A DNA stretch of 64,000 nt from the NCBI RefSeq assembly GCF_023330685.1, contig NZ_CP097128.1, positions 124,001 to 188,000 of the forward strand, written 5' to 3'. The DNA comes from Conexibacter sp. DBS9H8 (GTDB lineage Bacteria; Actinomycetota; Thermoleophilia; Solirubrobacterales; Solirubrobacteraceae). The position numbers and the translations under genes are program-made. Positions 1 through 64,000 of this stretch are shown here, piece by piece. Below the pieces are notes generated by a model. That model was not told where the DNA came from. It worked only from the letters and a program-made list of their open reading frames with translations, and searched no databases. Position 1 is the stretch's first letter; the number at the start of each line of letters is the position of its first letter.

Positions 1-13
1 GGTCGCCCGTTAC

Positions 14-1759
14 GTGCGTTCCCCCCACCACGCACACGCCGCGGCATCGGCCTGTGATGACGGAGCCCCCGTCGACGCGTTCCTGAGGCTCGCCTGCCTC
101 ACCTACGGCGACGATGACCCCGACCGGTTCCGGCAGGCGACGGCCCTGCTGTTCGCGCACGAGGGGTTGGCATGCGCGAGCATCCACACGATCGCGGTGA
201 CCGGCGAGGTCGAGGCCGCTCGCGCATGGCTGGCCGATGATCCCTCCCAGGCATCCCTGGTCGGCGGCCCGTTCGCGTGGGAGCCACTGCTGTATCTGAC
301 CTACTCGCGGGTGCCGCTGTGCTCGGGCTGCTCGAGTGTCGGGGTCGCGCGGCTGTTGCTCGAACAGGGAGCGGATCCGAACGCCGGCTACCTGTGGGAG
401 GGGCTGCTTCCCCCGTTCACCGCCCTGACCGGGGCGCTGGGTGGCGGCGGCAGACTCCCAAAGCATCCGGAGGGACTCGCACTCGCGCGCCTGCTGCTCG
501 AGTTCGGTGCCGACCCCAATGATGCTCAGGCGATCTACAACGAGGGCGGGGACGAGAGCGCAGATGAGGAGTGGCTTGAACTGCTGTTCGCATTCGGGCT
601 CGGCCGCGGCGACGGCGGTCCGTGGCGGCGCCGGTTCGGTGACCGCCAGGATTCGCCGACCAAGATGCTCGAGGATCTGCTGATCGCCGCGGCGACACGC
701 GGACACACCGAACGCGTTCGGCGGCTGCTCGCCCGTGGCGTCGATCCCGACGGTGCTCGGATCACGCACCCGATCTACGGCGGCCGCTCACCCGTGCAAC
801 AGGCGGCGCTCAACGGGCACATGGACATCGTTGCGCTCCTCGTCGACGCCGGCGCGACCTGGGAGCACGATGCCGTTGACGCCCTGATTGCCGCCGCGAT
901 GGCTGGCGACCGCCCCGCGGTGGAACGGCTCCTGGCGGCGAAGCCCGGCTGCCGCGAGCGTGCGCTCGAACGCTACCCCGTTCAGCTCGTTCGCGCCGCC
1001 GAGCAGAACCGCCGTGACGCGGTGGCGCAACTCCTCGCGTTGGGGTTCGACCCCAACGCGCGCTCGCAGACCACACCGTTGCACGAGGCCGCGATGCGCG
1101 GCAACCTCGCCGTCATCGACCTGCTCCTCGCTCACGGGGCGGACCCGACCGTGCACGATCGGGCCCACCACGCGACCCCGGCCGGGTGGGCCGAGCACCA
1201 CGACCAACCCGAGGCCCAACGGGTTCTGGCCGAGGCCGAGGCAGCGGCCGAGGCAGCGGCCGAGGCAGCGACGACGCGAGACCGTGCCATCGCGGGCATG
1301 GCCTCGGCGGACCCCTCGGGAGCGGCGATGCGGACGGTGACCGTCGCGTTCACCGCCGCGGCGGCGGGCCGGTTTGACGAGCTCGGCGGTCTGCTCGCAG
1401 AGGCGATCGACTGGCGGGGACTCCCGGACGGGCAGGATGCGATCCCGCGTTGTGCCGGACGCGACGCGTCGCTCGAGCGGATCCGGACCGGGCTGTTGGC
1501 GCGCCGAGACGTGTCGGTCCGCGCGTTCGTCGAGGTCGGTGATCGGGTCCTCGCGCACGTGCGCCGGGTCCGAGATGATGAGAGCGGTCCCCCCGAGCGG
1601 TTCCTCGTCGCCGAGGTCCGCGATGGGCAGATCACCCATCTCCACGCCTACGTGACCCAGGCCGAGGCCGAGGCCGCTCTGCATGCCGGCGAGCCGGCTG
1701 ACGCGAAGAGTGACCCTGCGGCGCGACCCGCACCGGCGACCATGGCGGACCCGAAATGA
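14..1759 (+). CDS. Ankyrin-repeat protein with C-terminal NTF2/SnoaL-like domain
   Basis: Ankyrin-type repeats are visible around residues 105-125, 150-170, 228-285 and 325-403, with recurring LLL-x(3)-GADPN and TPLHEAAMRGN cores. They are followed by a Glu/Ala linker (about 402-418) encoded by three exact 12-bp DNA repeats (1235-1270), and then a domain of about 130 residues resembling NTF2/SnoaL-like folds. Ankyrin repeats bind proteins. The C-terminal domain could bind a small ligand or be enzymatic, and no catalytic set can be assigned. The listed start is GTG at position 14, but the frame is open to the window edge, so the true start may lie upstream. The cellular role is unknown. Confidence 0.8.
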   Translation: MRSPHHAHAAASACDDGAPVDAFLRLACLTYGDDDPDRFRQATALLFAHEGLACASIHTIAVTGEVEAARAWLADDPSQASLVGGPFAWEPLLYLTYSRVPLCSGCSSVGVARLLLEQGADPNAGYLWEGLLPPFTALTGALGGGGRLPKHPEGLALARLLLEFGADPNDAQAIYNEGGDESADEEWLELLFAFGLGRGDGGPWRRRFGDRQDSPTKMLEDLLIAAATRGHTERVRRLLARGVDPDGARITHPIYGGRSPVQQAALNGHMDIVALLVDAGATWEHDAVDALIAAAMAGDRPAVERLLAAKPGCRERALERYPVQLVRAAEQNRRDAVAQLLALGFDPNARSQTTPLHEAAMRGNLAVIDLLLAHGADPTVHDRAHHATPAGWAEHHDQPEAQRVLAEAEAAAEAAAEAATTRDRAIAGMASADPSGAAMRTVTVAFTAAAAGRFDELGGLLAEAIDWRGLPDGQDAIPRCAGRDASLERIRTGLLARRDVSVRAFVEVGDRVLAHVRRVRDDESGPPERFLVAEVRDGQITHLHAYVTQAEAEAALHAGEPADAKSDPAARPAPATMADPK

Positions 1760-1819
1760 ACTGCGGCACGAACGGACAGGCCGTGACCTGTCTCCCGCTC
1801 AGAGCGTCCGGACGCGGCG

Positions 1820-2250
1820 CTACCGGTGACGCATCCAGAGGTTCTCCTCACGATGGACGGCACGGTCCTGCTCCCGGTCGCCCCCGACGAGGTTGAGGGC
1901 ATCCGCCACCACGTGGACACCGGAGACCCGCACGGCCATCTCCGCCCTTTGCTCCCACTCGGCGGCCGTGCCGGCGAGGACCATCGAGTTCGGTGCGGGT
2001 TTTGAGGATCACCGCACCCAGGCGCTGATGGGTGCGGATCCACGGGCCGATGGAGAGACCGTCCTCACGCCTCACGTTCACGTAATCGCTCATCATCACC
2101 TGCGGGTAACGGTGCTCGAGAACGGCCTCGCCGAGTGGACCCAACCGGGCGGCATGGACGACGAGCCAGCGACCGTCTTGGTTTGGCGCGACCGGGACGG
2201 ACGTCCGGTTCATGCCGCGATCATGATCGCCGACGGGTGGCTCATCCATA
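1820..2250 (-). pseudogene. Decayed gene, C-terminal remnant of an acetyltransferase-like protein
   Basis: No single minus-strand frame reads through, but three consecutive frames give one protein-like string. The first contains MMSDYVNVRREDGLSIGPW and ends near VILKT. The second begins near 1988 with SMVLAGTAAEWEQRAEMAV. The third begins near 1881 and ends ENLWMRHR followed by TAG at 1820-1822. The breaks fall near 1985-2000 and at a C5 run (1881-1885). The tail pattern (SDPW-like, S-M-x-x-x-G-T, N-x-W-x-R-H) reminds me of GNAT-like actinobacterial proteins, but the family assignment is weak. The 5' limit is not defined. It lies just outside the proposed island. Confidence 0.5.
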
Positions 2251-2350
2251 AGCCGTCCCAAGGATGGATGCCCCCCCACGAAGGTCCTGGCAATTCCAGA
2301 CGGCACGTGCAGCGCGAGGCCCCCTGACCGGCATCTCAGCCGCCGCCACA
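2100..2350 (+). pseudogene. Possible plus-strand gene remnant with frameshift at a C7 tract
   Basis: One plus-strand frame reads plausible protein (DGRPVHAAIMIADGWLIHK and PSQGWMPP) up to a run of seven Cs at 2271-2277. After a one-base shift it continues TKVLAIPDG...RHLSRRHIS and stops near 2354. It overlaps the minus-strand remnant above, so one of the two may be a mirror artefact of coding composition. No start codon or upstream half is evident and the function is unrecognised. Confidence 0.3.
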
Positions 2351-2483
2351 TCAGCTGAGGAGCCGAACCGAGCCGGGTTGGCGATCAAGCCGTCGGGCCG
2401 ATCATCTTCCAAACGTCGATGATGGCGAAGCGATCGGGGCACGTCACCACGTGGCTGGTCCTCAACCCAGCCAGCCGAAACGA

Positions 2484-2601
2484 GCGGCCCCGCGGACGCG
2501 GGGACGCGGGGCCGCGGGAGTCCGATTCGTACCCGCAGTCCGTACCGAATCGGAATCTCGCCGACTGCTTGAACGAACTGTCCACGGTGCGGACAGTTTT
2601 T
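2484..2601. other. Cluster of three hairpins next to the island end
   Basis: Three successive inverted repeats occur. The first is a perfect 11-bp arm pair at 2484-2494/2505-2515. The second is a 9-bp pair with a bulged extension at about 2520-2553. The third, at 2576-2601 (arms AACTGTCC/GGACAGTT followed by T5), looks like an intrinsic terminator. The last is the counterpart of the terminator beside tRNA-Asp at 11442-11464, so the similarity between the two island ends extends beyond the tRNA fragment. Confidence 0.5.
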
Positions 2602-2642
2602 GAACGGGAGCGACGGGACTCGAACCCGCGACCGCCGGCGTG
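2601..2642 (-). repeat. attL-like copy of the tRNA-Asp 3' part
   Basis: The 42 bases here match 11467-11508 at 41 positions. On the minus strand they correspond to the anticodon-stem 3' side, variable loop, T-arm and acceptor 3' strand of tRNA-Asp plus a few flanking bases. The rest of the tRNA (D-arm and 5' acceptor strand) is absent here. Partial duplication of a tRNA 3' end next to a tyrosine integrase is the classic footprint of site-specific island integration. Confidence 0.75.
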
Positions 2643-2732
2643 CCAAGCCGTCTGCGAGGGATCACACTCCCGTAGATACTGGGAATCTCCCGTATCTATG
2701 GGGGCTTTTTGAGACTTGTCTCGTATTGGTCT

Positions 2733-2754
2733 GGTACCCGCGGTGGTACCCGCG
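2733..2754 (+). repeat. Paired 10-bp direct repeat, candidate integrase arm site
   Basis: GGTACCCGCG occurs twice, separated by two bases. It lies about 90 bp inside the left island end and just upstream of the integrase. A degenerate version of the same doublet lies at about 11391-11412, about 55 bp inside the right end. Direct-repeat doublets near both att sites are typical of arm-type binding sites for tyrosine recombinases. This is inference from position and sequence only. Confidence 0.4.
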
Positions 2755-2782
2755 AACGGAGGTGGGTTTAGAGTGCTCCTGA

Positions 2783-4104
2783 GATGACCTGACCGCGCGA
2801 CCGACCGGCAACGTCCTCATCGTCGAGCGTGACGGCGGGCCGGTCTACTACGGCAAGTGGCGCGATCCGACCCGCCGCCAGGTGAAGAAGCGGCTCGGTC
2901 CGGCCTGGGTCGTGCGCGACGGCGAGGGCTGGAAGAAGCGGCGGGCCGTCCCGCGGACGGGTACCTCGACGAGCGGACGGCGATCGTGCTCCTCGACGCG
3001 GCGATCCAGGAGCACGCGGCCAAGCTTGCGCGCCCGGCGCCGACCCGCGCGATCACGTTCGCCGAGGCGGCCACGGCCTGGCTCGCCCATCTCGAGCACG
3101 TCGTCGGCGCGAAGCCGTCGACACTCTCGGACTACTGCTACATGCTCGCCCCTGCCGACGGCGTTCCGCGCAAGCGCGGCCGCGCTCCGGTCGGCCGGAT
3201 CGATCGCGCCTTCAGCCGGCGGCCGCTCGGTGAGATCACGACGATCGAGATCAAGCAGTGGCTCGAGTCGCTGGATCGCGAGGACATCTCGCCACGGACG
3301 GTGAACAAGCACCGCCAGGTCGTCGCCTCGGTGTTCGAGTACGCCATCGCCGACGGCGAGTACGGCATCGCCGAGAACCCGGTGCACGGCACGCCCAAGC
3401 GCCGGGAGTCTGATCCCAAGCCGATCGACACCTACTCCCCCGAGGAGGTCATGGCGCTGGCCCGCGCAGCGCGAGCCGGCTTGCACCGCGATTCCTCCCG
3501 GCCCGCGGCCTCGGAGTCCGAGCAGCTCGACCGTGCGTGGGCTGATGAGCAGGACGCCTGCCTCTACATCGTCGCTGCGTTCACCGGTCTCCGACTCGGA
3601 GAGCTGCTCGCCCTGCGCTGGCGCCACGTGAGCGTCGGCGACGCACGCCTGCTCGTCGAGTCCGCCTACTCGGCCGGGGAGCTGCGCTCGACGAAGTCCC
3701 GCCGCTGGCGAGCCGTGCCTCTCGCCGATCAGGCCGCCGCGGCGCTCGGTCGTCTTGCCGCGCGTGGGCGCTTCATCGGCCGTGACGATCCGGTGTTCTG
3801 CGGGGACGTCGGTGACCCGCTCGATCCCTCGGCGCTGCGTCGCCGCTACGCGCGCACGCAGGAGGCGACCGGCGTGCGCAAGCTGCGCTTCCACGACCTG
3901 CGTCACAGCTTCGGGACGCTTGTGATCCGGGAGTTCGACCCGGCGACCGTCAAGGAGTTCATGGGCCACACCAAGCTGAGCACGACCGAGCGCTACCTTC
4001 ACGCCCGTCCGCGGCGCGGAGACGCCGCACGGCTCACGCGGGCCTTCGCCGGCGACGAGGTGCCCGCAGATCCGGTCGAGCGGTCGCTGAGCAGCGACGC
4101 GTGA
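2783..4104 (+). pseudogene. Tyrosine recombinase/integrase with frameshifted N-terminus
   Basis: The catalytic part is intact. An SAM-like core-binding domain (about 60-150 in the 2857 frame) is followed by the R-containing segment FTGLRLGELLALRWRHV, the HxLR motif in RFHDLRHSFGTL, and the tyrosine in GHTKLSTTERYLHA. The conserved N-terminal arm-binding segment (VERDGGPVYYGKWRDP...KKRR) is encoded in a different frame from 2783. The two frames would join if one G were added to the GGG at 2943-2945. That N-terminal frame also lacks a normal start, because the nearby ATG (2784) hits TGA after two codons. A GTG at 2857 could still start a protein lacking the arm-binding domain. Either the gene is damaged or the assembly has homopolymer errors. 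Its 3' end overlaps the downstream toxin gene by GTGA. Confidence 0.8.
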
Positions 4105-4580
4105 GCGACACGCCGCCCAGATACGCGCTCGAGTTCTACACCGACGAGGCTGGCGATGAACCTGTGCTGCGCTGGCTGCGTGAGGAGCTGTCGCCCTTTC
4201 AACCCCGCGCGCTCGGCGTCGCCATGGCCGAGATCCTCCAGGTCGAGGGAATCGGCGTCTGCCAGCGTGGCTACGGCAAGCAGCTCGGCGGGGGCCTCTT
4301 CGAGGTCCGCCTGCGCCATGACGCGGCGGAGATCCTGAAGATCGTCGGCAAACCGTTCCGGGTCGAGCCGGCCGGAGAGCGAATCCTCCTGCGGGTCTTC
4401 TGCCACGCCCATGGCGACCGGCTCATCCTGCTCCTGGGCGGCTACGACAAGGGCGCCGACCCAAGCCCGCGCCGGCAGCAGCGGGAGATCGAGATCGCAC
4501 GATCCCGCCTTGCCGACTTCCTTCCGCCGGCGGAGCAATATGGGCTAACGTCCATATCTGTTTCAGCCGATCTGACTTGA
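4101..4580 (+). CDS. RelE/HigB-type toxin (phage Gp49-like)
   Basis: This 159-residue protein has the profile of the HigB/Gp49 branch of RelE mRNA interferases: an N-terminal EFYTDEAGDEPVLRWL helix, the central strand GGGLFEVRLRHDAAE, and RILLRVFCHAHGDRLILLLGGYDKG near residues 93-116. Such toxins cleave mRNA at the ribosome. It begins at a GTG overlapping the integrase stop (GTGA) and ends one base before the XRE gene, so toxin precedes antitoxin, the usual order in HigBA-like pairs. About 40 residues at the C-terminus extend past the usual fold. Confidence 0.8.
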   Translation: MSDTPPRYALEFYTDEAGDEPVLRWLREELSPFQPRALGVAMAEILQVEGIGVCQRGYGKQLGGGLFEVRLRHDAAEILKIVGKPFRVEPAGERILLRVFCHAHGDRLILLLGGYDKGADPSPRRQQREIEIARSRLADFLPPAEQYGLTSISVSADLT

Positions 4581-4581
4581 G

Positions 4582-4875
4582 ATGAGCACCTCCTTCAATG
4601 ACTTCATGGCCGAGGTTGAGGCCGAGGCCCAGGCCGAGGGCCCCGAGGCCGTCGCCGAGCTCGAGGCGCTGCGCCTGCACTACTCCTTGGCGCGCCAGCT
4701 CAGTGAGCGCCGGCGCGAGCGTCACCTCACCCAGAAGCAGCTCGCCGAGCTCTCCGGCATCGACCAGGCCGAGATCAGCCGCATCGAACGCGCGCAGGCG
4801 AACCCGACGACGGCCACGCTCGGCGCCCTCGCTCGGGCGCTCGGCGTCGACGTCCGCCTTGTCGCCGTCTCCTAG
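4582..4875 (+). CDS. XRE-family antitoxin/repressor
   Basis: This 97-residue protein has an acidic N-terminal helix (residues 1-35) and a Cro/C1-type helix-turn-helix at about 40-90, with LTQKQLAELSGIDQAEISRIE as the recognition region. It lies one base after the RelE/HigB-like toxin. It probably neutralises that toxin and autorepresses the pair. Both genes sit behind the integrase with overlaps, so they may be co-transcribed with it. Confidence 0.85.
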   Translation: MSTSFNDFMAEVEAEAQAEGPEAVAELEALRLHYSLARQLSERRRERHLTQKQLAELSGIDQAEISRIERAQANPTTATLGALARALGVDVRLVAVS

Positions 4876-5630
4876 CCCACGACAGCTCACCCGGCCGCCG
4901 CTATGTGCGGTTGGGTGTTCGTCCACCACCAACCAGCCGCTGCCATCAACCATCCCTCCAGTGCCCCTCCTCGCATGTCTGATCCTTTCGATCTGGACCA
5001 CGTCCCCACACCAGGGTGCCGATGGATCTCAGTCCGTCCGTGACCATGGTTTGTTGCTGACCCCGGGTGCATGGAGTGCGACCGGGGTCAGCAACAAACC
5101 CGACGAACTGCAGCTGAAACGGTGAGCTCTGTCGGCACCCTGGTCGATACCCGAGTCGACCCTGCCTCGGTGGCATCAGCGCTCGGGCCACGCACCGTCT
5201 GGGTGGCTGGGGGCAGCGGCCCGCGTCGCCAGCCCAACATCTCCGCGCGCGACAGGTGTCATCGAGCTGGATGCTCGATCCGCGGCCAGCAAGTCCGCGC
5301 GCGTCAACCTTGCTGTTTGCTCACCTTCGACGTCGACTGCGCGCGACCACTCCCGCCGGCCCGGACGACCGGCACTCGATCCGCGCGCGACCGACAGCTC
5401 CTGGCTTACGCCGACTGGTCTTCGATGCGGCCGTTGCCAAGCAATTCGGCTGCGAGCGATTCGTCGCCGAAGCGCTGGTGCAGAGCTGGCCAGCGCGAAC
5501 GTGAATGCGATCGCCCGGCGTGGAGCGCGGGGCACCTGCTTTTGGCGAGATGCGGGACGAACCGGACTCCGTGAGACGTGCCCTGCATTCAGACTTCCGC
5601 AGAACGCGATGCCTGCGCGGAGTCCTTTTG
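4876..5630. other. Gene-poor stretch with a long hairpin
   Basis: I recognise no gene here. Open frames exist on both strands but their translations are Arg/Pro/Ser-rich shadows with no family resemblance. The one clear structure is the inverted repeat at 5048-5100. The stretch separates the toxin-antitoxin pair from a decayed CoA-transferase and may be island debris. Confidence 0.5.
5048..5100. repeat. 19-bp perfect inverted repeat
   Basis: The arms GGTTTGTTGCTGACCCCGG (5048-5066) and its exact complement (5082-5100) flank a 15-base loop. There is no T-run, so it is not a textbook terminator. It lies in the gene-poor part of the island. Confidence 0.8.
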
Positions 5631-5632
5631 GG

Positions 5633-6879
5633 TCACAACCACGCCCTGGCGGGCAGCCAGGTGGGGGTGTCGCGGCCGTAGCGTGCGGGTGGCCCTGGCC
5701 AACGACGCGGTTGGCTGCCGAGGCGTCCTGGCGGTGCCACCGCGGTGACGTGCGGGTCGAGGTCGATGAGATACGGCGCAGGGTCGACGTCGCTGTCCGC
5801 GACCCGCGCGCGACGTAGGAGGTCTTCGGCAGTGGCGGTGAGGGAGAGGTGGGCGATGTGCGTCCCGCCCGCTTGAGCGCTGGCAGGCGATGCCTTCCAG
5901 GGCGGTGGCTGCGATGAGATAGCCCGTGGTGTGGTCGAGCAGTTGGCAGGGCAGCGCGCCGGGGTCCCCGTAGGAGATGGCGATTCCCGTGGCGGCTTGG
6001 ACGAGTGAGTCGAAGCCGCGGCGCTCAGCGAATCGCGGCGCTCAGCGAATCCCGGAGTGCTTCCCCAGGCCGACAGCGTCACAACGACCAGGCCAGGATG
6101 GCGGTCGGCCATCATGTTGGGTGAGAGTCCGAAGCGGTCGAGCGCTCCGGGGCGATAGCCTGTGACAACGACGTCAGCGCGGGCCAGCAGCTCCTGGAGG
6201 TGTGGGTCGGCCAGGTCGAGGAGGGGGCTGCGCTTGGCGAGCAGCCCGTCGTACTGATGCAGCTTGAGTTCCGGGCGGCCGGGAAGGTCGATCCGGAGCA
6301 CGTCAGCCCCCAGCGCTCCCAGCATGCGGGTGCCAACGGGGCGGCGATGACACGCGTGAGATCAAGCACCCGCGGGCGAGTGGCAGGCCGTGGCGGTGCG
6401 CCAGGGATCGTCTGGGTGTCGATGAGGGGAAGAGGGTCGCCGGAGAACTCGCGCCACTGAGTGGCGGTGCGTACAGCGACCGCCAGGCCGCCCGCTTCGT
6501 ACACGCGGGTCTCGGCTTCAGCGGCGGGTAGGGCCCTGATCGCCGCCTCGATCCGGTCCGGGTCGGCGGCGAGCGAGAGCACCGAGCAGCGCATCCCGGT
6601 GCCCCGGATAGTTGGCGTGGGTCCGGACCCAGCCATCGGCGGCACGCCAAAAGCGTGACAGCGGCGCGAAGCCAGGCAGCGGGTGGCCGTCGAGGCGCAA
6701 CAGGCGTTCGCTGCGGATCGCGGCGGCGACATGGAGGGATCGATCTCGACGAGGACTCCGCCTTGCAGGGTGGCCGCCGCTTCAAGGGCGCGTTCGACCG
6801 CCTCAACCGCTATCGCCTCGCCGCCAAGGGCCCGGCTTGGTCCTGCTCGCTGCCCGGATTGGCAGCTGAAGTCGGGGCG
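5633..6879 (-). pseudogene. CaiB/BaiF-type (class III) CoA-transferase, multiply frameshifted
   Basis: Class III CoA-transferase sequence is spread over all three minus-strand frames. From the 5' side these are AVEAVERALEAAATLQGG, then LDGHPLPGFAPLSRFWRAADG (near 6700-6620), then the stretch ending RPRVLDLTRVIAAP (near 6350), then MLGALGADVLRIDLPGRPEL through VVVTLSAWGSTPGFAERR (6325-6030), then further shifts. At least four frame changes make a functional product unlikely. Intact family members move CoA between carboxylic acids. It lies directly downstream of, and in the same direction as, the CGNR regulator gene, which might have controlled it. Confidence 0.8.
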
Positions 6880-7488
6880 CTACTTCGCATGGCGGGCCCG
6901 GTGCCGTCGCGCCTTTGCGACGTTGCCGCAGCCCTGCATCGAGCACCACCGGCGCTGGCCGTTGCGGGAGCGGTCATAAAACCGTGCGCTGCAAGTATCC
7001 GACGCGCAGATCCGTACGCGCGCGCGCTGTTCAGTCCCGAGCATCTCCGCGGCATCACGCGCGATCAGGCCCAGCGCATAGCGCCCCGGATGCGCGGGGA
7101 AGCCAGGGCTGAGCACCGGCTGCGAACCGTCACGAGGCACCCTGAGGCGGTCGGGGAGGTGTGCTCCGGGCAGCCAGGCTTCGATGATGTGCAGGGCATC
7201 ATCGTCCACGGCGGTTCGCGCGAGAAGCGCGTCGGTCGTCAGGCTGACCGCCTCGCGCAGGTCAAGCGCGGACAGGAGCAGCTCACGGTCGACGGGTGGC
7301 AGCTCGGTGAGCAGCCCGGCCTGGACGACCCATTCGGCGAGGTCGTCAGGGGTGACGAGCGTCTCGACGTTGCGCCACCACCGTTCACGGCGAGTATTGA
7401 CGAAGTCAAGCGCGGGGCGGCCGGCGAGCCAGTACCACCACGGCGCGCCGCGATCCAACGGAAGGGAGAGATCGTCAGGAAGGTCCAT
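6880..7488 (-). CDS. CGNR zinc-finger regulator with ABATE-like domain
   Basis: This intact 202-residue protein has an N-terminal ABATE-type domain (ALDFVNTRRERWWRN, about 30-45) and a C-terminal CGNR zinc finger (about 158-195) with CASDTCSARFYDRS and WCSMQGCGNVAKARRHRAR, including the CGN signature and three further cysteines. Members are predicted stress-related transcription factors. It is divergent from the cupin gene (46 bp between starts), so the shared intergenic region probably holds its operator. Downstream is the decayed CoA-transferase. Confidence 0.9.
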   Translation of the reverse strand: MDLPDDLSLPLDRGAPWWYWLAGRPALDFVNTRRERWWRNVETLVTPDDLAEWVVQAGLLTELPPVDRELLLSALDLREAVSLTTDALLARTAVDDDALHIIEAWLPGAHLPDRLRVPRDGSQPVLSPGFPAHPGRYALGLIARDAAEMLGTEQRARVRICASDTCSARFYDRSRNGQRRWCSMQGCGNVAKARRHRARHAK

Positions 7489-7534
7489 AACCGCCTATTG
7501 ACTCCGAACAGGTTACGGATTAGCGTAGCGGCTC

Positions 7535-7960
7535 GTGTCCTATAGCTACGTGCCGGCCGCAGACGCGTTCTGGCGGCCCTCCAACCAGATGGGCGTCCTG
7601 AACACCGATCTCGCCAAACAGCTCGGAACATCAGTCTTCGGCGCTCGGCTCTGGCGACTCACGCCCGGCCAGGCGTCGACCAAACACCGCCACCAACAGC
7701 AAACCGAGCTTTATGTTCTCCTCGAGGGCACCGGACGCATCCGCGTCGAGGGCGAGCTCCTCACGCTGGCGCCACTGTCGGCGGTGACGGTCGATCCCCC
7801 GACCGTCCGTCAGATCTTCAACGACACCGACAGCGACGCGCTGTGGCTCGTTGTCGGGGCGCCGGCCGAGGCGGCCAACACGCTCGAGATGACGCCCGAG
7901 AAGCTCGCCGAACTCTACCCCGACGGACCCAAGGCACTGCCACCCGAACTCGCTCGATAG
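7535..7960 (+). CDS. Small cupin-domain protein
   Basis: This 141-residue single-domain cupin starts at GTG. Motif 1 is recognisable as G-x(5)-KHRHQQQTELYVLLEGTGRIRV (about 48-72), with His residues and the Glu suited to bind a metal. The second half is around LAPLSAVTVDPPTVRQIFND, in which the motif-2 histidine is less clear. Cupins range from dioxygenases and isomerases to sugar or auxin binders, and the substrate cannot be told. It is divergent from the CGNR regulator, which may regulate it. Confidence 0.85.
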   Translation: MSYSYVPAADAFWRPSNQMGVLNTDLAKQLGTSVFGARLWRLTPGQASTKHRHQQQTELYVLLEGTGRIRVEGELLTLAPLSAVTVDPPTVRQIFNDTDSDALWLVVGAPAEAANTLEMTPEKLAELYPDGPKALPPELAR

Positions 7961-7993
7961 CCACATTCGGGCGGCCGGCGGCCGGCAGTGCGG

Positions 7994-8161
7994 TCAGGCG
8001 CGGAGCCCGTGATACAGCGCCGCGGTGACTTCTCCACCCAGTTGGGTCCAGTCAACACCGGGCGGTCCTGCTTTCGTTCGGCGGCGAGGATCTCGCCCGA
8101 GGGCATCGACCGAGCCCTCCTCCGCGCGGACAGCACGAGCGGACGCCTTTTTGTCTGCCAT
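7994..8161 (-). CDS. Possible small ORF (55 aa), unknown
   Basis: A minus-strand ATG frame encodes a Lys/Arg-rich N-terminus (MADKKASARAVRAEEG) and ends WTQLGGEVTAALYHGLRA. It is divergent from the second toxin-antitoxin pair and convergent with the cupin. No family is recognised and there is no convincing ribosome binding site, so it may be spurious or the remnant of a small DNA-binding protein. Confidence 0.25.
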   Translation of the reverse strand: MADKKASARAVRAEEGSVDALGRDPRRRTKAGPPGVDWTQLGGEVTAALYHGLRA

Positions 8162-8170
8162 AATTGCTGA

Positions 8171-8449
8171 GTGGAGATCAGATGGGCTCGATCCGCGACC
8201 AAGCACCGCATCAGCCGCACACGAAGCGAGTACGCGATCCGGAACGCCATCGCCGTGATCGACCAGCCTGCGCCGGACGACAGCCCGCACCGAGATGTTC
8301 GCGTCGTGTTCCTTGGCCCAGATGCCGACGGGAGGATGCTTGAGGTCATGGCCGTCGAGACCGCCGAGGGGTTCTTGGTGATCCACGCGATGCTGATCCG
8401 ACGCAAGTACCTCGACTACCTAGAAGGAGCCAGCGATGAGCAAGCGTGA
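8171..8449 (+). CDS. Small toxin-like protein paired with an RHH antitoxin
   Basis: This 92-residue protein starts at GTG and reads EIRWARSATKHRISR, then a strand-rich core (DVRVVFLGPDADGRMLEVMAVETAEGF, in part) ending LVIHAMLIRRKYLDYL. The layout (basic N-terminal helix with a His, then strands ending in H-A-M) is shared with small actinobacterial proteins encoded before ribbon-helix-helix genes and often described as BrnT/DUF4258-like toxins. That family link is by pattern only. The reading frame overlaps the antitoxin gene by 14 bases, indicating translational coupling. Confidence 0.55.
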   Translation: MEIRWARSATKHRISRTRSEYAIRNAIAVIDQPAPDDSPHRDVRVVFLGPDADGRMLEVMAVETAEGFLVIHAMLIRRKYLDYLEGASDEQA

Positions 8450-8714
8450 GCCCGACCGCGTGATCGCGGTCAGCAAGCACGGGACGAAGTTCACCGAGAA
8501 GATCGCGGATGAATTCGCTGCCGAAGCCGAGCACGGCTATGACCTGTCGCTCGGGCGGCGACGCGGTCGGCCTTCGCTCAACGAGGGTGTCTCGCCGAGG
8601 GTGACCTTCAGGATGAGCGCTGAGCTTCAGGAGCGAGCTCGGCGTCGCGCCGAACGCGAGGGCAAGACGCTGAGCGAACTCGCACGCGACGCGCTCGCCC
8701 AGTACGTGGAATAG
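8436..8714 (+). CDS. Ribbon-helix-helix (CopG-like) antitoxin
   Basis: This 92-residue protein has a C-terminal ribbon-helix-helix at about 48-92: PRVTFRMSAELQERARRR forms the strand and first helix, and EREGKTLSELARDALAQYV the second helix. The N-terminal half (KFTEKIADEFAAEAEHGY) is probably the toxin-binding arm. It starts inside the 3' end of the upstream toxin-like gene after a GAAGGAG ribosome-binding sequence. Probably the antitoxin and autorepressor of the pair. Confidence 0.75.
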   Translation: MSKREPDRVIAVSKHGTKFTEKIADEFAAEAEHGYDLSLGRRRGRPSLNEGVSPRVTFRMSAELQERARRRAEREGKTLSELARDALAQYVE

Positions 8715-9070
8715 CTCGCTCAGCGAGACCCGCATTCGCGACCGCTGAAGTATCTGACGTCGTATGCCGAGAGACGTGCTTGGCGCGGAAAGCTCGCATC
8801 TCGGACGAGCGCTTTTGCCCGCGGGCCGGCGTGGAGTGCGCCACTGCTCATAGGACAAGCTGTGGTTGCCTCGACCGTTGCCGGGAGAGGGCCACGATTG
8901 CTTGCCCTGGTCAGAGGGCCCGTCAAAGACCAGCCCGTCCCGACGGTGGTGAGGTGCCGCGAGCGGCAACAGGACGTAGCCCCAAACGTGAGGGCCTTGT
9001 CTATGAGCACCCGCAACGGTACCTCCGGGTCGAGGCGCTGTGAAGGCGACTCGACGATGGAGGATGAGAG
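8715..9070 (+). ncRNA. Non-coding leader of the IS110 element, candidate bridge RNA region
   Basis: These 356 bases between the RHH gene and the IS110 transposase hold no convincing gene. IS110-family elements encode a bridge/seek RNA in the non-coding end next to the recombinase. Here that end would be upstream of the transposase, as in the IS621 group. Two hairpins suit a structured RNA: CTGGTC/GACCAG at 8907-8912/8928-8933 (15-base loop) and TGCCG/CGGCA at 8955-8959/8964-8968 closed by CGAG. The exact RNA ends and guide loops are not determined. This is inference from family architecture. Confidence 0.4.
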
Positions 9071-10384
9071 ATGGGATGTCGGTATGCCGGGATCGACTGG
9101 GCGACGCAGACACACGACGTGCTCGTTGCTGATGAGACGGGCGAGGAGCTGCTCAGCGCGACCTACGCGCACGATGAGAAGGGTCTGACCTCGCTGTGCA
9201 GGACGTTGGTCCGGATGGACGTCGAGCTGGTCGCGATCGAGCGGTCGGACGGGCTGCTGGTCGAGCGGCTGCTCGACGCCGGTCTGCAAGTGTTGGCGTT
9301 GCATCCGAACAAGGTCGCGGCCGCGCGGGACCGGTTTCGGGTCTCGGGCGGGAAGTCCGATCGGTTCGACGCGTTCGTGCTGTGCGAGCTTGCTCGCACC
9401 GATCATCACCGCTTCCGGGTGCTTGAGCCGGACTCTGATCAGACGAAGGCGATCAGGGCGATGACCCGGGCGCGCGAGGATCTCGTCGCGGCTCGGACCG
9501 GGGTGATGAATCAGTTGCGCTCAGAGCTGGACCGGTTCTGGCCCGGACCGCTTCAGCTGTTCTCGCACATGGACGCCGAGATCTTGCTCGCGTTCCTTGA
9601 GCGCTACCCCAGCCACGAGGACACCCGCGGTCTCGGGGTCGCGCGGATGCAGGCGTTCTTGGTGCGCGAGCGGTACTCCGGCGGGCAGCGCCCGACCGCG
9701 CTGATGGCCAAGCTTCGCTCAGCCCCGCGCGTTCGGATCGGTGAGCTTGAGCTCGCCGCCCGCCGCCAGCTGGTGCTCAGCTACGTGAGTATGATCAGGA
9801 CGCTCAACGCGCAGATCAAGCAGCTTGAGTCAGAGATCCGCAGCCAGCTCCGAGCACATCCAGACGGGCGCGTGTTCCTCTCGCTGTTCAAATCACCCAA
9901 CAGCGTGATCACGGCAGCGGAGCTGCTGGCAGAGATCGGCGACTGCCGCGAGCGCTACCCGACCCGTGACGCGCTCGCATGCGACGCCGGCCAAGCCGCG
10001 GTCGCCATGGAGTCGGGCAAATGGAGAGGCGCCGGATTCCGCCGCGCGTGCAACAAGCGGCTGCGCGTCGCGTTCTGCCGGCTGGCTGACAGCAGCCGAC
10101 ACTGGCATCCCTGGGCCCAGGACCTCTACGCCCAGGCCCGACAACGCGGCCATGATCACCCGCGCGCGATCCGGACCGTCGGCCGCGCCTGGTGCCGAGT
10201 GCTCTGGCAATGCTGGCGCAACCACACCCCCTATGACCCGACCAAGCACCGCGCGCTCCAAAGACACATCACCGTCACCATCCCCGGACCATCAGGCTCA
10301 CGCGTCGACGTCGCGGCCACCCGCCTGCTCGCGGGACCCGGTCTCTGGCGACCAGACCTCACCACCGCCGCGACGCGCAGCTGA
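9071..10384 (+). mobile_element. IS110-family transposase
   Basis: This intact 437-residue IS110 recombinase has the N-terminal RuvC-like DEDD domain beginning YAGIDWATQTHDVLVAD (first Asp at residue 8), with further acidic residues in VELVAIERSDG and the SDRFDAFVLCELAR segment. A coiled-coil linker covers about 220-265. The C-terminal Tnp domain (about 270-350) contains LLAEIGDCRERYPTRDALACDAG and ESGKWRGAGFRRACNKRLR, where the serine nucleophile is expected. IS110 elements lack terminal inverted repeats and target duplications, so the ends cannot be read directly. It lies inside the tRNA-Asp island. Confidence 0.9.
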
Positions 10385-10581
10385 CACCGCCCTGCCCCTT
10401 CGAAAGAAACGAGGTTGACACAGGACGTCTTCGGCGACGATCGGATAGGTCCGGTCGGTCCGGCTCGCCGACACCCGGATCGGGCATCGCGAGTCTCGAG
10501 ATTGGCGAACAGCGGGTTCGTCGCCACGGTGCCGGTCGATCCCCGCATTCGTGTTGCCACGGGCATCGTGTTGAACTGTTG

Positions 10582-11037
10582 TCATTCAGAGGGCGCCGCC
10601 GCGCGGATCGCGTCAGCGAGCTCGTCAATGCGCGCGGCGTCACCGCGCGGCCCCTCCGGCCACTCGTCGACTCGTGTCCGCCAGTACTCGCGAGGCGTTC
10701 CCGGGTAGCGGGGGATTAGATGGAGATGGAGGTGCTCGACACCGTGGCCGATGATGGCCGCGTAGATGTGCTCGGCGCCCGTGGCACTCCGCAGCGCCGA
10801 GCTGGCCGAGGCCGCAAGGCGCCCCAGCGAGCTGGCTTCAGGAGGCGACAGGTCGCCGAGTTCGGCGATGTGCCGGCGGGGCTCGACCATTAAGTAGCCG
10901 AGGTACACCGATTCCCGCGGCCCCTGCGGCAGGACCAGGGGTAGATGCGAAACGAGACAGTGCTCGTCGGCGAGGAGCATCCCACCGGGCAGTTCTGCCA
11001 TCCGCCGGTGCTTCGAGCAGATGAAGCACTCTTCCAT
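10582..11037 (-). CDS. HIT-family nucleotide hydrolase/transferase
   Basis: This 151-residue protein has an N-terminal CFIC zinc-binding pair (MEECFICSKH) and the histidine triad near residues 98-110 in HGVEHLHLHLIPRYPG. HIT proteins hydrolyse dinucleoside polyphosphates or aminoacyl/phosphoramidate nucleotides. The ATG at 11037 places the start immediately before the CxxC as in relatives. The frame stays open upstream but reads as unrelated Arg-rich shadow. It is the last gene before the right island end. Confidence 0.85.
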   Translation of the reverse strand: MEECFICSKHRRMAELPGGMLLADEHCLVSHLPLVLPQGPRESVYLGYLMVEPRRHIAELGDLSPPEASSLGRLAASASSALRSATGAEHIYAAIIGHGVEHLHLHLIPRYPGTPREYWRTRVDEWPEGPRGDAARIDELADAIRAAAPSE

Positions 11038-11390
11038 TTGACGCAACACCGTAGCTCGGGCCAACCACACGCACCACAGCAATTGACGACGCCGACGATG
11101 TCGCGGCGAAGAACGTGAACCGACTGTAGGCGCGGACCACGTCTCCGAGGAGGCGTCACTGCTTGCGTTCCGCGCGGCCTGCCACCGGCGTCGACGGGCC
11201 CTCCTTTGCAGGGAAGGCGAGCATCCCGGCTGAGAACGATCGCGCCGGGGCCAGTGCAAGCCATCGTTTTCACCTGGCGATCGCTCCTGCCTCTGGAGAG
11301 ACGCTGGACTCACCACCGCTTCGGCGACGGGGCGCTCGTCGCTCCCAGCCCCGAGCGTCTGCCGATACGGGCGCCAGTCGGGTCCGCTTA
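11038..11390. other. Gene-free right end of the island
   Basis: I recognise no gene in either orientation between the HIT gene and the arm-like repeats. Frames are open but have the composition of shadow translations. Confidence 0.5.
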
Positions 11391-11412
11391 GTACCCGCGA
11401 GTGGTACCCACG
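11391..11412 (+). repeat. Degenerate copy of the GTACCCGCG doublet
   Basis: GTACCCGCG (11391-11399) and GGTACCCACG (11403-11412) mirror the perfect doublet at 2733-2754, in the same orientation, 55 bp inside the right att copy. Candidate integrase arm site. Confidence 0.4.
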
Positions 11413-11441
11413 GGCCACGTCGATCTGGGCGGCTAAACAAA

Positions 11442-11465
11442 AACTGCCCGCTATGCGGGCAGTTC
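11442..11465 (-). terminator. Intrinsic terminator of tRNA-Asp
   Basis: On the minus strand AACTGCCCGC, a short loop and GCGGGCAGTT are followed by T-rich sequence, immediately downstream of the tRNA 3' end. A related hairpin lies beside the partial tRNA copy at 2576-2601. Confidence 0.7.
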
Positions 11466-11470
11466 ATGAA

Positions 11471-11544
<74 letters not shown>

Positions 11545-11672
11545 CGAGCGGGGAGACGTGAGTATAGGAGAGCCCGTGCGATCAACCTTCGCAGCGGAGT
11601 CACGTGTCGCGGACCGGCGCAACTCAGAGCCGGACACCGTGTTCTTGGAGGTGGATCGACTCTCTGTTGGCC

Positions 11673-12467
11673 CTATGCGCTTATCCCGGCCGAGGGCGCC
11701 GGCCAGTCAGAGGGCCCCATCGAACGGGAACCCACGGAATGGGTTCCCGTTCGGCTTGCCGGACAGTGCGCGCAGCGATCCGGGCTTCCACCGCTCGCGA
11801 GTTCACTCAGCCGGCGGCTGATGCCGCCCCAACTGCCGTTGACGTAGCGGCCGATGACGAGCACCCCGACGCCCGCCGCGCCGGCCGCCAGAAGCGCCGC
11901 CGCCGCCGACTGCGCGGTCGCCCCGGTCGTCCAGACGTCGTCGATGAGCAGGACGTTGGCGCGGGCGGGATCTTCGATCACGACAAACCTCCGAGGATCG
12001 AAGCGCCGTGGCGCCGCTGACTGGACGCCGGTGCTGAGGAGGTGGCGGTAGCGACCGCCCACCTCCGGCACCCGCTCGGCGACGAGCCGGCGCAGTGGGT
12101 GGATCCGATCACGACGCGCGTCTCCGGACGGGACCGCGGCCACGATGTCGAAGCCGGCCACCCCGGCCGCGGTCGCAAGACAGGCCTCGTGGCCCCCGAG
12201 GAACCGTGACAGGAGGCCGGCCAGCTCGATGGCCAGGTCGGGGACCGCCGGTTCAGAGGCGCGTTTGTAGTCGGCCAGGCGGCGGTGCAGCCAGCCGCCC
12301 CCGGGCGCATAGGCGACGGCCGCCATCACGCTCAACAGTTGGGGATGGGCGCGACAGGCACGACAGCGCCGCTCTCCCGGCACCATGAAGTTGAAGCAGG
12401 CCGGACACACGCCCGGGCCCGGACGGGGCGTGATCGTCGCGTCCGGGGCCCCGCTCAGTCCGCCCAC
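11673..12467 (-). CDS. comF: ComF-family phosphoribosyltransferase-like protein
   Basis: This 264-residue protein has an N-terminal zinc-finger set CPACFNFM...RRCRACRAHP (about 16-38), the ComF core (YAPGGGWLHRRLADYKRASE), and a PRTase-type binding loop VLLIDDVWTTGAT (about 175-187). ComF is needed for late DNA uptake steps in naturally competent bacteria. The chosen GTG start at 12467 overlaps the 3' end of dprA by 13 bases, giving a tatA-dprA-comF operon. It is longer at the C-terminus than Bacillus ComFC, and the last 30 residues look unconserved. Confidence 0.85.
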   Translation of the reverse strand: MGGLSGAPDATITPRPGPGVCPACFNFMVPGERRCRACRAHPQLLSVMAAVAYAPGGGWLHRRLADYKRASEPAVPDLAIELAGLLSRFLGGHEACLATAAGVAGFDIVAAVPSGDARRDRIHPLRRLVAERVPEVGGRYRHLLSTGVQSAAPRRFDPRRFVVIEDPARANVLLIDDVWTTGATAQSAAAALLAAGAAGVGVLVIGRYVNGSWGGISRRLSELASGGSPDRCAHCPASRTGTHSVGSRSMGPSDWPAPSAGISA

Positions 12468-13285
12468 TGCAACACGAGGTCGAGCACGGCGCCGGCATCG
12501 CTGGCGGTGCGGACCCCGGCCTGCCGGGCCAGGATCCGCCCCCACGGCCTCTCGAGCACGGCCGGAAGCAGCACGACCGGCCTGCCCTGACTGAGGGCGT
12601 GGCGTGCCTGAATCCGCGCTCCGCTGTGCTCCCCTGCCTCCACGATCACCGTCATCGCGCTGAGAGCGGACATCAGCGCATTGCGCAACGGAAAGGCGGC
12701 CCGACTGGGACCGGTCTCGGGGCTGAAGGCGGAGACGACGACGGTCATGCGCCGCTGCAGGTCGGCGTTCTGGGCCGGATAGGTCCGGTCGATTCCGGTG
12801 CCGAGCACCGCGATGCTGCGCCCGCGCGCCGCGAGAGCGGCGCTGTGTGCGGCAGTGTCGATCCCAGCCGCAAGCCCGGACAGCACCGTCACGCCCGCCT
12901 CGGCGAGCGCAGTTGCGATCCGACGACTGGCCTCCGTTCCTGACGCCGTCGGGGTGCGCGTGCCGATCACCGCGATCCCAGCGTTGTCGGCACCGATCAA
13001 GGCGCCGCGGAGAAAGAGCAGCGCCGGCGCGTCCGGGATCTCCCGAAGGGTTGTCGGGTAGTCCGGGCCGGTCACGGCGACAGCGGTGATCCCCCGGTCG
13101 GCCCAGCACCGGCGGGACGCTGCGGCCGCCTCCTGTTCTGCGTCAGCGAGCAGGCCGCTGGCGCGCTCGAGCGCCGCCCGCGGCCCGCCGGCCTGGTGAA
13201 CCTCAGCCTGCGTCGGTGGCCGACGGGAACGGCCCAACAGCGCGATCAGACAATCGACGTCCGCTGTGGCCGCATCGCCGCTCAG
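12455..13285 (-). CDS. dprA: DprA/Smf, DNA-processing protein
   Basis: The Rossmann-like DprA fold is clear: YPTTLREIPDAPALLFLRG, AVIGTRTPTASGTEASRRIA, VLSGLAAGIDTAAHSAAL, SIAVLGTGIDRTYPAQN, and a terminal helix-rich segment. DprA loads RecA on incoming single-stranded DNA. No ATG or GTG exists at the expected position. The interval uses a CTG at 13285; TTG at 13237 is an alternative that loses 16 residues of the N-terminal helix. The tail overlaps comF. It lies 17 bases after tatA. Confidence 0.85.
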   Translation of the reverse strand: MSGDAATADVDCLIALLGRSRRPPTQAEVHQAGGPRAALERASGLLADAEQEAAAASRRCWADRGITAVAVTGPDYPTTLREIPDAPALLFLRGALIGADNAGIAVIGTRTPTASGTEASRRIATALAEAGVTVLSGLAAGIDTAAHSAALAARGRSIAVLGTGIDRTYPAQNADLQRRMTVVVSAFSPETGPSRAAFPLRNALMSALSAMTVIVEAGEHSGARIQARHALSQGRPVVLLPAVLERPWGRILARQAGVRTASDAGAVLDLVLQWAD

Positions 13286-13302
13286 GCGACCGGGACGGTC
13301 GC

Positions 13303-13617
13303 TCAGGCGAGATCGTCGTTGCGGGGAGCCACGGCCGGAGTCGCCTCGGTCGCCGCTCCACTGAGCGACGGCTCGTCCGCGGAGGCGGCCGTCGCCATCA
13401 CCGGCTCGGGGGTCGGCTCGACCACCGGCAGATGCACGCGGGCCGAGTCGAACAAGTCGTGAGACTCCGAATCGATCCCGGACATCGCGCTGCGGAAGTC
13501 GCGAAGGCCCTTGCCGAGCGAGCGACCGACTTCCGGAAGCCGCTTGGGACCAAGGACGAGCAGCGCCACCAACATGATGAAGATGAGGTGGGTCGGCTGA
13601 AGGATGTCTCCAAACAC
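13303..13617 (-). CDS. tatA: TatA/TatB-type twin-arginine translocase subunit
   Basis: This 104-residue protein reads MFGDILQPTHLIFIMLVALL, then VLGPKRLPEVGRSLGKGLRDFRSAM: a short N-terminal membrane segment, the GPKRLPE hinge and an amphipathic helix, followed by a Pro/Ala-rich unstructured tail. The hinge residues favour Tat pore or assembly function, and the long tail is TatB-like. The GTG start at 13617 directly precedes the membrane helix. No tatC is present in the window. It is transcribed with dprA and comF. Confidence 0.85.
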   Translation of the reverse strand: MFGDILQPTHLIFIMLVALLVLGPKRLPEVGRSLGKGLRDFRSAMSGIDSESHDLFDSARVHLPVVEPTPEPVMATAASADEPSLSGAATEATPAVAPRNDDLA

Positions 13618-13829
13618 AGCTGATAACTGTACTCCCCTGCGCCGGGGAGGGAAACGCGTTGAACGGGAACCCGCTGCCGGGAGGTGTTCGGCGTGAGCCG
13701 TGAATGGGAGCTGCCAATGCCGTGGACATGCCCGAAAGAGGTTCCGACGGGTCGGTTTTCCCCCTCCCTCACCTGCATTTACGCTCTGCAGCTCGTCCTG
13801 ACGGCCGGCCGCCGGTGTCACGGGGCGGG

Positions 13830-16172
13830 TCACGGGCTGAAGGTCACAGGCACATGCCGGCTGGCGGCGGCGGCGTAGGGGTAGTCGCTCTCGTTCGCGT
13901 CGGTGGCGACCCAGAACGGGATCGTCAGGGTGCCGCGCCCCGCGTTGTAGGTCCAGCGGATCCGGAAACGTCCGTGGGCGTCGGTGCGCAGCGCCAGCAG
14001 CGGGGAGGCGCGGCGGCTGCCCGGATAGCGGACGAGGAGACGGAGCGCCACTCCGTCGCGCGGCACATAGCCACCGACGAGATGGCCGGTGATCGTCACC
14101 CAGCCCGACCAGCTGAGCTGATGCGGGCTGACCTGGACGGCAATCCGGGCCGGCACCCGCAGCGCCCCCTGCCCCGAGGCGGGCAGCACGGTCGCCGAGC
14201 CACCAAAGCGAGCCTGCACGATTCGTGAGGGACCAGCCGGCAGAGTCGCGCTCCATTGCCCGTCCGGACCGGTGCGCACGGTCTTCACCTCCCGGAAGGC
14301 GTCGGACCCGTTTTCAGGGGCCGTCCAGACGCTGACACTCTGACCGGCAAGAGCAACCCCGGCGGAGCTGAGCAGCATGCCGTAGACGCGCCGGCGGCCG
14401 CCGAAGGTCACCCGGGCGTGGGTCAAGGCCGCGATCCTCGGGGTGTGACAGATCTCCCGGCGCGGACGGTTGTACCCCGGTCCGCGGCGGACCGATCGGC
14501 AGCGCGCGAGCGGACGCACGACCGTGACGGTACGAAAGTGACCACCGACCCGAATCCGGAGACGCCGGCCGTGACGACGGATCGTCTTCCAGTGCCATCC
14601 GACCCGGACGCGCTCACGGACCCGCCGGGCGGCAACGCCACCCCGGATCGGATTGAAGCTGAGCAGTGAGCGCGCGGCCACGCGCAGCGGCAGTTGCACC
14701 GTCTCTGAGGCCGTGCCGGTGTTCCCCACCTGGCTCGTCGCTGTCGCCCGGATCACGTATACGCCACGGAGATGCGCGTCCGGAATCGTGGCGACAAGCT
14801 GTCCGGAGCTCGTCAGACTCGTCGGCAGGCTCTGCCACTCCGCCCCACCCGCGGGCGCGATCGCGATGCCGCCCCCGGCGACCGCAGACTCACTGTCGCC
14901 CGTCTGGACGACGACCTGGTCAGGGTTGGCCGGGTTGGCCGGCTCGAACTGCAGGCTCGGAGCCTGCTCGTCGATCTTCACCGTCTCCGTCGCCGAGCCG
15001 ACGTTGTGCTGTCCCTGCGGGTTGACGGCGTTGTTCGTCACCGAGCAGGCAATGTGATGGGCACCGTTGCCGTCGACGGTCACCTGATAGTCGCCGCCGG
15101 CGCCAGGGTCTGCGGCGAGCGACAGCGGGCTCGTGCTGGCGCCGACCGTATCGCTGCAGGAGACGTCCGCAATGCCGCTCGGTCCGGCGGTCGGCGCCAC
15201 GGTGACCGTCACCGCGTGGTTGACCGCCCATCCGCCCGGGTTCACGTCGTTCTGAGGGGTGAGGCTGATCGTTGGAGCGACGTTGTCGACCTTGATCGTC
15301 GTGGACGCGGAGGTGGTGTTGTTCGCCGCGTCCGTGGCGGAAAGGGCGAGCTGGAGGCTGCCTGACGTGGGAACGAACTGGTCCGTATCGACCGTACCCG
15401 GCCAAGTCCAGTCATTGGCACATTGCTGGAATTGTGACGGAGTTGTCCCCTGGGGTGTCGCCCCTTGGAGAACCGTCTGTTTCGTTGGCGATGCCACCTT
15501 CGCCGCGAAGCCACAAATTCCGGACGGATCATCGCCGGTCAACTCGACGGGCCAGGGATCATCCGCCGCGTTCCACACCCACCCCCCCTGGTAGAAGAGG
15601 TTGTCGGCTCCGACCGCGATGAGGGAGGGGCCGGTGTTCTCGTTCACGGTCAGGGAGACCCCGCCGAGGCCCACCCCGGGCGGGAAGGTCCCCTTCGGCA
15701 CGGGCGCACACCCCTTGGAGTCGCCACAGACGAGCTGGATCCCGACGTAGCTGCTGTCCATCGGCGCCGAGAACGTCGTGACGCTGCTCGTCCAGGAGGA
15801 TCCACCTCCGGCCCAGTAGCTGCCGCCACCCCACCCCGGTGAGGTCGTGAACGTGGCGACCGGCGCGAGGAAGTCTGCGTTGGTGATGACGAGCGCGGGG
15901 TTCGGCGACTGCACCACCCACAGGCCCCGATCCCCGACCGCCGCACCACCGAGCGGAGCGGTGACACCAACGCCGCTGGAGCCGCAGACGTGGTTGAACC
16001 CGGGCACGTTCGCCTGAAACACGGCGAGACCGCAGAGGGCGTTCCCGCTCGCCTGCACCGTGTAGGTCCCGGCCCATGCGGCCGGGGCGACCGCCGCCGG
16101 CAGGACAAGCGCCGCGATCAGGGCGCCGAACCTGCCCCGTCGCGATCGCAAGCGGTGTGTCGCCCTCATCAT
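13830..16172 (-). CDS. Large secreted protein with Ig-like domains
   Basis: This 780-residue protein starts at the tandem ATGs at 16172 with a basic N-terminus and a signal peptide (FGALIAALVLPAAVAPAAWA, cleavage after about residue 33). The N-terminal half is Gly/Ser/Trp-rich. The middle contains bacterial Ig-like repeats (DAANNTTSASTTIKVDN and VAPTISLTPQ, then a second SLQFEP-type repeat). The C-terminal half is basic and ends in beta-sandwich repeats (TVRTGPDGQWSATLPAG, LRTDAHGRFRIRWTYNAGRG). It is probably a surface or matrix protein. It follows the collagen-like gene by 8 bases and is probably co-transcribed. Confidence 0.8.
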   Translation of the reverse strand: MMRATHRLRSRRGRFGALIAALVLPAAVAPAAWAGTYTVQASGNALCGLAVFQANVPGFNHVCGSSGVGVTAPLGGAAVGDRGLWVVQSPNPALVITNADFLAPVATFTTSPGWGGGSYWAGGGSSWTSSVTTFSAPMDSSYVGIQLVCGDSKGCAPVPKGTFPPGVGLGGVSLTVNENTGPSLIAVGADNLFYQGGWVWNAADDPWPVELTGDDPSGICGFAAKVASPTKQTVLQGATPQGTTPSQFQQCANDWTWPGTVDTDQFVPTSGSLQLALSATDAANNTTSASTTIKVDNVAPTISLTPQNDVNPGGWAVNHAVTVTVAPTAGPSGIADVSCSDTVGASTSPLSLAADPGAGGDYQVTVDGNGAHHIACSVTNNAVNPQGQHNVGSATETVKIDEQAPSLQFEPANPANPDQVVVQTGDSESAVAGGGIAIAPAGGAEWQSLPTSLTSSGQLVATIPDAHLRGVYVIRATATSQVGNTGTASETVQLPLRVAARSLLSFNPIRGGVAARRVRERVRVGWHWKTIRRHGRRLRIRVGGHFRTVTVVRPLARCRSVRRGPGYNRPRREICHTPRIAALTHARVTFGGRRRVYGMLLSSAGVALAGQSVSVWTAPENGSDAFREVKTVRTGPDGQWSATLPAGPSRIVQARFGGSATVLPASGQGALRVPARIAVQVSPHQLSWSGWVTITGHLVGGYVPRDGVALRLLVRYPGSRRASPLLALRTDAHGRFRIRWTYNAGRGTLTIPFWVATDANESDYPYAAAASRHVPVTFSP

Positions 16173-16180
16173 CAGCCGGC

Positions 16181-16753
16181 CTATGACAGACAGGAGTCCA
16201 TGACGTCGAAGCCCTGATCCCCGGGCGTGTAACTCCCGTTGATGAGCTGTCCGGCGTAGACGGTGAAGGTGCTGGCCGAGCTTCCATCGAAGGTCCACAT
16301 CAACGGAGTTCCCGGTCCTGCGGACCCAACCGCAGACACGACCGGTACCTGCTCGGCGTTTGCGCCGGCACAGGCCGGTGCCGTCACGGTCACGCTGAAG
16401 ACGCCCGGGCTCGTCTCCTGAATGGAGAGCCCCTGGTTGAACGGGCTCGGGACCCCGTTGGTCGCCACCTGCCCGAAGGCGACAACCGCATTCATCCCCG
16501 GGACCCCCGGCTGGCCGGGCGCTCCGGCGGCGCCCCGTGGGCCGCGGGAGCCGACACGGTCCCACTCGAGCGGGCGTTGTCCGCGGCCACAGCGGGCACG
16601 CACGAGCAGTTCACCGGTTCGGCTCACCACGCAACCGTGGATCGGCCGGCTGACGTTCGCGGCGAAGGCGTAGCCGCCGCCGGCGCCGAGGGCGATCCCG
16701 AGCGCGAGATAGGCGACGACGTTCGCTCGCAGATGGGAGATGAGTCTGAGCAT
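16181..16753 (-). CDS. Membrane-anchored protein with short collagen-like segment
   Basis: This 190-residue protein has an N-terminal membrane anchor or signal (VVAYLALGIALGAGGGYAFA, about 12-31), a Cys-containing linker (GCVVSRTGELLVRARCGRG), a short Gly-x-y run (GPRGAAGAPGQPGVPG, about 70-86) and a C-terminal beta domain with two cysteines. A strong AGGAGGAAAG Shine-Dalgarno precedes the ATG at 16753. This layout (anchor, GxY run, trimer-type head) is common in Solirubrobacterales-like genomes. The function is unknown, probably surface display. Confidence 0.75.
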   Translation of the reverse strand: MLRLISHLRANVVAYLALGIALGAGGGYAFAANVSRPIHGCVVSRTGELLVRARCGRGQRPLEWDRVGSRGPRGAAGAPGQPGVPGMNAVVAFGQVATNGVPSPFNQGLSIQETSPGVFSVTVTAPACAGANAEQVPVVSAVGSAGPGTPLMWTFDGSSASTFTVYAGQLINGSYTPGDQGFDVMDSCLS

Positions 16754-16767
16754 GGGGGCCTTTCCTC

Positions 16768-17670
16768 CTAGTGGCACTGCGGGTCGCAGTTGGAGCCGGC
16801 GGTGCCGGCCGTGAGTGGACCGGCCGGAGCCGATGCCGTGACAGAACTGGCGGGGGCCTCGGTGCTGCCGCTCGGGGTATCGGTGCCCGCCCCCGGTGAC
16901 GGGCTGGTGGCCCCCTCAGCGGAGCTCATCGGCTGGCCAGCTCCGGAACCTGCGGCCTGCCCTCCCGAGGATGGGACGCTGCCGTTTTCCGGACCCACCG
17001 GACCCGCGCTCGTCGTCGAACCACCCTGACCAGCACGGTCGGCCGGGCGTGGGTGCCTGCGGACAGAGCGCGAACGGACGATCTGCCGTTTCCCGTTTCG
17101 TCCGCTCCCGCGTGCGGCGCCCCCGGAGCGACCCGAGTGCGCCTCTGAGACACCCGCCCAGCGCCCACCGCGAACGGCGCTCAAGGTGAGAGCCGCGACC
17201 TCCCGCCGACCCGCGAGGGCCGCTGATTGACTGGCGGGCGCGACGCGGGAGCTGGCTCGTGTGGGCGCCGAGGAAGACATGCCGCCGAAGACCACGAATG
17301 CCAGCACGAGGGCGGCCAGCATGGCCCCGAACCACCACACACCGGCCGACGGGCGGCCGGTCCGATCAGGCTGGTGGACGGCCGAGAACGGCTCGGGTCG
17401 CGTCGTCGCGAGCACGGGGACAGGCCCAGGCGCCGGCACCTCCGCGGTCGGCTGGACGGCTTGGTGGAGGGCACCGGCCCCCTCACCCCAGAAATCGTCG
17501 GCACAGACCACGGCCGCGGAGTCAGGCTCCGGAGCCGGATGCTCCGCCGCCGGGGTACCGATCGGCACCAACTCGTCCACGGAGCCGAACCAGTTCCGGG
17601 GGAAACGGATGACGTTATCCGCCCCGGCTGTTCCCGTCTCGTTCTGTTGACCTCCGGCTCCCATTCCCAC
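16768..17670 (-). CDS. Single-pass membrane protein, Ser/Pro/Gly-rich exterior
   Basis: This 300-residue protein has a cytoplasmic part (about 1-110) containing IRFPRNWFGSVDELVPIG and a DDFWGEGAGAL segment, one membrane helix (WWFGAMLAALVLAFVVFG, about 112-130), then a long low-complexity Ser/Gly/Pro/Thr tail ending SNCDPQCH. The cytoplasmic DDFWG motif recurs in the divergent HTH protein (GDDFWGGIAVG), which hints at a shared partner. It is probably a surface-anchored or regulatory protein. It begins the operon 17670-13830. Confidence 0.7.
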   Translation of the reverse strand: MGMGAGGQQNETGTAGADNVIRFPRNWFGSVDELVPIGTPAAEHPAPEPDSAAVVCADDFWGEGAGALHQAVQPTAEVPAPGPVPVLATTRPEPFSAVHQPDRTGRPSAGVWWFGAMLAALVLAFVVFGGMSSSAPTRASSRVAPASQSAALAGRREVAALTLSAVRGGRWAGVSEAHSGRSGGAARGSGRNGKRQIVRSRSVRRHPRPADRAGQGGSTTSAGPVGPENGSVPSSGGQAAGSGAGQPMSSAEGATSPSPGAGTDTPSGSTEAPASSVTASAPAGPLTAGTAGSNCDPQCH

Positions 17671-17760
17671 CTGCCACAGAGCGTTGATCCGATTCCGCCG
17701 ATCAGCGTACTATGGTTGGCCTCCGTTTGAGTCAATGCGTTTCAATTGGTTGATAGACAG

Positions 17761-18057
17761 ATGACCGGTCCACTGGAGAACGAGGAGTTCCTCACCGTCG
17801 CCGAGGTGGCGACGCTGCTGAAGATCAACGAGCAAACGGTGAGAAACTGGATCGACCGCGGTGAGCTGTCCGCGGTCCGGGCCGGCCGGCGTGTGCGGAT
17901 CCGCCGCTCGGCCCTCGACCAGGTGCTCACCGAGGTGAGCGGGGCCCGTCCGGCGGCGACGGAGCCGGTCCCCGCCGGACCCAGCGGCGACGACTTCTGG
18001 GGTGGGATCGCCGTCGGCACGGCGGACCTGCCGGTCGACTCGAACCTGAACCGTTAG
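17761..18057 (+). CDS. Excisionase/MerR-like helix-turn-helix protein
   Basis: A 98-residue protein. The winged HTH is at residues 7-60 (FLTVAEVATLLKINEQTVRNW, then GELSAVRAGRRVRIRRSALD), the pattern of excisionase-family DNA-binding proteins. The C-terminal tail carries DDFWGGIAVG, also seen in the cytoplasmic part of the divergently transcribed membrane protein (17670). ATG at 17761 is chosen; a TTG at 17746 in frame is possible. It probably regulates the divergent surface-protein operon. Confidence 0.75.
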   Translation: MTGPLENEEFLTVAEVATLLKINEQTVRNWIDRGELSAVRAGRRVRIRRSALDQVLTEVSGARPAATEPVPAGPSGDDFWGGIAVGTADLPVDSNLNR

Positions 18058-18061
18058 GGCG

Positions 18062-18544
18062 GTGGCGATGTCCTTCCACAGCGACCTCGACCGGGAACGC
18101 GCCCAGGTCCTTCACCTGATCAGCCATGCGAGCGCGGGCTGGGCGGAGGCGATGAAGGCCCATCAGCTCGCACCGCCGGACCTCGGGTTCGCCCAGCGGC
18201 TCCAGGACCTCTCAGAGGCGGCCGCCGCCGAGCAACTCGCCTGGGAGCAGGCCCACGCCGCCGGCCTGGCCTGGCGCCCCGTACCAGGGGCCGAGAGCGC
18301 GCTACCACCTTATGAGCTGCGCCCGGGGACCGGCCGGCGCGGCCCCGGGGAGTTGTGGCTGCACTTTGACGCGGCGGTGATGAACCTCAACCGGGCGATC
18401 GCCGGGAACGATGCCGCCGTCGTCGCCGGCGCGTTCTCGACGATGGCGCAGGCCGCGGCCGATCTCGCCGAGGCCGTCAGACGGGAGGACGCGATGACCG
18501 AAGCCGCCCAGCAGCGCGCCCGAGCGCGTCGGGAGGTGGCCTGA
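18062..18544 (+). CDS. Unknown helical protein (160 aa)
   Basis: I recognise no family. The protein is Ala/Glu/Arg-rich and predicted helical throughout (ERAQVLHLISHASAGWAEAM, LQDLSEAAAAEQLAWEQAHA, a C-terminal AEAVRREDAMTEAAQQRARA stretch). A central Pro/Gly loop reads YELRPGTGRRGPGELWLHF. It starts four bases after the HTH gene (GTG 18062 or ATG 18068) and is probably co-transcribed with it. Confidence 0.65.
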   Translation: MAMSFHSDLDRERAQVLHLISHASAGWAEAMKAHQLAPPDLGFAQRLQDLSEAAAAEQLAWEQAHAAGLAWRPVPGAESALPPYELRPGTGRRGPGELWLHFDAAVMNLNRAIAGNDAAVVAGAFSTMAQAAADLAEAVRREDAMTEAAQQRARARREVA

Positions 18545-18580
18545 CGGGGATACCGGTATTGGACCTAGAAAGGCGGAGAG

Positions 18581-18836
18581 CCCGTCACAGTCCCCCGGGA
18601 GCTGAGGTCTTGGGCGCCCCCACAGCCGCTGAGGTGCTGGGATGACCGTCACGGCCACAGGAGGTTTGGGACGAACGTCACGGCCACAGGAGGTTTGGGA
18701 CGAACGTCACGGCCACAGGAGGTTTGGGGTGAACGTCACCAATGCCGGAGGTCTGGGGGAACCGTCACAGCCGCCCGAGCGCTGGGGCGATCGCACGGCC
18801 GCCTTGGGGCCTGGGGCGCACCTCACCGTCGCCCTC
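18581..18836 (+). repeat. Degenerate 29-bp tandem repeat array
   Basis: About eight head-to-tail copies have period 29. The best three consecutive units read GAACGTCACGGCCACAGGAG followed by GTTTGGGAC, with outer copies diverged. There are no spacers between units, so it is not a CRISPR array. The period is not a multiple of three, so it is not a peptide repeat. Each good unit contains CAGGAGGTTT, which resembles a Shine-Dalgarno sequence. The array fills the gap between an unknown gene and gpsA. Confidence 0.8.
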
Positions 18837-18935
18837 GGGTCATGAGCATTCGCCGCCGTCCCTGAGCTGCAGGCGGCCACCCAGCGGCAGCGCATCCTGC
18901 CCATCTCGTCGCTGAGCAGGTAGTTTGCCGAGGTC

Positions 18936-20066
18936 ATGCCACCCCTGCCCCGTCCGAGCCGCTCGCTGCCCTCCACCCCGCTCAACCGCCGCAGCGCGGT
19001 GGTCATCGGCGCGGGCAGCTTCGGGACCGCGGTCGCCGTCCTGCTCGCCCGCGGCGGGTTGCGCACGACCTTGCAGACGCGCACGCCCGAGCAGGCCCAG
19101 CGCCTCGCCGAGCACCGGGAGAACCGCGAGTACCTGAAAGGGGTCGACTTCCCCCGGGAGCTGAAGGTCGAGGACATCGAGGAGGGGGTCGCCCGCGCCG
19201 ACTATGTGTTCCTCGCCGTCCCGTCCGCGCGGCTCGACAGTGCGATCCGACATCTCGAGCCGGCCGGGCTCAAGCCCGACGCGGCCGTGATCTCACTCGC
19301 CAAGGGGCTCGTCCCGCCGCTCGGAACCCCGCCGACCGCTCTGCTCAGCCAGCGCTTCGGACCCGCTCGCACGGCATGCGTCGGCGGCCCCGCCCACGCG
19401 GCGGAGATGGTGCACGAGGGGGCGGGCCTCGTCGCCGCCTCCACGGATGAGGAGCTCGCCCGGACGCTCGCAAACGCGTTCATCCGCGGCGGGGTCGTCT
19501 GTGAGCAGTCCAACGACCCCGTCGGGGTCGAGCTCGCCGGCGCGGCCAAGAACGCCGCCGCGCTCGCCTCCGGCGCGACCGAGGGCCAGGGACTCAACGC
19601 CGCCGGGGCCGCCGCCGGGCACATCTTCGCGGAGGTGTGGCGCTGGGCCGACTCCCTCGGCGCCCGGCCCGAGTCGATGATCGGGCTCGCCGGGACCGGC
19701 GATCTCGTCGCCACCGCCCTGGCGCCGGAGTCGCGCAACCGGCGGGCCGGGGAACTGCTCGCCGCCGGCGTCCCGGCGACCGCGATCCCCGAGCGGATCG
19801 GACAGGCGGTCGAGTCGCTCGAGTCGGTCCCCCTGCTCGCCGCGGCGCTCACCGGGGCGGGTCTCCAGGCTCCGGTGACGACCGCGCTGGCGAACCTGAT
19901 CGGCGGGGAGTTGCCGCTGGAGGAGTGGATCGCCGTCGTCCGCGCGACGGTGCCGCCGCCGGCGCGCTGGCGCCCGGCCGTCACGCCGGGGTTCTGGAAG
20001 CGGCTGCGGGCCAGGATCCGCCGGCTGCTGCGCCGCGGCGCCCGCGACCGTCAGCTCACAGGCTGA
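18936..20066 (+). CDS. gpsA: NAD(P)-dependent glycerol-3-phosphate dehydrogenase
   Basis: This 376-residue protein has an N-terminal GxGxxG site (AVVIGAGSFGTAVAVLLARGG, residues 20-40 in part), the GLV-type loop VISLAKGLVPP, the GGPAHAAEM segment, and the C-terminal catalytic domain with AGAAKNAAALASGATEGQG (catalytic Lys in the AAKN motif) and the substrate-binding segment AESRNRRAGELLA-like PESRNRRAG. It makes sn-glycerol-3-phosphate for phospholipids. The basic C-terminal tail (RLRARIRRLLRRGARDR) is unusual and may contact membrane or nucleic acid. It overlaps the convergent HAD gene by 11 bases. Confidence 0.93.
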   Translation: MPPLPRPSRSLPSTPLNRRSAVVIGAGSFGTAVAVLLARGGLRTTLQTRTPEQAQRLAEHRENREYLKGVDFPRELKVEDIEEGVARADYVFLAVPSARLDSAIRHLEPAGLKPDAAVISLAKGLVPPLGTPPTALLSQRFGPARTACVGGPAHAAEMVHEGAGLVAASTDEELARTLANAFIRGGVVCEQSNDPVGVELAGAAKNAAALASGATEGQGLNAAGAAAGHIFAEVWRWADSLGARPESMIGLAGTGDLVATALAPESRNRRAGELLAAGVPATAIPERIGQAVESLESVPLLAAALTGAGLQAPVTTALANLIGGELPLEEWIAVVRATVPPPARWRPAVTPGFWKRLRARIRRLLRRGARDRQLTG

Positions 20067-20928
20067 CGGTCGCGCCACCCCGCTGCTGGGCGAGGGTGCT
20101 CAGCACCGCCTCATAGACGGCCGCCCCGTAGCTCTCCTCACACACGCGCACCCGCGGGTGCCGGGCCGCGTCGGCGCCGAGACTCGGATCGCGCTGAGCG
20201 CCGTTGGCGACGAGCCAGAACCGGCTGACGACGGCGGCCATCTCCATGTCCTCCCGCGAGTCGCCGACTGCGATGCAGTCCGCCGGCGCGTACCCGCGGT
20301 TCTGCATGTGCCGGGCGACCGCCCGGGCCTTGGAGGCGCCAGCGGGCATCAGGTGGTAGGCGTGCACGCGGTCGACCGACAGGCCGAGGACGCTCCCGTC
20401 GACGTTGACCCCGTGGGCGGCAAGCACCCCGTTGTCAACGAGGCGCAGATGAGGGTGGCCGGCCCCGGCAAGCAGCGCGTTCGCCTCGGGGACGTCGACC
20501 TGGCCGCGCAGCAAATGGGAGACCTCCCGCCCCTCCGACCAGGGCGTGTGGTACTGCAGTGCCCCGGCGTAGCGGTCCAGCAGCAGCTCGGGCGCACCAC
20601 TCGCCTCGATCTGCTCATAGATCGAGCCGGCCGTCGCGGAGGGCTCGAGCCCGTCGGTGAGCCACTCGAGCTCCGCATCGAGCACCAGCCCGCAGCCGAG
20701 CTCGAAGATGTAGGCGCGACCGCCGAGCAGGCGGGCGTCCTCAAAGGCGCTCGCCTGACGCCGGCCGGTGACGACGACGACCTCCACCCCGGCGCGCAGG
20801 CATGCCTCGACGGCACGGACCCCGAGCAGGGAGACACCGCCATCGGCGGCCGCCAGCAGCGAGCCGCCCGGGCCGAGCAGGGTGCCGTCGAGGTCGACAT
20901 ACAGGGCGGCCAGCACGGCGCCGACCAT
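20056..20928 (-). CDS. HAD-superfamily (Cof/SPP-like) phosphatase
   Basis: This 290-residue protein has HAD motif I near the N-terminus (ALYVDLDGTLLGPGG, nucleophile Asp at about 11), motif II VVVVTGRRQ, a cap domain in the middle, and motif IV as DCIAVGDSREDMEMA near 225-240, preceded by SKARAVARHM with the motif III lysine. Members dephosphorylate sugar phosphates or phosphoglycolate-like compounds, and the substrate is not determined. Its ATG at 20928 is 12 bases from the divergent helicase gene. The 3' end overlaps gpsA. Confidence 0.85.
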   Translation of the reverse strand: MVGAVLAALYVDLDGTLLGPGGSLLAAADGGVSLLGVRAVEACLRAGVEVVVVTGRRQASAFEDARLLGGRAYIFELGCGLVLDAELEWLTDGLEPSATAGSIYEQIEASGAPELLLDRYAGALQYHTPWSEGREVSHLLRGQVDVPEANALLAGAGHPHLRLVDNGVLAAHGVNVDGSVLGLSVDRVHAYHLMPAGASKARAVARHMQNRGYAPADCIAVGDSREDMEMAAVVSRFWLVANGAQRDPSLGADAARHPRVRVCEESYGAAVYEAVLSTLAQQRGGATVSL

Positions 20929-20939
20929 ACTGAGAAGCA

Positions 20940-23270
20940 GTGGCCGCCCGCTCCCCCAGCACCCCTCCGCCGGTCCCGTCCACCACCGGGCGCGACGGCG
21001 AGCCCTGGGCGGCGCTGCTCGCCGGCGCACAGGAGGACGGGCGCCTCGTCGCAGAGGACGTCGACCCGGCCCGGCCGGGTCAGCTTGAGCCACTCCCGCC
21101 CGAGCTTGACCCCCGGCTCGTCCAGGCCCTCGCCGGCCGCGGGATCGGCGCCCTCTACCGCCACCAGCTCGAGGCATTCGCCAGCGCGTTCACCCAGACG
21201 ACGATCGTCACCACAGCGACCGCCTCGGGCAAGTCGCTGGCCTTTCAGCTGCCGACCCTGCAGTTGCTGCTCGAGGACCGCAAGGCCCGGGCGCTGTTCC
21301 TCTACCCGACCAAGGCGCTCGCCCAGGACCAGGCCCGGGCACTGCACAGCTTCGGCCTCGGACACGCGCTGCGCCCGGCGATCTATGACGGCGACACGCC
21401 CCGTCAGGAGCGGCCGGCGATCCGCCGCCAGGCGAACGTCGTCATCACCAACCCGGACATGCTCCACGTCGGGATCCTCCCCCACCACGGCGCGTGGGGA
21501 GATTTCCTGGCCAACCTCGCCGTCGTCGTCGTCGACGAGGCCCACGTCTACCGCGGCGTGTTCGGCTCCCACGTCGCCAACGTGCTACGCCGGCTGCGGC
21601 GCCTCTGCGAGCACTACGGCACCACCCCCCGGTTCCTGCTCACCTCCGCGACGATCGCCAACCCGCGCCGGCACGCCCACGCCCTCACCGGCCTCAACGA
21701 CATCGCCCTGATCGACACCGACGGCGCGCCCCGCCAGCCCCGCCGCGTCGTCGTCTGGAACCCTCCGCTGCTCGACGCCGAACTCGGCAGCCGCGCGAGC
21801 CCGCTCGCCGAAGCGGCTGAACTGCTCGCCGGACTCGTCGCCGAAGGCACCCGCACGATCTGCTTCATGAAGTCCCGCAAGGGGGTCGAGCTGATCCTGC
21901 GAATGGCCGCCGACCGTCTACGGGCCCGCAGCGACCTGCCCGCCGGCATCGCGGACCGCATCGCCCCCTACCGGGCCGGCTACACCCCCCAGCAGCGCCA
22001 CGAGATCGAGGCGCGGCTGGTGAACGGGGAGCTGCTCGGGGTCGTCGCGACCGACGCGCTGGAGTTGGGGATCGACATCGGTGAGCTCGACGCGGCGATC
22101 GTGACGACGTTCCCCGGGACGATCGCGAGCCTGCGCCAGATGTGGGGCCGGGCGGGCCGCCGCGGTCTCGGCCTCGCCGTCTACGTCGCCGGAGAGGACG
22201 CCCTCGACCAGTTCTTCGCCCGCCACCCCGACACGTTCCGGCAGCGTCCGGTGGAGGCGGCGATCATCGACCCCCACAACCCGGAGATCTTCGCCGCCCA
22301 CCTCCTCTGTGCCGCCCATGAGGCGCCGGTCACAGAGGCAGACGCCACGATCCTCGGGCCCGACACCGCTGCCGCCGCAGAGGGTCTCAGCCTCGCGGGG
22401 TTCCTGCGCGAACGGGTGACCGGCTGGGTGCCCGCCCGGGCCGACGACTACCCGGCCGGGCGAACCGCTCTGCGCTCGGCGAGCGCCGACAGCTTCCTAC
22501 TCCTCGACGCAGCCAGCGGTGAGGTGCTCGGCCAGATCGAGGCGGCCCGCGCCTACAACACGGTGCACGACGGCGCAATCTACCTGCACCTCGGCCGTTC
22601 CTACCTTGTCCGCGAGCTCGACCTCCAGGCCCGCCGAGCCGTGCTCGAGCCCTTCAGCGGCGAGTACTACACCCAGGCCAAGCGGGAGAGCAACATCTTC
22701 ATCGAGATGCTCACAGAGCGCCGCGACACCCACGGGGTGACCCTGTCCTACGGGAACGTCGTCTATTCAGAGACCGTCCTCGGCTTCCAGCGCAAGCATC
22801 TTCAGAGTGAGGGGGTGCTCGGCTTCGTCGGCCTCGACCTGCCGACGACGGAGTTCCGCACGCGGGCGCTGTGGTTCGAACTCGACGCCCTGATCGCCGC
22901 CGAGCCCTTCCCGGCCGCCAAGCTGCTCGGTTCCCTGCACGCGCTCGAGCACGGCCAGATCGCCGTGCTACCGCTGATCGCCATGTGCGACCGCTGGGAC
23001 ATCGGCGGGCTGTCGACCAACGCGCACGGTCAGACCGGCGGACCGACGATCTTCATCTACGACGGCCACCCGGGTGGCATCGGGATCTCCAAACGTGGCT
23101 TTGACCGCTTTGACGAGCTCGTCGGGGACGCGGCGGCGCTGATCGGCGAGTGCCCGTGCCGGTCGGGATGCCCCTCCTGTGTGCAGTCACCCAAGTGTGG
23201 GAACCTCAACGACCCGCTCGCCAAGGACGGTGCCCTCGAGCTGCTCGCCCGCATGCAAGCTCACTCGTAG
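20940..23270 (+). CDS. MrfA/YprA-type superfamily 2 helicase with DUF1998 domain
   Basis: This 776-residue DNA helicase has the Q-like YRHQLEAF, Walker A TATASGKS (about 92-99), DEAH box VVVDEAHVYRG (about 197-207), LLTSATIANP, and C-terminal helicase motifs ELGIDIGELDAAI and QMWGRAGRRG. It ends in DUF1998 with a Cys cluster CPCRSGCPSCVQSPKC (about 738-753) that binds zinc. MrfA of Bacillus is a 3'-5' helicase in mitomycin-C lesion repair. The start is GTG at 20940. It convergently overlaps the permease gene by 10 bases. Confidence 0.9.
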   Translation: MAARSPSTPPPVPSTTGRDGEPWAALLAGAQEDGRLVAEDVDPARPGQLEPLPPELDPRLVQALAGRGIGALYRHQLEAFASAFTQTTIVTTATASGKSLAFQLPTLQLLLEDRKARALFLYPTKALAQDQARALHSFGLGHALRPAIYDGDTPRQERPAIRRQANVVITNPDMLHVGILPHHGAWGDFLANLAVVVVDEAHVYRGVFGSHVANVLRRLRRLCEHYGTTPRFLLTSATIANPRRHAHALTGLNDIALIDTDGAPRQPRRVVVWNPPLLDAELGSRASPLAEAAELLAGLVAEGTRTICFMKSRKGVELILRMAADRLRARSDLPAGIADRIAPYRAGYTPQQRHEIEARLVNGELLGVVATDALELGIDIGELDAAIVTTFPGTIASLRQMWGRAGRRGLGLAVYVAGEDALDQFFARHPDTFRQRPVEAAIIDPHNPEIFAAHLLCAAHEAPVTEADATILGPDTAAAAEGLSLAGFLRERVTGWVPARADDYPAGRTALRSASADSFLLLDAASGEVLGQIEAARAYNTVHDGAIYLHLGRSYLVRELDLQARRAVLEPFSGEYYTQAKRESNIFIEMLTERRDTHGVTLSYGNVVYSETVLGFQRKHLQSEGVLGFVGLDLPTTEFRTRALWFELDALIAAEPFPAAKLLGSLHALEHGQIAVLPLIAMCDRWDIGGLSTNAHGQTGGPTIFIYDGHPGGIGISKRGFDRFDELVGDAAALIGECPCRSGCPSCVQSPKCGNLNDPLAKDGALELLARMQAHS

Positions 23271-25822
23271 GTGACGGCGGCGAGCATCGACACCCGTGCG
23301 GCACGGCGGGCGGGCCCGATCGCGGCGAGGCCGCCGGCGAGGACGATGCTGAGCAGCGCCCCAGCGCCCGCGAGCCACGGGACGTGGAAGCTGAGCCCCT
23401 CCGGAGCGAGGGCGTGGCTGAGACAGACCGCCAGGCCGGTCCCAAGGATGAGGCCGCCCACCCCGCCCGCAAGCGCGGTCAGCGCGCTCTCGGTCCGGAT
23501 CAGCGCCGCCGCCTGGGCGGGGGTCATCCCGAGCGCCCGCAAGGTCCCCAGCTCACCGGCGCGCGCTCGCACCGACAGGTTGAGCGCCCCACCGATTCCC
23601 AGCAGCGACATCACGAGCGCGAGGACGAGCAGGGCGTCGAGCAGATCGACGACGTTGGTGACGTTGGCGGCCTGCCGGGCCGCCAACTGCCGCTCGTTCC
23701 GGACCACGACGCCCGGAAAGCGCGTGAGGGCGTGGCGGAGGGCCGTGAGTGCGACCGACTCGGACACGCTGCCCGTCAGGGTGAGGAACACCGCCTGGAG
23801 CTGGGGTTGGACGAACACCTGGTCGAAGAAGGCGAGCGGGACGGTGATGCCGCCGAGCAGTCCGGCGTCGCGGTAGATGCCCGCGACCCGGAGACGGACG
23901 TTTTGCCCCTGGGGCCCGGTGATGGTGAACCGGGACCCGACCCGGAGGTGGGCGGCCCGGGCGGTGTCGGCCTCGATGAGGGCCTCACCGGGGGCGAGCG
24001 CGGCGAGGGAGGCGGATGCGCCCGGCTGGAAGTGGAAGCGGTAGACGGCCGGCCAGCTGGTCGGGTCGACGCCGGCGACCTGCACGGAACCGGCGCCGGG
24101 GAGCTGGGCGGTGAGGGTCTTCAGCGCGGAGACGGCGGCGAGGTCGGGGACGGCGGCGACCGCGCGGACGCTGGAGGCGGGGATCGGCGCCGCGCCGCCG
24201 GCACTCTCGATCGCCAGGTCCCCGATCACCGTCTGGCGGATCGCCGTCGCGCTCGCTGAGCGCAACCCGGCGACGTAGACGCTGAGCACGAGCGCGAGGG
24301 TGATCCCGATCATCAGGCTCGAGCCGCCGAGGGCGACGCTGCGGCTGTTGGCGGCGGTGTGGGCGCGGGCGAGCGCGACGATCGGGTCCCGGCGGCGGAA
24401 CCCGCCGGCGAGCGCGACGACCGCTCGGACGGTGACCGGCCCGGCGGCGAGGCCACCGGCGAGTATCAACGCGGCGCCGACCCCGGCACCGACGAGTCGC
24501 TCACGCAGGTCGCCACCGGCCCCGAGGGTGATCAGCACGCCAGCGGCGAGCGTGCCGGCGGCCAGCGCGGCGCGTGCGATGTGGGCGAGCCAGCGCCGGC
24601 GCCCGCTCGCCCCCGCCCCCCGACTCGCCTGGAGGGCCTGAACCGGCGCGGCGCGGCGGGCGGCGAGGGCCGGCCCGAGGGCGGCGAGGAGGCACAGCAG
24701 CACCCCAGCGCCGAGCCCGATCCCGACGGCAGCGGCGGTGTAGCGCAGGGGGGTGTCGGGAACGTCGGTGCCCGCGGCGGCGAACCCCGCGTGGATCGCC
24801 AGGGCGATGAGGGGACCGAGGAGGACGCCGAGGATCGCGCCGAGCAGGCCGATCACGGCGGCGTCGAGCAGCCCGGAGACGAGCACCTGGGTGCGGGTCG
24901 CGCCGAGGGCGCGCAGGAGCGCGAGCTCTTCCCGGCGGTCGCTCGCGGTCGTCGCGAAGGTGGTGAAGATGACGAGCGCGCCGATCAGGAGCGCCACGGC
25001 GCTGAACCCATCGAGGCCACCGCTGAGGGTCGAGAAGGCGGTGCTGACCCGGGCGACGACGCCGCTCACCGCTCCGGCGAGGCTCTGCACGGTGAGATCG
25101 GCGGGGAGCCGGGCGCCGATCAGCGCGGTGGCGATCGGGACGCTGACCCCAGGGCCGAGGCGGATGTCGACCTGACTGACGGACCGGGTCTGGTAGAGCC
25201 GGGCGGCCTCATCCGCGGTGAACAGGACGATCCGTTCCCCGCCGCCCGCCCCGACCGCGGTGATCCCGCTGATCCGGAACCGGGCGGCCGGCGCGCCGGT
25301 CGTGATGGTGATGGCATCCCCAACCCGCCAGTGCTGTTGGGCGGCGGTCGCGGCGTCGACTGCGACCTCCCCGCGGTTGGTCGGGGCATGGCCGGCGCGG
25401 TAGGTGAGGGCACCGAGGGCGCGGGGCAGGACACTCATGGCAACCGTCGCCGGGCTCGAGGCGAGTGGCCGTCCGTTGGCGCCGACGATCGTCGCCGGGG
25501 CGATCAGCTGGCCGGCGGCGTCCGCCACGCCCGGCACGGCGGCGATCGCCGCGACCGTCGTCGGGCCGATCGCGGGGGCAGACGGGGTCTCGGCAGCCTG
25601 ACCGGTTCCGGCGAGCCCGGTTCCCGGCGGCTCGCGGGGGGAGACGATCAGCTGGGCGGCTCCGTCCGCACGGGTGAACAGTTGGTGGTAGGCGGCCCGG
25701 GTGCTCGCGCCGAAGACGAGCGCGCCGGTGAGGATCGCCACCCCGAAGGCGACGGTGAGGGCACTGAGGGCGAGCCGCGGAAGGCGGGTGAGCAGCGCTC
25801 GGAATGTGAAGGCCCGGGTCAT
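23261..25822 (-). CDS. ABC transporter permease, FtsX/MacB type with two permease modules
   Basis: This 853-residue membrane protein has an N-terminal transmembrane helix (LALSALTVAFGVAILTGALV), a large extracytoplasmic domain, and FtsX domains at about 260-400 and 720-850 (FSAVALLIGALVIFTTFATT; LLVLALVMSLLGIGGALNLS; RALGMTPAQAAALIRTE). The duplicated four-helix module resembles LolCE-like or antimicrobial-export permeases that work with a MacB/LolD-type ATPase. The ATPase gene is immediately upstream. Three alternative copies of its start site (ATG 25886, 25854, 25822) exist, but only 25822 opens into the full frame. Confidence 0.9.
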   Translation of the reverse strand: MTRAFTFRALLTRLPRLALSALTVAFGVAILTGALVFGASTRAAYHQLFTRADGAAQLIVSPREPPGTGLAGTGQAAETPSAPAIGPTTVAAIAAVPGVADAAGQLIAPATIVGANGRPLASSPATVAMSVLPRALGALTYRAGHAPTNRGEVAVDAATAAQQHWRVGDAITITTGAPAARFRISGITAVGAGGGERIVLFTADEAARLYQTRSVSQVDIRLGPGVSVPIATALIGARLPADLTVQSLAGAVSGVVARVSTAFSTLSGGLDGFSAVALLIGALVIFTTFATTASDRREELALLRALGATRTQVLVSGLLDAAVIGLLGAILGVLLGPLIALAIHAGFAAAGTDVPDTPLRYTAAAVGIGLGAGVLLCLLAALGPALAARRAAPVQALQASRGAGASGRRRWLAHIARAALAAGTLAAGVLITLGAGGDLRERLVGAGVGAALILAGGLAAGPVTVRAVVALAGGFRRRDPIVALARAHTAANSRSVALGGSSLMIGITLALVLSVYVAGLRSASATAIRQTVIGDLAIESAGGAAPIPASSVRAVAAVPDLAAVSALKTLTAQLPGAGSVQVAGVDPTSWPAVYRFHFQPGASASLAALAPGEALIEADTARAAHLRVGSRFTITGPQGQNVRLRVAGIYRDAGLLGGITVPLAFFDQVFVQPQLQAVFLTLTGSVSESVALTALRHALTRFPGVVVRNERQLAARQAANVTNVVDLLDALLVLALVMSLLGIGGALNLSVRARAGELGTLRALGMTPAQAAALIRTESALTALAGGVGGLILGTGLAVCLSHALAPEGLSFHVPWLAGAGALLSIVLAGGLAAIGPARRAARVSMLAAVTYE

Positions 25823-25886
25823 ATCTCGGCCCGGAATGTGAAGGCCCGGGTCATATCTCGGCCCGGAATGTGAAGGCCCGGGTCAT
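25801..25886 (-). repeat. 32-bp triplicated ATGA stop/start junction
   Basis: The 32-bp unit beginning ATGACCCGGGCCTTCACATT occurs at 25886-25855 and 25854-25823, and its first 22 bases recur at 25822-25801. Copy 1 overlaps the ATPase stop (ATGA). Copies 1 and 2 each encode an 11-residue peptide MTRAFTFRAEI whose TGA overlaps the next ATG. Copy 3 continues as the permease. Because 32 is not a multiple of three, each copy restarts the frame by an ATGA overlap. Confidence 0.9.
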
Positions 25887-26680
25887 GTCTCGCGGATGAT
25901 CCGGCCGTCCTCCAAGAAGACGATTCGGTCCGCCCGGGCGGCCGCCTGCGGGTCGTGGGTGACGATCACGATCGTCTGGCCGAGGTCGCCGACGGCCCGG
26001 CGCAGCATCGTCAGGATCGTGTCGGTGTTGACGCTGTCGAGGTTGCCGGTCGGCTCGTCCGCGAACACGATCGCCGGTTTGCCCATCAGCGCGCGGGCGA
26101 GCGCGACCCGCTGCTGCTCGCCGCCGGACAGCTCGGCGGGTCGGGCGCGCCGCTTGTCGGCGATGCCAGTGGCGATCAGCAGCCAGTCGAGCCACTCCCG
26201 GTCGACGGGCCGACCCGCGATCCGCAGCGGCAGGGTGATGTTCTGCTCGGCGGTGAGCATGCCGAGCAGGTTGAAGGTCTGGAAGACAAAGCCGATCCGG
26301 CTGCGCCGCAGCCGCGTGCGATCGGCCTCACCGAGGTCCCCCAGCCGGGTCGGTCCGATCCACACCTCACCGCTGCTGGGGGTGTCGAGGCCGGCGAGCA
26401 GGTGCATGAGCGTCGACTTGCCCGAGCCGGACGGGCCCATGATCGCGGTGAAACTGCCGGGCGCGATCGCCAGTGACACCCCGTTGAGGGCGTGGACGGC
26501 GCCCGGGCCGTGGCCGTATCGCTTGTACAGGTCCTCGCCGGCGACGATCGCCACCGGCTCGCGGATCTCCAGAGCGGGCGGAGCGGACGGGGTCATGACC
26601 GCGCGCGTCTGGGGCTCGATCCCGGTCGCATCGGATTCGGGCACCGGCGTCGGATCGTCGGCGTGGGGATGTGCGGTCAT
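25883..26680 (-). CDS. ABC transporter ATPase, LolD/MacB type
   Basis: This 265-residue protein has Walker A GPSGSGKS (about 82-89), the Q-loop in IGFVFQTFNLL, signature LSGGEQQRVALARAL, Walker B AIVFADEPTGNLD and the H-loop VIVTHDP. The EPTGNLDS and NLL patterns place it with ATPases partnering FtsX-type permeases. It has an extra N-terminal extension of about 35 residues. Its start overlaps the sixA stop (ATGA) and its stop overlaps the repeated permease start, so the three genes are translationally coupled. Confidence 0.93.
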   Translation of the reverse strand: MTAHPHADDPTPVPESDATGIEPQTRAVMTPSAPPALEIREPVAIVAGEDLYKRYGHGPGAVHALNGVSLAIAPGSFTAIMGPSGSGKSTLMHLLAGLDTPSSGEVWIGPTRLGDLGEADRTRLRRSRIGFVFQTFNLLGMLTAEQNITLPLRIAGRPVDREWLDWLLIATGIADKRRARPAELSGGEQQRVALARALMGKPAIVFADEPTGNLDSVNTDTILTMLRRAVGDLGQTIVIVTHDPQAAARADRIVFLEDGRIIRET

Positions 26681-27189
26681 GTCGGCGGTAGCGTCCGGGG
26701 CTGGAGGTAGCCGGTGAGCTCAGCGCGACCGGGCCCGAGGGCGGCCCACGCATCGGTGAAGGTGAGGGTGACGAGGCCGCCGGTGACGAGCTTCTCGGCG
26801 AGGCTGACGTGCAGGCTGCGCCGCGGCGGCCCGGCGAGAGTGAGGGCGAGTTGTTGCAGGGTCGGATTGTGTCCGACGACCATCACGGTCGTGACGTCCT
26901 CCCCGATCCGCCCCAGACGGACGAGCAGACTGGAGACGCTCGCCCCGTAGAGCTCGGATTCGACGTGCAGCTCACCGCCCGGGGCAACGAGCTCGACGGT
27001 CTCGACCGCCCGCCGGGCGGTCGAGCAGAGCACGAGCGCCGGTGCGATCCCCGCGTCGCTGAGGTGGGTCCCGAGCCGGCGCGCCGCCTCTTGGCCACGC
27101 GGGGCGAGGGGGCGGTCATGGTCGGCTTGGGCGGGATCGGCCCAGTCGGACTTGGCGTGGCGGAGGAGGTAGAGCCGGTGAACGGGCAC
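26677..27189 (-). CDS. SixA-type histidine phosphatase
   Basis: This 170-residue member of the histidine phosphatase superfamily has the N-terminal phosphohistidine motif YLLRHAKSDW (about 6-15), PLAPRGQEAARRLG, and the second conserved His in VMVVGHNPTLQQLA (about 99-112). SixA removes phosphate from histidine phosphotransfer domains. In actinobacteria the substrates of this subfamily are largely unknown. The GTG start at 27189 is required because the nearby ATG is out of frame. It is the first gene of the sixA-ATPase-permease operon. Confidence 0.85.
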   Translation of the reverse strand: MPVHRLYLLRHAKSDWADPAQADHDRPLAPRGQEAARRLGTHLSDAGIAPALVLCSTARRAVETVELVAPGGELHVESELYGASVSSLLVRLGRIGEDVTTVMVVGHNPTLQQLALTLAGPPRRSLHVSLAEKLVTGGLVTLTFTDAWAALGPGRAELTGYLQPRTLPPT

Positions 27190-27410
27190 GGTCCCATTGT
27201 CTCGGCTCGGGCGGCGCAATTCGCCACGTCCGCCGGAACGGGGATGAGACCTCCGCAGGGCTGGCCGACGCGACACCCTGGCGAGGCCGAGCGGAACGCC
27301 GAAGCGCGCGAGGCGGGCCTCGTCGACTCAACGAGGGGGGACCCGGTCCGGGGTCGTCAAACCCGAGCGGACCAGGCACCGACGGTGCTTCGCTACGCTC
27401 CCGGTCCTGC

Positions 27411-27483
27411 GGCGAGATAGCTCAGCTGGTAGAGCACACGACTGAAAATCGTGGTGTCCCGGGTTCGAGTCCCGGTCTCGCCA
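27411..27483 (+). tRNA. tRNA-Phe (anticodon GAA)
   Basis: A 73-nt cloverleaf with acceptor GGCGAGA/TCTCGCC and discriminator A, anticodon loop CTGAAAA in an ACGA/TCGT stem, and a T-arm with GGGTTCGAGTCCC. CCA is not encoded. A GC-rich hairpin (27517-27524/27536-27543) follows within 60 bp and may end transcription. Confidence 0.95.
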
Positions 27484-27516
27484 TCGCTTCCGCCCCGGGA
27501 ACGTTTCCGCCCCAGT

Positions 27517-27543
27517 CCCCCGCCGCGCACGGGACGGCGGGGG
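27517..27543 (+). terminator. Possible terminator after tRNA-Phe
   Basis: An 8-bp GC stem (CCCCCGCC/GGCGGGGG) with an 11-base loop lies 33 bp after the tRNA, followed by GTTTGGG instead of a full T-run. Confidence 0.4.
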
Positions 27544-27580
27544 GTTTGGGCCATTCGCTCTCGTGGCAGGATCGATTGTG

Positions 27581-28231
27581 ATGCCTCCGACCACCGTCGC
27601 TCGCCCGATTCGCCGTGACGCCGCCGCCAACCGCGAGCGGCTGCTGCGCGCGGCTGCGCGGGCGGTGCGCCGGCGCGGTGATGCCATCGCGATGACGGCG
27701 ATCGCCGCCGAGGCAGGGGTCGGGATCGGCACCCTCTACCGCCACTTCCCGACCCGGGCGGCGCTGCTGGCTGCGCTGACGGACCGCTCCTACCAACTCG
27801 TCCTCAGTCACGCTCGCAGAGCCGTTGACAGCCCTGCTCCTGTGCCGGAGGTGATCGCCCGCTTCCTCAGCGATGCGATCGCCGCCCGGGAGCAGCTCGT
27901 GCTGCCCCTGCACGGGGGTCCGATCGATCTTTCCCCCGGGGCGATCGCCGCCCGCACCGAGATCAGTGACCGGCTGGAGCGGGTGCTTGCCCGCGGCCGC
28001 CGAGAGGGTTCGGTCCGCGCGGACGTGAGCGCGATCGACCTGATCATCACGAGCGTGCTGCTCGCCCGCCCCCTGCCCCACGTCACCGACTGGGACGGTC
28101 ACGCCCGCCGGCAGGCGGCCCTCTACCTGGCCGGCCTCACCGGCGTTGAGGCTGCCGCCCTGCCAGGCCGCGCCCCGACCCGGGCCGCACTCGAGTCGGG
28201 GTTCCGCGCCCAGGCGCGGGCGGCGCCCTGA
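27581..28231 (+). CDS. TetR-family transcriptional regulator
   Basis: This 216-residue protein has the N-terminal TetR HTH at about 12-58: RERLLRAAARAVRRRGDAIA, then MTAIAAEAGVGIGTLYRHF and PTRAALLAAL. The C-terminal ligand domain is helical (VIARFLSDAIAAREQLVL). It is convergent with the GST gene (28330), and whether it controls that gene is unknown. Starts at GTG 27563 and 27578 are alternatives; ATG 27581 fits the usual N-terminal length. Confidence 0.88.
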   Translation: MPPTTVARPIRRDAAANRERLLRAAARAVRRRGDAIAMTAIAAEAGVGIGTLYRHFPTRAALLAALTDRSYQLVLSHARRAVDSPAPVPEVIARFLSDAIAAREQLVLPLHGGPIDLSPGAIAARTEISDRLERVLARGRREGSVRADVSAIDLIITSVLLARPLPHVTDWDGHARRQAALYLAGLTGVEAAALPGRAPTRAALESGFRAQARAAP

Positions 28232-28329
28232 CATCCGCGAGCCCGCCGCCAACCGCGGGCCCCAGGCGCCGACATCCGCCGGACGGCGAACCCGGCGGCG
28301 GTGAGAACCACGTGCCGCTACGGGCCGGC

Positions 28330-29001
28330 TCAGCCCGCCAGCGGCTGACCGCTCCGGTCGACCTCGACGGCGGCCGGATGGTCCGACAGGGCGGCGAGCC
28401 ACGCCGCGGCCGCCGGAACGGTCACCGGGTCGGGGGCGAGATCGGGGAGCCACTGGGGCAGGCGGACCGCGACGGGCATCGCGGCGAGGTCGGCCAGGGA
28501 CGGGTCTGCCCCACCGGCCAGCCAGGGACCGTCGGTCGCGGTGAGCATCCGGTCGAGTGGCCGCCAGCGTTTGCCGAGCGCGCCGCGAAGGTTAGCGATC
28601 AGGTTCGGATGGTCGTGGGCCTCGTCCAGGCCGAACACCTGCTTGCGCATCGAGAGGAAGAAGTTGGTGACGATCTCGTCCTCGACCCAGCGCAGCAGCC
28701 CCCGCGCCTGGGCCCGGGCGATGGGATCCTCAGGCCACAGCGACGGCCCCGTCCCGGTCTCCTGCGCCCACTCACAGATCGCGGTCGACTGGGTGATCGC
28801 ACGGTCGCCGACCTCGAGCACCGGCACCCGGTTGGCTGGATTGATCTCGGCCAGCCGCGGCGGGCGCGCGACCGGATCGATCTCGATCAGCTCGACCTCG
28901 ATCCCGCGGATCGCCAGGGCGATCCGGGCCTTGCCGGCAAACGGGGAGAGGTTCCAGGACCACAGTCGCGGTCGGGGCATCGCATCGGGGGCGTCGGACA
29001 T
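28330..29001 (-). CDS. Glutathione S-transferase-like protein
   Basis: This 223-residue protein has an N-terminal thioredoxin-like domain with SWNLSPFAGKARIALAIRG and the cis-Pro/Ser segment NPANRVPVLEVGDRAITQS (about 55-73). The C-terminal helical domain contains PWLAGGADPSLADLAAMPV, the N-capping D motif. In organisms lacking glutathione such proteins may use other thiols or act as dehalogenases or isomerases. Ten bases separate it from the AraC-like gene upstream on the same strand, suggesting co-transcription. Confidence 0.88.
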   Translation of the reverse strand: MSDAPDAMPRPRLWSWNLSPFAGKARIALAIRGIEVELIEIDPVARPPRLAEINPANRVPVLEVGDRAITQSTAICEWAQETGTGPSLWPEDPIARAQARGLLRWVEDEIVTNFFLSMRKQVFGLDEAHDHPNLIANLRGALGKRWRPLDRMLTATDGPWLAGGADPSLADLAAMPVAVRLPQWLPDLAPDPVTVPAAAAWLAALSDHPAAVEVDRSGQPLAG

Positions 29002-29010
29002 GGCTGGACC

Positions 29011-30204
29011 CTATCTGACCGCCTGCCCCGTCCGCCCCGCCCAGCGCGCCGGTGAGACCCCGTGCCAGCGGGTGAAGGCGTGCACGAAGCTCGACGCCTC
29101 CGCGTACCCGAGCCGATCGGCGACCTGCTCGACGGTGAGCCCGCCGGTGGAGAGCAGTTCCTGGGCGAGCAGCATCCGGGTCTCCGAGACGATCGCCCGG
29201 AAGCTCGTGCCCTCGGCCCCAAGCCGGCGCCGGAGGGTCCGGACGCTCACCCCGAGAGCGTCGGCGACCCGGTCCTGGCCGGGCATCTCACGGGCGTCGG
29301 CGAGCAACTGGGCCCGTACCCGCCCGGCGAGACCCCGGCGGAGGTGGCGGCGATCGAGCAGCGCCTCACACAGGGACTGGCATTGGGCGGCGGCGAGTTC
29401 GCTCGCGCGTGGGAGCGGCCGCGCGAGCAGGGCGGCGGAGATCCTCAGGCCGTCGTACTCGGCCCCGAAGCGCGGCCGTACCCCGAACGCCCGCTCATAC
29501 GCCTCGAGCCCATCCATCGCCCCGCCATCGGTCGCCCCAGTCTCACCGTCTCCCCCTCCGGCCTCCGGCCCGGGCGCGGGCTCCGGCCCGGGCGCGGGGA
29601 AGTGGAAGCTCACGCCGGCGAGCGGAACCGGCTCGGCGAACAGCTCCCGCTGCATCAGCGCGATCGCCGCCGCGTCGCGCTCGAGCACGAGCCGGCGCAA
29701 CCCAGACGGCAGGTGGCCGGCGTCGAGGCGGACCTCGATGTGGTCCCCCGCACTCACGGTGTGAACGTCGACGAGCGCGTAGGCGAGCTCGCGGAAGCGC
29801 TCGGCAACCCCGATCGCGTCCGCGAGCGTCGCGCTCGCGAGCACGGCGAAGCCGAAGATCCCGTAGGTGTGGAGGCCGTAGCGCTGCCCGAGACCGAGCC
29901 CGAGACCCGCAGGCGCGCCCGTCAGCGCCGCGAGGTTCGCGAGCACGGCGAGCTCCTGATCGGCCTCGATCTCGGCGGCGGGATCCTCCAGCAGCGCCGG
30001 GATGACGCCGCTGCCGGCGAGCAGCCGGTCGCCCGTCAGCCCCAGTGAGCGCCCGTACTCGACGATCAGCCCGACGCTCGTGGTCGCCCGCGGGGCGGGG
30101 GACCACGCCGCAGGGGTGCGCGCCGCCGGCACCCCCGGCACGGTCCCCGATGGTCCAGACGACGATGTCACCCGGCTGGCCGAATCGAACAAGATGTTGC
30201 CCAA
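29011..30204 (-). CDS. AraC-family regulator (OruR/ArgR-like, Arabinose_bd domain)
   Basis: This protein of about 397 residues has an N-terminal ligand domain of the Arabinose_bd type (about 30-230; ALTGAPAGLGLGLGQRYGLH), interrupted by a Pro/Gly/Glu/Asp-rich linker at about 200-235, and a C-terminal double HTH (QDRVADALGVSVRTLRRRL; GLTVEQVADRLGYAEASSFV; FTRWHGVSP). Relatives activate lipid, sterol or alkane oxidation genes. TTG at 30204 is chosen to avoid overlap with the divergent monooxygenase at 30247; an upstream start (30261) would overlap it. It probably controls that divergent operon. Confidence 0.85.
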   Translation of the reverse strand: MGNILFDSASRVTSSSGPSGTVPGVPAARTPAAWSPAPRATTSVGLIVEYGRSLGLTGDRLLAGSGVIPALLEDPAAEIEADQELAVLANLAALTGAPAGLGLGLGQRYGLHTYGIFGFAVLASATLADAIGVAERFRELAYALVDVHTVSAGDHIEVRLDAGHLPSGLRRLVLERDAAAIALMQRELFAEPVPLAGVSFHFPAPGPEPAPGPEAGGGDGETGATDGGAMDGLEAYERAFGVRPRFGAEYDGLRISAALLARPLPRASELAAAQCQSLCEALLDRRHLRRGLAGRVRAQLLADAREMPGQDRVADALGVSVRTLRRRLGAEGTSFRAIVSETRMLLAQELLSTGGLTVEQVADRLGYAEASSFVHAFTRWHGVSPARWAGRTGQAVR

Positions 30205-30246
30205 TCTGCCATTGATCTGGGCCTGCGGGAGCCATACCTTCTCAGG

Positions 30247-31761
30247 GTGTCCTCCACTCACTCACCACGGATCGCGATCGTCGGCGCCGGCTTTGGCGGG
30301 ATCGGGATGGCGATCGAGCTCGACCGAGCCGGGTTCCATGACTTCACCGTCTTTGAACGGGCCGACCGGATCGGCGGGGTGTGGAGGGAGAACACCTACC
30401 CGGGGGCAGGCTGTGACGTCCCCTCACCGTTCTACTCGTTCTCCTTCGCCCCGAACCCGCAGTGGCCATGGCGGTACTCCAAGCAGGAGACGATCCTCGC
30501 CTACCTCGAGCGCTGCGCGATCGAGTTCGGGGTCGCCGACCGGATCGAAGTCAACGCGGAGGTGACCGCTGCGGCCTTTGACGAGGCCACCGGCCGCTGG
30601 GAGGTCCAGGTCAACGGGAGCACCGAGAGCTTCGATCTGCTCGTCTGCGCCTGCGGCCAGCTGTCGGAGCCGACCGTCCCCGCCTTCCCCGGCGCCGACT
30701 CCTTCACCGGCCACAGCTTCCACAGCGCCCACTGGGATCACGAACACGACCTCCGCGACGAGCGGGTCGCAGTGATCGGCACCGGCGCGAGCGCGATCCA
30801 GTTCGTCCCCGAGATCGTCCCTCAGGTCGGCGCCCTCCACCTCTTCCAACGCTCGGCGCCGTTCGTCATCCCCAAACCCGACCGCCGCTACAGCCAGCTG
30901 CACCACCGGCTCTTCCGCACCCTTCCGGCGCTGCTCGCCGCCGAGCGCTTCGGCTGGTTCCTGGTCTCAGAGTACGGGCAGATCGCCCTGGCCGAGCACC
31001 CATCCTGGCTCAACTTCATCGTCGGGGCGTCTCGCTGGAACCTCAACCGGGCGATCACAGACCCCGCCAAACGGGCGGCGCTCGCCCCGACCGATCAGGC
31101 CGGCTGCAAGCGGCTGCTGTTCTCCAACAACTACTACCCGGCCCTCGCCCAGGACCACGTCGAGGTCATCCCCGAGGGTGTGAGCGCGATCGGCCCCCAC
31201 ACCGTCCGTTCCGATTCCGGCCTCACCCGAGAGGTCGACACGATCATCTACGCGACCGGCTTTGCCGCGCACGGGTTCGTCGCGCCGATGCAGATCACCG
31301 GCCGGGAGGGCCGCCGCCTCGCCGAGGACGCCTGGGCAGGCGGTGCCTCGGCCTACCTCGGCATGGCCGTCCCCGATTTCCCGAATCTGTTCATGCTCTA
31401 CGGGCCGAACACGAACCTCGGCTCCGGGTCGATCGTGCACATGCTCGAGAGCTCGATCCATTACGTCGTCGAGGCCGCCCGTGCCTTCGCCCGCCACCCG
31501 GGAGCCCGCTTCGCCGTCCGCCGCGGACGCCACCTCCTCTACGACAGCGAGGTCCAGCGCCGGCTCGCCACCTCGGCGTGGGCGAGCGGCTGCTCGAGCT
31601 GGTACGTCGACGAGACGGGCCGCAACGCGAACAACTGGCCGGGAACGATGAGCGAGTATCGCTGGCGGACACGGCAGTTCCGGATCGAGGATTATGAGGC
31701 TCTGGACGGCGGGGCCGACGGTCCCGCCCCGAGTGAGGAGAGGGAGACGGTGTTCTCGTGA
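30247..31761 (+). CDS. Flavin-containing monooxygenase, Baeyer-Villiger type
   Basis: This 504-residue class B flavoprotein monooxygenase has an N-terminal FAD site IAIVGAGFGGIGMAIELDRAG (9-29 in part), the Baeyer-Villiger fingerprint FxGxxxHxxxW in FTGHSFHSAHW (about 153-163), the NADPH site VAVIGTGASAIQ, and the C-terminal ATGF motif (IIYATGFAAHG). It oxidises ketones to esters or oxygenates a heteroatom, using NADPH and O2. The stop overlaps the GMC oxidoreductase start (ATGA region, 4 bases), so the two are coupled. Divergent from the AraC regulator. Confidence 0.92.
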   Translation: MSSTHSPRIAIVGAGFGGIGMAIELDRAGFHDFTVFERADRIGGVWRENTYPGAGCDVPSPFYSFSFAPNPQWPWRYSKQETILAYLERCAIEFGVADRIEVNAEVTAAAFDEATGRWEVQVNGSTESFDLLVCACGQLSEPTVPAFPGADSFTGHSFHSAHWDHEHDLRDERVAVIGTGASAIQFVPEIVPQVGALHLFQRSAPFVIPKPDRRYSQLHHRLFRTLPALLAAERFGWFLVSEYGQIALAEHPSWLNFIVGASRWNLNRAITDPAKRAALAPTDQAGCKRLLFSNNYYPALAQDHVEVIPEGVSAIGPHTVRSDSGLTREVDTIIYATGFAAHGFVAPMQITGREGRRLAEDAWAGGASAYLGMAVPDFPNLFMLYGPNTNLGSGSIVHMLESSIHYVVEAARAFARHPGARFAVRRGRHLLYDSEVQRRLATSAWASGCSSWYVDETGRNANNWPGTMSEYRWRTRQFRIEDYEALDGGADGPAPSEERETVFS

Positions 31762-33377
31762 GCTACGACTTTGACTGGCTGGTGATCGGGTCGGGATTCG
31801 GCGGGAGCGTGTCGGCGCTGCGGCTCGCGGAGAAGGGCTACTCGGTCGGGGTGCTCGAAAGCGGCCGCCGCTTCGCGGACGAGGACTACGCGGAGGAGAC
31901 CAAGGACGCCAGGAACTACTACTGGGTCCCCCAGCTCGGCCTTCGCGGGATTCTCCGCCTCACCCTGTTCCGGGACATCTTCATCGCCTCCGGCAGTGGG
32001 GTCGGAGGCGGCAGCCTCGGGTATGCGAACACGCTCTACCGCGCCCTGCCCGGCTTCTATGAGAACCCGCAGTGGAGCGGACTCGCCGACTGGGAGACCG
32101 AACTGGCCCCCCACTATCAGGAGGCCGAGCGGATGCTCGGCGTGGCGGAGTACGACCGCGAGGGCCCGGCCGACCTGCTGCTCAAGCGCTACGGGGAGGC
32201 GACCGGCGTCGCCGACACGTTCAAGCGCGCGCGCGTCGGGGTGTTCCTCGGCACTCCCGGCGTCACCGTCGAGGATCCCTACTTCGGTGGTGAGGGACCC
32301 CCACGGACCGGGTGCATGCGCTGTGGCTCCTGCATGGTCGGCTGCCGCCACGGGGCCAAGAACACCCTCGTCAAGAACTACCTGTGGTTCGCCGAGAAGC
32401 TCGGCGTGCAGGTGATGCCCGAACGAACGGTGATCGACGTCGTGCCGATCGGCGGGCCGTCGGCGACCGGGGCCGACGGCTACGAGGTCACCCACATCCG
32501 CTCCGGCGCGCTGTGGGGACGGGAGAAGACGACGCTCCGGGCTCGCGGCGTGATCGTCGCCGCCGGCGCGCTGGGCACCAACCGCCTGCTCGCGCGCTGC
32601 AAGCTCGCCGGCTCCCTGCACCGGATCTCGGACCGCCTCGGTTATCTCGTGCGCACCAACAGCGAGTCGATCATGGCCGTCAGCGCCCCCGCGGACCACC
32701 CGGACGACTTCACCAAGTCGATCGCGATCACCTCAAGTCTCTACACCGATGAGAGCACCCACGTGGAGGTCGTCACCTACGGCAGGGGAGCCGACTCCCA
32801 GTCCCTGCTCTTCAACCTGATGGTGCAGGCCGGCGGTCGCGGCACCCGCCCGTTCTACTTCGCCCTCGCCGCCCTCCGTCACCCGCGGGCGTTCCTGCGC
32901 GCCTCCAAGCTCGCCGGCACGTCGGCCCGGACGATCATCCTGCTCGTGATGCAGACCCTCGACAACTCGATGCGCCTGAAGGTCAAGCGCCGTCTGCCCG
33001 GCGGCGCGGTCACCCTGACGACCGAGCAGGACCCGCTGCACCCGAACCCGGACGGGGTACCGGTCGCCTATGACGTCGCCCGCTGGTTCGCCGACGAACT
33101 CGGCGGCGACGCCTACGCCGGGATCACGGAGGGGATCTTCTCGATCCCGACGACCGCCCATATCCTCGGCGGTGCGGTGATCGGGGCATCCCCGCGGACC
33201 GGCGTGATCGACGACCACCAGCGCGTGTTCGGGTACGAGAACCTGCTCGTCTGCGACGGGGCGGCGGTGCCGGCGAACGTCGGCGCCAACCCGAGCCTGA
33301 CGATCACCGCCCTCACCGAGCGGGCACTGGCGTTCATCCCCGCCAAGGTCGGGGCGCTCGCGACCGTCGGCGCCTGA
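31758..33377 (+). CDS. GMC-family oxidoreductase, cholesterol-oxidase-like
   Basis: This 539-residue FAD enzyme has N-terminal WLVIGSGFGGSVSALRLAEKG, SGSGVGGGSLGYANTLYR, and the C-terminal GMC signature around HILGGAVIGASP and VCDGAAVPANVGANPSLTI with catalytic His and Asn candidates. A cysteine set CMRCGSCMVGC (near 186-197) resembles that in ChoD-like mycobacterial proteins, where the role is unclear. Likely substrates are sterols or other hydrophobic alcohols. It is coupled to the monooxygenase upstream and the hydrolase 13 bases downstream. Confidence 0.88.
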   Translation: MSYDFDWLVIGSGFGGSVSALRLAEKGYSVGVLESGRRFADEDYAEETKDARNYYWVPQLGLRGILRLTLFRDIFIASGSGVGGGSLGYANTLYRALPGFYENPQWSGLADWETELAPHYQEAERMLGVAEYDREGPADLLLKRYGEATGVADTFKRARVGVFLGTPGVTVEDPYFGGEGPPRTGCMRCGSCMVGCRHGAKNTLVKNYLWFAEKLGVQVMPERTVIDVVPIGGPSATGADGYEVTHIRSGALWGREKTTLRARGVIVAAGALGTNRLLARCKLAGSLHRISDRLGYLVRTNSESIMAVSAPADHPDDFTKSIAITSSLYTDESTHVEVVTYGRGADSQSLLFNLMVQAGGRGTRPFYFALAALRHPRAFLRASKLAGTSARTIILLVMQTLDNSMRLKVKRRLPGGAVTLTTEQDPLHPNPDGVPVAYDVARWFADELGGDAYAGITEGIFSIPTTAHILGGAVIGASPRTGVIDDHQRVFGYENLLVCDGAAVPANVGANPSLTITALTERALAFIPAKVGALATVGA

Positions 33378-33390
33378 GAGGCCCTCGGGC

Positions 33391-34299
33391 ATGTCCAGGG
33401 ACACACCGGTCAACGTGGTGGGAGCCATCGTGCGGACCGCCGTGCGTCCCCTGTTCGGCCCCGGCGTTCCCGTCCCCGTCCAGCGTGTCCTCCTGGAGGC
33501 GACCTGCCGGACCCTGCCGGGCGCCCGGGTCAGGCACACCCGCGCGTACATGGCCGGCGTGCCGGTCCTCATCCTCGCCCCTGACGATGGGCCGGCCCAG
33601 CGTACGATCCTCTACCTCCACGGCGGCGGATATGTCGTCGGCTCAGCCCGCAGCCATCTCGCGCTCACCTCGCGGCTCGCCCGCGCCGCCCACGCACGGG
33701 TCATCGCCGTCGACTACCGGCTCGCCCCCGAGCATCCGTTCCCCGCCGCGTGGGAGGACGCGGCCGCCGTCTACGGTGCGCTCTGCGCGGACGGCACGGC
33801 ACCCGGGTCGGTCTGTATCGCCGGGGATTCCGCCGGAGGCGGGCTTGCGCTCACGACGGTGCTCGAGGCCCGGCAACGCGGGCTCCCCCGCCCCGGCGCG
33901 CTCGTGATGTTCTCCCCGTGGCTCGACCTGCGCCCGCCGGCGGCCCACGCGGCCGCCGGCGGCGAGGATCCGATGCTCACTGTGGCGGGTCTCGAGCGCT
34001 GGGCGGCGCTGTATGCCGGATCCCACCCGCGGACCGATCCGCGCCTCTCCCCCAGCCTCGCCGAGGACCTCAGCGGACTGCCGCCGACCCTCATCCAATA
34101 CGACGCCGGCGAGCTGCTCGCCCGGGACACGCTCGCCTTCAGCACCCGCGCCCGGACCGCCGGCGCCGAGCTCACCCTCCAGCCCTTCAGCGGTCTCTGG
34201 CACGTCTTCGAGCTGTTCACCCTGCTTGCCCCGGCGCGGGCGGCGATCACCCTCGCCGGCGCGTTCATCGCCACCCACACGGCCCCGCCGCCGAGCTGA
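33391..34299 (+). CDS. Alpha/beta hydrolase, hormone-sensitive lipase family
   Basis: This 302-residue esterase has the HSL oxyanion motif LHGGGYVVGS (about 71-80), nucleophile serine in GDSAGGGLAL (about 145-154), an acidic residue in LIQYDAGELL, and the His in SGLWHVFELF (about 270). It would cleave esters such as those formed by the upstream Baeyer-Villiger-type enzyme. It lies in the same operon, 13 bases after the GMC oxidoreductase. ATG at 33391 is close behind the upstream gene. Confidence 0.9.
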   Translation: MSRDTPVNVVGAIVRTAVRPLFGPGVPVPVQRVLLEATCRTLPGARVRHTRAYMAGVPVLILAPDDGPAQRTILYLHGGGYVVGSARSHLALTSRLARAAHARVIAVDYRLAPEHPFPAAWEDAAAVYGALCADGTAPGSVCIAGDSAGGGLALTTVLEARQRGLPRPGALVMFSPWLDLRPPAAHAAAGGEDPMLTVAGLERWAALYAGSHPRTDPRLSPSLAEDLSGLPPTLIQYDAGELLARDTLAFSTRARTAGAELTLQPFSGLWHVFELFTLLAPARAAITLAGAFIATHTAPPPS

Positions 34300-34463
34300 G
34301 CGGAGCCTCCGCTGCTTGTCCCTTCCGGACAACCGGGCCGATCCGGTTTGGGGGAAGACCCAAACACCGCCGGTCGCGTTTGCGGTTCCGTCTGGGTCGG
34401 TCCACGTGGCGCCCGCCGGGAGCTCGGACCGGACCACCGAACACGCCAGAGGAGAGGACCCGC

Positions 34464-34625
34464 ATGCCCACTGCCAAGCCCGTCGTCGTCTACGGAGCCA
34501 GCGGCTGCACCGGCCGACTCGTCTGTGAGGACCTCCGTGAGTACGGCATGGCGTTCATCGCCGCCGGCCGCAACGCCGATCGGCTCGCCGTGACCGGGCA
34601 GCGTCACACCGTCGGTGGGACCTAG
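34464..34625 (+). pseudogene. Truncated N-terminus of a saccharopine-dehydrogenase-like (trans-acting enoyl reductase) gene
   Basis: A 53-residue frame with a good ribosome site (GAGGAGAGG, 34450-34458) reads KPVVVYGASGCTGRLVCEDL, then MAFIAAGRNADRLA, and stops at TAG. This is the N-terminal Rossmann segment of saccharopine dehydrogenase-like proteins, normally about 350-400 residues. The rest is missing: an acyl-CoA synthetase gene starts two bases later. It is either a deletion remnant or a minimal peptide retained by chance. Confidence 0.7.
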
Positions 34626-34627
34626 CG

Positions 34628-36193
34628 GTGCGCCCCCGGCCCGACCTCATCTCCCTCCCGGACCTGCTGCGGACACGGGCCCGGGCCACCCCCGATCTCC
34701 CGTTCGCCCGCTTCAGCGACCGGGCGTGGACCTACTCGGCCTTTGACGCGCGCACGGACGCGCTCGCGGGCGGTCTCGCCGCGCTGGGGGTCTCCCCCGG
34801 TGAGACGGTGTCGGTGCTGCTGCCCAACTGCCTCGAGTTCCTTGAGGCGTGGTGGGCGATCCTCAAGCTCGGGGCGGTGTTCGGGCCGGTCAACCCGGCC
34901 TACACGGGCCCGGAGGTCGCCTACGTGCTCGGCCACTCCGGCGCGGTGGCGGTCATCACCGATCAGCGGGGGGCCGAGGTGCTCGCGACGGTCCGGCACG
35001 AGCTTCCGCGGCTGAGGCACGTGATCGAGACGACCCCTCCGGCGGGCGCGGCGGCCGGCGTGGTGAGCCTCGACGCCCTCGCCGCAGCGGGGTACCCGGC
35101 GCCGGCACCGGCGATCGGCGCCGACACGCTTGCGGCCGTCCTCTACACCTCCGGGACGACGGGCAAACCCAAGGGGGCGATGCTCTCGCACCGGAACCTG
35201 CTCGTCAACACGGCCCAGGCGGCCGAGCTCGTGCCGCTCGCCGCCGGTGAGCGGGTCGGCATGCTGCTGCCGCTCTTTCACGCCAACGCCCAGCTCGTCA
35301 CGACGCTGATCCCGATGCTCGTCGGCTGTGAGGTCGTCATGTGGGAGCGCTTCTCCGCCGGCGACTTCTGGGCGACGGTGGAGGCATACGCGCCGGTGAC
35401 GATCTCCGCGGTTCCGACGATCCTCGCCGCAGTGCTGCACGCCCCCGGCGCGCCCGGTCCCGGAACATCGTTGCGCTACATCATCTGCGGGGCCGCCCCG
35501 CTCTCGGTGGAGCTGCTGACCGCCTTCTCCGAGCGCTTCGGAATCCGCATCCTCGAGGGGTACGGCCTCACCGAGACCGCCTGCGTCGCCTCGATCAACC
35601 CCTACTACGGCGACCGCCGGGCCGGCTCGATCGGCCTCTCCCTTCGCGGTCAGGAGATGGCGATCCGCGACGAGGACGGGGACCGGCTCGGCCCGGGGGA
35701 GTTCGGAGAGATCGTCATCCGCGGCCCCAACGTGATGCAGGGCTACCTGCACGATCCTACGGCGACCGCCGAGACGATCCGGGACGGGTGGCTGCACACC
35801 GGAGACATCGGCTACTTCGATGAAGATGGGTACTTCTTCATCGTCGACCGCTCCAAGGACATGATCATCCGCGGCGGGGAGAACATCTACCCGCGGGAGA
35901 TCGAGGAGGTGCTCTACCGGTTCCCCGGGGTGCTCGAGTGCGCGGTGATCGGGGTTCCCGACCCGGTCCGGGGGGAGGAGGTGCTCGCGATCGTCGTGCC
36001 CGCGGACGGCCACACCCTCGACCCCGACGCGCTCGGCAGCTTCGCCGCCGAGCAGCTCGCCCGGTTCAAGCGGCCGCGGGCGATCCTGCTGCGGGACGCC
36101 CTCCCCAAGACGCCGACGGGCAAGATCTCCAAGGGACCGCTGCGGGAGGAGTTCGGCTCCTGGCAGCAAGAGCACGCCGACCAGACCGGATGA
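34628..36193 (+). CDS. Acyl-CoA synthetase (AMP-forming), FadD-like
   Basis: This 521-residue member of the ANL superfamily has the P-loop YTSGTTGKPKGAMLSH (about 174-189), the A5 region GYGLTETACV, the A7/A8 segment GWLHTGDIGYFDEDGYFFIVD and DRSKDMIIRGGENIYP, and the C-terminal lysine in LPKTPTGKISK. It activates fatty, sterol-side-chain or aromatic acids to CoA thioesters. A GTG start lies two bases after the truncated gene. It probably follows the monooxygenase/GMC/hydrolase genes as part of one catabolic unit. Confidence 0.92.
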   Translation: MRPRPDLISLPDLLRTRARATPDLPFARFSDRAWTYSAFDARTDALAGGLAALGVSPGETVSVLLPNCLEFLEAWWAILKLGAVFGPVNPAYTGPEVAYVLGHSGAVAVITDQRGAEVLATVRHELPRLRHVIETTPPAGAAAGVVSLDALAAAGYPAPAPAIGADTLAAVLYTSGTTGKPKGAMLSHRNLLVNTAQAAELVPLAAGERVGMLLPLFHANAQLVTTLIPMLVGCEVVMWERFSAGDFWATVEAYAPVTISAVPTILAAVLHAPGAPGPGTSLRYIICGAAPLSVELLTAFSERFGIRILEGYGLTETACVASINPYYGDRRAGSIGLSLRGQEMAIRDEDGDRLGPGEFGEIVIRGPNVMQGYLHDPTATAETIRDGWLHTGDIGYFDEDGYFFIVDRSKDMIIRGGENIYPREIEEVLYRFPGVLECAVIGVPDPVRGEEVLAIVVPADGHTLDPDALGSFAAEQLARFKRPRAILLRDALPKTPTGKISKGPLREEFGSWQQEHADQTG

Positions 36194-36316
36194 GGCGAGG
36201 CGAGACCTCGCGCTGAACCGGCGCCCGCCCGCGCCCGCCTGTGGGATGATCGCCCATCGGGATTCGCGGCGGACCGCTCGACGGTCCGCTTGCCGGGAGG
36301 ACGGAGGTTCGAGGGC

Positions 36317-37540
36317 ATGGTCTCTGAAGGCAACCGGGCGACAGTGGCGGAGACGGTCCGCGTCTGTGCCGACGGGATGCGGGACGAGCTCGACGGTGTC
36401 GCCGCGGCGATCACCGAGCGCATCCACGCCGCCTGTCCTGACCTCCCGGCCGGCCTCACCGACGGGACGTACGCGAGCACGCTGTCGAACGTCGATGCGT
36501 TCACGACGATCGTCCGCGACGGGATCGACCCCGGCCTGGTGCCACCCCCCGAAGACGCCCAGGCCTACGCCTGCCAGTTCGCCCGCGGCGGCCTGGACGC
36601 CGAGCTGCTCACACGTGCCTACCGGCACGGTGAGCACGCCTACCTGCACCTCTGGAAGGGGTACCTGCAGCGGACCGCGGCCGACCCCGACACGTTCGCG
36701 GCGGCGACGATCCACGTCAACGATCTCCTCTTTCAGTACATCAGCTCGGTGACCCGCGCGCTCGCCCTGCAGCACGCGGCCGAACAGGAGCGCCGCAGCT
36801 CTCCCGCGGCCACCCTCCGGCTCGCTGAGGTCCGCCGGCTCCTGTCGGGCGCTCCCGTCGATCAGCTTCGCGCCAGCCAGCGCCTGCGCTACCGCCTCGA
36901 TGGCTGGCACACCGCCTTCGTCATCTGGGAGGAGGGCGAAGCCTGCCTGACGGAGGAGAGCCTCGGGACGCTCGCACCGCTCGCCGACGCCACCGGCCGC
37001 GCCCTCGGGGCGACGAACACCCTGACCCTCGAGCTCGGGGACGTCTACGCCGGCTGGGCGAACGTCTGCGCGTCGGCCGTAGACGCGCCGCGTGATCGAC
37101 CCGGTGGCGTCCACGTCACGTTCGGACTCTCCCACCGTGGGCCCGAGGGCTTCCGGCGCAGCCACGAGGAGGCCCTGCAGGCCCGGCGCGTCTACCGGCT
37201 CGGCGGCCGCTGCGGGACCCCGGTCAGCTTCGGCGAGCTCGCCCTCGAGGCGCTGCTCACCCACGACCTCAAGGAGGCCCGGCGGTTCGTCGAGCGTGAG
37301 CTCGGGGACCTCGCGGACGGCACCGGTCCCCGCCGGCGGATCGTGGAGACCCTCGAGGCATACCTGACGGCCGGGTCGAGTCTCGCCCGGGTCAGCCGCC
37401 AGCTCGGGGTGCACGAGAACACCGTCGCCTACCGCATCCGCCGAGCCGAGGAGATCCTCGGCCGTCGCATCGACGAGCACCAGCTCGAGCTGCAGGCGGC
37501 CCTTCGACTCGCGCGGATCCTGCCGGCCGATCCCCCCTGA
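36317..37540 (+). CDS. PucR/CdaR-type transcriptional regulator
   Basis: This 407-residue protein has an N-terminal helical RsbRD/PucR-like region (ITERIHAACPDLPAG; ARGGLDAELLTRAYRHGEHA), a middle GGDEF-like CdaR domain (GVHVTFGLSHRGPEGFRRSH) and a C-terminal PucR HTH (AYLTAGSSLARVSRQLGVHE; NTVAYRIRRAEEILGRRID). Such proteins activate neighbouring catabolic genes. It is followed by a 230-bp region with 17-bp direct repeats and the DUF3556 gene, a plausible target. ATG 36317 is chosen. Confidence 0.88.
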   Translation: MVSEGNRATVAETVRVCADGMRDELDGVAAAITERIHAACPDLPAGLTDGTYASTLSNVDAFTTIVRDGIDPGLVPPPEDAQAYACQFARGGLDAELLTRAYRHGEHAYLHLWKGYLQRTAADPDTFAAATIHVNDLLFQYISSVTRALALQHAAEQERRSSPAATLRLAEVRRLLSGAPVDQLRASQRLRYRLDGWHTAFVIWEEGEACLTEESLGTLAPLADATGRALGATNTLTLELGDVYAGWANVCASAVDAPRDRPGGVHVTFGLSHRGPEGFRRSHEEALQARRVYRLGGRCGTPVSFGELALEALLTHDLKEARRFVERELGDLADGTGPRRRIVETLEAYLTAGSSLARVSRQLGVHENTVAYRIRRAEEILGRRIDEHQLELQAALRLARILPADPP

Positions 37541-37675
37541 GACCCACCGCCGCTCATGCGTTTTGTGGGATTACGCCAAGCCCGGGAGCCGTGTCTGTGG
37601 GGCCCCGACATGGAGGTTCGGGCCGTCGGCTGGGACAGTTATCGGTCTCCGTGCCGTCTCCGCGGGCACAGAAGG

Positions 37676-37754
37676 GTCGTACCGCAGTTCTCGTCGTAGC
37701 GCAGTTCTCGTCGTAGCGCAGTCCGTGTCGTACCGCAGTCCGTGTCGTACCGAG
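37676..37754 (+). promoter_or_regulatory. 17-bp direct repeats upstream of the DUF3556 gene
   Basis: Four complete 17-bp units start at 37676, 37693, 37710 and 37727, and a partial fifth at 37744, with core GTCGTACCGCAGT or GTCGTAGCGCAGT. They are head-to-tail without spacers and end 16 bp before the ATG at 37771, overlapping the expected leader. They could be tandem operators for the adjacent PucR-type regulator or a slippage-prone minisatellite. No test of binding is possible here. Confidence 0.75.
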
Positions 37755-37770
37755 CAGAGGGAGCAGGCAG

Positions 37771-39633
37771 ATGGGTTTCCTGGTTGGCACCACCCCTGAG
37801 GTGGACCCCGAGACGTTCATGAACGAGCCCTACCTCGAGCGCACCAAGGTGCTCTCGAGGTTCTGGATTGAGAACGGCTTCGGTTCACCGAAGGTGATCA
37901 TGGTGATGTACCTGACCAAGCTCGCGCTGTTCTTCGGCGCCGGCGGCATTCTCGCCGCCACCCTCACCTCCGGTCTCAGCCCCTGGCATCCGGGCCAGTG
38001 GTTCGACCAGCCGATCTTCTATGAGAAGGCGATCCTGTGGACGGTGCTGCTCGAGTCCCTCGGCGTCGCCGGGTCCTGGGGCCCGCTCGCCGGGCATATG
38101 TGGCCCTTCACCGGCGGCTGGCACTACTACGCCCGCCGCGGCGCGCTGCGCAACCCGCCCTGGCCGACCCGCGTTCCGCTCACCGACGGCGACGAGCGGA
38201 CGTGGCTCGACGTCGGCCTCTACCTCGCGGTGCTCGCGTCCCTGATCGTCGCTCTCGGGCTCTCGGGCGTGGACGTGCACGGTGTCGGTGCCCATGTCGC
38301 CCACAGCCACGGCCTCGTCCCGCCGCTCGCGATCGGGGTAGCGATCGGACTGATGGTCCTGCTCGGACTGCGGGACAAGATCTACTTCCTCGCCGCCCGC
38401 AGCGAGCAGTACCTGCCCGCGCTCGTCTTCATGACCTTCTTCCCGTTCGTCGACATGATCGTCGCGGCGAAGGTGCTGATCGTGATCGTCTGGATGGGCG
38501 CCGGGTTCTCCAAGCTCACCCGCCACTTCCCCCAGGTCATCCCGCCGATGGTCGCCAACACGCCGTGGCTCGGCTCCAAGGCGCTCAAGCGCCGCCAGGT
38601 CACCGCGTTCCCCGACGATCTCCGCCCCTCGCGGATGGCGATCTTCCTCTCCCACGGTCCCGGCGTGTTCGGTGAGCTCGTGCCGCCGCTCGTGCTGCTG
38701 CTCAGCCACAACCCGACGGTGACGGCCTGCGCCGTCGGGTTCATGGTCTTCTACCACCTGTTCATCATCTCGACGTTCCCGCTCGCGGTGCCGCTGGAGT
38801 GGAACCTCGTCTTCATGTACCTCGTCGCGTTCCTCTTCCTTGGCTATCCGGCCCAGGACGGATACGCGATCGCGAACGCCGGCGCCGGGGTGATCATCCC
38901 AACCGCGGCGATCCTCCTCGCCCTGCCGGTACTCGGCAACCTGCGGCCGGACCTCGTCTCCTTCCTCCCGTCCTTCCGCCAGTACGCCGGTAACTGGGCC
39001 TCGGCGATGTGGGCGTTCGCCCCGGGGGCGGAGGAGAAGCTCGATGCACACTTGATCAAGGGGGCCAAGACGCAGCTCAAGCAGCTGCAGACCCCGATGC
39101 CGCTGCTCGGTTACGAGGAGAACGTCGCCGAGATCACCCTGCAGATCCTGCTCGCGTGGCGCTCGCTGCACAGCCAGGGTCGCGGCCTCAACTCGGTGAT
39201 GATCAACCAGCTCGGGGCCGACATCGACACCTACACCCTGCGTGAGGCCGAGTTCCTCTGCAACGCGATCGTCGGGTTCAACTTCGGGGACGGCCACTTC
39301 CACGATGAGCGGCTCATCAGGGCGATCCAGCGGCGCTGCCAGTTCACTCCCGGCGAGTTCATCGTCGTCTGGGTCGAGTCAGAGCCCGTCTGGCACGGCT
39401 ACCAGCGCTACTGGGTGATGGACGCCGCCATCGGCGTCGTCGAACGGGGTCGCTGGCAGGTCGCCGACTGTGTCAACGCCAAGAACTGGCTCCCCGACGG
39501 CCCCGTCCCCGTTCAGGTCGAGTACCGCCTGGCCGGCTACGAACGCGTCCGCCACCCCGCCGGCGACCCGTCCCGCCCCCACCCCGTCACCGTCGTGGCA
39601 CCCGCGCCGGTCGGAACGGCGGTCAGCGCGTGA
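37771..39633 (+). CDS. DUF3556 multi-pass membrane protein
   Basis: This 620-residue protein of the actinobacterial DUF3556 family has at least ten hydrophobic segments between about 30 and 390 (VIMVMYLTKLALFFGAGGIL; LYLAVLASLIVALGL; FMTFFPFVDMIVAAKVLIVI; WNLVFMYLVAFLFLGY) and a C-terminal soluble domain of about 200 residues (LREAEFLCNAIVGFNFGDGH). The function is unknown. Its neighbourhood suggests lipid-linked oxidation or transport. Expression may be governed by the 17-bp repeats. A strong bidirectional terminator follows. Confidence 0.85.
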   Translation: MGFLVGTTPEVDPETFMNEPYLERTKVLSRFWIENGFGSPKVIMVMYLTKLALFFGAGGILAATLTSGLSPWHPGQWFDQPIFYEKAILWTVLLESLGVAGSWGPLAGHMWPFTGGWHYYARRGALRNPPWPTRVPLTDGDERTWLDVGLYLAVLASLIVALGLSGVDVHGVGAHVAHSHGLVPPLAIGVAIGLMVLLGLRDKIYFLAARSEQYLPALVFMTFFPFVDMIVAAKVLIVIVWMGAGFSKLTRHFPQVIPPMVANTPWLGSKALKRRQVTAFPDDLRPSRMAIFLSHGPGVFGELVPPLVLLLSHNPTVTACAVGFMVFYHLFIISTFPLAVPLEWNLVFMYLVAFLFLGYPAQDGYAIANAGAGVIIPTAAILLALPVLGNLRPDLVSFLPSFRQYAGNWASAMWAFAPGAEEKLDAHLIKGAKTQLKQLQTPMPLLGYEENVAEITLQILLAWRSLHSQGRGLNSVMINQLGADIDTYTLREAEFLCNAIVGFNFGDGHFHDERLIRAIQRRCQFTPGEFIVVWVESEPVWHGYQRYWVMDAAIGVVERGRWQVADCVNAKNWLPDGPVPVQVEYRLAGYERVRHPAGDPSRPHPVTVVAPAPVGTAVSA

Positions 39634-39708
39634 GCGGCCCGGCGGCCTGAGCGAGCAGATCGGCTCCGCACCCCCGGCCCGGCGCCCGCACTCCGGGCCG
39701 ACAAGGAA

Positions 39709-39741
39709 AGAGGGGCCCGGTCTCGGTGACCGGGCCCCTCT
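39709..39741. terminator. Bidirectional terminator between DUF3556 gene and groEL
   Basis: A perfect 14-bp stem (AGAGGGGCCCGGTC with its complement) and 5-base loop sits between two convergent genes, 75 bp after DUF3556 and 33 bp after groEL. There is no long T-run on either side. Confidence 0.75.
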
Positions 39742-39773
39742 GAGAACGACTGTCCGTCGCGTCAGCGACGTCC

Positions 39774-41408
<1,635 letters not shown>

Positions 41409-41426
41409 GTGTTCAGGTTCTCCTGG

Positions 41427-41720
41427 TTACTTGGTGACCTTGGCCAGCACGTCGGACTCGCGGAGGACCAGCAGGTCCTCGCCGTCGACCTTGATCTCGG
41501 TCCCGCCGTACTTGCTGTAGAGGACCTCATCACCCTCGGCGACGTCGAGCGGGGTGCGCTTGCCGGTGTCCTCGTTGATCTTGCCGTCACCGACGGCGAT
41601 GACCTTGCCCTTCTGGGGCTTTTCCTTGGCGGTGTCGGGGAGGACGAGGCCGCTCGCGGTCATCTCCTCCTCCTCGATCGCGCGGACGATCAGGCGATCG
41701 CCGAGCGGCTTGAGACTCAT
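41427..41720 (-). CDS. groES: GroES, 10-kDa co-chaperonin
   Basis: This 97-residue protein reads [20 protein letters not shown] at the start, with the mobile loop [16 protein letters not shown] and [20 protein letters not shown] at the end. It caps GroEL. ATG 41720 is preceded by GGAGGTCTCAACAG. First gene of the groESL operon. Confidence 0.98.
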
Positions 41721-41760
41721 CTGTTGAGACCTCCGGGTGGGGTTTCGGATTCCTTCTGGC

Positions 41761-41787
41761 TTGGCACTCTCAGACCGAGAGTGCCAA
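41761..41787. promoter_or_regulatory. CIRCE operator 1 (HrcA site)
   Basis: TTGGCACTC, nine bases and GAGTGCCAA form a perfect 9-bp inverted repeat, the CIRCE element with G/C in place of the consensus A/T at position 3. It lies between the promoter and the groES start, the normal location for HrcA repression. Confidence 0.92.
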
Positions 41788-41794
41788 CTGCGTC

Positions 41795-41820
41795 CACTAT
41801 ACCGCGTCCGCGCCATCGGT
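41795..41820 (-). promoter_or_regulatory. Likely groESL promoter
   Basis: On the minus strand TATAGT (complement of 41795-41800) fits a -10 box. A TGCCAA-like -35 about 17-18 bases upstream overlaps the distal CIRCE copy. The promoter is thus bracketed by two HrcA sites. Confidence 0.5.
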
Positions 41821-41846
41821 TGGCACTCTTGTGTAAAGAGTGCCAG
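41820..41846. promoter_or_regulatory. CIRCE operator 2 (HrcA site)
   Basis: TTGGCACTC, nine bases and GAGTGCCAG: 8 of 9 arm positions pair. It lies upstream of the putative -10 and overlaps the -35 region of groESL. Confidence 0.85.
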
Positions 41847-41976
41847 GGTCCATCGGGGCCGAGCCCGCCCGGTCGGGACAGGGCGGAGGCCACCTCGGCA
41901 TCCACGGTCGCAGGCGAACGGTCCGGCGCGGGGAGAATCACCCCACGGGCCGGGCCGGCGGCCTATCGTGTGCCCG

Positions 41977-42834
41977 ATGCCCGTGCGAGCCCGCCCCCTC
42001 CTCACCGCCCTTGCAGCGGTCGCGGCCGCCGTCCCCGCCGCCGCGCTCGCCGACGGCTCACCGGTGGCGAGCCGCGGGCCTGTCACGGTCGTCCATGGCA
42101 CCCCGTCGCGGCCGGTGACCCCACTCCGCTGTTCGAGCGTCGCCCCGCGGACGGTGCGCGTCAGCTCCACTCCGGGAGCGAAGCGGATGCTCGTGCCCGG
42201 GCGACCCGTGAGCGTGATGCTGTGCCGCTACAACGGCCTCCCCGAGGGTGCCGGTTCCCATCTGCCCGGCGCCGGGGACGCCGGGTTCACCCTGCTCGGC
42301 GAGGCCGCGCTCACCGGCGCGGGCGCCCGCACCCTCGCGGCCCGGTTCAACGCGCTTGCGGCGCTCCCGCCGGGAGTCGAGGCGTTCGCCTGTCCGGCCG
42401 ACTTCGCGACCGTCGCGACCGTCACCTTCGTCTATGCCGACGGGATCCGCGCGGACCCGGTCACCGTCGAGCTGTCAGGCTGCAAGGACTCCCAGAACGG
42501 ACACCTGCTGCGCGTCGGCTACCCGGCCGCCGTGACCCGGCTCACCGCCGGCTCGGTCCGGTTCGTCCGCGCCCACGAGGCGACCGTCCGCGGCCGCCTG
42601 CGCGGTGACCTCGCGGATCTCAGCGTCGAGGTGCAGGACGCCTCCGGTGACATCACCTCACTCGCTCACCGGGTCAACCGCGGTCGCTTCCAGCTGCTCG
42701 TCACCGCCGGAGAGGACACGCTCCTGCTCATCCGTAACGGCGAGGCCGGCCATCCGGTCACCGTGCTGCGGCGCCGCCTCCGCCTCACGCCTGGGCGCAC
42801 GCTCTCGCTCGCCCTGTCGCTGCCGCGGCGGTGA
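41977..42834 (+). CDS. Secreted protein of unknown function
   Basis: This 285-residue protein has a signal peptide ([20 protein letters not shown], cleavage near 25). The mature part has four cysteines ([30 protein letters not shown]) spaced like two disulfides, and a beta-rich C-terminal domain ([20 protein letters not shown]). No family is recognised. Related Cys-containing proteins occur at 45468 and 47971. It overlaps the DUF192 gene by four bases (GTGA). Confidence 0.75.
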
Positions 42835-43196
42835 GGGCCCCGGGCGCGGTCGAGCCCCGTCGACTGGCGCGGTTGCCACGCCGGGAGCTCGACGGCGGCC
42901 TCCTGATCGTCACCGCCACCGACTGGCGGGCACGTCTGCTCGGCCTCGCCGGACTGCGCCGGCTCCCGGCCGGTACCGGGCTCGAACTCGCGGTCGCCTC
43001 GATCCACACCGTCGGCCTGCGCTTCGGCATCGATCTCATCTGGCGAGCCGTCGACGGTGCCGTCGTCCGGGTCGACGCCGACGTCGCTCCCGGACGGGTG
43101 CGGATCTGCTCAGCCGCCCGGTCGGTGGTTGAGGTCAACGCCGGGGAGGCCGACCGGTTCGTCGACGCCCTCACCGCAGCGGCCCCTCCGGACTGA
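42831..43196 (+). CDS. DUF192-family protein
   Basis: This 121-residue protein has the DUF192 pattern: RARLLGLAGLRRLPAGTGL, then SIHTVGLRFGIDLIW (usual H-T-x-x-M-x-F-x-I-D), VVRVDADVAPGRVR and VVEVNAGEADRF. The function is unknown. The archaeal homologue is a small beta-barrel. The usual Met after H-T is replaced by V-G-L. It starts at GTG inside the upstream stop codon, so translational coupling with the secreted protein is likely. Confidence 0.85.
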   Translation: MRAPGAVEPRRLARLPRRELDGGLLIVTATDWRARLLGLAGLRRLPAGTGLELAVASIHTVGLRFGIDLIWRAVDGAVVRVDADVAPGRVRICSAARSVVEVNAGEADRFVDALTAAAPPD

Positions 43197-43219
43197 CCGG
43201 CCCAGCGATCGACCGACGG

Positions 43220-43618
43220 TCAGTTGTTCGCGCCGCCGAGCCCGTGGAAGCGGTCGCGCAGCTCGGGCGGGTTCTCGATGATCTGGGAGAACCGGACGAC
43301 GGTGACGAGGTCATCGATCGTGACCGCCTTGCCGTAGATCTGCTGGAGGAAGTGGACCATCTCATCGATCCGCCGGAACTCCGGGTTGTCGTGCTCGATG
43401 TCCCGAGGTGAGAGCTCGTGCACGCGCTTGACCTCAACCTGGTCGATCACCGCATTGAAGATCTTCTCCCGCGGCGAGTGCTGGTAGCCGATCGTGACGA
43501 CGACGCAGTCGTTCTTGCGGTACTTGTGGGACTTGTCGCCGAGGCGGATCGTCGCCGTCTTGCGGCCCCGCCGGAGCTGGTCGGCAAAGACCGAGGAGTA
43601 GAAGTTCAGGACACGCAC
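43220..43618 (-). CDS. ASCH-domain protein
   Basis: This 132-residue protein begins with VLNFYSSVFADQLRRGRKTA and TIRLGDKSHKYRKND, typical of ASCH (PUA-like) domains with the G-x-K-x-x-T/x-R-x-G pattern. Members bind RNA or act as amidohydrolases on N4-acetylcytidine. The C-terminal helix-rich tail (RFSQIIENPPELRDRFHGLG) is a common extension. It is 10 bases after the NUDIX gene on the same strand, suggesting a shared nucleotide or RNA role. Confidence 0.85.
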   Translation of the reverse strand: MRVLNFYSSVFADQLRRGRKTATIRLGDKSHKYRKNDCVVVTIGYQHSPREKIFNAVIDQVEVKRVHELSPRDIEHDNPEFRRIDEMVHFLQQIYGKAVTIDDLVTVVRFSQIIENPPELRDRFHGLGGANN

Positions 43619-43628
43619 CGCGGCGACA

Positions 43629-44063
43629 TTACAGGGCGGGCTGGCCGCGCACCAGTTCCCGGGCGCGCGTCACCATCTCCCGCTCCCCGACGTAGGTGAG
43701 CGCGCCGATCGCCGCGTCAAAGTCCATCCACCGCGCCTCCTCGATCTCGTGGTCGTGATCGGCAGGGTCCCCGGCGCGGTAGCGGATGAGGAAGAAGGTG
43801 ACCGACTTGCGCCGCGGCCGGCCCTTGCGCTCGTAGCTGTAGGTGACCTCACCGAGCCGGTCGAGCAGCTCCCCCTCCACACCCGCCTCCTCACGGACCT
43901 CGCGCGCGGCGGCGGCCTCGAGGCTCTCGCCCGCCTCCGGGTGGCCCTTGGGCAGCCCGAGCACCCGGGTGCCGTCGGCCGCCCGAGCGACCGGGGTGAT
44001 GACGACGATCTCATCCCCCCGGTAGACGACCCCCCCGGCGGAGAACTCCTCGGCGCTTGACAT
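43629..44063 (-). CDS. NUDIX hydrolase
   Basis: This 144-residue protein has a complete Nudix box GHPEAGESLEAAAAREVREE followed by AGV (about 40-62), with metal-binding REVREE. The N-terminal SAGGVVYRGDEIVVI and the length suit hydrolysis of nucleoside diphosphate derivatives, resembling MutT/diadenosine-polyphosphatase-like members (YSYERKGRPRRKSVTFFL segment). The substrate is not assigned. ATG at 44063. Confidence 0.9.
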   Translation of the reverse strand: MSSAEEFSAGGVVYRGDEIVVITPVARAADGTRVLGLPKGHPEAGESLEAAAAREVREEAGVEGELLDRLGEVTYSYERKGRPRRKSVTFFLIRYRAGDPADHDHEIEEARWMDFDAAIGALTYVGEREMVTRARELVRGQPAL

Positions 44064-44089
44064 CTCGGAGAGACTACCCGCGCTCGGGG

Positions 44090-44121
44090 CGGGGTTCCCG
44101 CCTGCCGGGGCGGGAACCCCG
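44090..44121. terminator. Hairpin between crp-like gene and NUDIX gene
   Basis: A 13-bp perfect stem (CGGGGTTCCCGCC and its complement) with a 6-base loop lies 72 bp downstream of the Crp-type gene. It probably ends its transcription; there is no clear T-run. Confidence 0.6.
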
Positions 44122-44192
44122 ACGGGCCGCCCGCGGTTCGGCCCGCTCTCCCCGCCGGGCGCCCGCCCCCGTCCACGGTCCGAGCCCGGCCG

Positions 44193-44894
44193 TCAGTAGA
44201 CGTAGCGGCTGAGCGCGTCGGCGTCGTGGACGACGAGCTTGCCGCGGCCCTGGGTGATGATCCCGGCCCGCTCGAGGACGGCGAGGAAGCGGCTGGCCGA
44301 CTCACGCGAGGAGCCGGCCATCTGCGCGAGGTCGGCCTGGGTGGAGGTGATCAGCACGTCCCCGGCGGGGGCGCCGTCGGTGCGGGCGGCCTCGACGAGT
44401 TGGGCGAGCACGGCGGCGACGCGGCTCTGCACGGTCTGGAAGGACTGGCGGGCGAGCCGCTCGTTCGTGTTGCGCAGCCGTTGGGCGAGCGCGGCAATCA
44501 GCTTCACCGCGATCTCCGGGTGCTCGCGCATCAGGCGACGCATGTCCCCGCCGAGGATCGCGATCACCTCGGTCACCTCGAGCGTCTCCACGGTCGCCGA
44601 GCGCCGCTCGTTGTCGAACATCGCCAGCTCGCCGAAGATGTCGCCGGGGCCGAAGTTGGCGAGCGTGATCGTGCGGCCGTCGGTGTGGGCCCGGATCGCC
44701 CGCGCCTTGCCGGAGCGGACGACGTAACAGGTGTTCGACTCGTCGCCCTCACGGAAGACGACCTCACCGGCGCTGAAGCGGCGGGGGACGGCGACGTCGG
44801 CAACCTTGCCGAGGTCCTCGTCGGCGAGGGTGGAGAAGGCGGGGACGCGGCGCAGAAGCGCGGCGGTGCCCTCGCTGCGCGCGATCACCGGCAT
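44193..44894 (-). CDS. Crp/Fnr-family transcriptional regulator
   Basis: This 233-residue protein has an N-terminal cyclic-nucleotide-binding fold (about 15-130) with FGPGDIFGELAMFDNERRSA as the phosphate-binding-cassette-like segment, then a long dimer helix, and a C-terminal winged HTH (STQADLAQMAGSSRESASRF). The PBC reads GELAMFDNERRSA, close to cAMP-binding Crp (FGELALIxxxPRxA), so cAMP binding is plausible. ATG 44894 follows the frameshifted sigma factor region. Confidence 0.92.
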   Translation of the reverse strand: MPVIARSEGTAALLRRVPAFSTLADEDLGKVADVAVPRRFSAGEVVFREGDESNTCYVVRSGKARAIRAHTDGRTITLANFGPGDIFGELAMFDNERRSATVETLEVTEVIAILGGDMRRLMREHPEIAVKLIAALAQRLRNTNERLARQSFQTVQSRVAAVLAQLVEAARTDGAPAGDVLITSTQADLAQMAGSSRESASRFLAVLERAGIITQGRGKLVVHDADALSRYVY

Positions 44895-44929
44895 AGTGTG
44901 ATGGTGATACCACAGGGTCCGGGTGGTGG

Positions 44930-45426
44930 GCGCCGGTCGGATGTGCGGGTGAGCCCTGCAGCGAGGCTGTTCACGTCGGTGCTGGTGACGCTCACCCCCC
45001 CCCCGGCCGGTCTCCGCGCTGGTGAGCCCGGCGTGGAACTCCAACGCGATCAGCTCGCGCTCGCTTGCGGAGCAGAGCGGCGAGCGCGGCTCGCACGGCG
45101 GTCCGGGTGAGGAGGATCTCCTCCTCACCGTCGCTCAGGTCGGGGTCAGGCGCGCCAGGTTCGTCAAGCCGGGACGCGGTCCGGCGCCGGCGGCGCAGTT
45201 CATCCAGGAGGGCGTTGCGGGCGATCCCGAACCGGCAGGCGCGTTCGACGGCGCGGCGGCGGTCAAAGCTCGCCCACATGCGGTGGGCCCGTTCGCAGGC
45301 GAGCGCGGTCACGTCCTCGGCGGCCGCCGCTTCCCGCAGGAGGGAGAGGACGTAGGCGTCGACGTCGTCGCGGCTGCCGCGGTAGAGCGCCTCAAAGGCC
45401 GGCCAATCCGCGCTGGTTGGTCTCAC
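44930..45426 (-). pseudogene. ECF sigma factor gene with frameshift and G10 tract
   Basis: From GTG 45426 the frame encodes a sigma-70 region 2-like segment (WPAFEALYRGSRDDVDAYVL; ALACERAHRMWASFDRR; IARNALLDELRRRRR). Region 4 starts in another frame: SASERELIALEFHAGLTSAE is reached only if one C near 45073 is removed. Just beyond is a 10-base G run (C10 at 44995-45004 on the plus strand), after which GVSVT...DVNSL appears in yet another frame. The gene is therefore disrupted, either truly inactivated, switchable by slippage, or mis-sequenced. It lies directly upstream of the Crp-type gene. Confidence 0.75.
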
Positions 45427-45467
45427 ACCACCGCCACGGCCCGGCTGGCGCGGTCATCACACCGGGT

Positions 45468-46139
45468 ATGTTCCAGCCGATGTCTGCCGCCGACAAGGCC
45501 CGCCCCCCGCGCGTCCACGCCGGCGTGCGCGTCGCGCTCGTCCGCGCGCAGCGCCACGTCGCCGCGGCCGGCGTCCTGCTGATCGGGCTGCTCATCCCGT
45601 TCTGCACCGCGAGCGGCGCGGTCGCCCAGGCCCGCCCGGTGTCGCCGATGGTCGCCCAGGCTCACTCCGACCGGCCGCCGACGGTCCGGCGCGCCCGCCC
45701 GGTGTCACCGACCCCCGCCGAGGTCCGCCGCGCCGTCGCGAGGGCCGCCCACTCGCGGACCGTGTGGGCGACGCTGACGACCTGTGATCTCCACCACGAC
45801 CGGACGGTCGGGATCCGCGGCGAGATGCCCGCGCTCCCGTTCCCCGCCCGCCTGCTGATGGTGGTCACGGTGCTCGAGTTCTCCCCGTCCGCCCACCGCT
45901 ACCTGCCCCTGGCCGAGCACTGGAAGCTCGGCGGTCGCGTCGCCACGCACGGGGTCCTCGTCCAGGACGGGCTCACCCTCCGCTTCGCCGGACCGGTGAC
46001 CCTCACCGCGCGGATCCGCTTTGAGTGGTTCCGCGACGGGCGTCTCCTCGGCGCGACCTCACGTCTCAGTCGCGGCGGTCATCCGACCGCCGTCAGCCGA
46101 CCGCGCCGCTTCAGCGTCGGCGCCTGCTCACTGCGCTGA
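45468..46139 (+). CDS. Secreted or membrane-anchored protein, unknown
   Basis: This protein of about 223 residues has a hydrophobic segment near 25-45 (VAAAGVLLIGLLIPFCTASG), a Pro/Arg linker with two near-identical ARPVSP repeats, and a C-terminal beta domain with cysteines (TTCDLHHDRTVGIRGEM; FSVGACSL). No family is recognised. The layout (signal, Cys near both ends of a beta domain) parallels 41977 and 47971. Divergent from the sigma remnant; ATG 45468 or 45480. Confidence 0.65.
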   Translation: MFQPMSAADKARPPRVHAGVRVALVRAQRHVAAAGVLLIGLLIPFCTASGAVAQARPVSPMVAQAHSDRPPTVRRARPVSPTPAEVRRAVARAAHSRTVWATLTTCDLHHDRTVGIRGEMPALPFPARLLMVVTVLEFSPSAHRYLPLAEHWKLGGRVATHGVLVQDGLTLRFAGPVTLTARIRFEWFRDGRLLGATSRLSRGGHPTAVSRPRRFSVGACSLR

Positions 46140-46161
46140 CCACGGTGCCGGAGCGTCGCGG

Positions 46162-46926
46162 ATGAGGATCGCCCTCACCGGCGCGAGCGGCCGCCTCGGC
46201 GCGCCGCTCGCCCGTCTGCTGGAGGAGGGCGGCCATGAGGTCCGCCGCCTCCACCGCGCCTCGCCGTCTCATCCCGTCGACCTCCGCACCGGCGCCGGGC
46301 TCACGACCGCCCTCGCTGATGTCGAGGTCGTCGTCCACGCGGCTAACGCGGTCGGCTCCCGGCCGGCGGCCGGGGTGCTGCTGGAGGGCTCGCGGCGGCT
46401 GGTCGCCGGAGCCCCCGACGCCCACCATCTCCTCATCTCGATCGCCGGGGTCGACCGGGTCGCCGCCCACAGCCGCTACTACGCGCTCAAGCTCGCCCAG
46501 GAGCGACTCCTCACCGACGGCCGCCGCCCCGCCTCGATCCTGCGCAGCACCCAGTTTCATGAGTTCGTCGGGGTCGCCGCGCTCCGGGCCGCCCGGCTCG
46601 GGCTCGAGCTGCGCGCCTCGATTCCGCTCGCCCCAGTCGCGGCCGCGGAGGTCGCGGCCGTGCTGGCCCGCCTCGCGACCGGGGCACCGACCACCGCGAG
46701 CGTGACCCTCTGTGGCCCCGAGACCCTGACGGTGAGCCAGTTGCGCGTGCATCGCGGCCTGCCGCTGCCGGTTCCGCGCGCCGGCGCGCTCCTGCGCGCC
46801 CTCGGCGACGGGGCACTGGTCCCGCCTGATCCGGACATCCGCGGCGTGCTCACCTACCCCCAGTGGCTCACCGAGCGATTCGGCCGCCCGTGGCGGCCGG
46901 CCCCTACCGCGGCTCGGGGGTCATGA
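46162..46926 (+). CDS. NAD(P)-binding epimerase/NmrA-like protein
   Basis: This 254-residue atypical short-chain dehydrogenase-like protein has N-terminal IALTGASGRLGAPLARLLEE (about 3-22), a central ISIAGVDR...YYALKLAQERLL (Y-x-x-x-K, about 108-118), and LRSTQFHEFVG, matching NmrA/TMR-like proteins such as mycobacterial NAD(P)H-binding SDRs. The substrate is unknown. Its 3' end overlaps the convergent glyoxalase-like gene by 23 bases. Confidence 0.85.
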   Translation: MRIALTGASGRLGAPLARLLEEGGHEVRRLHRASPSHPVDLRTGAGLTTALADVEVVVHAANAVGSRPAAGVLLEGSRRLVAGAPDAHHLLISIAGVDRVAAHSRYYALKLAQERLLTDGRRPASILRSTQFHEFVGVAALRAARLGLELRASIPLAPVAAAEVAAVLARLATGAPTTASVTLCGPETLTVSQLRVHRGLPLPVPRAGALLRALGDGALVPPDPDIRGVLTYPQWLTERFGRPWRPAPTAARGS

Positions 46927-47623
46927 AGGCGAGCGCGGGGGCGATCTCCGAGACCCCGGTGAGCGCGGCGATCCGCCGCCCCGGCTGCACGGCGGGGCGG
47001 ATCTCCCCGAGCCGGTCCCCGAGCTGTTCGGCGAGCGCCTCAAGGCTGATCACGACGACGACGAGCCCCCAGAAGCGCGGATCCCCGGCCCCACCGCCGG
47101 GCGGACCGCTCGGCTGAGCCCGGGCGACGACGCCGGCCCGCTCGGCCCCGGCACCGTCGGCGGGCAGCTGGACGAGCTCGAGGATCGCCGGGCCGACCCG
47201 GCGAAAGCCCTGGCGCCCCCGTCCGATCTCCTGGGTCCGCTTGAGCGGCAGGCCCGCCCGGGCGAGCGCGGCGGCGGTGCGATCGAAGTTCGGTGTCGTG
47301 ATGACGAGGTGATCGAGGCCGGTCGCCCCGTTTGGGTGGGTGCTGAAGGGCGGCGGGCGCAGCATCCGAGGCACCGGGGTGGGGAGGCCGTCGATCGACC
47401 CCATCGCGTTGACCCGGCGCAGGGACCAGGAGAGGATCCCGCCGCTGCCCTTGCTGCCGAGTCGCAGCCGCACACCACCGAGGTCGAGGTTGCCCTCCTC
47501 ATCGACGAGGAAGCCGAGCTGACGCCAGGCGCCTGGGGGGTCGCTGATCGCCAGTTCAGCGAGCTCGGGCTCACGCGGCTCGCGCCACAGGTCGGGGTCG
47601 ATGGTGTGGGACTCGGTGATCAT
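46904..47623 (-). CDS. Glyoxalase/VOC-superfamily protein
   Basis: This 239-residue protein has one clear VOC half: GLDHLVITTPNFDRTAAALA (about 102-121) with metal-binding H, then LPLKRTQEIGRGRQGFRRVG and ILELVQL with the conserved E. The N-terminal 90 residues are a separate beta domain (LAISDPPGAWRQLGFLVDEE) that may be a degenerate second VOC half. The enzyme activity cannot be assigned. Convergent overlap with the NAD-binding gene. Confidence 0.8.
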   Translation of the reverse strand: MITESHTIDPDLWREPREPELAELAISDPPGAWRQLGFLVDEEGNLDLGGVRLRLGSKGSGGILSWSLRRVNAMGSIDGLPTPVPRMLRPPPFSTHPNGATGLDHLVITTPNFDRTAAALARAGLPLKRTQEIGRGRQGFRRVGPAILELVQLPADGAGAERAGVVARAQPSGPPGGGAGDPRFWGLVVVVISLEALAEQLGDRLGEIRPAVQPGRRIAALTGVSEIAPALAFMTPEPR

Positions 47624-47970
47624 GGAACAACATGATGGCGGGTACCGGTCCCCGACTCCAGAGCGCGGGGACCCGTTGCGTCAACCCGGACCGACCCATC
47701 CGGGGGAGACCGGTGCGGCCTGGGGGGAGCACACGGTGGTGGTCGCCTCCGATGACGGGGGACAAATGCGTTCCTACGACGCATTTGTCCCCCGTCGTTG
47801 GTGGAAGCCCACAAGCCCGGCGACCGCGGACGGGTTCGAGGAGCGCCGAGACGACTCGGGCCGCTTTTGTCCAACACGAGTTTTTCCCCCGCCCGGGCGC
47901 CGCGGACTAGGGTGCGGTTGTGCGGTCCGGTCGGACTGCATCGGTCGATTCCCCCCTATCGGGAGCCATC
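47624..47970. other. Gene-free stretch with an 18-bp palindrome
   Basis: The divergent promoter region between the VOC gene and a secreted protein gene. Apart from the inverted repeat at 47754-47796 I see no gene or known RNA. Confidence 0.5.
47754..47796. repeat. 18-bp perfect inverted repeat
   Basis: Arms GACGGGGGACAAATGCGT (47754-47771) and its exact complement (47779-47796) flank a 7-base loop. It lies in a divergent intergenic region, so it is not an obvious transcription terminator. Confidence 0.85.
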
Positions 47971-48444
47971 ATGTTTCGTCCAACGCGCATCATCGCGCTT
48001 GCCCTCATCCTGCTGGGCTCGGGTGCGGCCATCGCCGCCGCCGACGGAGGGCCTCCACCCGACTCGAGCATCTACATGCAGCACCCGGGGAGGAAGGTCT
48101 CGGGCACCGTCACCCCGGCGGCCGGTGACAACGTCATCATCGTCTTCCGCCACGCCACCGGGACCGCGCAGCTGCAGGCGACCAACACCTGCCTCGGAAC
48201 GGTCAGCTATCCGGGAGCCGCTCACGTCCCTGACGCGGCGGTGCTCAACTCGATTGCAGTTCACCACGACACGATTCACACCCACACCACGGCGATGGTC
48301 TACACAAGCGCCCACGGCGGCCATCGCGTCAAGATCATCCTGAGCGTTCGGCTCACCCCCGCGCGCGCCTCCGGGACGGTCACGTTCCCGGGCACGCGCT
48401 GTCACCGGATCGTCTTCACCGCACGGCTGGTCCAGCGCACCTGA
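47971..48444 (+). CDS. Small secreted protein, unknown
   Basis: This 157-residue protein has a clean signal peptide (RIIALALILLGSGAAIAAAD, cleavage near 24) and a beta-sandwich-like mature part (HPGRKVSGTVTPAAGDNVII; HGGHRVKIILSVRLTPARAS) with two cysteines (NTCLG, TRCHR). No family is recognised. It resembles in style the secreted proteins at 41977 and 45468. Preceded by a divergent region with a long palindrome. Confidence 0.7.
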   Translation: MFRPTRIIALALILLGSGAAIAAADGGPPPDSSIYMQHPGRKVSGTVTPAAGDNVIIVFRHATGTAQLQATNTCLGTVSYPGAAHVPDAAVLNSIAVHHDTIHTHTTAMVYTSAHGGHRVKIILSVRLTPARASGTVTFPGTRCHRIVFTARLVQRT

Positions 48445-48580
48445 TCTCAGCCCCCGCACCCCCGTACGGCGGGGGGAACGCGTTCGCGCACGCCACGCGA
48501 TTCTCCCCCGTCGACGGTGGACTGTCGGCGCGCCGCCGCCGGCTGGCGTGCGCGCCGAAGCGATCGCCGCAGGGGCTCAG

Positions 48581-49324
48581 TCAGCCGTGCCCTTGCGTCA
48601 GCTCACGGGCACGGCCGAGGACGGCGTCGAGCATCGCCTCGGTGAGCCGGCCCGTGAAGGTGTTCTGCTGGGAGACGTGGTAGCTGCCCAGCAGCCACAG
48701 ACCGGCACCGGGCCCCGCGCCGAGCCGGTGCTCGACGGCGTGTCCGAACCGGGGTCGTGGGCGGGGGGCGTCGAACACGCGCAGCGCGGTCTCCCACGCG
48801 AAGCCGCCGAGACAGAGGATCACCCGCTTGGCCACCAGCAGCTCGAGCTCGGGGATCAGCCAGTGGCTCGTGCAGGTGTCCCGCTCGGCGGGGGTCGGGC
48901 GGTTCGCCGGCGGCGCGCAGCGAACCGCGGCGGTCACCCAGCAGTCGGTGAGCGCGAGCCCGTCCCCGGCGGACACCGACTCGGGCTGGTTGGCATACCC
49001 GGCCCGCCACAGCGCGCCGAACAGCCAGTCCCCGGACCGGTCGCCGGTGAAGATCCGCCCAGTGCGGTTGCCGCCGTGGGCGGCGGGAGCGAGCCCGAGC
49101 ACGACGAGCCGGGCGGCGGGGTCGCCGATGGCGAGGGCGGGACGGCCCCAGTAGACCTCCTCCCGGAAGGACGCCCGTTTCTCGACCGCCACCTGCTCGC
49201 GCCAGGCCACGAGCCGCGCACAGCGCCGGCAGTCGGCCAGCTCGCTCTGCAGCGCGGCGAGTGGCCCGCCGGTCAACGGCACCGGAGCCGACGGGTCCAG
49301 GCGGGTATCCCGGTCAGGGGCCAC
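48581..49324 (-). CDS. Uracil-DNA glycosylase family 5 (UdgB-like)
   Basis: This 247-residue protein has a 4Fe-4S ligand pair C32-x2-C35 (ELADCRRCARL) with further cysteines in AAVRCAPPANRP and DTCTSHW. Family-5 motif 1 is GLAPAAHGGNRTGRIFTGD and motif 2 is GSYHVSQQNTFTGRLT. It excises uracil, hypoxanthine or related bases from DNA. In motif 1 the catalytic Asp of families 4/1 is absent, as known for family 5. The start is GTG 49324. Confidence 0.92.
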   Translation of the reverse strand: MAPDRDTRLDPSAPVPLTGGPLAALQSELADCRRCARLVAWREQVAVEKRASFREEVYWGRPALAIGDPAARLVVLGLAPAAHGGNRTGRIFTGDRSGDWLFGALWRAGYANQPESVSAGDGLALTDCWVTAAVRCAPPANRPTPAERDTCTSHWLIPELELLVAKRVILCLGGFAWETALRVFDAPRPRPRFGHAVEHRLGAGPGAGLWLLGSYHVSQQNTFTGRLTEAMLDAVLGRARELTQGHG

Positions 49325-49371
49325 AGCGGACGTCCCCTCGCCCCCCGGGCCACGCCGGCGGGCGGGCCCGC

Positions 49372-51263
<1,892 letters not shown>

Positions 51264-51398
51264 GGGGGCCCTAGGGTAACCCGGTGCCGGAGCCCGGGTG
51301 CGCCCGTCGCCTTGTCCACCTGGCCAAACGGTCACGGTTTGCTTTGGCCGCGAGGTTCTGGCCGCCGCGGCCCGGGACGCCATAGTGTTCGCGTGAGG

Positions 51399-52994
51399 AT
51401 GAGCGAGCCGGATCCGATCACGGAATATGAGGTGCCGGACGGTTCGATCGACGAGCTGCTCGAGGCCGAGGGACGGCCCCGAACCCACGTCTCCGGGCTG
51501 ATCGCCTCCCTGCAGCGGCTCGGACCGGACGCGCTCGCGGCCGCCGGCCGGCGGCGGGACTCGATCTTCATGCAGCAGGGAATCACCTTTGAGGTCTACT
51601 CCGAGGACGGCAAGCGTCGGGACCGGCCCTTCCCGCTCGACCTCGTCCCGCGGGTCCTCACCGCGCAGGAGTGGACGGTGATCAAGCGCGGGCTGGCCCA
51701 GCGCATCCGGGCCCTCAACGCCTTCGTCGACGACGTCTACCACGACCGAGAGATCGTCCGGGCCGGGAAGGTGCCGTGGTCACTGATCGTCTCGCGCCCG
51801 AGCTTCGCCCGGGCCGCGCACGGGATCCGCGCCCCCGGCGGGGTCTACACCCACGTCAGCGGTTGTGATCTCGTCCGCGGCGGGGACGGGGTCTGGCGGG
51901 TACTCGAGGACAATGTGCGGACCCCGTCGGGCATCTCCTACGTGCTCGAGAACCGGGTCGCGATGACGCGGCTGATGCCGGAGCTGTTCGCAGGGCACCG
52001 GGTACGGCCCGTCAGCACGTACCCGACGCTGCTGCTCGAGGCGCTCAAGGCGGTCGCCCCGGCCTCCGACGGCGCGCCGACCGTCGTCGTGTGGACGCCC
52101 GGGAGCCTCAACAGCGCCTACTTCGAACACGCCTTCCTCGCGCGGGAGATGGGGATCGAGCTCGTCGAGGCGTCCGACCTGATCGTCCGCGACTCGACCG
52201 TGTACATGCGCACGACGGCGGGCCTGCAGCGCGTGCACACGATCTACCGTCGTCTCGACGACGACTTCATCGACCCGCTCGAGTTCCGCGCCGACTCGGT
52301 GCTCGGAGTGCCGGGGCTGATGCGTGCCTACCGGGCCGGCAGCGTCGCGATCGCCAATGCGGTCGGGACCGGGGTGGCCGATGACAAGGCGATCTACCAC
52401 TTCGTCCCGGAGATGGTCCGCTTCTACCTCGGGGAGGAGCCGATCCTCGCGAACGTCCCGACCTACTTCGTGCACGAGGAGCAGACCCGGGCGATGGTGC
52501 TCGAGCGGCTCGCCGAGCTCGTCGTCAAGCCGACGTCGGAGTCGGGGGGCAAGGGGGTGTTCATCGGCCCGAGCGCGAGCGCCGCCGAGCGGGAGGCCCA
52601 GCGGCGCCTGATCGAGGCCCAGCCCGAACGGTTCATCGCCCAGGAGCTCGTCCACCTGTCCACGGTGCCGACCGAGGTCGGCGGCCGGCTCGCCCCCCGC
52701 CATGTGGACCTGCGCCCGTTCGCGGTGTTCGGCGAGGAGATCCGGATCGTGCCCGGTGGGCTCACCCGTGTCGCGCTCCGGGAGGGGTCGATGATCGTCA
52801 ACTCGAGCCAGGGCGGCGGCTCCAAGGACACCTGGGTGCTTGATGACGGGGACGGCGTCGAGCTGCACCCCGGGGACGTTCCGCCGCGGCGACCCCCGGC
52901 GCTGCCGGACATCCGCTACGGGGGCTGGCACGGTCAGGCCCAACAGCAGCAGCAACAACAGAACTGGCCGGCGAGCAGTCCGGACCGGGACTGA
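51399..52994 (+). CDS. Circularly permuted ATP-grasp protein (type 2)
   Basis: This 531-residue protein has DSIFMQQGITFEVYSEDGKR, VIKRGLAQRIRALNAFVDDV, the ATP-binding core WRVLEDNVRTPSGISYVLEN, then KPTSESGGKGVFIGPSAS (Gly-rich loop) and MIVNSSQGGGSKDTWVL near the C-terminus, the DUF404/DUF407 signature. Such enzymes are predicted peptide or amide ligases. The C-terminus carries a Gln run (QAQQQQQQQ). It is the first gene of the three-gene operon with alpha-E and transglutaminase proteins. ATG 51399; GTG 51393 is possible. Confidence 0.9.
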   Translation: MSEPDPITEYEVPDGSIDELLEAEGRPRTHVSGLIASLQRLGPDALAAAGRRRDSIFMQQGITFEVYSEDGKRRDRPFPLDLVPRVLTAQEWTVIKRGLAQRIRALNAFVDDVYHDREIVRAGKVPWSLIVSRPSFARAAHGIRAPGGVYTHVSGCDLVRGGDGVWRVLEDNVRTPSGISYVLENRVAMTRLMPELFAGHRVRPVSTYPTLLLEALKAVAPASDGAPTVVVWTPGSLNSAYFEHAFLAREMGIELVEASDLIVRDSTVYMRTTAGLQRVHTIYRRLDDDFIDPLEFRADSVLGVPGLMRAYRAGSVAIANAVGTGVADDKAIYHFVPEMVRFYLGEEPILANVPTYFVHEEQTRAMVLERLAELVVKPTSESGGKGVFIGPSASAAEREAQRRLIEAQPERFIAQELVHLSTVPTEVGGRLAPRHVDLRPFAVFGEEIRIVPGGLTRVALREGSMIVNSSQGGGSKDTWVLDDGDGVELHPGDVPPRRPPALPDIRYGGWHGQAQQQQQQQNWPASSPDRD

Positions 52995-53001
52995 GGCGGG
53001 G

Positions 53002-54045
53002 ATGCTCGCCCGGATCGCCCAGGAGCTGTTCTGGCTCGGCCGTGACCTCACCCGCGCGGAGGAGACGGCCCGGATGCTCGACGGCGCCTTCCACGCTGAC
53101 GTCGTCGGTGCGGACGCGCGCGGGATCGCCCTCTCCTGGGAGGGGGTGCTCGCAGTGATCGGCGCCAAGCCGCCCGCGCCGGGGGAGGAGAGTGAGCCCG
53201 CCGACCCCGCTGAGGGCAAGCTGACGGGCCACCGAACGGTCGGCGCGACAGCCCGCGGTCGGGTCAGCCTCGGCCGGGCGGAGATCGCCCCGCTGCTGAC
53301 CCTTGACACGACGAGCCCCGCCTCGGTCGTCTCCTGCGTCTACCGGGCGCGGGAGCGAGCCCGCACGCTCCGTGACGTGATCTCGACGGAGATGTGGGAG
53401 GCGCTCAACGGCTTCTATCTCTCCCTCGGGCGCTATGACCTCCAGGCCGCCCTCGCGACCGGCCCGTACTCCGTCTATCAAGAGGTGAAGGAGCGCTGTG
53501 CGTTGTTCTGGGGCCTCGTCGAGCGCACGATGCTCGCGGACGAGGGTCGCGCCTTCCTCGATGCGGGCGGCCGGATCGAGAGCGCGGACATGGCCCTGCG
53601 GATGCTGCGGGTGTCGGTCCCCGTCCAGCTCACCCGGGCGGTGAGCGCGGGCGAGGACACCGCCGCCCACCAGGGGGAGGCGCTCGCCCTGCTCCAGGCC
53701 GTCGGCGGGTTTCAGGCCTACCGGCGCGCGACCCGGCAGGCACCGGAACTGCGTGAGGTCGTTCGCTTCCTGCTCTATGAGGGCACCTATCCGGGGTCGG
53801 TCGCCTCCTCCCTCGAGGCGCTGCGGGCCGCACTGGAGACCGCGGACGCGGCCCCCCGGTCCTCACCGCCGGTGCTGCGGCTCGGTCGCCTCATCGCCGA
53901 CCTCGAACTCCAGCGCCGGACCGCCGAGCGCTTCAGCGTGCTCGCGGACCTGCTCGCCCGAGTCCAGGAGGAGCTCGAGCTGATCGATCGCGCGATCGAC
54001 GATCGCTACTTCGCCGTCGCGGCCGTCGCGGCGGTGCACGTCTGA
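53002..54045 (+). CDS. Alpha-E domain protein
   Basis: This 347-residue all-helical protein has the alpha-E (DUF403) signature MLARIAQELFWLGRDLTRAE, ERARTLRDVISTEMWEALNG, and LVERTMLADEGRAFLDAG. The domain contains conserved acidic and Arg residues, and it always travels with permuted ATP-grasp and transglutaminase genes in a predicted peptide synthesis/modification system. A Gly/Glu/Pro-rich insertion is at about 55-75. It starts 7 bases after the ATP-grasp gene and overlaps the next by one base. Confidence 0.9.
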   Translation: MLARIAQELFWLGRDLTRAEETARMLDGAFHADVVGADARGIALSWEGVLAVIGAKPPAPGEESEPADPAEGKLTGHRTVGATARGRVSLGRAEIAPLLTLDTTSPASVVSCVYRARERARTLRDVISTEMWEALNGFYLSLGRYDLQAALATGPYSVYQEVKERCALFWGLVERTMLADEGRAFLDAGGRIESADMALRMLRVSVPVQLTRAVSAGEDTAAHQGEALALLQAVGGFQAYRRATRQAPELREVVRFLLYEGTYPGSVASSLEALRAALETADAAPRSSPPVLRLGRLIADLELQRRTAERFSVLADLLARVQEELELIDRAIDDRYFAVAAVAAVHV

Positions 54046-55079
54046 TGCCCGAGCACGACGACCGGGGGTGGGAACGGGAGACCGGCTTCCGTCTGCGCTA
54101 CGTCACCCGCTACCGCTATGACGCCGAGGTGGCCGACAACCTCAACGCGCTGCGGGTGCGCCCCGTCACCCACGCCCGCCAGCGCGTCGAGGAGTTCAGC
54201 GTGCGGATCAGCCCGGAGGCACGCCTGCACCGTCACGACGACTACTTCGGGACCGAGGTGATCGAGTTTGAGGTCGCTCGCCCCCACCGTGAACTGCTCA
54301 TCGACGTGCGCGCTTTCGTCGCCACCCTGCCGGCGGCCCCCCCGCCCCGCCCCGACTGGGCGGCCCTGGCCGCCGACGCCTACCGGGAGGTGGGGGCCGA
54401 GTACCTGCTCCCAACCGAGGAGGCGGCCGGGCATCCGGTCCTCGCCGACCTGACCGCCGACACGACCGGCCACCGCGATCCGCTCGAGCTGGCCCTGGCG
54501 GTCTGCGAGCTGATCCCGGACCGGTTCGAATACCGGCGGGGGGCGACCTACGTCGACTCACCGCTGGTTGACGTGCTCGACGGCGGCGCCGGCGTCTGCC
54601 AGGACTTCGTCCACCTCGGGCTGTGGCTGCTGCGCCACCACGGCGTCGCCGCCCGGTACGTATCGGGCTACCTGTTCACGACCGCGACCGCCGGAGACGG
54701 CGAGGCCGTCTCCGGCTCCCCCAGCGCGGGCGGGTCCGCTCAACTCCCGGCCGCGGGCGGTCGGCCGGGAGCGCCCGAGCCCGACCCGCGCGCGGTCGGC
54801 GGCGCACCCTCGGAGCCGGTCGAGGTCGACACGCACGCCTGGATCGAGGTGCTGCTCCCCGAGGACGGGACCGACGGTGACCGCGGTCCGGACGTCCGAG
54901 CGGTATGGGTCGGCGTTGACCCGACCAACCGCGGACTGACCGGCGCCGATCACATCAAGATCGGGCACGGCCGCCACTACGCGGACGTGCCGCCGGTCAA
55001 GGGCGTCTACCGGGGGATGGCCAATTCGAACCTCGAGGCGACCGTCACGATGACGCGAGAGGGCCCGCCCGTCCGCTGA
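54045..55079 (+). CDS. Transglutaminase-like cysteine peptidase/ligase
   Basis: This 344-residue protein has a Bact_transglu_N domain (about 15-100; RLRYVTRYRYDAEVADNLNA) and a transglutaminase core with Cys in GGAGVCQDFVHLGLWLLR (about 184-201), His in DTHAWIEVLLP and Asp in VGVDPTNRG. A Gly/Ser/Pro-rich insertion lies between the Cys and His segments (about 218-262). It is expected to form or cleave amide bonds with products of the ATP-grasp partner. A TGATG overlap links it to the alpha-E gene. Confidence 0.92.
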   Translation: MPEHDDRGWERETGFRLRYVTRYRYDAEVADNLNALRVRPVTHARQRVEEFSVRISPEARLHRHDDYFGTEVIEFEVARPHRELLIDVRAFVATLPAAPPPRPDWAALAADAYREVGAEYLLPTEEAAGHPVLADLTADTTGHRDPLELALAVCELIPDRFEYRRGATYVDSPLVDVLDGGAGVCQDFVHLGLWLLRHHGVAARYVSGYLFTTATAGDGEAVSGSPSAGGSAQLPAAGGRPGAPEPDPRAVGGAPSEPVEVDTHAWIEVLLPEDGTDGDRGPDVRAVWVGVDPTNRGLTGADHIKIGHGRHYADVPPVKGVYRGMANSNLEATVTMTREGPPVR

Positions 55080-55121
55080 GCCTGCGGCGCCCCGGCGGGC
55101 GCGATCGTCATACTCGGGACT

Positions 55122-55859
55122 GTGCCCCGGGTGCGATTCCGGAAGTCGATCCTCCTCAGCGCCGCGCTGCTCGGTCTCAGCGTCGCCGGCTGCGGGGCGA
55201 TCACCGGGACGAAGGTCGCCGAATCGGGCGCGATCGCGCTGCACGGCAAACCCCAGGTCATCCAGCCGGTCGCCGGGCAAGCCCCCTCCGCATCGGCGGG
55301 TTCCTCGTCGGGGACGAACGGGGCTGGGGCCGCTGGCGACGGGGTCGTCAGCGTCGCACCGAGCTCGGGGCCCCTGCCTCAGCCGGCCTCCAACGCCCAG
55401 GTCGAGGCCGAGCTCACGGCCAGCGGCATCAACCCGAACCCGGACCGGGCGACACTCACCAGCTCCGGCCTCGCGATCCCGCCGGCCAACGCGCCGGCAC
55501 CGGTGGTCGCCGCGATTGAGGCCGGCAACGAGATCGCCCACCTCCCCTACATCTGGGGCGGCGGCCACGTCACCTACGAAGACAACGGCTACGACTGCTC
55601 CGGGTCACTGAGTTTCATCCTCGCTGCCGCCGGACTGCTCACCGGCACCGAAACCTCGGGGCAGCTGATGTCCTACGGCGACCCCGGCCCCGGGCGCTGG
55701 ATCACGATCTACGCCAACGCCGGCCACACCTTCGCCTACATCGCCGGCCTGCGCTTTGACACCGTCGCTCTGGCCGAGAGCGGAACCCGCTGGTCGAACC
55801 GGCCCGCGGACGAGTCGAACCTGCCGAGCTTCGCGATTCGCCACCCGGTCGGCTTCTGA
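55122..55859 (+). CDS. NlpC/P60-like lipoprotein
   Basis: This 245-residue protein has a lipobox GLSVAGC (lipidated Cys24), a Ser/Gly-rich spacer (about 55-90), and a peptidase-like domain with YIWGGGHVTYEDNGYDCSGS (Cys159) and GHTFAYIAG (His202), the NlpC/P60 Cys-His pair. Such enzymes hydrolyse peptidoglycan stem peptides. The GTG start gives a short basic N-region. It follows the transglutaminase gene by 42 bases, so co-expression is possible. Confidence 0.85.
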   Translation: MPRVRFRKSILLSAALLGLSVAGCGAITGTKVAESGAIALHGKPQVIQPVAGQAPSASAGSSSGTNGAGAAGDGVVSVAPSSGPLPQPASNAQVEAELTASGINPNPDRATLTSSGLAIPPANAPAPVVAAIEAGNEIAHLPYIWGGGHVTYEDNGYDCSGSLSFILAAAGLLTGTETSGQLMSYGDPGPGRWITIYANAGHTFAYIAGLRFDTVALAESGTRWSNRPADESNLPSFAIRHPVGF

Positions 55860-55895
55860 TCCCGTCCGGGACGGGGTCTACCGTTCCGGATCACG

Positions 55896-56594
55896 ATGAG
55901 CGGACCCGCCCGCACCGCATCCGAGCTGGAGTCCGATCTCCGGGCGCTGATCGCCAGCGTGACCAACCCACACCTGCGCCGGCTCATCGGTTGCCTGATC
56001 GGTCCGGAGGGACAGTGCTGGCCGGCGTTCGCGGAGGCGCCGGCGGCCAAGCACTACCACCACGCCTACCGGCACGGGCTGCTCGAGCACTCCCTCGTCG
56101 TGGCGGAAGCCGTGAGCGCGATCGCCGCCATCTTCGGCGGGGTCGACCGGGACCTCGCCGTCTGCGGGTCGCTGCTGCACGACATCGGCAAGCTCGAGGC
56201 CTACACGGTGGGTGAAGACGGCATCGAGATGTCCCACCACGGCCGCCTGCAGGGGGAGATCGCCCTCGGGTACTTCCGGATCCGCTCGGCGATCGACGGG
56301 CTTGGCGGGTTCCCCGACGATCTCGCCGAGGCGCTGCTGCACATCATCCTCAGCCACCACGGCTCCCTCGAGCACGGCAGCCCGGTCGTGCCCGCAACCC
56401 GGGAGGCGACCCTCGTGCACATGGCCGACAACCTCGGATCCAAGTTCGGCAGCTTCGATCGGGTCCAGGCCGAGCTCGCCGAAGGCGCCCGCTGGTCGGG
56501 CTATGACCGGGGGATCGGCGCGGCGCCGTACTTCGGCCCGGCCGGCGCCGACGAGGCCCCGGCGCGACGGCGCCCGGTCGCCGTCGCCGCCTGA
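55896..56594 (+). CDS. HD-domain phosphohydrolase, YhaM-like
   Basis: This 232-residue protein has the HD metal site HAYRHGLLEHSLVVAEAV (about 50-67), LLHDIGKLEAY (HD pair, about 94-104), HHGRLQGE, and ILSHHGSLEHGSP (about 150-162). The order and the SHHG segment match the catalytic half of YhaM/CBF1-type 3'-5' exoribonucleases, but the usual N-terminal OB domain is missing. Predicted RNA or nucleotide hydrolase. Confidence 0.85.
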   Translation: MSGPARTASELESDLRALIASVTNPHLRRLIGCLIGPEGQCWPAFAEAPAAKHYHHAYRHGLLEHSLVVAEAVSAIAAIFGGVDRDLAVCGSLLHDIGKLEAYTVGEDGIEMSHHGRLQGEIALGYFRIRSAIDGLGGFPDDLAEALLHIILSHHGSLEHGSPVVPATREATLVHMADNLGSKFGSFDRVQAELAEGARWSGYDRGIGAAPYFGPAGADEAPARRRPVAVAA

Positions 56595-56753
56595 GCGCCC
56601 GCCGGTCGCCGCCCAAGCGATTCCCGCACCCCTCAGACCCGGTCATCTGCCCGGGCCTGCAGCCCTCGCCTCCGGGGCGGATTGGCGCAATTTGCGGGGC
56701 CCCCGACGGGCTGGCCTCTGCCCGAGGCGGCGACCGGCTTTAAAGTGGCCGGG

Positions 56754-58853
56754 ATGGCCAAGGACACCGAGAAGCTGATCCGCCAGCTTTCCCTCATCTC
56801 CTACCTGATGGCCGAGCGCCGGCCCGTCACCGCACCGGAGATCCGCCGGGACGTGGAGGGCTACAGCGTGATGAACGAGGACGCGTTTGCCCGACGCTTC
56901 TACGCTGACCGCTCCGAACTGGAGTCCCTCGGGATCGTGCTCACCGTCGAAAAGCCCGCCGACGGGCAGGTCGAGCAGGAGAACTACAGCCTCGCGCCGG
57001 AGAACTTCCACCTCCCACCGATCGCCTTCAGCGACGAGGAACTCGCCGCCCTCGGTACCGCCCTGCACCTGCTCGACGGGGAGTTCGCCTACGCCGAGCC
57101 GCTGCGCCTCGCCCTCCAACAGATCTCCTGGGGACGGCCCTCCCCGCTCACCAGCCCGGTGCAGACGACGGTCAAGCTCAACCTCACCGGAGCCGCCGGC
57201 GGCCATGAGATCTCCCAGCGCCTCGCGAAGATCGAGACCGCGATCTTCAGGCGCAAGACGATCCTGTTCGACTACTACACGATGGAACGGGGCGAAACCG
57301 GCTCCCGCCGGGTCGATCCCTACCAGCTCGTCTATCAGGGCGGCCAGTTCTACCTCGTCGGACGCTCCCATGAGCGCAAGGCGATCCGGGTTTTCCGCCT
57401 CTCCCGGATCCGCGGCAAGGTCGGCTATGCGACCAAGGCCGAACACGACTTCCAACGGCCCACAGACTTCGATCCACGCGCCTACGCCGACCGGATCCAG
57501 TGGCAGTTCGGCGACCCGGTCGGGACGGCGGAGATCTGGATCTCGGGCCGGATCGCCTGGCAGATCGAACGGCACTTCGGTCGCTACGGCAGCTTCCGCC
57601 CCGCCGGGGACGGCATCCACGGCCTCGGTGACGAACGCGACCGGATCTTCAGCACCGACTACGCGAACCCGCGTCAGCTCGTCGCCTGGGTGCTCGGCCT
57701 CCGCGGGCAGGCACGGATCGTCTCTCCACCCGAGCTCGCCGGCGAGAGCCAGGAACGGCTCGCCAGCATTCTCGCCCACCATGAGGGGGACCCCGCCACC
57801 CCGCTTGGCCGTACCCGCCCGGCCGCCGCGATCGACGCGGAGGCGGCCGCGGAGAGCCCGGGTCGCGACGAGGCCGAGACGGAGGCGGGCATCCGGCCTG
57901 AGCGGTTCGCCCGGCTCGTCACCCTCGCGAGCATCCTCATCGACCACGGCCGCTCAGGGCGGTCGCTCACCGCCCGGGAACTGCGGGACCGGCTCAAGGT
58001 GTCCGACGGCGAGCTGCGCGAGGACATCCAGGTCCTCAACATCGTCAACTTCGGCGCCGGCACCTACGTCCTCTACGCCGAGATTCTCGACGACGGCACG
58101 GTGGAGGTCGACCCCGAGCCCTACGGCGACTCGTTTGCCCGGCCGGCCCGGCTGCTGCCGGTGGAGGCCAAGGCGCTGATCGCGGCGATCGACCTGATCG
58201 GCGAGCACATCCCCGAGGGCTCGCTCACCTCGGTACGGGCCAAGGTCGTCGCCGCCCTCGGGGAGGACCCCGCCCAGGGCGGGCTCCACATCGCTCGGGC
58301 CGGGGCCGATGACACGGAGATCGCCGCCGTGATCGCCGAGGCGATCACCCGCCGGCACCGGCTCGCCTTCGAGTACTACAAGGAGAACGAAGACGAGTTC
58401 TCCTCCCGCACGCTTGAGCCCAATCAGCTCGTCAACGGCCGCGAGGGCTGGTACGTCGCCGGTTTTGACCCGAGCCGGGGGGATGTCCGTCACTTCCGCC
58501 TCGACCGGATCAAGTCCGCAACGGTCACCGAGACCGTCTTCGAGCCACGCCACGACACCGGCGAGGACGCCGAGGTCGACGGCTGGCTGCGCACCGGTGA
58601 GGTCGCCAGCGCCCGCCGTGCCCGCGTGTGGATCTCCCCCGACCGGGCCCGCTGGGCCCGGGAGGATCGCACCGTCACCGACGAGTACGAGGACGGGGCC
58701 GTCGTGGTGGAGATCGGCTTCGCCGGGCTGGACTGGCTGATCCGTGAGGTGCTCAAGGAGGCCGGGGACGCGGTGGTGCTCGCACCCGCGGACGCCCGCG
58801 AGGCCGTCCACCGCGCCGCCCTCACTCTCGTCAACGCCGCCAGCCCCGTCTGA
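56754..58853 (+). CDS. pafBC: Fused PafB-PafC WYL-domain regulator
   Basis: This 699-residue protein has two successive HTH-WYL-WCX modules. The first has KLIRQLSLISYLMAERRPVT and the WYL-type segment QLVYQGGQFYLVGRSHERK (about 200-218). The second begins near 385 (ARLVTLASILIDHGRSGRSL) with NQLVNGREGWYVAGFDPSRG (about 560-579). PafB and PafC together activate DNA-damage genes (including recA) in actinobacteria when single-stranded DNA binds the WYL domains. Here they are one polypeptide, as in some genera. ATG at 56754. Confidence 0.88.
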   Translation: MAKDTEKLIRQLSLISYLMAERRPVTAPEIRRDVEGYSVMNEDAFARRFYADRSELESLGIVLTVEKPADGQVEQENYSLAPENFHLPPIAFSDEELAALGTALHLLDGEFAYAEPLRLALQQISWGRPSPLTSPVQTTVKLNLTGAAGGHEISQRLAKIETAIFRRKTILFDYYTMERGETGSRRVDPYQLVYQGGQFYLVGRSHERKAIRVFRLSRIRGKVGYATKAEHDFQRPTDFDPRAYADRIQWQFGDPVGTAEIWISGRIAWQIERHFGRYGSFRPAGDGIHGLGDERDRIFSTDYANPRQLVAWVLGLRGQARIVSPPELAGESQERLASILAHHEGDPATPLGRTRPAAAIDAEAAAESPGRDEAETEAGIRPERFARLVTLASILIDHGRSGRSLTARELRDRLKVSDGELREDIQVLNIVNFGAGTYVLYAEILDDGTVEVDPEPYGDSFARPARLLPVEAKALIAAIDLIGEHIPEGSLTSVRAKVVAALGEDPAQGGLHIARAGADDTEIAAVIAEAITRRHRLAFEYYKENEDEFSSRTLEPNQLVNGREGWYVAGFDPSRGDVRHFRLDRIKSATVTETVFEPRHDTGEDAEVDGWLRTGEVASARRARVWISPDRARWAREDRTVTDEYEDGAVVVEIGFAGLDWLIREVLKEAGDAVVLAPADAREAVHRAALTLVNAASPV

Positions 58854-58884
58854 GTGGCGCCCCCGCACCACCCGACCCGACCGC

Positions 58885-59361
58885 TCAGCCGCCGGTGATC
58901 CGTTTCTCCCCGAAGAACGTCGCGACCGGGTTCGCGTTGAAGTTCCCCATCGGCCGATAGCCTGCACTGAGGTAGAGCCGCTGGGCAACGGTCTGGCGCT
59001 CGCCGGTGTCGAGTCTGGCGGTGTGGAAGCCCAGCGCGCGAGCCCGCTCCTCCAGGGCGCCCAGCAGCGCCCGTCCGACGCCACTCCCGCGCGCCGCCGG
59101 TGTGACGTACATCCGCTTGAACTCACACACCCCGGGAGCGAGCGTCTTGATCCCCCCGCAGCAGACCGCCTCGCCGTCGCGGTAGCCGACGAGGAACACC
59201 CCATGGGGCGGGTTGAGCTCGTCCGGACCGGCTGGAGGCATGTCCGGTGCGGTCATGTCGAGGCCGGGGTACATCGCCTCGACCTCGGCCCGCATCGCCG
59301 TCTCGAGGCGGGCGCCGTCGCCGCTGTCAACCCGGGCGTCGGCGAACGCGACCGTCGGCAC
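58885..59361 (-). CDS. GNAT-family N-acetyltransferase
   Basis: This 158-residue protein has the acetyl-CoA loop MYVTPAARGSGVGRALLGAL (R/Q-x-x-G-x-G/A, about 91-110), RLDTGERQTVAQRLYLSAGY and GNFNANPVATFFGEKRI. Substrate unknown. A GTG at 59361 is chosen because it lies just after the upstream gene's stop. Downstream in the same direction as the deacetylase-like gene. Confidence 0.87.
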   Translation of the reverse strand: MPTVAFADARVDSGDGARLETAMRAEVEAMYPGLDMTAPDMPPAGPDELNPPHGVFLVGYRDGEAVCCGGIKTLAPGVCEFKRMYVTPAARGSGVGRALLGALEERARALGFHTARLDTGERQTVAQRLYLSAGYRPMGNFNANPVATFFGEKRITGG

Positions 59362-59362
59362 C

Positions 59363-60208
59363 TCAGTGCGGAGTGGCGAGGTCGGCCTGGAGCTGGGCGA
59401 GGCCGGTCTCCTGCTCAAAGCGCGGCAGCAGGTAGGGCTCGTTCCTCGTCGCGTAGGCGAACCCCTCCGTGGTCGCGTCCTTGTATCCGGCGGCCTTGAC
59501 CGCAGCGATCACCGTCGCGTTGAAGTCCGAGGACGGGTAGGCAAAGCCGTTGACGGGGATGTGGAAGGTTCGCTGGAGGAACTGACGAGAGGCGACGAGC
59601 TGGTACTTCAGCTCCGCGGGGGTGGCGGTCGCCAGGTCCGGATGGGTGACCGAGTGGGAATCGACCTCCCAGCCGAGCTTGAGCACGTGGGCGATCTGGT
59701 AGTTGTAGAGGTGGTTATCGGTGATCTCGTTCAGCACCGCCGGCCAGCCGTACTTGGAGAGGATCTTCGGGGCGAAGGTCACCTGCGGCGGGTAGCCGTT
59801 GTCGAAGGTGATGACGATCGGCTTGGCCGGCAGGGTCCCGTGGTGGTACCAGGCGTTGAGGACCTCATCGAGGGTGACCGCCTGATATCCGGCCGAATGC
59901 AGCCAGGCCATCTCCTGGGCGAAGATCGGGTAGGGCATGTACAGGCCCGGGTACGGCTCGGTCGGCGGGGCGATCCCGAGTTCGTGGTAGAGGATGATCG
60001 GCACCGGGCCGGTGTAGGGTCGCCAGCCCGGCTGGGGGGTGGCGTTGCGCACCTCCGTGGAGACCGGGGCGTGGTGGACCCGGTGGGCGGCGGTCCGGCT
60101 CCGGACCGTCGTGGAAGCGGTGGTCGGGTGGGGGCTGCTCGATCCGCAGCCGGCGAGGCCGGCCCCGAGCAGGAGGGCGAGCAGAAACGAACGTGCGCGC
60201 ACGGACAT
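59363..60208 (-). CDS. Polysaccharide-deacetylase-like lipoprotein
   Basis: This 281-residue protein has a lipobox GAGLAGC (Cys21), a Ser/Thr/His linker, and a NodB-type fold: PVPIILYHELG (69-79), TFDNGYPP (134-141) and DSHSVTHPDL (H185 and H189). In active metal-dependent deacetylases the motif is TFDDG, with the second Asp as a metal ligand; here it is Asn137. The His pair is intact. It may bind peptidoglycan or another glycan without deacetylating it, or use an altered metal site. Confidence 0.85.
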   Translation of the reverse strand: MSVRARSFLLALLLGAGLAGCGSSSPHPTTASTTVRSRTAAHRVHHAPVSTEVRNATPQPGWRPYTGPVPIILYHELGIAPPTEPYPGLYMPYPIFAQEMAWLHSAGYQAVTLDEVLNAWYHHGTLPAKPIVITFDNGYPPQVTFAPKILSKYGWPAVLNEITDNHLYNYQIAHVLKLGWEVDSHSVTHPDLATATPAELKYQLVASRQFLQRTFHIPVNGFAYPSSDFNATVIAAVKAAGYKDATTEGFAYATRNEPYLLPRFEQETGLAQLQADLATPH

Positions 60209-60341
60209 AAGGTAGCGCGAAGCGCTGGCGGAGGGCCGGCCCGGGGGCAATCGGGCCGGCCCACCAGAGAACGGGAGGATCCCCCGGCGCGACGGTCCGG
60301 GGGCGAGCCGGTGCTCGCCCCCGGAGCCTGCACGCAGGAGA

Positions 60342-62555
60342 TCAGACGGCGGCGAGCTCGGTTTCGTCCGAGTAGATCTCGCCGCGCTCGGCCATCTCGA
60401 CGAGGGAGGCCGGCGGCTCGAAGCGGCTGCCGTAGGCGGCGGCGAGCTCGCGGGCCCGGGCGACGAACGCCTTCGGGCCGACGGCCCCGTCAGCTCCCTC
60501 GTAGCCGTTGATGTACTGCAGCACCCCGCCGGTCCAGGCGGGGAACCCGATCCCGAAGATCGAGCCGATGTTCGCGTCGGCGACCGACTCGATCACGCCC
60601 TCATCCCGGCACTTGACCGACTCGATCGACTCGACGAAGAGCATCCGCTCCTCGAGGTCCTTGAGGTTGATCGAGCGTGGGTCCGCGACGGGCGGGAACG
60701 CCTCTGTGAGACCGTCCCAGAGGCCGAGCCGCTTTCCGGACTCGGGGTCGTAGCTGTAGAAGCCCTTCTTCTCCAGCCGTCCGGGCCGCTCGTACGTGTC
60801 GAGCATGTCGTCGATCACCTCGATCGCGCCCTTGATCTCGTCAAAGCCCGAGCCGGTCTCCCCGGCCTCCTGGGCGGCGATCCGGATCTTGCGCATCAAC
60901 TTGAGGTTGAGCTCGTCCGAGAGCTGCAGCACCGGGGCCGGGTAGCCGGCCTGGCTGGTCGCCTGCTCGATCGACGGGGCCGGGACGCCCTCCTTGAGCA
61001 TCGAGATCCCCTCATTGACGAACGTGCCGATCACCCGGCTGGTGAAGAAGCCGCGGCTGTCGTTGACGACGATCGGGGTCTTCTTGATCTGCTTGACGTA
61101 GTCGAGGGCCTTGAAGGTCGCCTCATCCGAGGTCTTCTCGCCCCGGATCAGCTCGACGAGCGGCATCTTGTCCACCGGGGAGAAGAAGTGGATCCCGATG
61201 AAGTCCTCGGGCCGCGTGACGTAGGTGGCGAGGCCGGTGATCGGCAGGGTGGAGGTGTTGGAGCCCAGCAGCGCGTCGGGGGCGACAATCGGCTCGATCT
61301 CCTTCCACGCGGCCTCCTTGATGTCGGGGGCCTCGAACACCGCCTCCACCACGAGGTCGGCGGCGGCGGCGTCCGCGGCGCTGTCGGTCGGGTGGATCCG
61401 GTCAAGCAGGGCCTGGGCCTTCTCCTCACTCATCCGACCCTTCTCGACCGCCTTCTTCACGAGGTTCTCCGAGTAGCCCTTGCCCCGCTGGGCCGCCTCG
61501 AGGCTGACGTCCTTGAGCACGACCTCGATCCCCGCCTGCGCGGACACGTAGGCGATCGCCGCGCCCATCATCCCGGCGCCGAGGACGGCGACCTTCTTGG
61601 CCTGGAAGGTCTCCACGTCGGCGGCCCGGCCGCGGGCGCCGTTGACCCGCTGGAGGTCGAAGAAGAACGCCTGGATCATGTTCTTGGCGACCTGGCTGGT
61701 GGCGAGGTCGACGAAGTAGCGCCCCTCGATCTCAAGGGCGGAGTCGAAGTCGACCTGGGCCCCCTCGACCGCGGCGGACATGATGTTGACCGGCGCGGGC
61801 ATGTTCGCGCCCTTGAGCTGCTTGCGCAGGTTCGCCGGGAAGGCGGGCAGGTTCGCCGCCAGCGCCGGGGTCGAGGGCGTCCCCCCGGGGATCTTGTACT
61901 TCTTGTCGGCATCCCACGGCTGCTGGGCCTCGGGGTTGGCCTCGATCCAGCGGGTCGCGGCGGGGATCAGCTCGTCGGCGGAGGCGACGACCTCGTCGAC
62001 GATCCCGATCTCCTTCGCCTTGGCCGGCTTGAGTCGCTGGCCCTGGAGCAGCAGCCCCATCAGGGCGGGCACGATCCCGAGCATCCGCACCGAGCGGACG
62101 ACCCCGCCGGCGCCGGGGAGCAGCCCGAGCTGGACCTCGGGGAAGCCCGTGACCGCCTTGGGATCATCAACGATGATCCGGTGGTGGGTGGCGAGGGCGA
62201 TCTCGAGCCCGCCGCCGAGCGCGGCGCCGTTGATCGCGGCGACGACCGGCTTGCCGAGGGTCTCGAGGCGGCGCAGGTAGGTCTTGCCCCGCTCGAGCCA
62301 GGCCCGGAACTCCTCCGCGTCGGACCTCTTGACCTTGCGCAGGTCATTGAGGTCACCGCCGGCGAAGTAGGTCTTCTTCGCCGATGTGAGGATGACGCCC
62401 TTGATCGACTCCTTCTCGGCCTCGAGACGCTCGACGGTCGCCTTCATCGACTCGAGGTAGAGCCCGTTCATCGTGTTCGCACTCTGGTTCGGGTCGTCCA
62501 TCGTCAGGACGATGATTCCGTCCCGGTTCTCCCACGTGATCATGTTCTCTGACAT
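60342..62555 (-). CDS. Multifunctional enoyl-CoA hydratase/3-hydroxyacyl-CoA dehydrogenase
   Basis: This 737-residue FadB/FadJ-type protein has an N-terminal crotonase domain (oxyanion-hole INGAALGGGLEIALATHH, about 109-126; FPEVQLGLLPGAGG with catalytic Glu, about 138-151), an NAD-binding domain (AVLGAGMMGAAIAYVSAQAG, about 322-341), the catalytic His in GIHFFSPVDKMPLVELI, and a C-terminal dehydrogenase domain. It catalyses hydration and oxidation in fatty-acid beta-oxidation. Its ATG directly follows the thiolase stop codon (TAG-ATG), forming the classic alpha/beta subunit pair. Confidence 0.95.
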   Translation of the reverse strand: MSENMITWENRDGIIVLTMDDPNQSANTMNGLYLESMKATVERLEAEKESIKGVILTSAKKTYFAGGDLNDLRKVKRSDAEEFRAWLERGKTYLRRLETLGKPVVAAINGAALGGGLEIALATHHRIIVDDPKAVTGFPEVQLGLLPGAGGVVRSVRMLGIVPALMGLLLQGQRLKPAKAKEIGIVDEVVASADELIPAATRWIEANPEAQQPWDADKKYKIPGGTPSTPALAANLPAFPANLRKQLKGANMPAPVNIMSAAVEGAQVDFDSALEIEGRYFVDLATSQVAKNMIQAFFFDLQRVNGARGRAADVETFQAKKVAVLGAGMMGAAIAYVSAQAGIEVVLKDVSLEAAQRGKGYSENLVKKAVEKGRMSEEKAQALLDRIHPTDSAADAAAADLVVEAVFEAPDIKEAAWKEIEPIVAPDALLGSNTSTLPITGLATYVTRPEDFIGIHFFSPVDKMPLVELIRGEKTSDEATFKALDYVKQIKKTPIVVNDSRGFFTSRVIGTFVNEGISMLKEGVPAPSIEQATSQAGYPAPVLQLSDELNLKLMRKIRIAAQEAGETGSGFDEIKGAIEVIDDMLDTYERPGRLEKKGFYSYDPESGKRLGLWDGLTEAFPPVADPRSINLKDLEERMLFVESIESVKCRDEGVIESVADANIGSIFGIGFPAWTGGVLQYINGYEGADGAVGPKAFVARARELAAAYGSRFEPPASLVEMAERGEIYSDETELAAV

Positions 62556-63788
62556 CTAGATGGCCTCCACCACGGTTGCGATACCCATTCCACCCGCGAC
62601 GCACAGGGTCGCCAGGCCGTACTTCTGTCCCGTCCGGTGCAGCTCATCGATGAGCGTGCCGAGGATCATCGCCCCGGTCGCGCCGAGCGGGTGACCGAGC
62701 GCGATCGCCCCGCCGTTGACGTTGACCTTCTCCATCAGCGCCGCCTCATTCTCCTTGCCGGCCATGTCCCGGACAAAGCGCATCACGACGGAGGCGAACG
62801 CCTCATTCATCTCGATCAGGTCGATGTCGTCGATGGTCAGGCCGGCCTTGGCGAGCGCCTTCTTCGACGCCGGCGCCGGGCCGGTGAGCATGATCGTCGG
62901 GTCCTCGCCGGCGAGCGCGGTCGCGAGGATCCGCGCCCGCGGCGTCAGCCCGAGCTCCTCACCGATCTTCGCGTTGCCGATGGTGACGAGGGCGGCGCCG
63001 TCGACGATGCCGGAGGAGTTCCCGCCGGTGTGGACGTGGTTGATCTTCTCCACCCAGTGGTACTTCTGCAGGGCGACTGCGTCAAAGCCACCCATCTCCC
63101 CGATTCCGGCGAAGGCGGCGTTGAGCTTGCCGAGCCCCTCGACGGTGCTGCCGGGACGGACGTGCTCGTCGCGGTCGAGCAGGACGTGGTCGTTGACGTC
63201 CCTGACCGGGACGATCGAGTTGTTGAAGCGGCCTTCGGCCTGGGCGCGGGCGGCGCGCTCCTGGGAGCGGACGGCGTAGGCGTCGACGTCCTCCCGGTCC
63301 CAGCCCTCGATCGTCGCGATCAGGTCGGCTCCGATCCCCTGGGGGACGAAGTAGCTGTCATAGGCGGTCGCGGGGTCCATCGCCATCGCGCCGCCGTCAG
63401 AGCCCATCGGCACCCGGCTCATCGACTCGACACCGCCGGCGAGGACGAGCCCCTCCCAACCGGAGGCGACCTTCTGGGCGGCGAGGTTGACCGCCTCGAG
63501 GCCAGAGGCGCAGAAGCGGTTGACCTGTACGCCGGTGACGGTGTTCGGCAGACCGGCGGCGACCGCGGCGGTCTTGGCGATGTCCGCGCCCTGGTCTCCG
63601 ATCGGGGTCACGCAGCCGAGGACGATGTCATCGACCCGGCTCGGGTCGAAGTCGGGGTTGCGCGACAGCTCCTCGTGGATGAGCCCGACGACGAGGTCGA
63701 CCGGCTTGGTGGTGTGCAGCGACCCGCCCTTGTTCTTGCCCCGCGGGGTGCGGAGCGCGTCAAAGACGAGCACTTCGGTGGCGGACAT
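62556..63788 (-). CDS. Acetyl-CoA acyltransferase (thiolase)
   Basis: This 410-residue thiolase has the nucleophilic Cys in [19 protein letters not shown] (about 87-105), [14 protein letters not shown] with His (about 365-378), and [15 protein letters not shown] with the second Cys (about 396-410). It cleaves 3-ketoacyl-CoA. The length, [11 protein letters not shown] and [12 protein letters not shown] match degradative FadA-type enzymes. It is followed without gap by the multifunctional protein. Upstream lie TetR-type operators, so repression by the divergent TetR is likely. Confidence 0.95.
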
Positions 63789-63875
63789 GGTGTTTGCGGC
63801 TCCTTGGCGGGTGACCGCCGCCGCGCCTGTGCGCCGGCTGCGGTCGGGCCCCGAATCGTGTTTCTCGAGCGGGCT

Positions 63876-63936
63876 TGGTGTCGGTTGTGGACCGGACCCG
63901 GGCCATAACCGACACCTATGTCGGATAATACCGACA
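63876..63936. promoter_or_regulatory. Overlapping palindromic operators between thiolase and TetR genes
   Basis: TGTCGG, six bases and CCGACA (63919-63936) form a perfect palindrome ending one base before the TetR ATG. A third half-site CCGACA at 63909-63914 makes an overlapping second palindrome. A wider pair, GGTGTCGGTTGTGG (about 63876-63889) and CCATAACCGACACC (63903-63916), pairs at 13 of 14 positions. Position and symmetry suggest binding sites for the adjacent TetR. Confidence 0.7.
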
Positions 63937-63937
63937 G

Positions 63938-64000
63938 ATGGCCACCGACGCTCCCAAGTCACGCCTCCCCGGCGCCCGCCGGCGCGCGCTGATCATAGAG
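63938..64000 (+). CDS. Start of a TetR-family regulator (truncated by window edge)
   Basis: Twenty-one codons read [20 protein letters not shown] and end in Glu, matching the basic N-terminus preceding helix 1 of TetR regulators ([10 protein letters not shown]-type). It is divergent from the thiolase/FadB-like operon and starts one base after a palindrome. Probably a FadR-like or ligand-responsive repressor of the beta-oxidation pair. Only the N-terminus is visible. Confidence 0.6.

Follow-up and report, generated by a model that had tools for sequence, protein, structure and literature searches.

The window, a stretch of 64,000 nucleotides from Conexibacter sp. DBS9H8, contains a gene for an IS110 recombinase with a non-coding leader on its 5′ side and a short non-coding segment on its 3′ side. 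The features are listed below, all on the forward strand. The target guides (LTG, RTG), donor guides (LDG, RDG), target flanks (LT, RT) and donor sequences (LD, RD) are named left and right as in IS621, and R1 is the covariance model built in this work.

8840-8848, +, left target flank GCCACTG followed by the core CT; lies on the host side of the left boundary, set against the LTG
8847-10430, +, IS110-group element in full, from left core to right core, about 1,584 bases; both boundaries from 24 relatives
8847-8848, +, core dinucleotide CT, left copy
8847-8853, +, right donor RD (CTCATAG), exact complement of the RDG and varying with it among relatives
8849-9070, +, left end, non-coding, 222 nt
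8854-8861, +, sub-terminal inverted repeat, left arm GACAAGCT; 6/8 against the right arm; holds the -10-like CAAGCT (8856-8861)
8866-9037, +, conserved region of the bridge RNA (R1, 152 bits)
8869-8876, +, enclosing stem, 5′ strand CCTCGACC; pairs with 9028-9035 in the MFE fold; compensatory changes in 6/8 pairs
8894-8902, +, left target guide LTG ACGATTGCT, first loop
8921-8928, +, right target guide RTG CGTCAAAG, first loop
8951-8959, +, donor-arm stem, 5′ strand GAGGTGCCG; pairs with CGGTACCTC at 9017-9025
8969-8977, +, left donor guide LDG ACAGGACGT, second loop; identical to the right-end top strand at 10420-10428
9001-9007, +, right donor guide RDG CTATGAG, second loop; complement of the left end at 8847-8853
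9028-9035, +, enclosing stem, 3′ strand GGTCGAGG
9071-10384, +, IS110 recombinase, 437 aa, DEDD and Ser domains; ORF without internal stop
10385-10428, +, right end, 44 nt
10412-10419, +, sub-terminal inverted repeat, right arm AGGTTGAC
10415-10420, +, -35 box TTGACA of the predicted junction promoter
10420-10428, +, left donor LD (ACAGGACGT)
10429-10430, +, core dinucleotide CT, right copy
10429-10436, +, core plus right target flank CTTCGGCG

Recombinase

The protein matched PF01548 (2.7e-33, over 1-155 of 155) and the C-terminal Tnp domain PF02371 (1.6e-11). It also gave a full-length match to NCBIfam NF033542, 'IS110 family RNA-guided transposase', at 174.8 bits against a curated cut-off of 140; this is a family of proteins only and is silent on RNA. 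Sequence identity with IS621 is low: a PDB search with the single sequence missed it, and only a profile of 14 homologues retrieved it (8wt6, 1.4e-18), together with ISCro4. The catalytic residues of IS621 have been described (PMC11208158), and D9, E57, D97 and D100 align with its DEDD residues and do not vary among the 14 homologues. S315 aligns with its serine, and S315-G316, which falls on the IS621 ESG motif, is likewise invariant. The proposal in a first-pass annotation that the transposase is full length, with the DEDD and Ser domains intact, was thus borne out.

Ends of the element

The ends were set by comparing 24 related elements, drawn from GTDB genomes and from genomes sharing the phylum, class, order or genus of the host; the RD formed part of the pattern by which left ends were found. 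The left termini carry GCTCATAGG or a variant in nearly all relatives, the right termini carry GGTTGACACAGGACGTCT in nearly all, and the flanking DNA diverges beyond. On the left side homology to relatives begins at 8812-8880, and in their alignment the conserved terminus begins at the CT core at 8847-8848. CT is the dinucleotide common to both edges and the element is therefore 8847-10430. An extent of 8715-10384 had been given to it earlier, reaching from immediately downstream of the preceding gene's stop codon to the recombinase stop codon; of this, 8715-8846 belongs to the host flank, and the element's right end is 46 bases beyond 10384. A non-coding leader is indeed present, as that annotation had it, with a length of 222 bases rather than 356. 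The left end is longer than the right (222 against 44 nt), and a longer non-coding region upstream of tnp has been reported for IS110 (PMC11187229). The target sequence of the element is GCCACTGCTTCGGCGA; the version that matches the guides exactly is ACGATTGCTTTGACG.

It had also been proposed that the ends be defined from an empty site. Searches with the separate flanks covered 28 genomes of the genus, and searches with the joined flanks covered 232 of the order; neither gave an orthologous empty site, and the boundaries came from the relatives instead. Two sequences look like an empty site in a suggestive way only: L103, with 76% identity over 82 bases running uninterrupted through the junction GCCACTGCT-GCGGCGAC, and L104, with an uninterrupted 27/30 match to the joined flanks.

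The element is present as one copy in the 3.64-Mb host genome. The same genome has six other IS110-type recombinase matches (L002-L007) of other lineages, at G000:C1 ~519-546 kb and 1.60-1.62 Mb, some of them shortened or with a stop. In the relative L011 the right end is tandemly duplicated (2047-2114), with TTGACACAGGACGTCTT occurring twice at a spacing of about 49 bases; another insertion may have left this duplication behind, or it may represent an alternative end.

Structure of the left-end RNA

When the left ends of the 24 elements were aligned, an enclosing stem, a target arm and a donor arm were obtained. Over its 40 pairs, 90.3% of cells are paired and compensatory double changes occur in 21; 83 cells hold double changes, compared with 29 after shuffling. 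The covariation score is 0.303 against 0.144 for shuffles and 0.053-0.093 for controls with slid partners; as structure and alignment were both made here, some lean towards the structure is expected, and the slid controls give the margin. The window sequence on its own adopts the same fold, with an MFE of -79.2 kcal/mol (shuffle mean -68.3, z -2.3); one of 200 shuffles folded as well.

This conserved structure is larger than, and different from, the two hairpins on which the bridge RNA was originally proposed, CTGGTC/GACCAG (8907-8933) and TGCCG/CGGCA (8955-8968). Both occur in the window, but relatives show no conservation of them: 58.4% of cells are paired there (58.0% in shuffles) and the covariation is 0.071 (0.075 in shuffles).

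The suggested covariance search gave a positive result. R1 matched 5′ of the recombinase gene, at E<=0.0021, in relatives with ~30-46% protein identity, none of which are in the model (L025-L033, L039, L040, L042-L044, L046 and L075). Across the whole host genome R1 has one match, at the window element; a match in L006 (E 0.04, on the wrong side) was taken as chance. A search of 8000-11400 against Rfam returned nothing relevant, and the bridge RNA matched no Rfam family. An RNA on the 3′ side in relatives, named beforehand as the arrangement that would speak against the proposal, was also looked for: in the window and in all modelled relatives the RNA is 5′ of the gene.

Guides, donor ends and targets

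In the IS621 scheme the LTG and LDG have the top-strand sequence and the RTG and RDG its complement, with the core in each (PMC11208160). All four segments of this scheme were found in the window RNA, the guides being read by hand from the alignment. The pairings of the LTG, RTG and RDG take in the core; in the window, the two bases after the LDG are AG rather than CT.

The guides of each relative were compared with its own sequences and with those of other elements. The mean LTG-LT match was 4.88/7 with own flanks and 3.16 with swapped ones, and the RTG-RT match was 4.92/6 against 2.80. For the donor guides the figures were 8.74/9 against 8.04 (LDG-LD) and 4.92/5 against 4.01 (RDG-RD), the last test being partly circular as the pattern for left ends included the RD. 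In each of the four tests, the observed mean lay above all of the 100,000 permutations (p ~1e-5). The loops therefore fit their own insertion flanks better than those of other elements, as had been suggested for checking. Because these flanks are host DNA, the LTG and RTG fits do not come from shared descent of the elements, unless insertion sites were inherited; past the guide region the flanks differ among relatives. In L055 the LTG equals its own flank at all 7 bases, and in L016, L057, L059 and L068 the RTG fits at 6/6.

Natural changes of the core (CT, CC, GT) are tracked by the guides. In L014 (112-1948), with core CC, the LTG (..TGCC), RTG (..GG) and RDG (CTATAGG) all follow it. In L024 (1290-2755), with core GT, the RTG GACGACAC is the exact complement of GTGTCGTC, giving 6/6 on the right, the RDG CAGTGAC fits exactly and tracks GT, and the LTG too follows the core.

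The ends, the protein family and catalytic residues, the covarying RNA 5′ of the gene, and the matching of guides to ends and flanks across relatives were all observed here. Together they make it almost certain that 8847-10430 is a complete IS110-group insertion sequence whose 5′ left end encodes a two-armed bridge RNA. The earlier reading of the 5′ leader as an IS621-type bridge RNA is strongly supported by its covarying structure, the 5′ matches of the covariance model and the fit of the guides to their own flanks and ends.

For the window copy the fit to its own site is 4.5/7 on the left and 4.5/6 on the right. Of the 7 non-core bases of the LTG, two are mismatched and one forms a wobble; of 6 in the RTG, one is mismatched and one forms a wobble. 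When ranked among the CT sites of the window sequence without the element, the site falls in the top 0.3% (19 of 6,206). This imperfect match, along with the single copy in the genome, could mean that the bridge RNA is there by descent and that this copy is inactive or fading, its guides having drifted from the target. We regard this as a serious possibility, if a somewhat less than probable one: the ORF is intact over 437 codons, with its catalytic residues, the donor guides are exact to their own ends, the RNA scores 152 bits, and zero to two guide-target mismatches are common in natural IS110s (PMC11208160). The idea that the target is an abundant repeat was dropped, as CTGCTTCGGCGAC was not clearly enriched over a reversed control in the genus.

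The leader could also be conserved for a function in cis, either translational control of the recombinase or DNA-binding sites of the end, and not as a trans-acting guide RNA. As such a function would have it, the leader immediately precedes the gene, and in close relatives its conservation reaches almost to the start codon. A cis-acting leader, however, has no reason to match host flanks that vary from element to element, as in the LTG and RTG tests, nor to covary with the core dinucleotide, as in L014 and L024, and we consider it very improbable.

Junction promoter and proposed mechanism

The bridge RNA reading carries a possible mode of action with it, in which transcription, circle formation, strand exchange and present activity are all carried over from the IS621 model. 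On excision, the two ends would be joined at the CT core to give a circle. The junction so formed (RE-LE) would build a promoter, consisting of the right-end TTGACA, 17 nt and the left-end -10-like hexamer, from which the RNA would be transcribed. In the complex of recombinase and RNA, one loop would pair with the circle junction (the donor) and the other with a CT site in the host (the target), and the complex would then exchange strands between the two.

The same promoter arrangement across the RE-LE junction is described for IS621. In the present group TTGACA occurs in 16 of 17 complete elements, and at the RE-LE junction it stands 17 nt before nAnnnT in 16/16, the window hexamer CAAGCT being weak. 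These bases overlap the sub-terminal inverted repeat that most relatives carry (AGGTTGAC/GTCAACCT), the arms of which are perfect over 8 bp in L016, L061, L063 and L073. As the promoter bases also form the repeat, there are two possible reasons for their conservation. The relative L076, in which the repeat is lost and GATGAT is kept, favours the promoter.

Comparison with known systems

IS621 (PMC11208160, PMC11208158) shares with the window element a recombinase with DEDD RuvC and Ser Tnp domains, a left-end RNA with two internal loops, the order LTG, RTG, LDG, RDG and strand sense of the guides, the CT core and, as predicted here, the promoter across the RE-LE junction. It differs in having 326 aa, where the window protein has 437 and carries additional sequence between its domains, and in having a sub-terminal inverted repeat of 2-3 bp, where the window clade has up to 8 bp (a secondary, non-defining trait). 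In the window RNA a stem encloses both arms and the model made here is without a 5′ stem-loop, and the LDG pairs up to the core and not through it. The longer protein, the longer inverted repeat and the core outside the LDG are differences from IS621 at the level of the clade.

The Streptomyces IS110 and the long actinobacterial IS110-group elements, for which the likeness is drawn from the literature, are of the same family and have the RNA on the same side. In the closest annotated plasmid copies the protein is <=45% identical.

Elements of the IS1111 group and seekRNA elements (PMC11187229) also combine a DEDD recombinase with an element-encoded guide RNA and have repeats of comparable length; in IS1111 the RNA is 3′ of the gene and the right end is long. 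It is extremely improbable that the element belongs to the IS1111 group, with its long sub-terminal inverted repeats: those of the relatives, at up to 8 bp, are within the IS1111 range of 7-17 bp (the window has 6/8), but the RNA 5′ of the gene rules out membership, and the left end is 222 nt to the 44 nt of the right.

The Conexibacter sp. DBS9H8 element therefore adds one more bridge-RNA element to the IS110 group, whose RNA-guided recombination was described only recently, and is no new kind of system. The support is strong and the novelty low, since NCBI already labels the protein family RNA-guided and bridge RNAs have been predicted in most IS110s (PMC11208160); in a family mostly bearing bridge RNAs, it is biologically an expected member. 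What is gained is evidence, drawn solely from natural variation, that the IS621 pairing rules apply to a distant actinobacterial clade, and a collection of 24 elements with their matched guides and flanks and their natural changes of core; collections of this kind help in selecting programmable recombinases that use other cores and in testing them.

Introns in relatives and the neighbouring repeat

Group II introns were found inside the 3′ half of the bridge-RNA gene in L012/L100 (1-1885), L013/L099 (330-2311) and L018 (1-527). Two types are represented (Rfam group-II-D1D4-6 and D1D4-4), with an Intron_gpII match in L018, and reverse transcriptase ORFs lie upstream in the intron-bearing relatives. 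In L012, L013 and L018 the 5′ half of the bridge RNA is beyond the contig. A bridge RNA interrupted in this way might need splicing. It is conceivable, though unlikely, that there is a Thermoleophilia-centred clade of long-recombinase IS110 elements that combines a 5′ bridge RNA with IS1111-like repeats, cores CT, CC or GT with loops that follow them, and group II introns in the RNA genes of three relatives, its guide possibly being dependent on splicing.

A copy of an 80-90-base repeat, which has a conserved box GCCGAGANRCNNGCTTNGCGCGG, makes up the left flank at 8717-8802 and directly follows a small gene pair at 8171-8714 that is toxin-antitoxin-like, with weak matches to DUF4258 and ribbon-helix-helix. 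The pair has a 77% DNA relative in G409, the similarity stopping at the stop codon. Insertion of IS110 beside this repeat as a rule was considered and rejected, the window copy being the only clear case. In other genomes of the genus the repeat forms same-strand arrays (L149, L150, L151, L153-L155). L151 (G642:C27:18000-36000) has about 14 candidate copies in 13.5 kb, at least 10 of them at E<0.001, spaced 0.45-2.5 kb apart. The repeats adjoin the ends of MazF/RHH, PIN/MazE-like, Fic/RHH and GNAT/TacA pairs and of other genes, and the arrays look like an integron-like array of toxin-antitoxin cassettes with an unfamiliar site.
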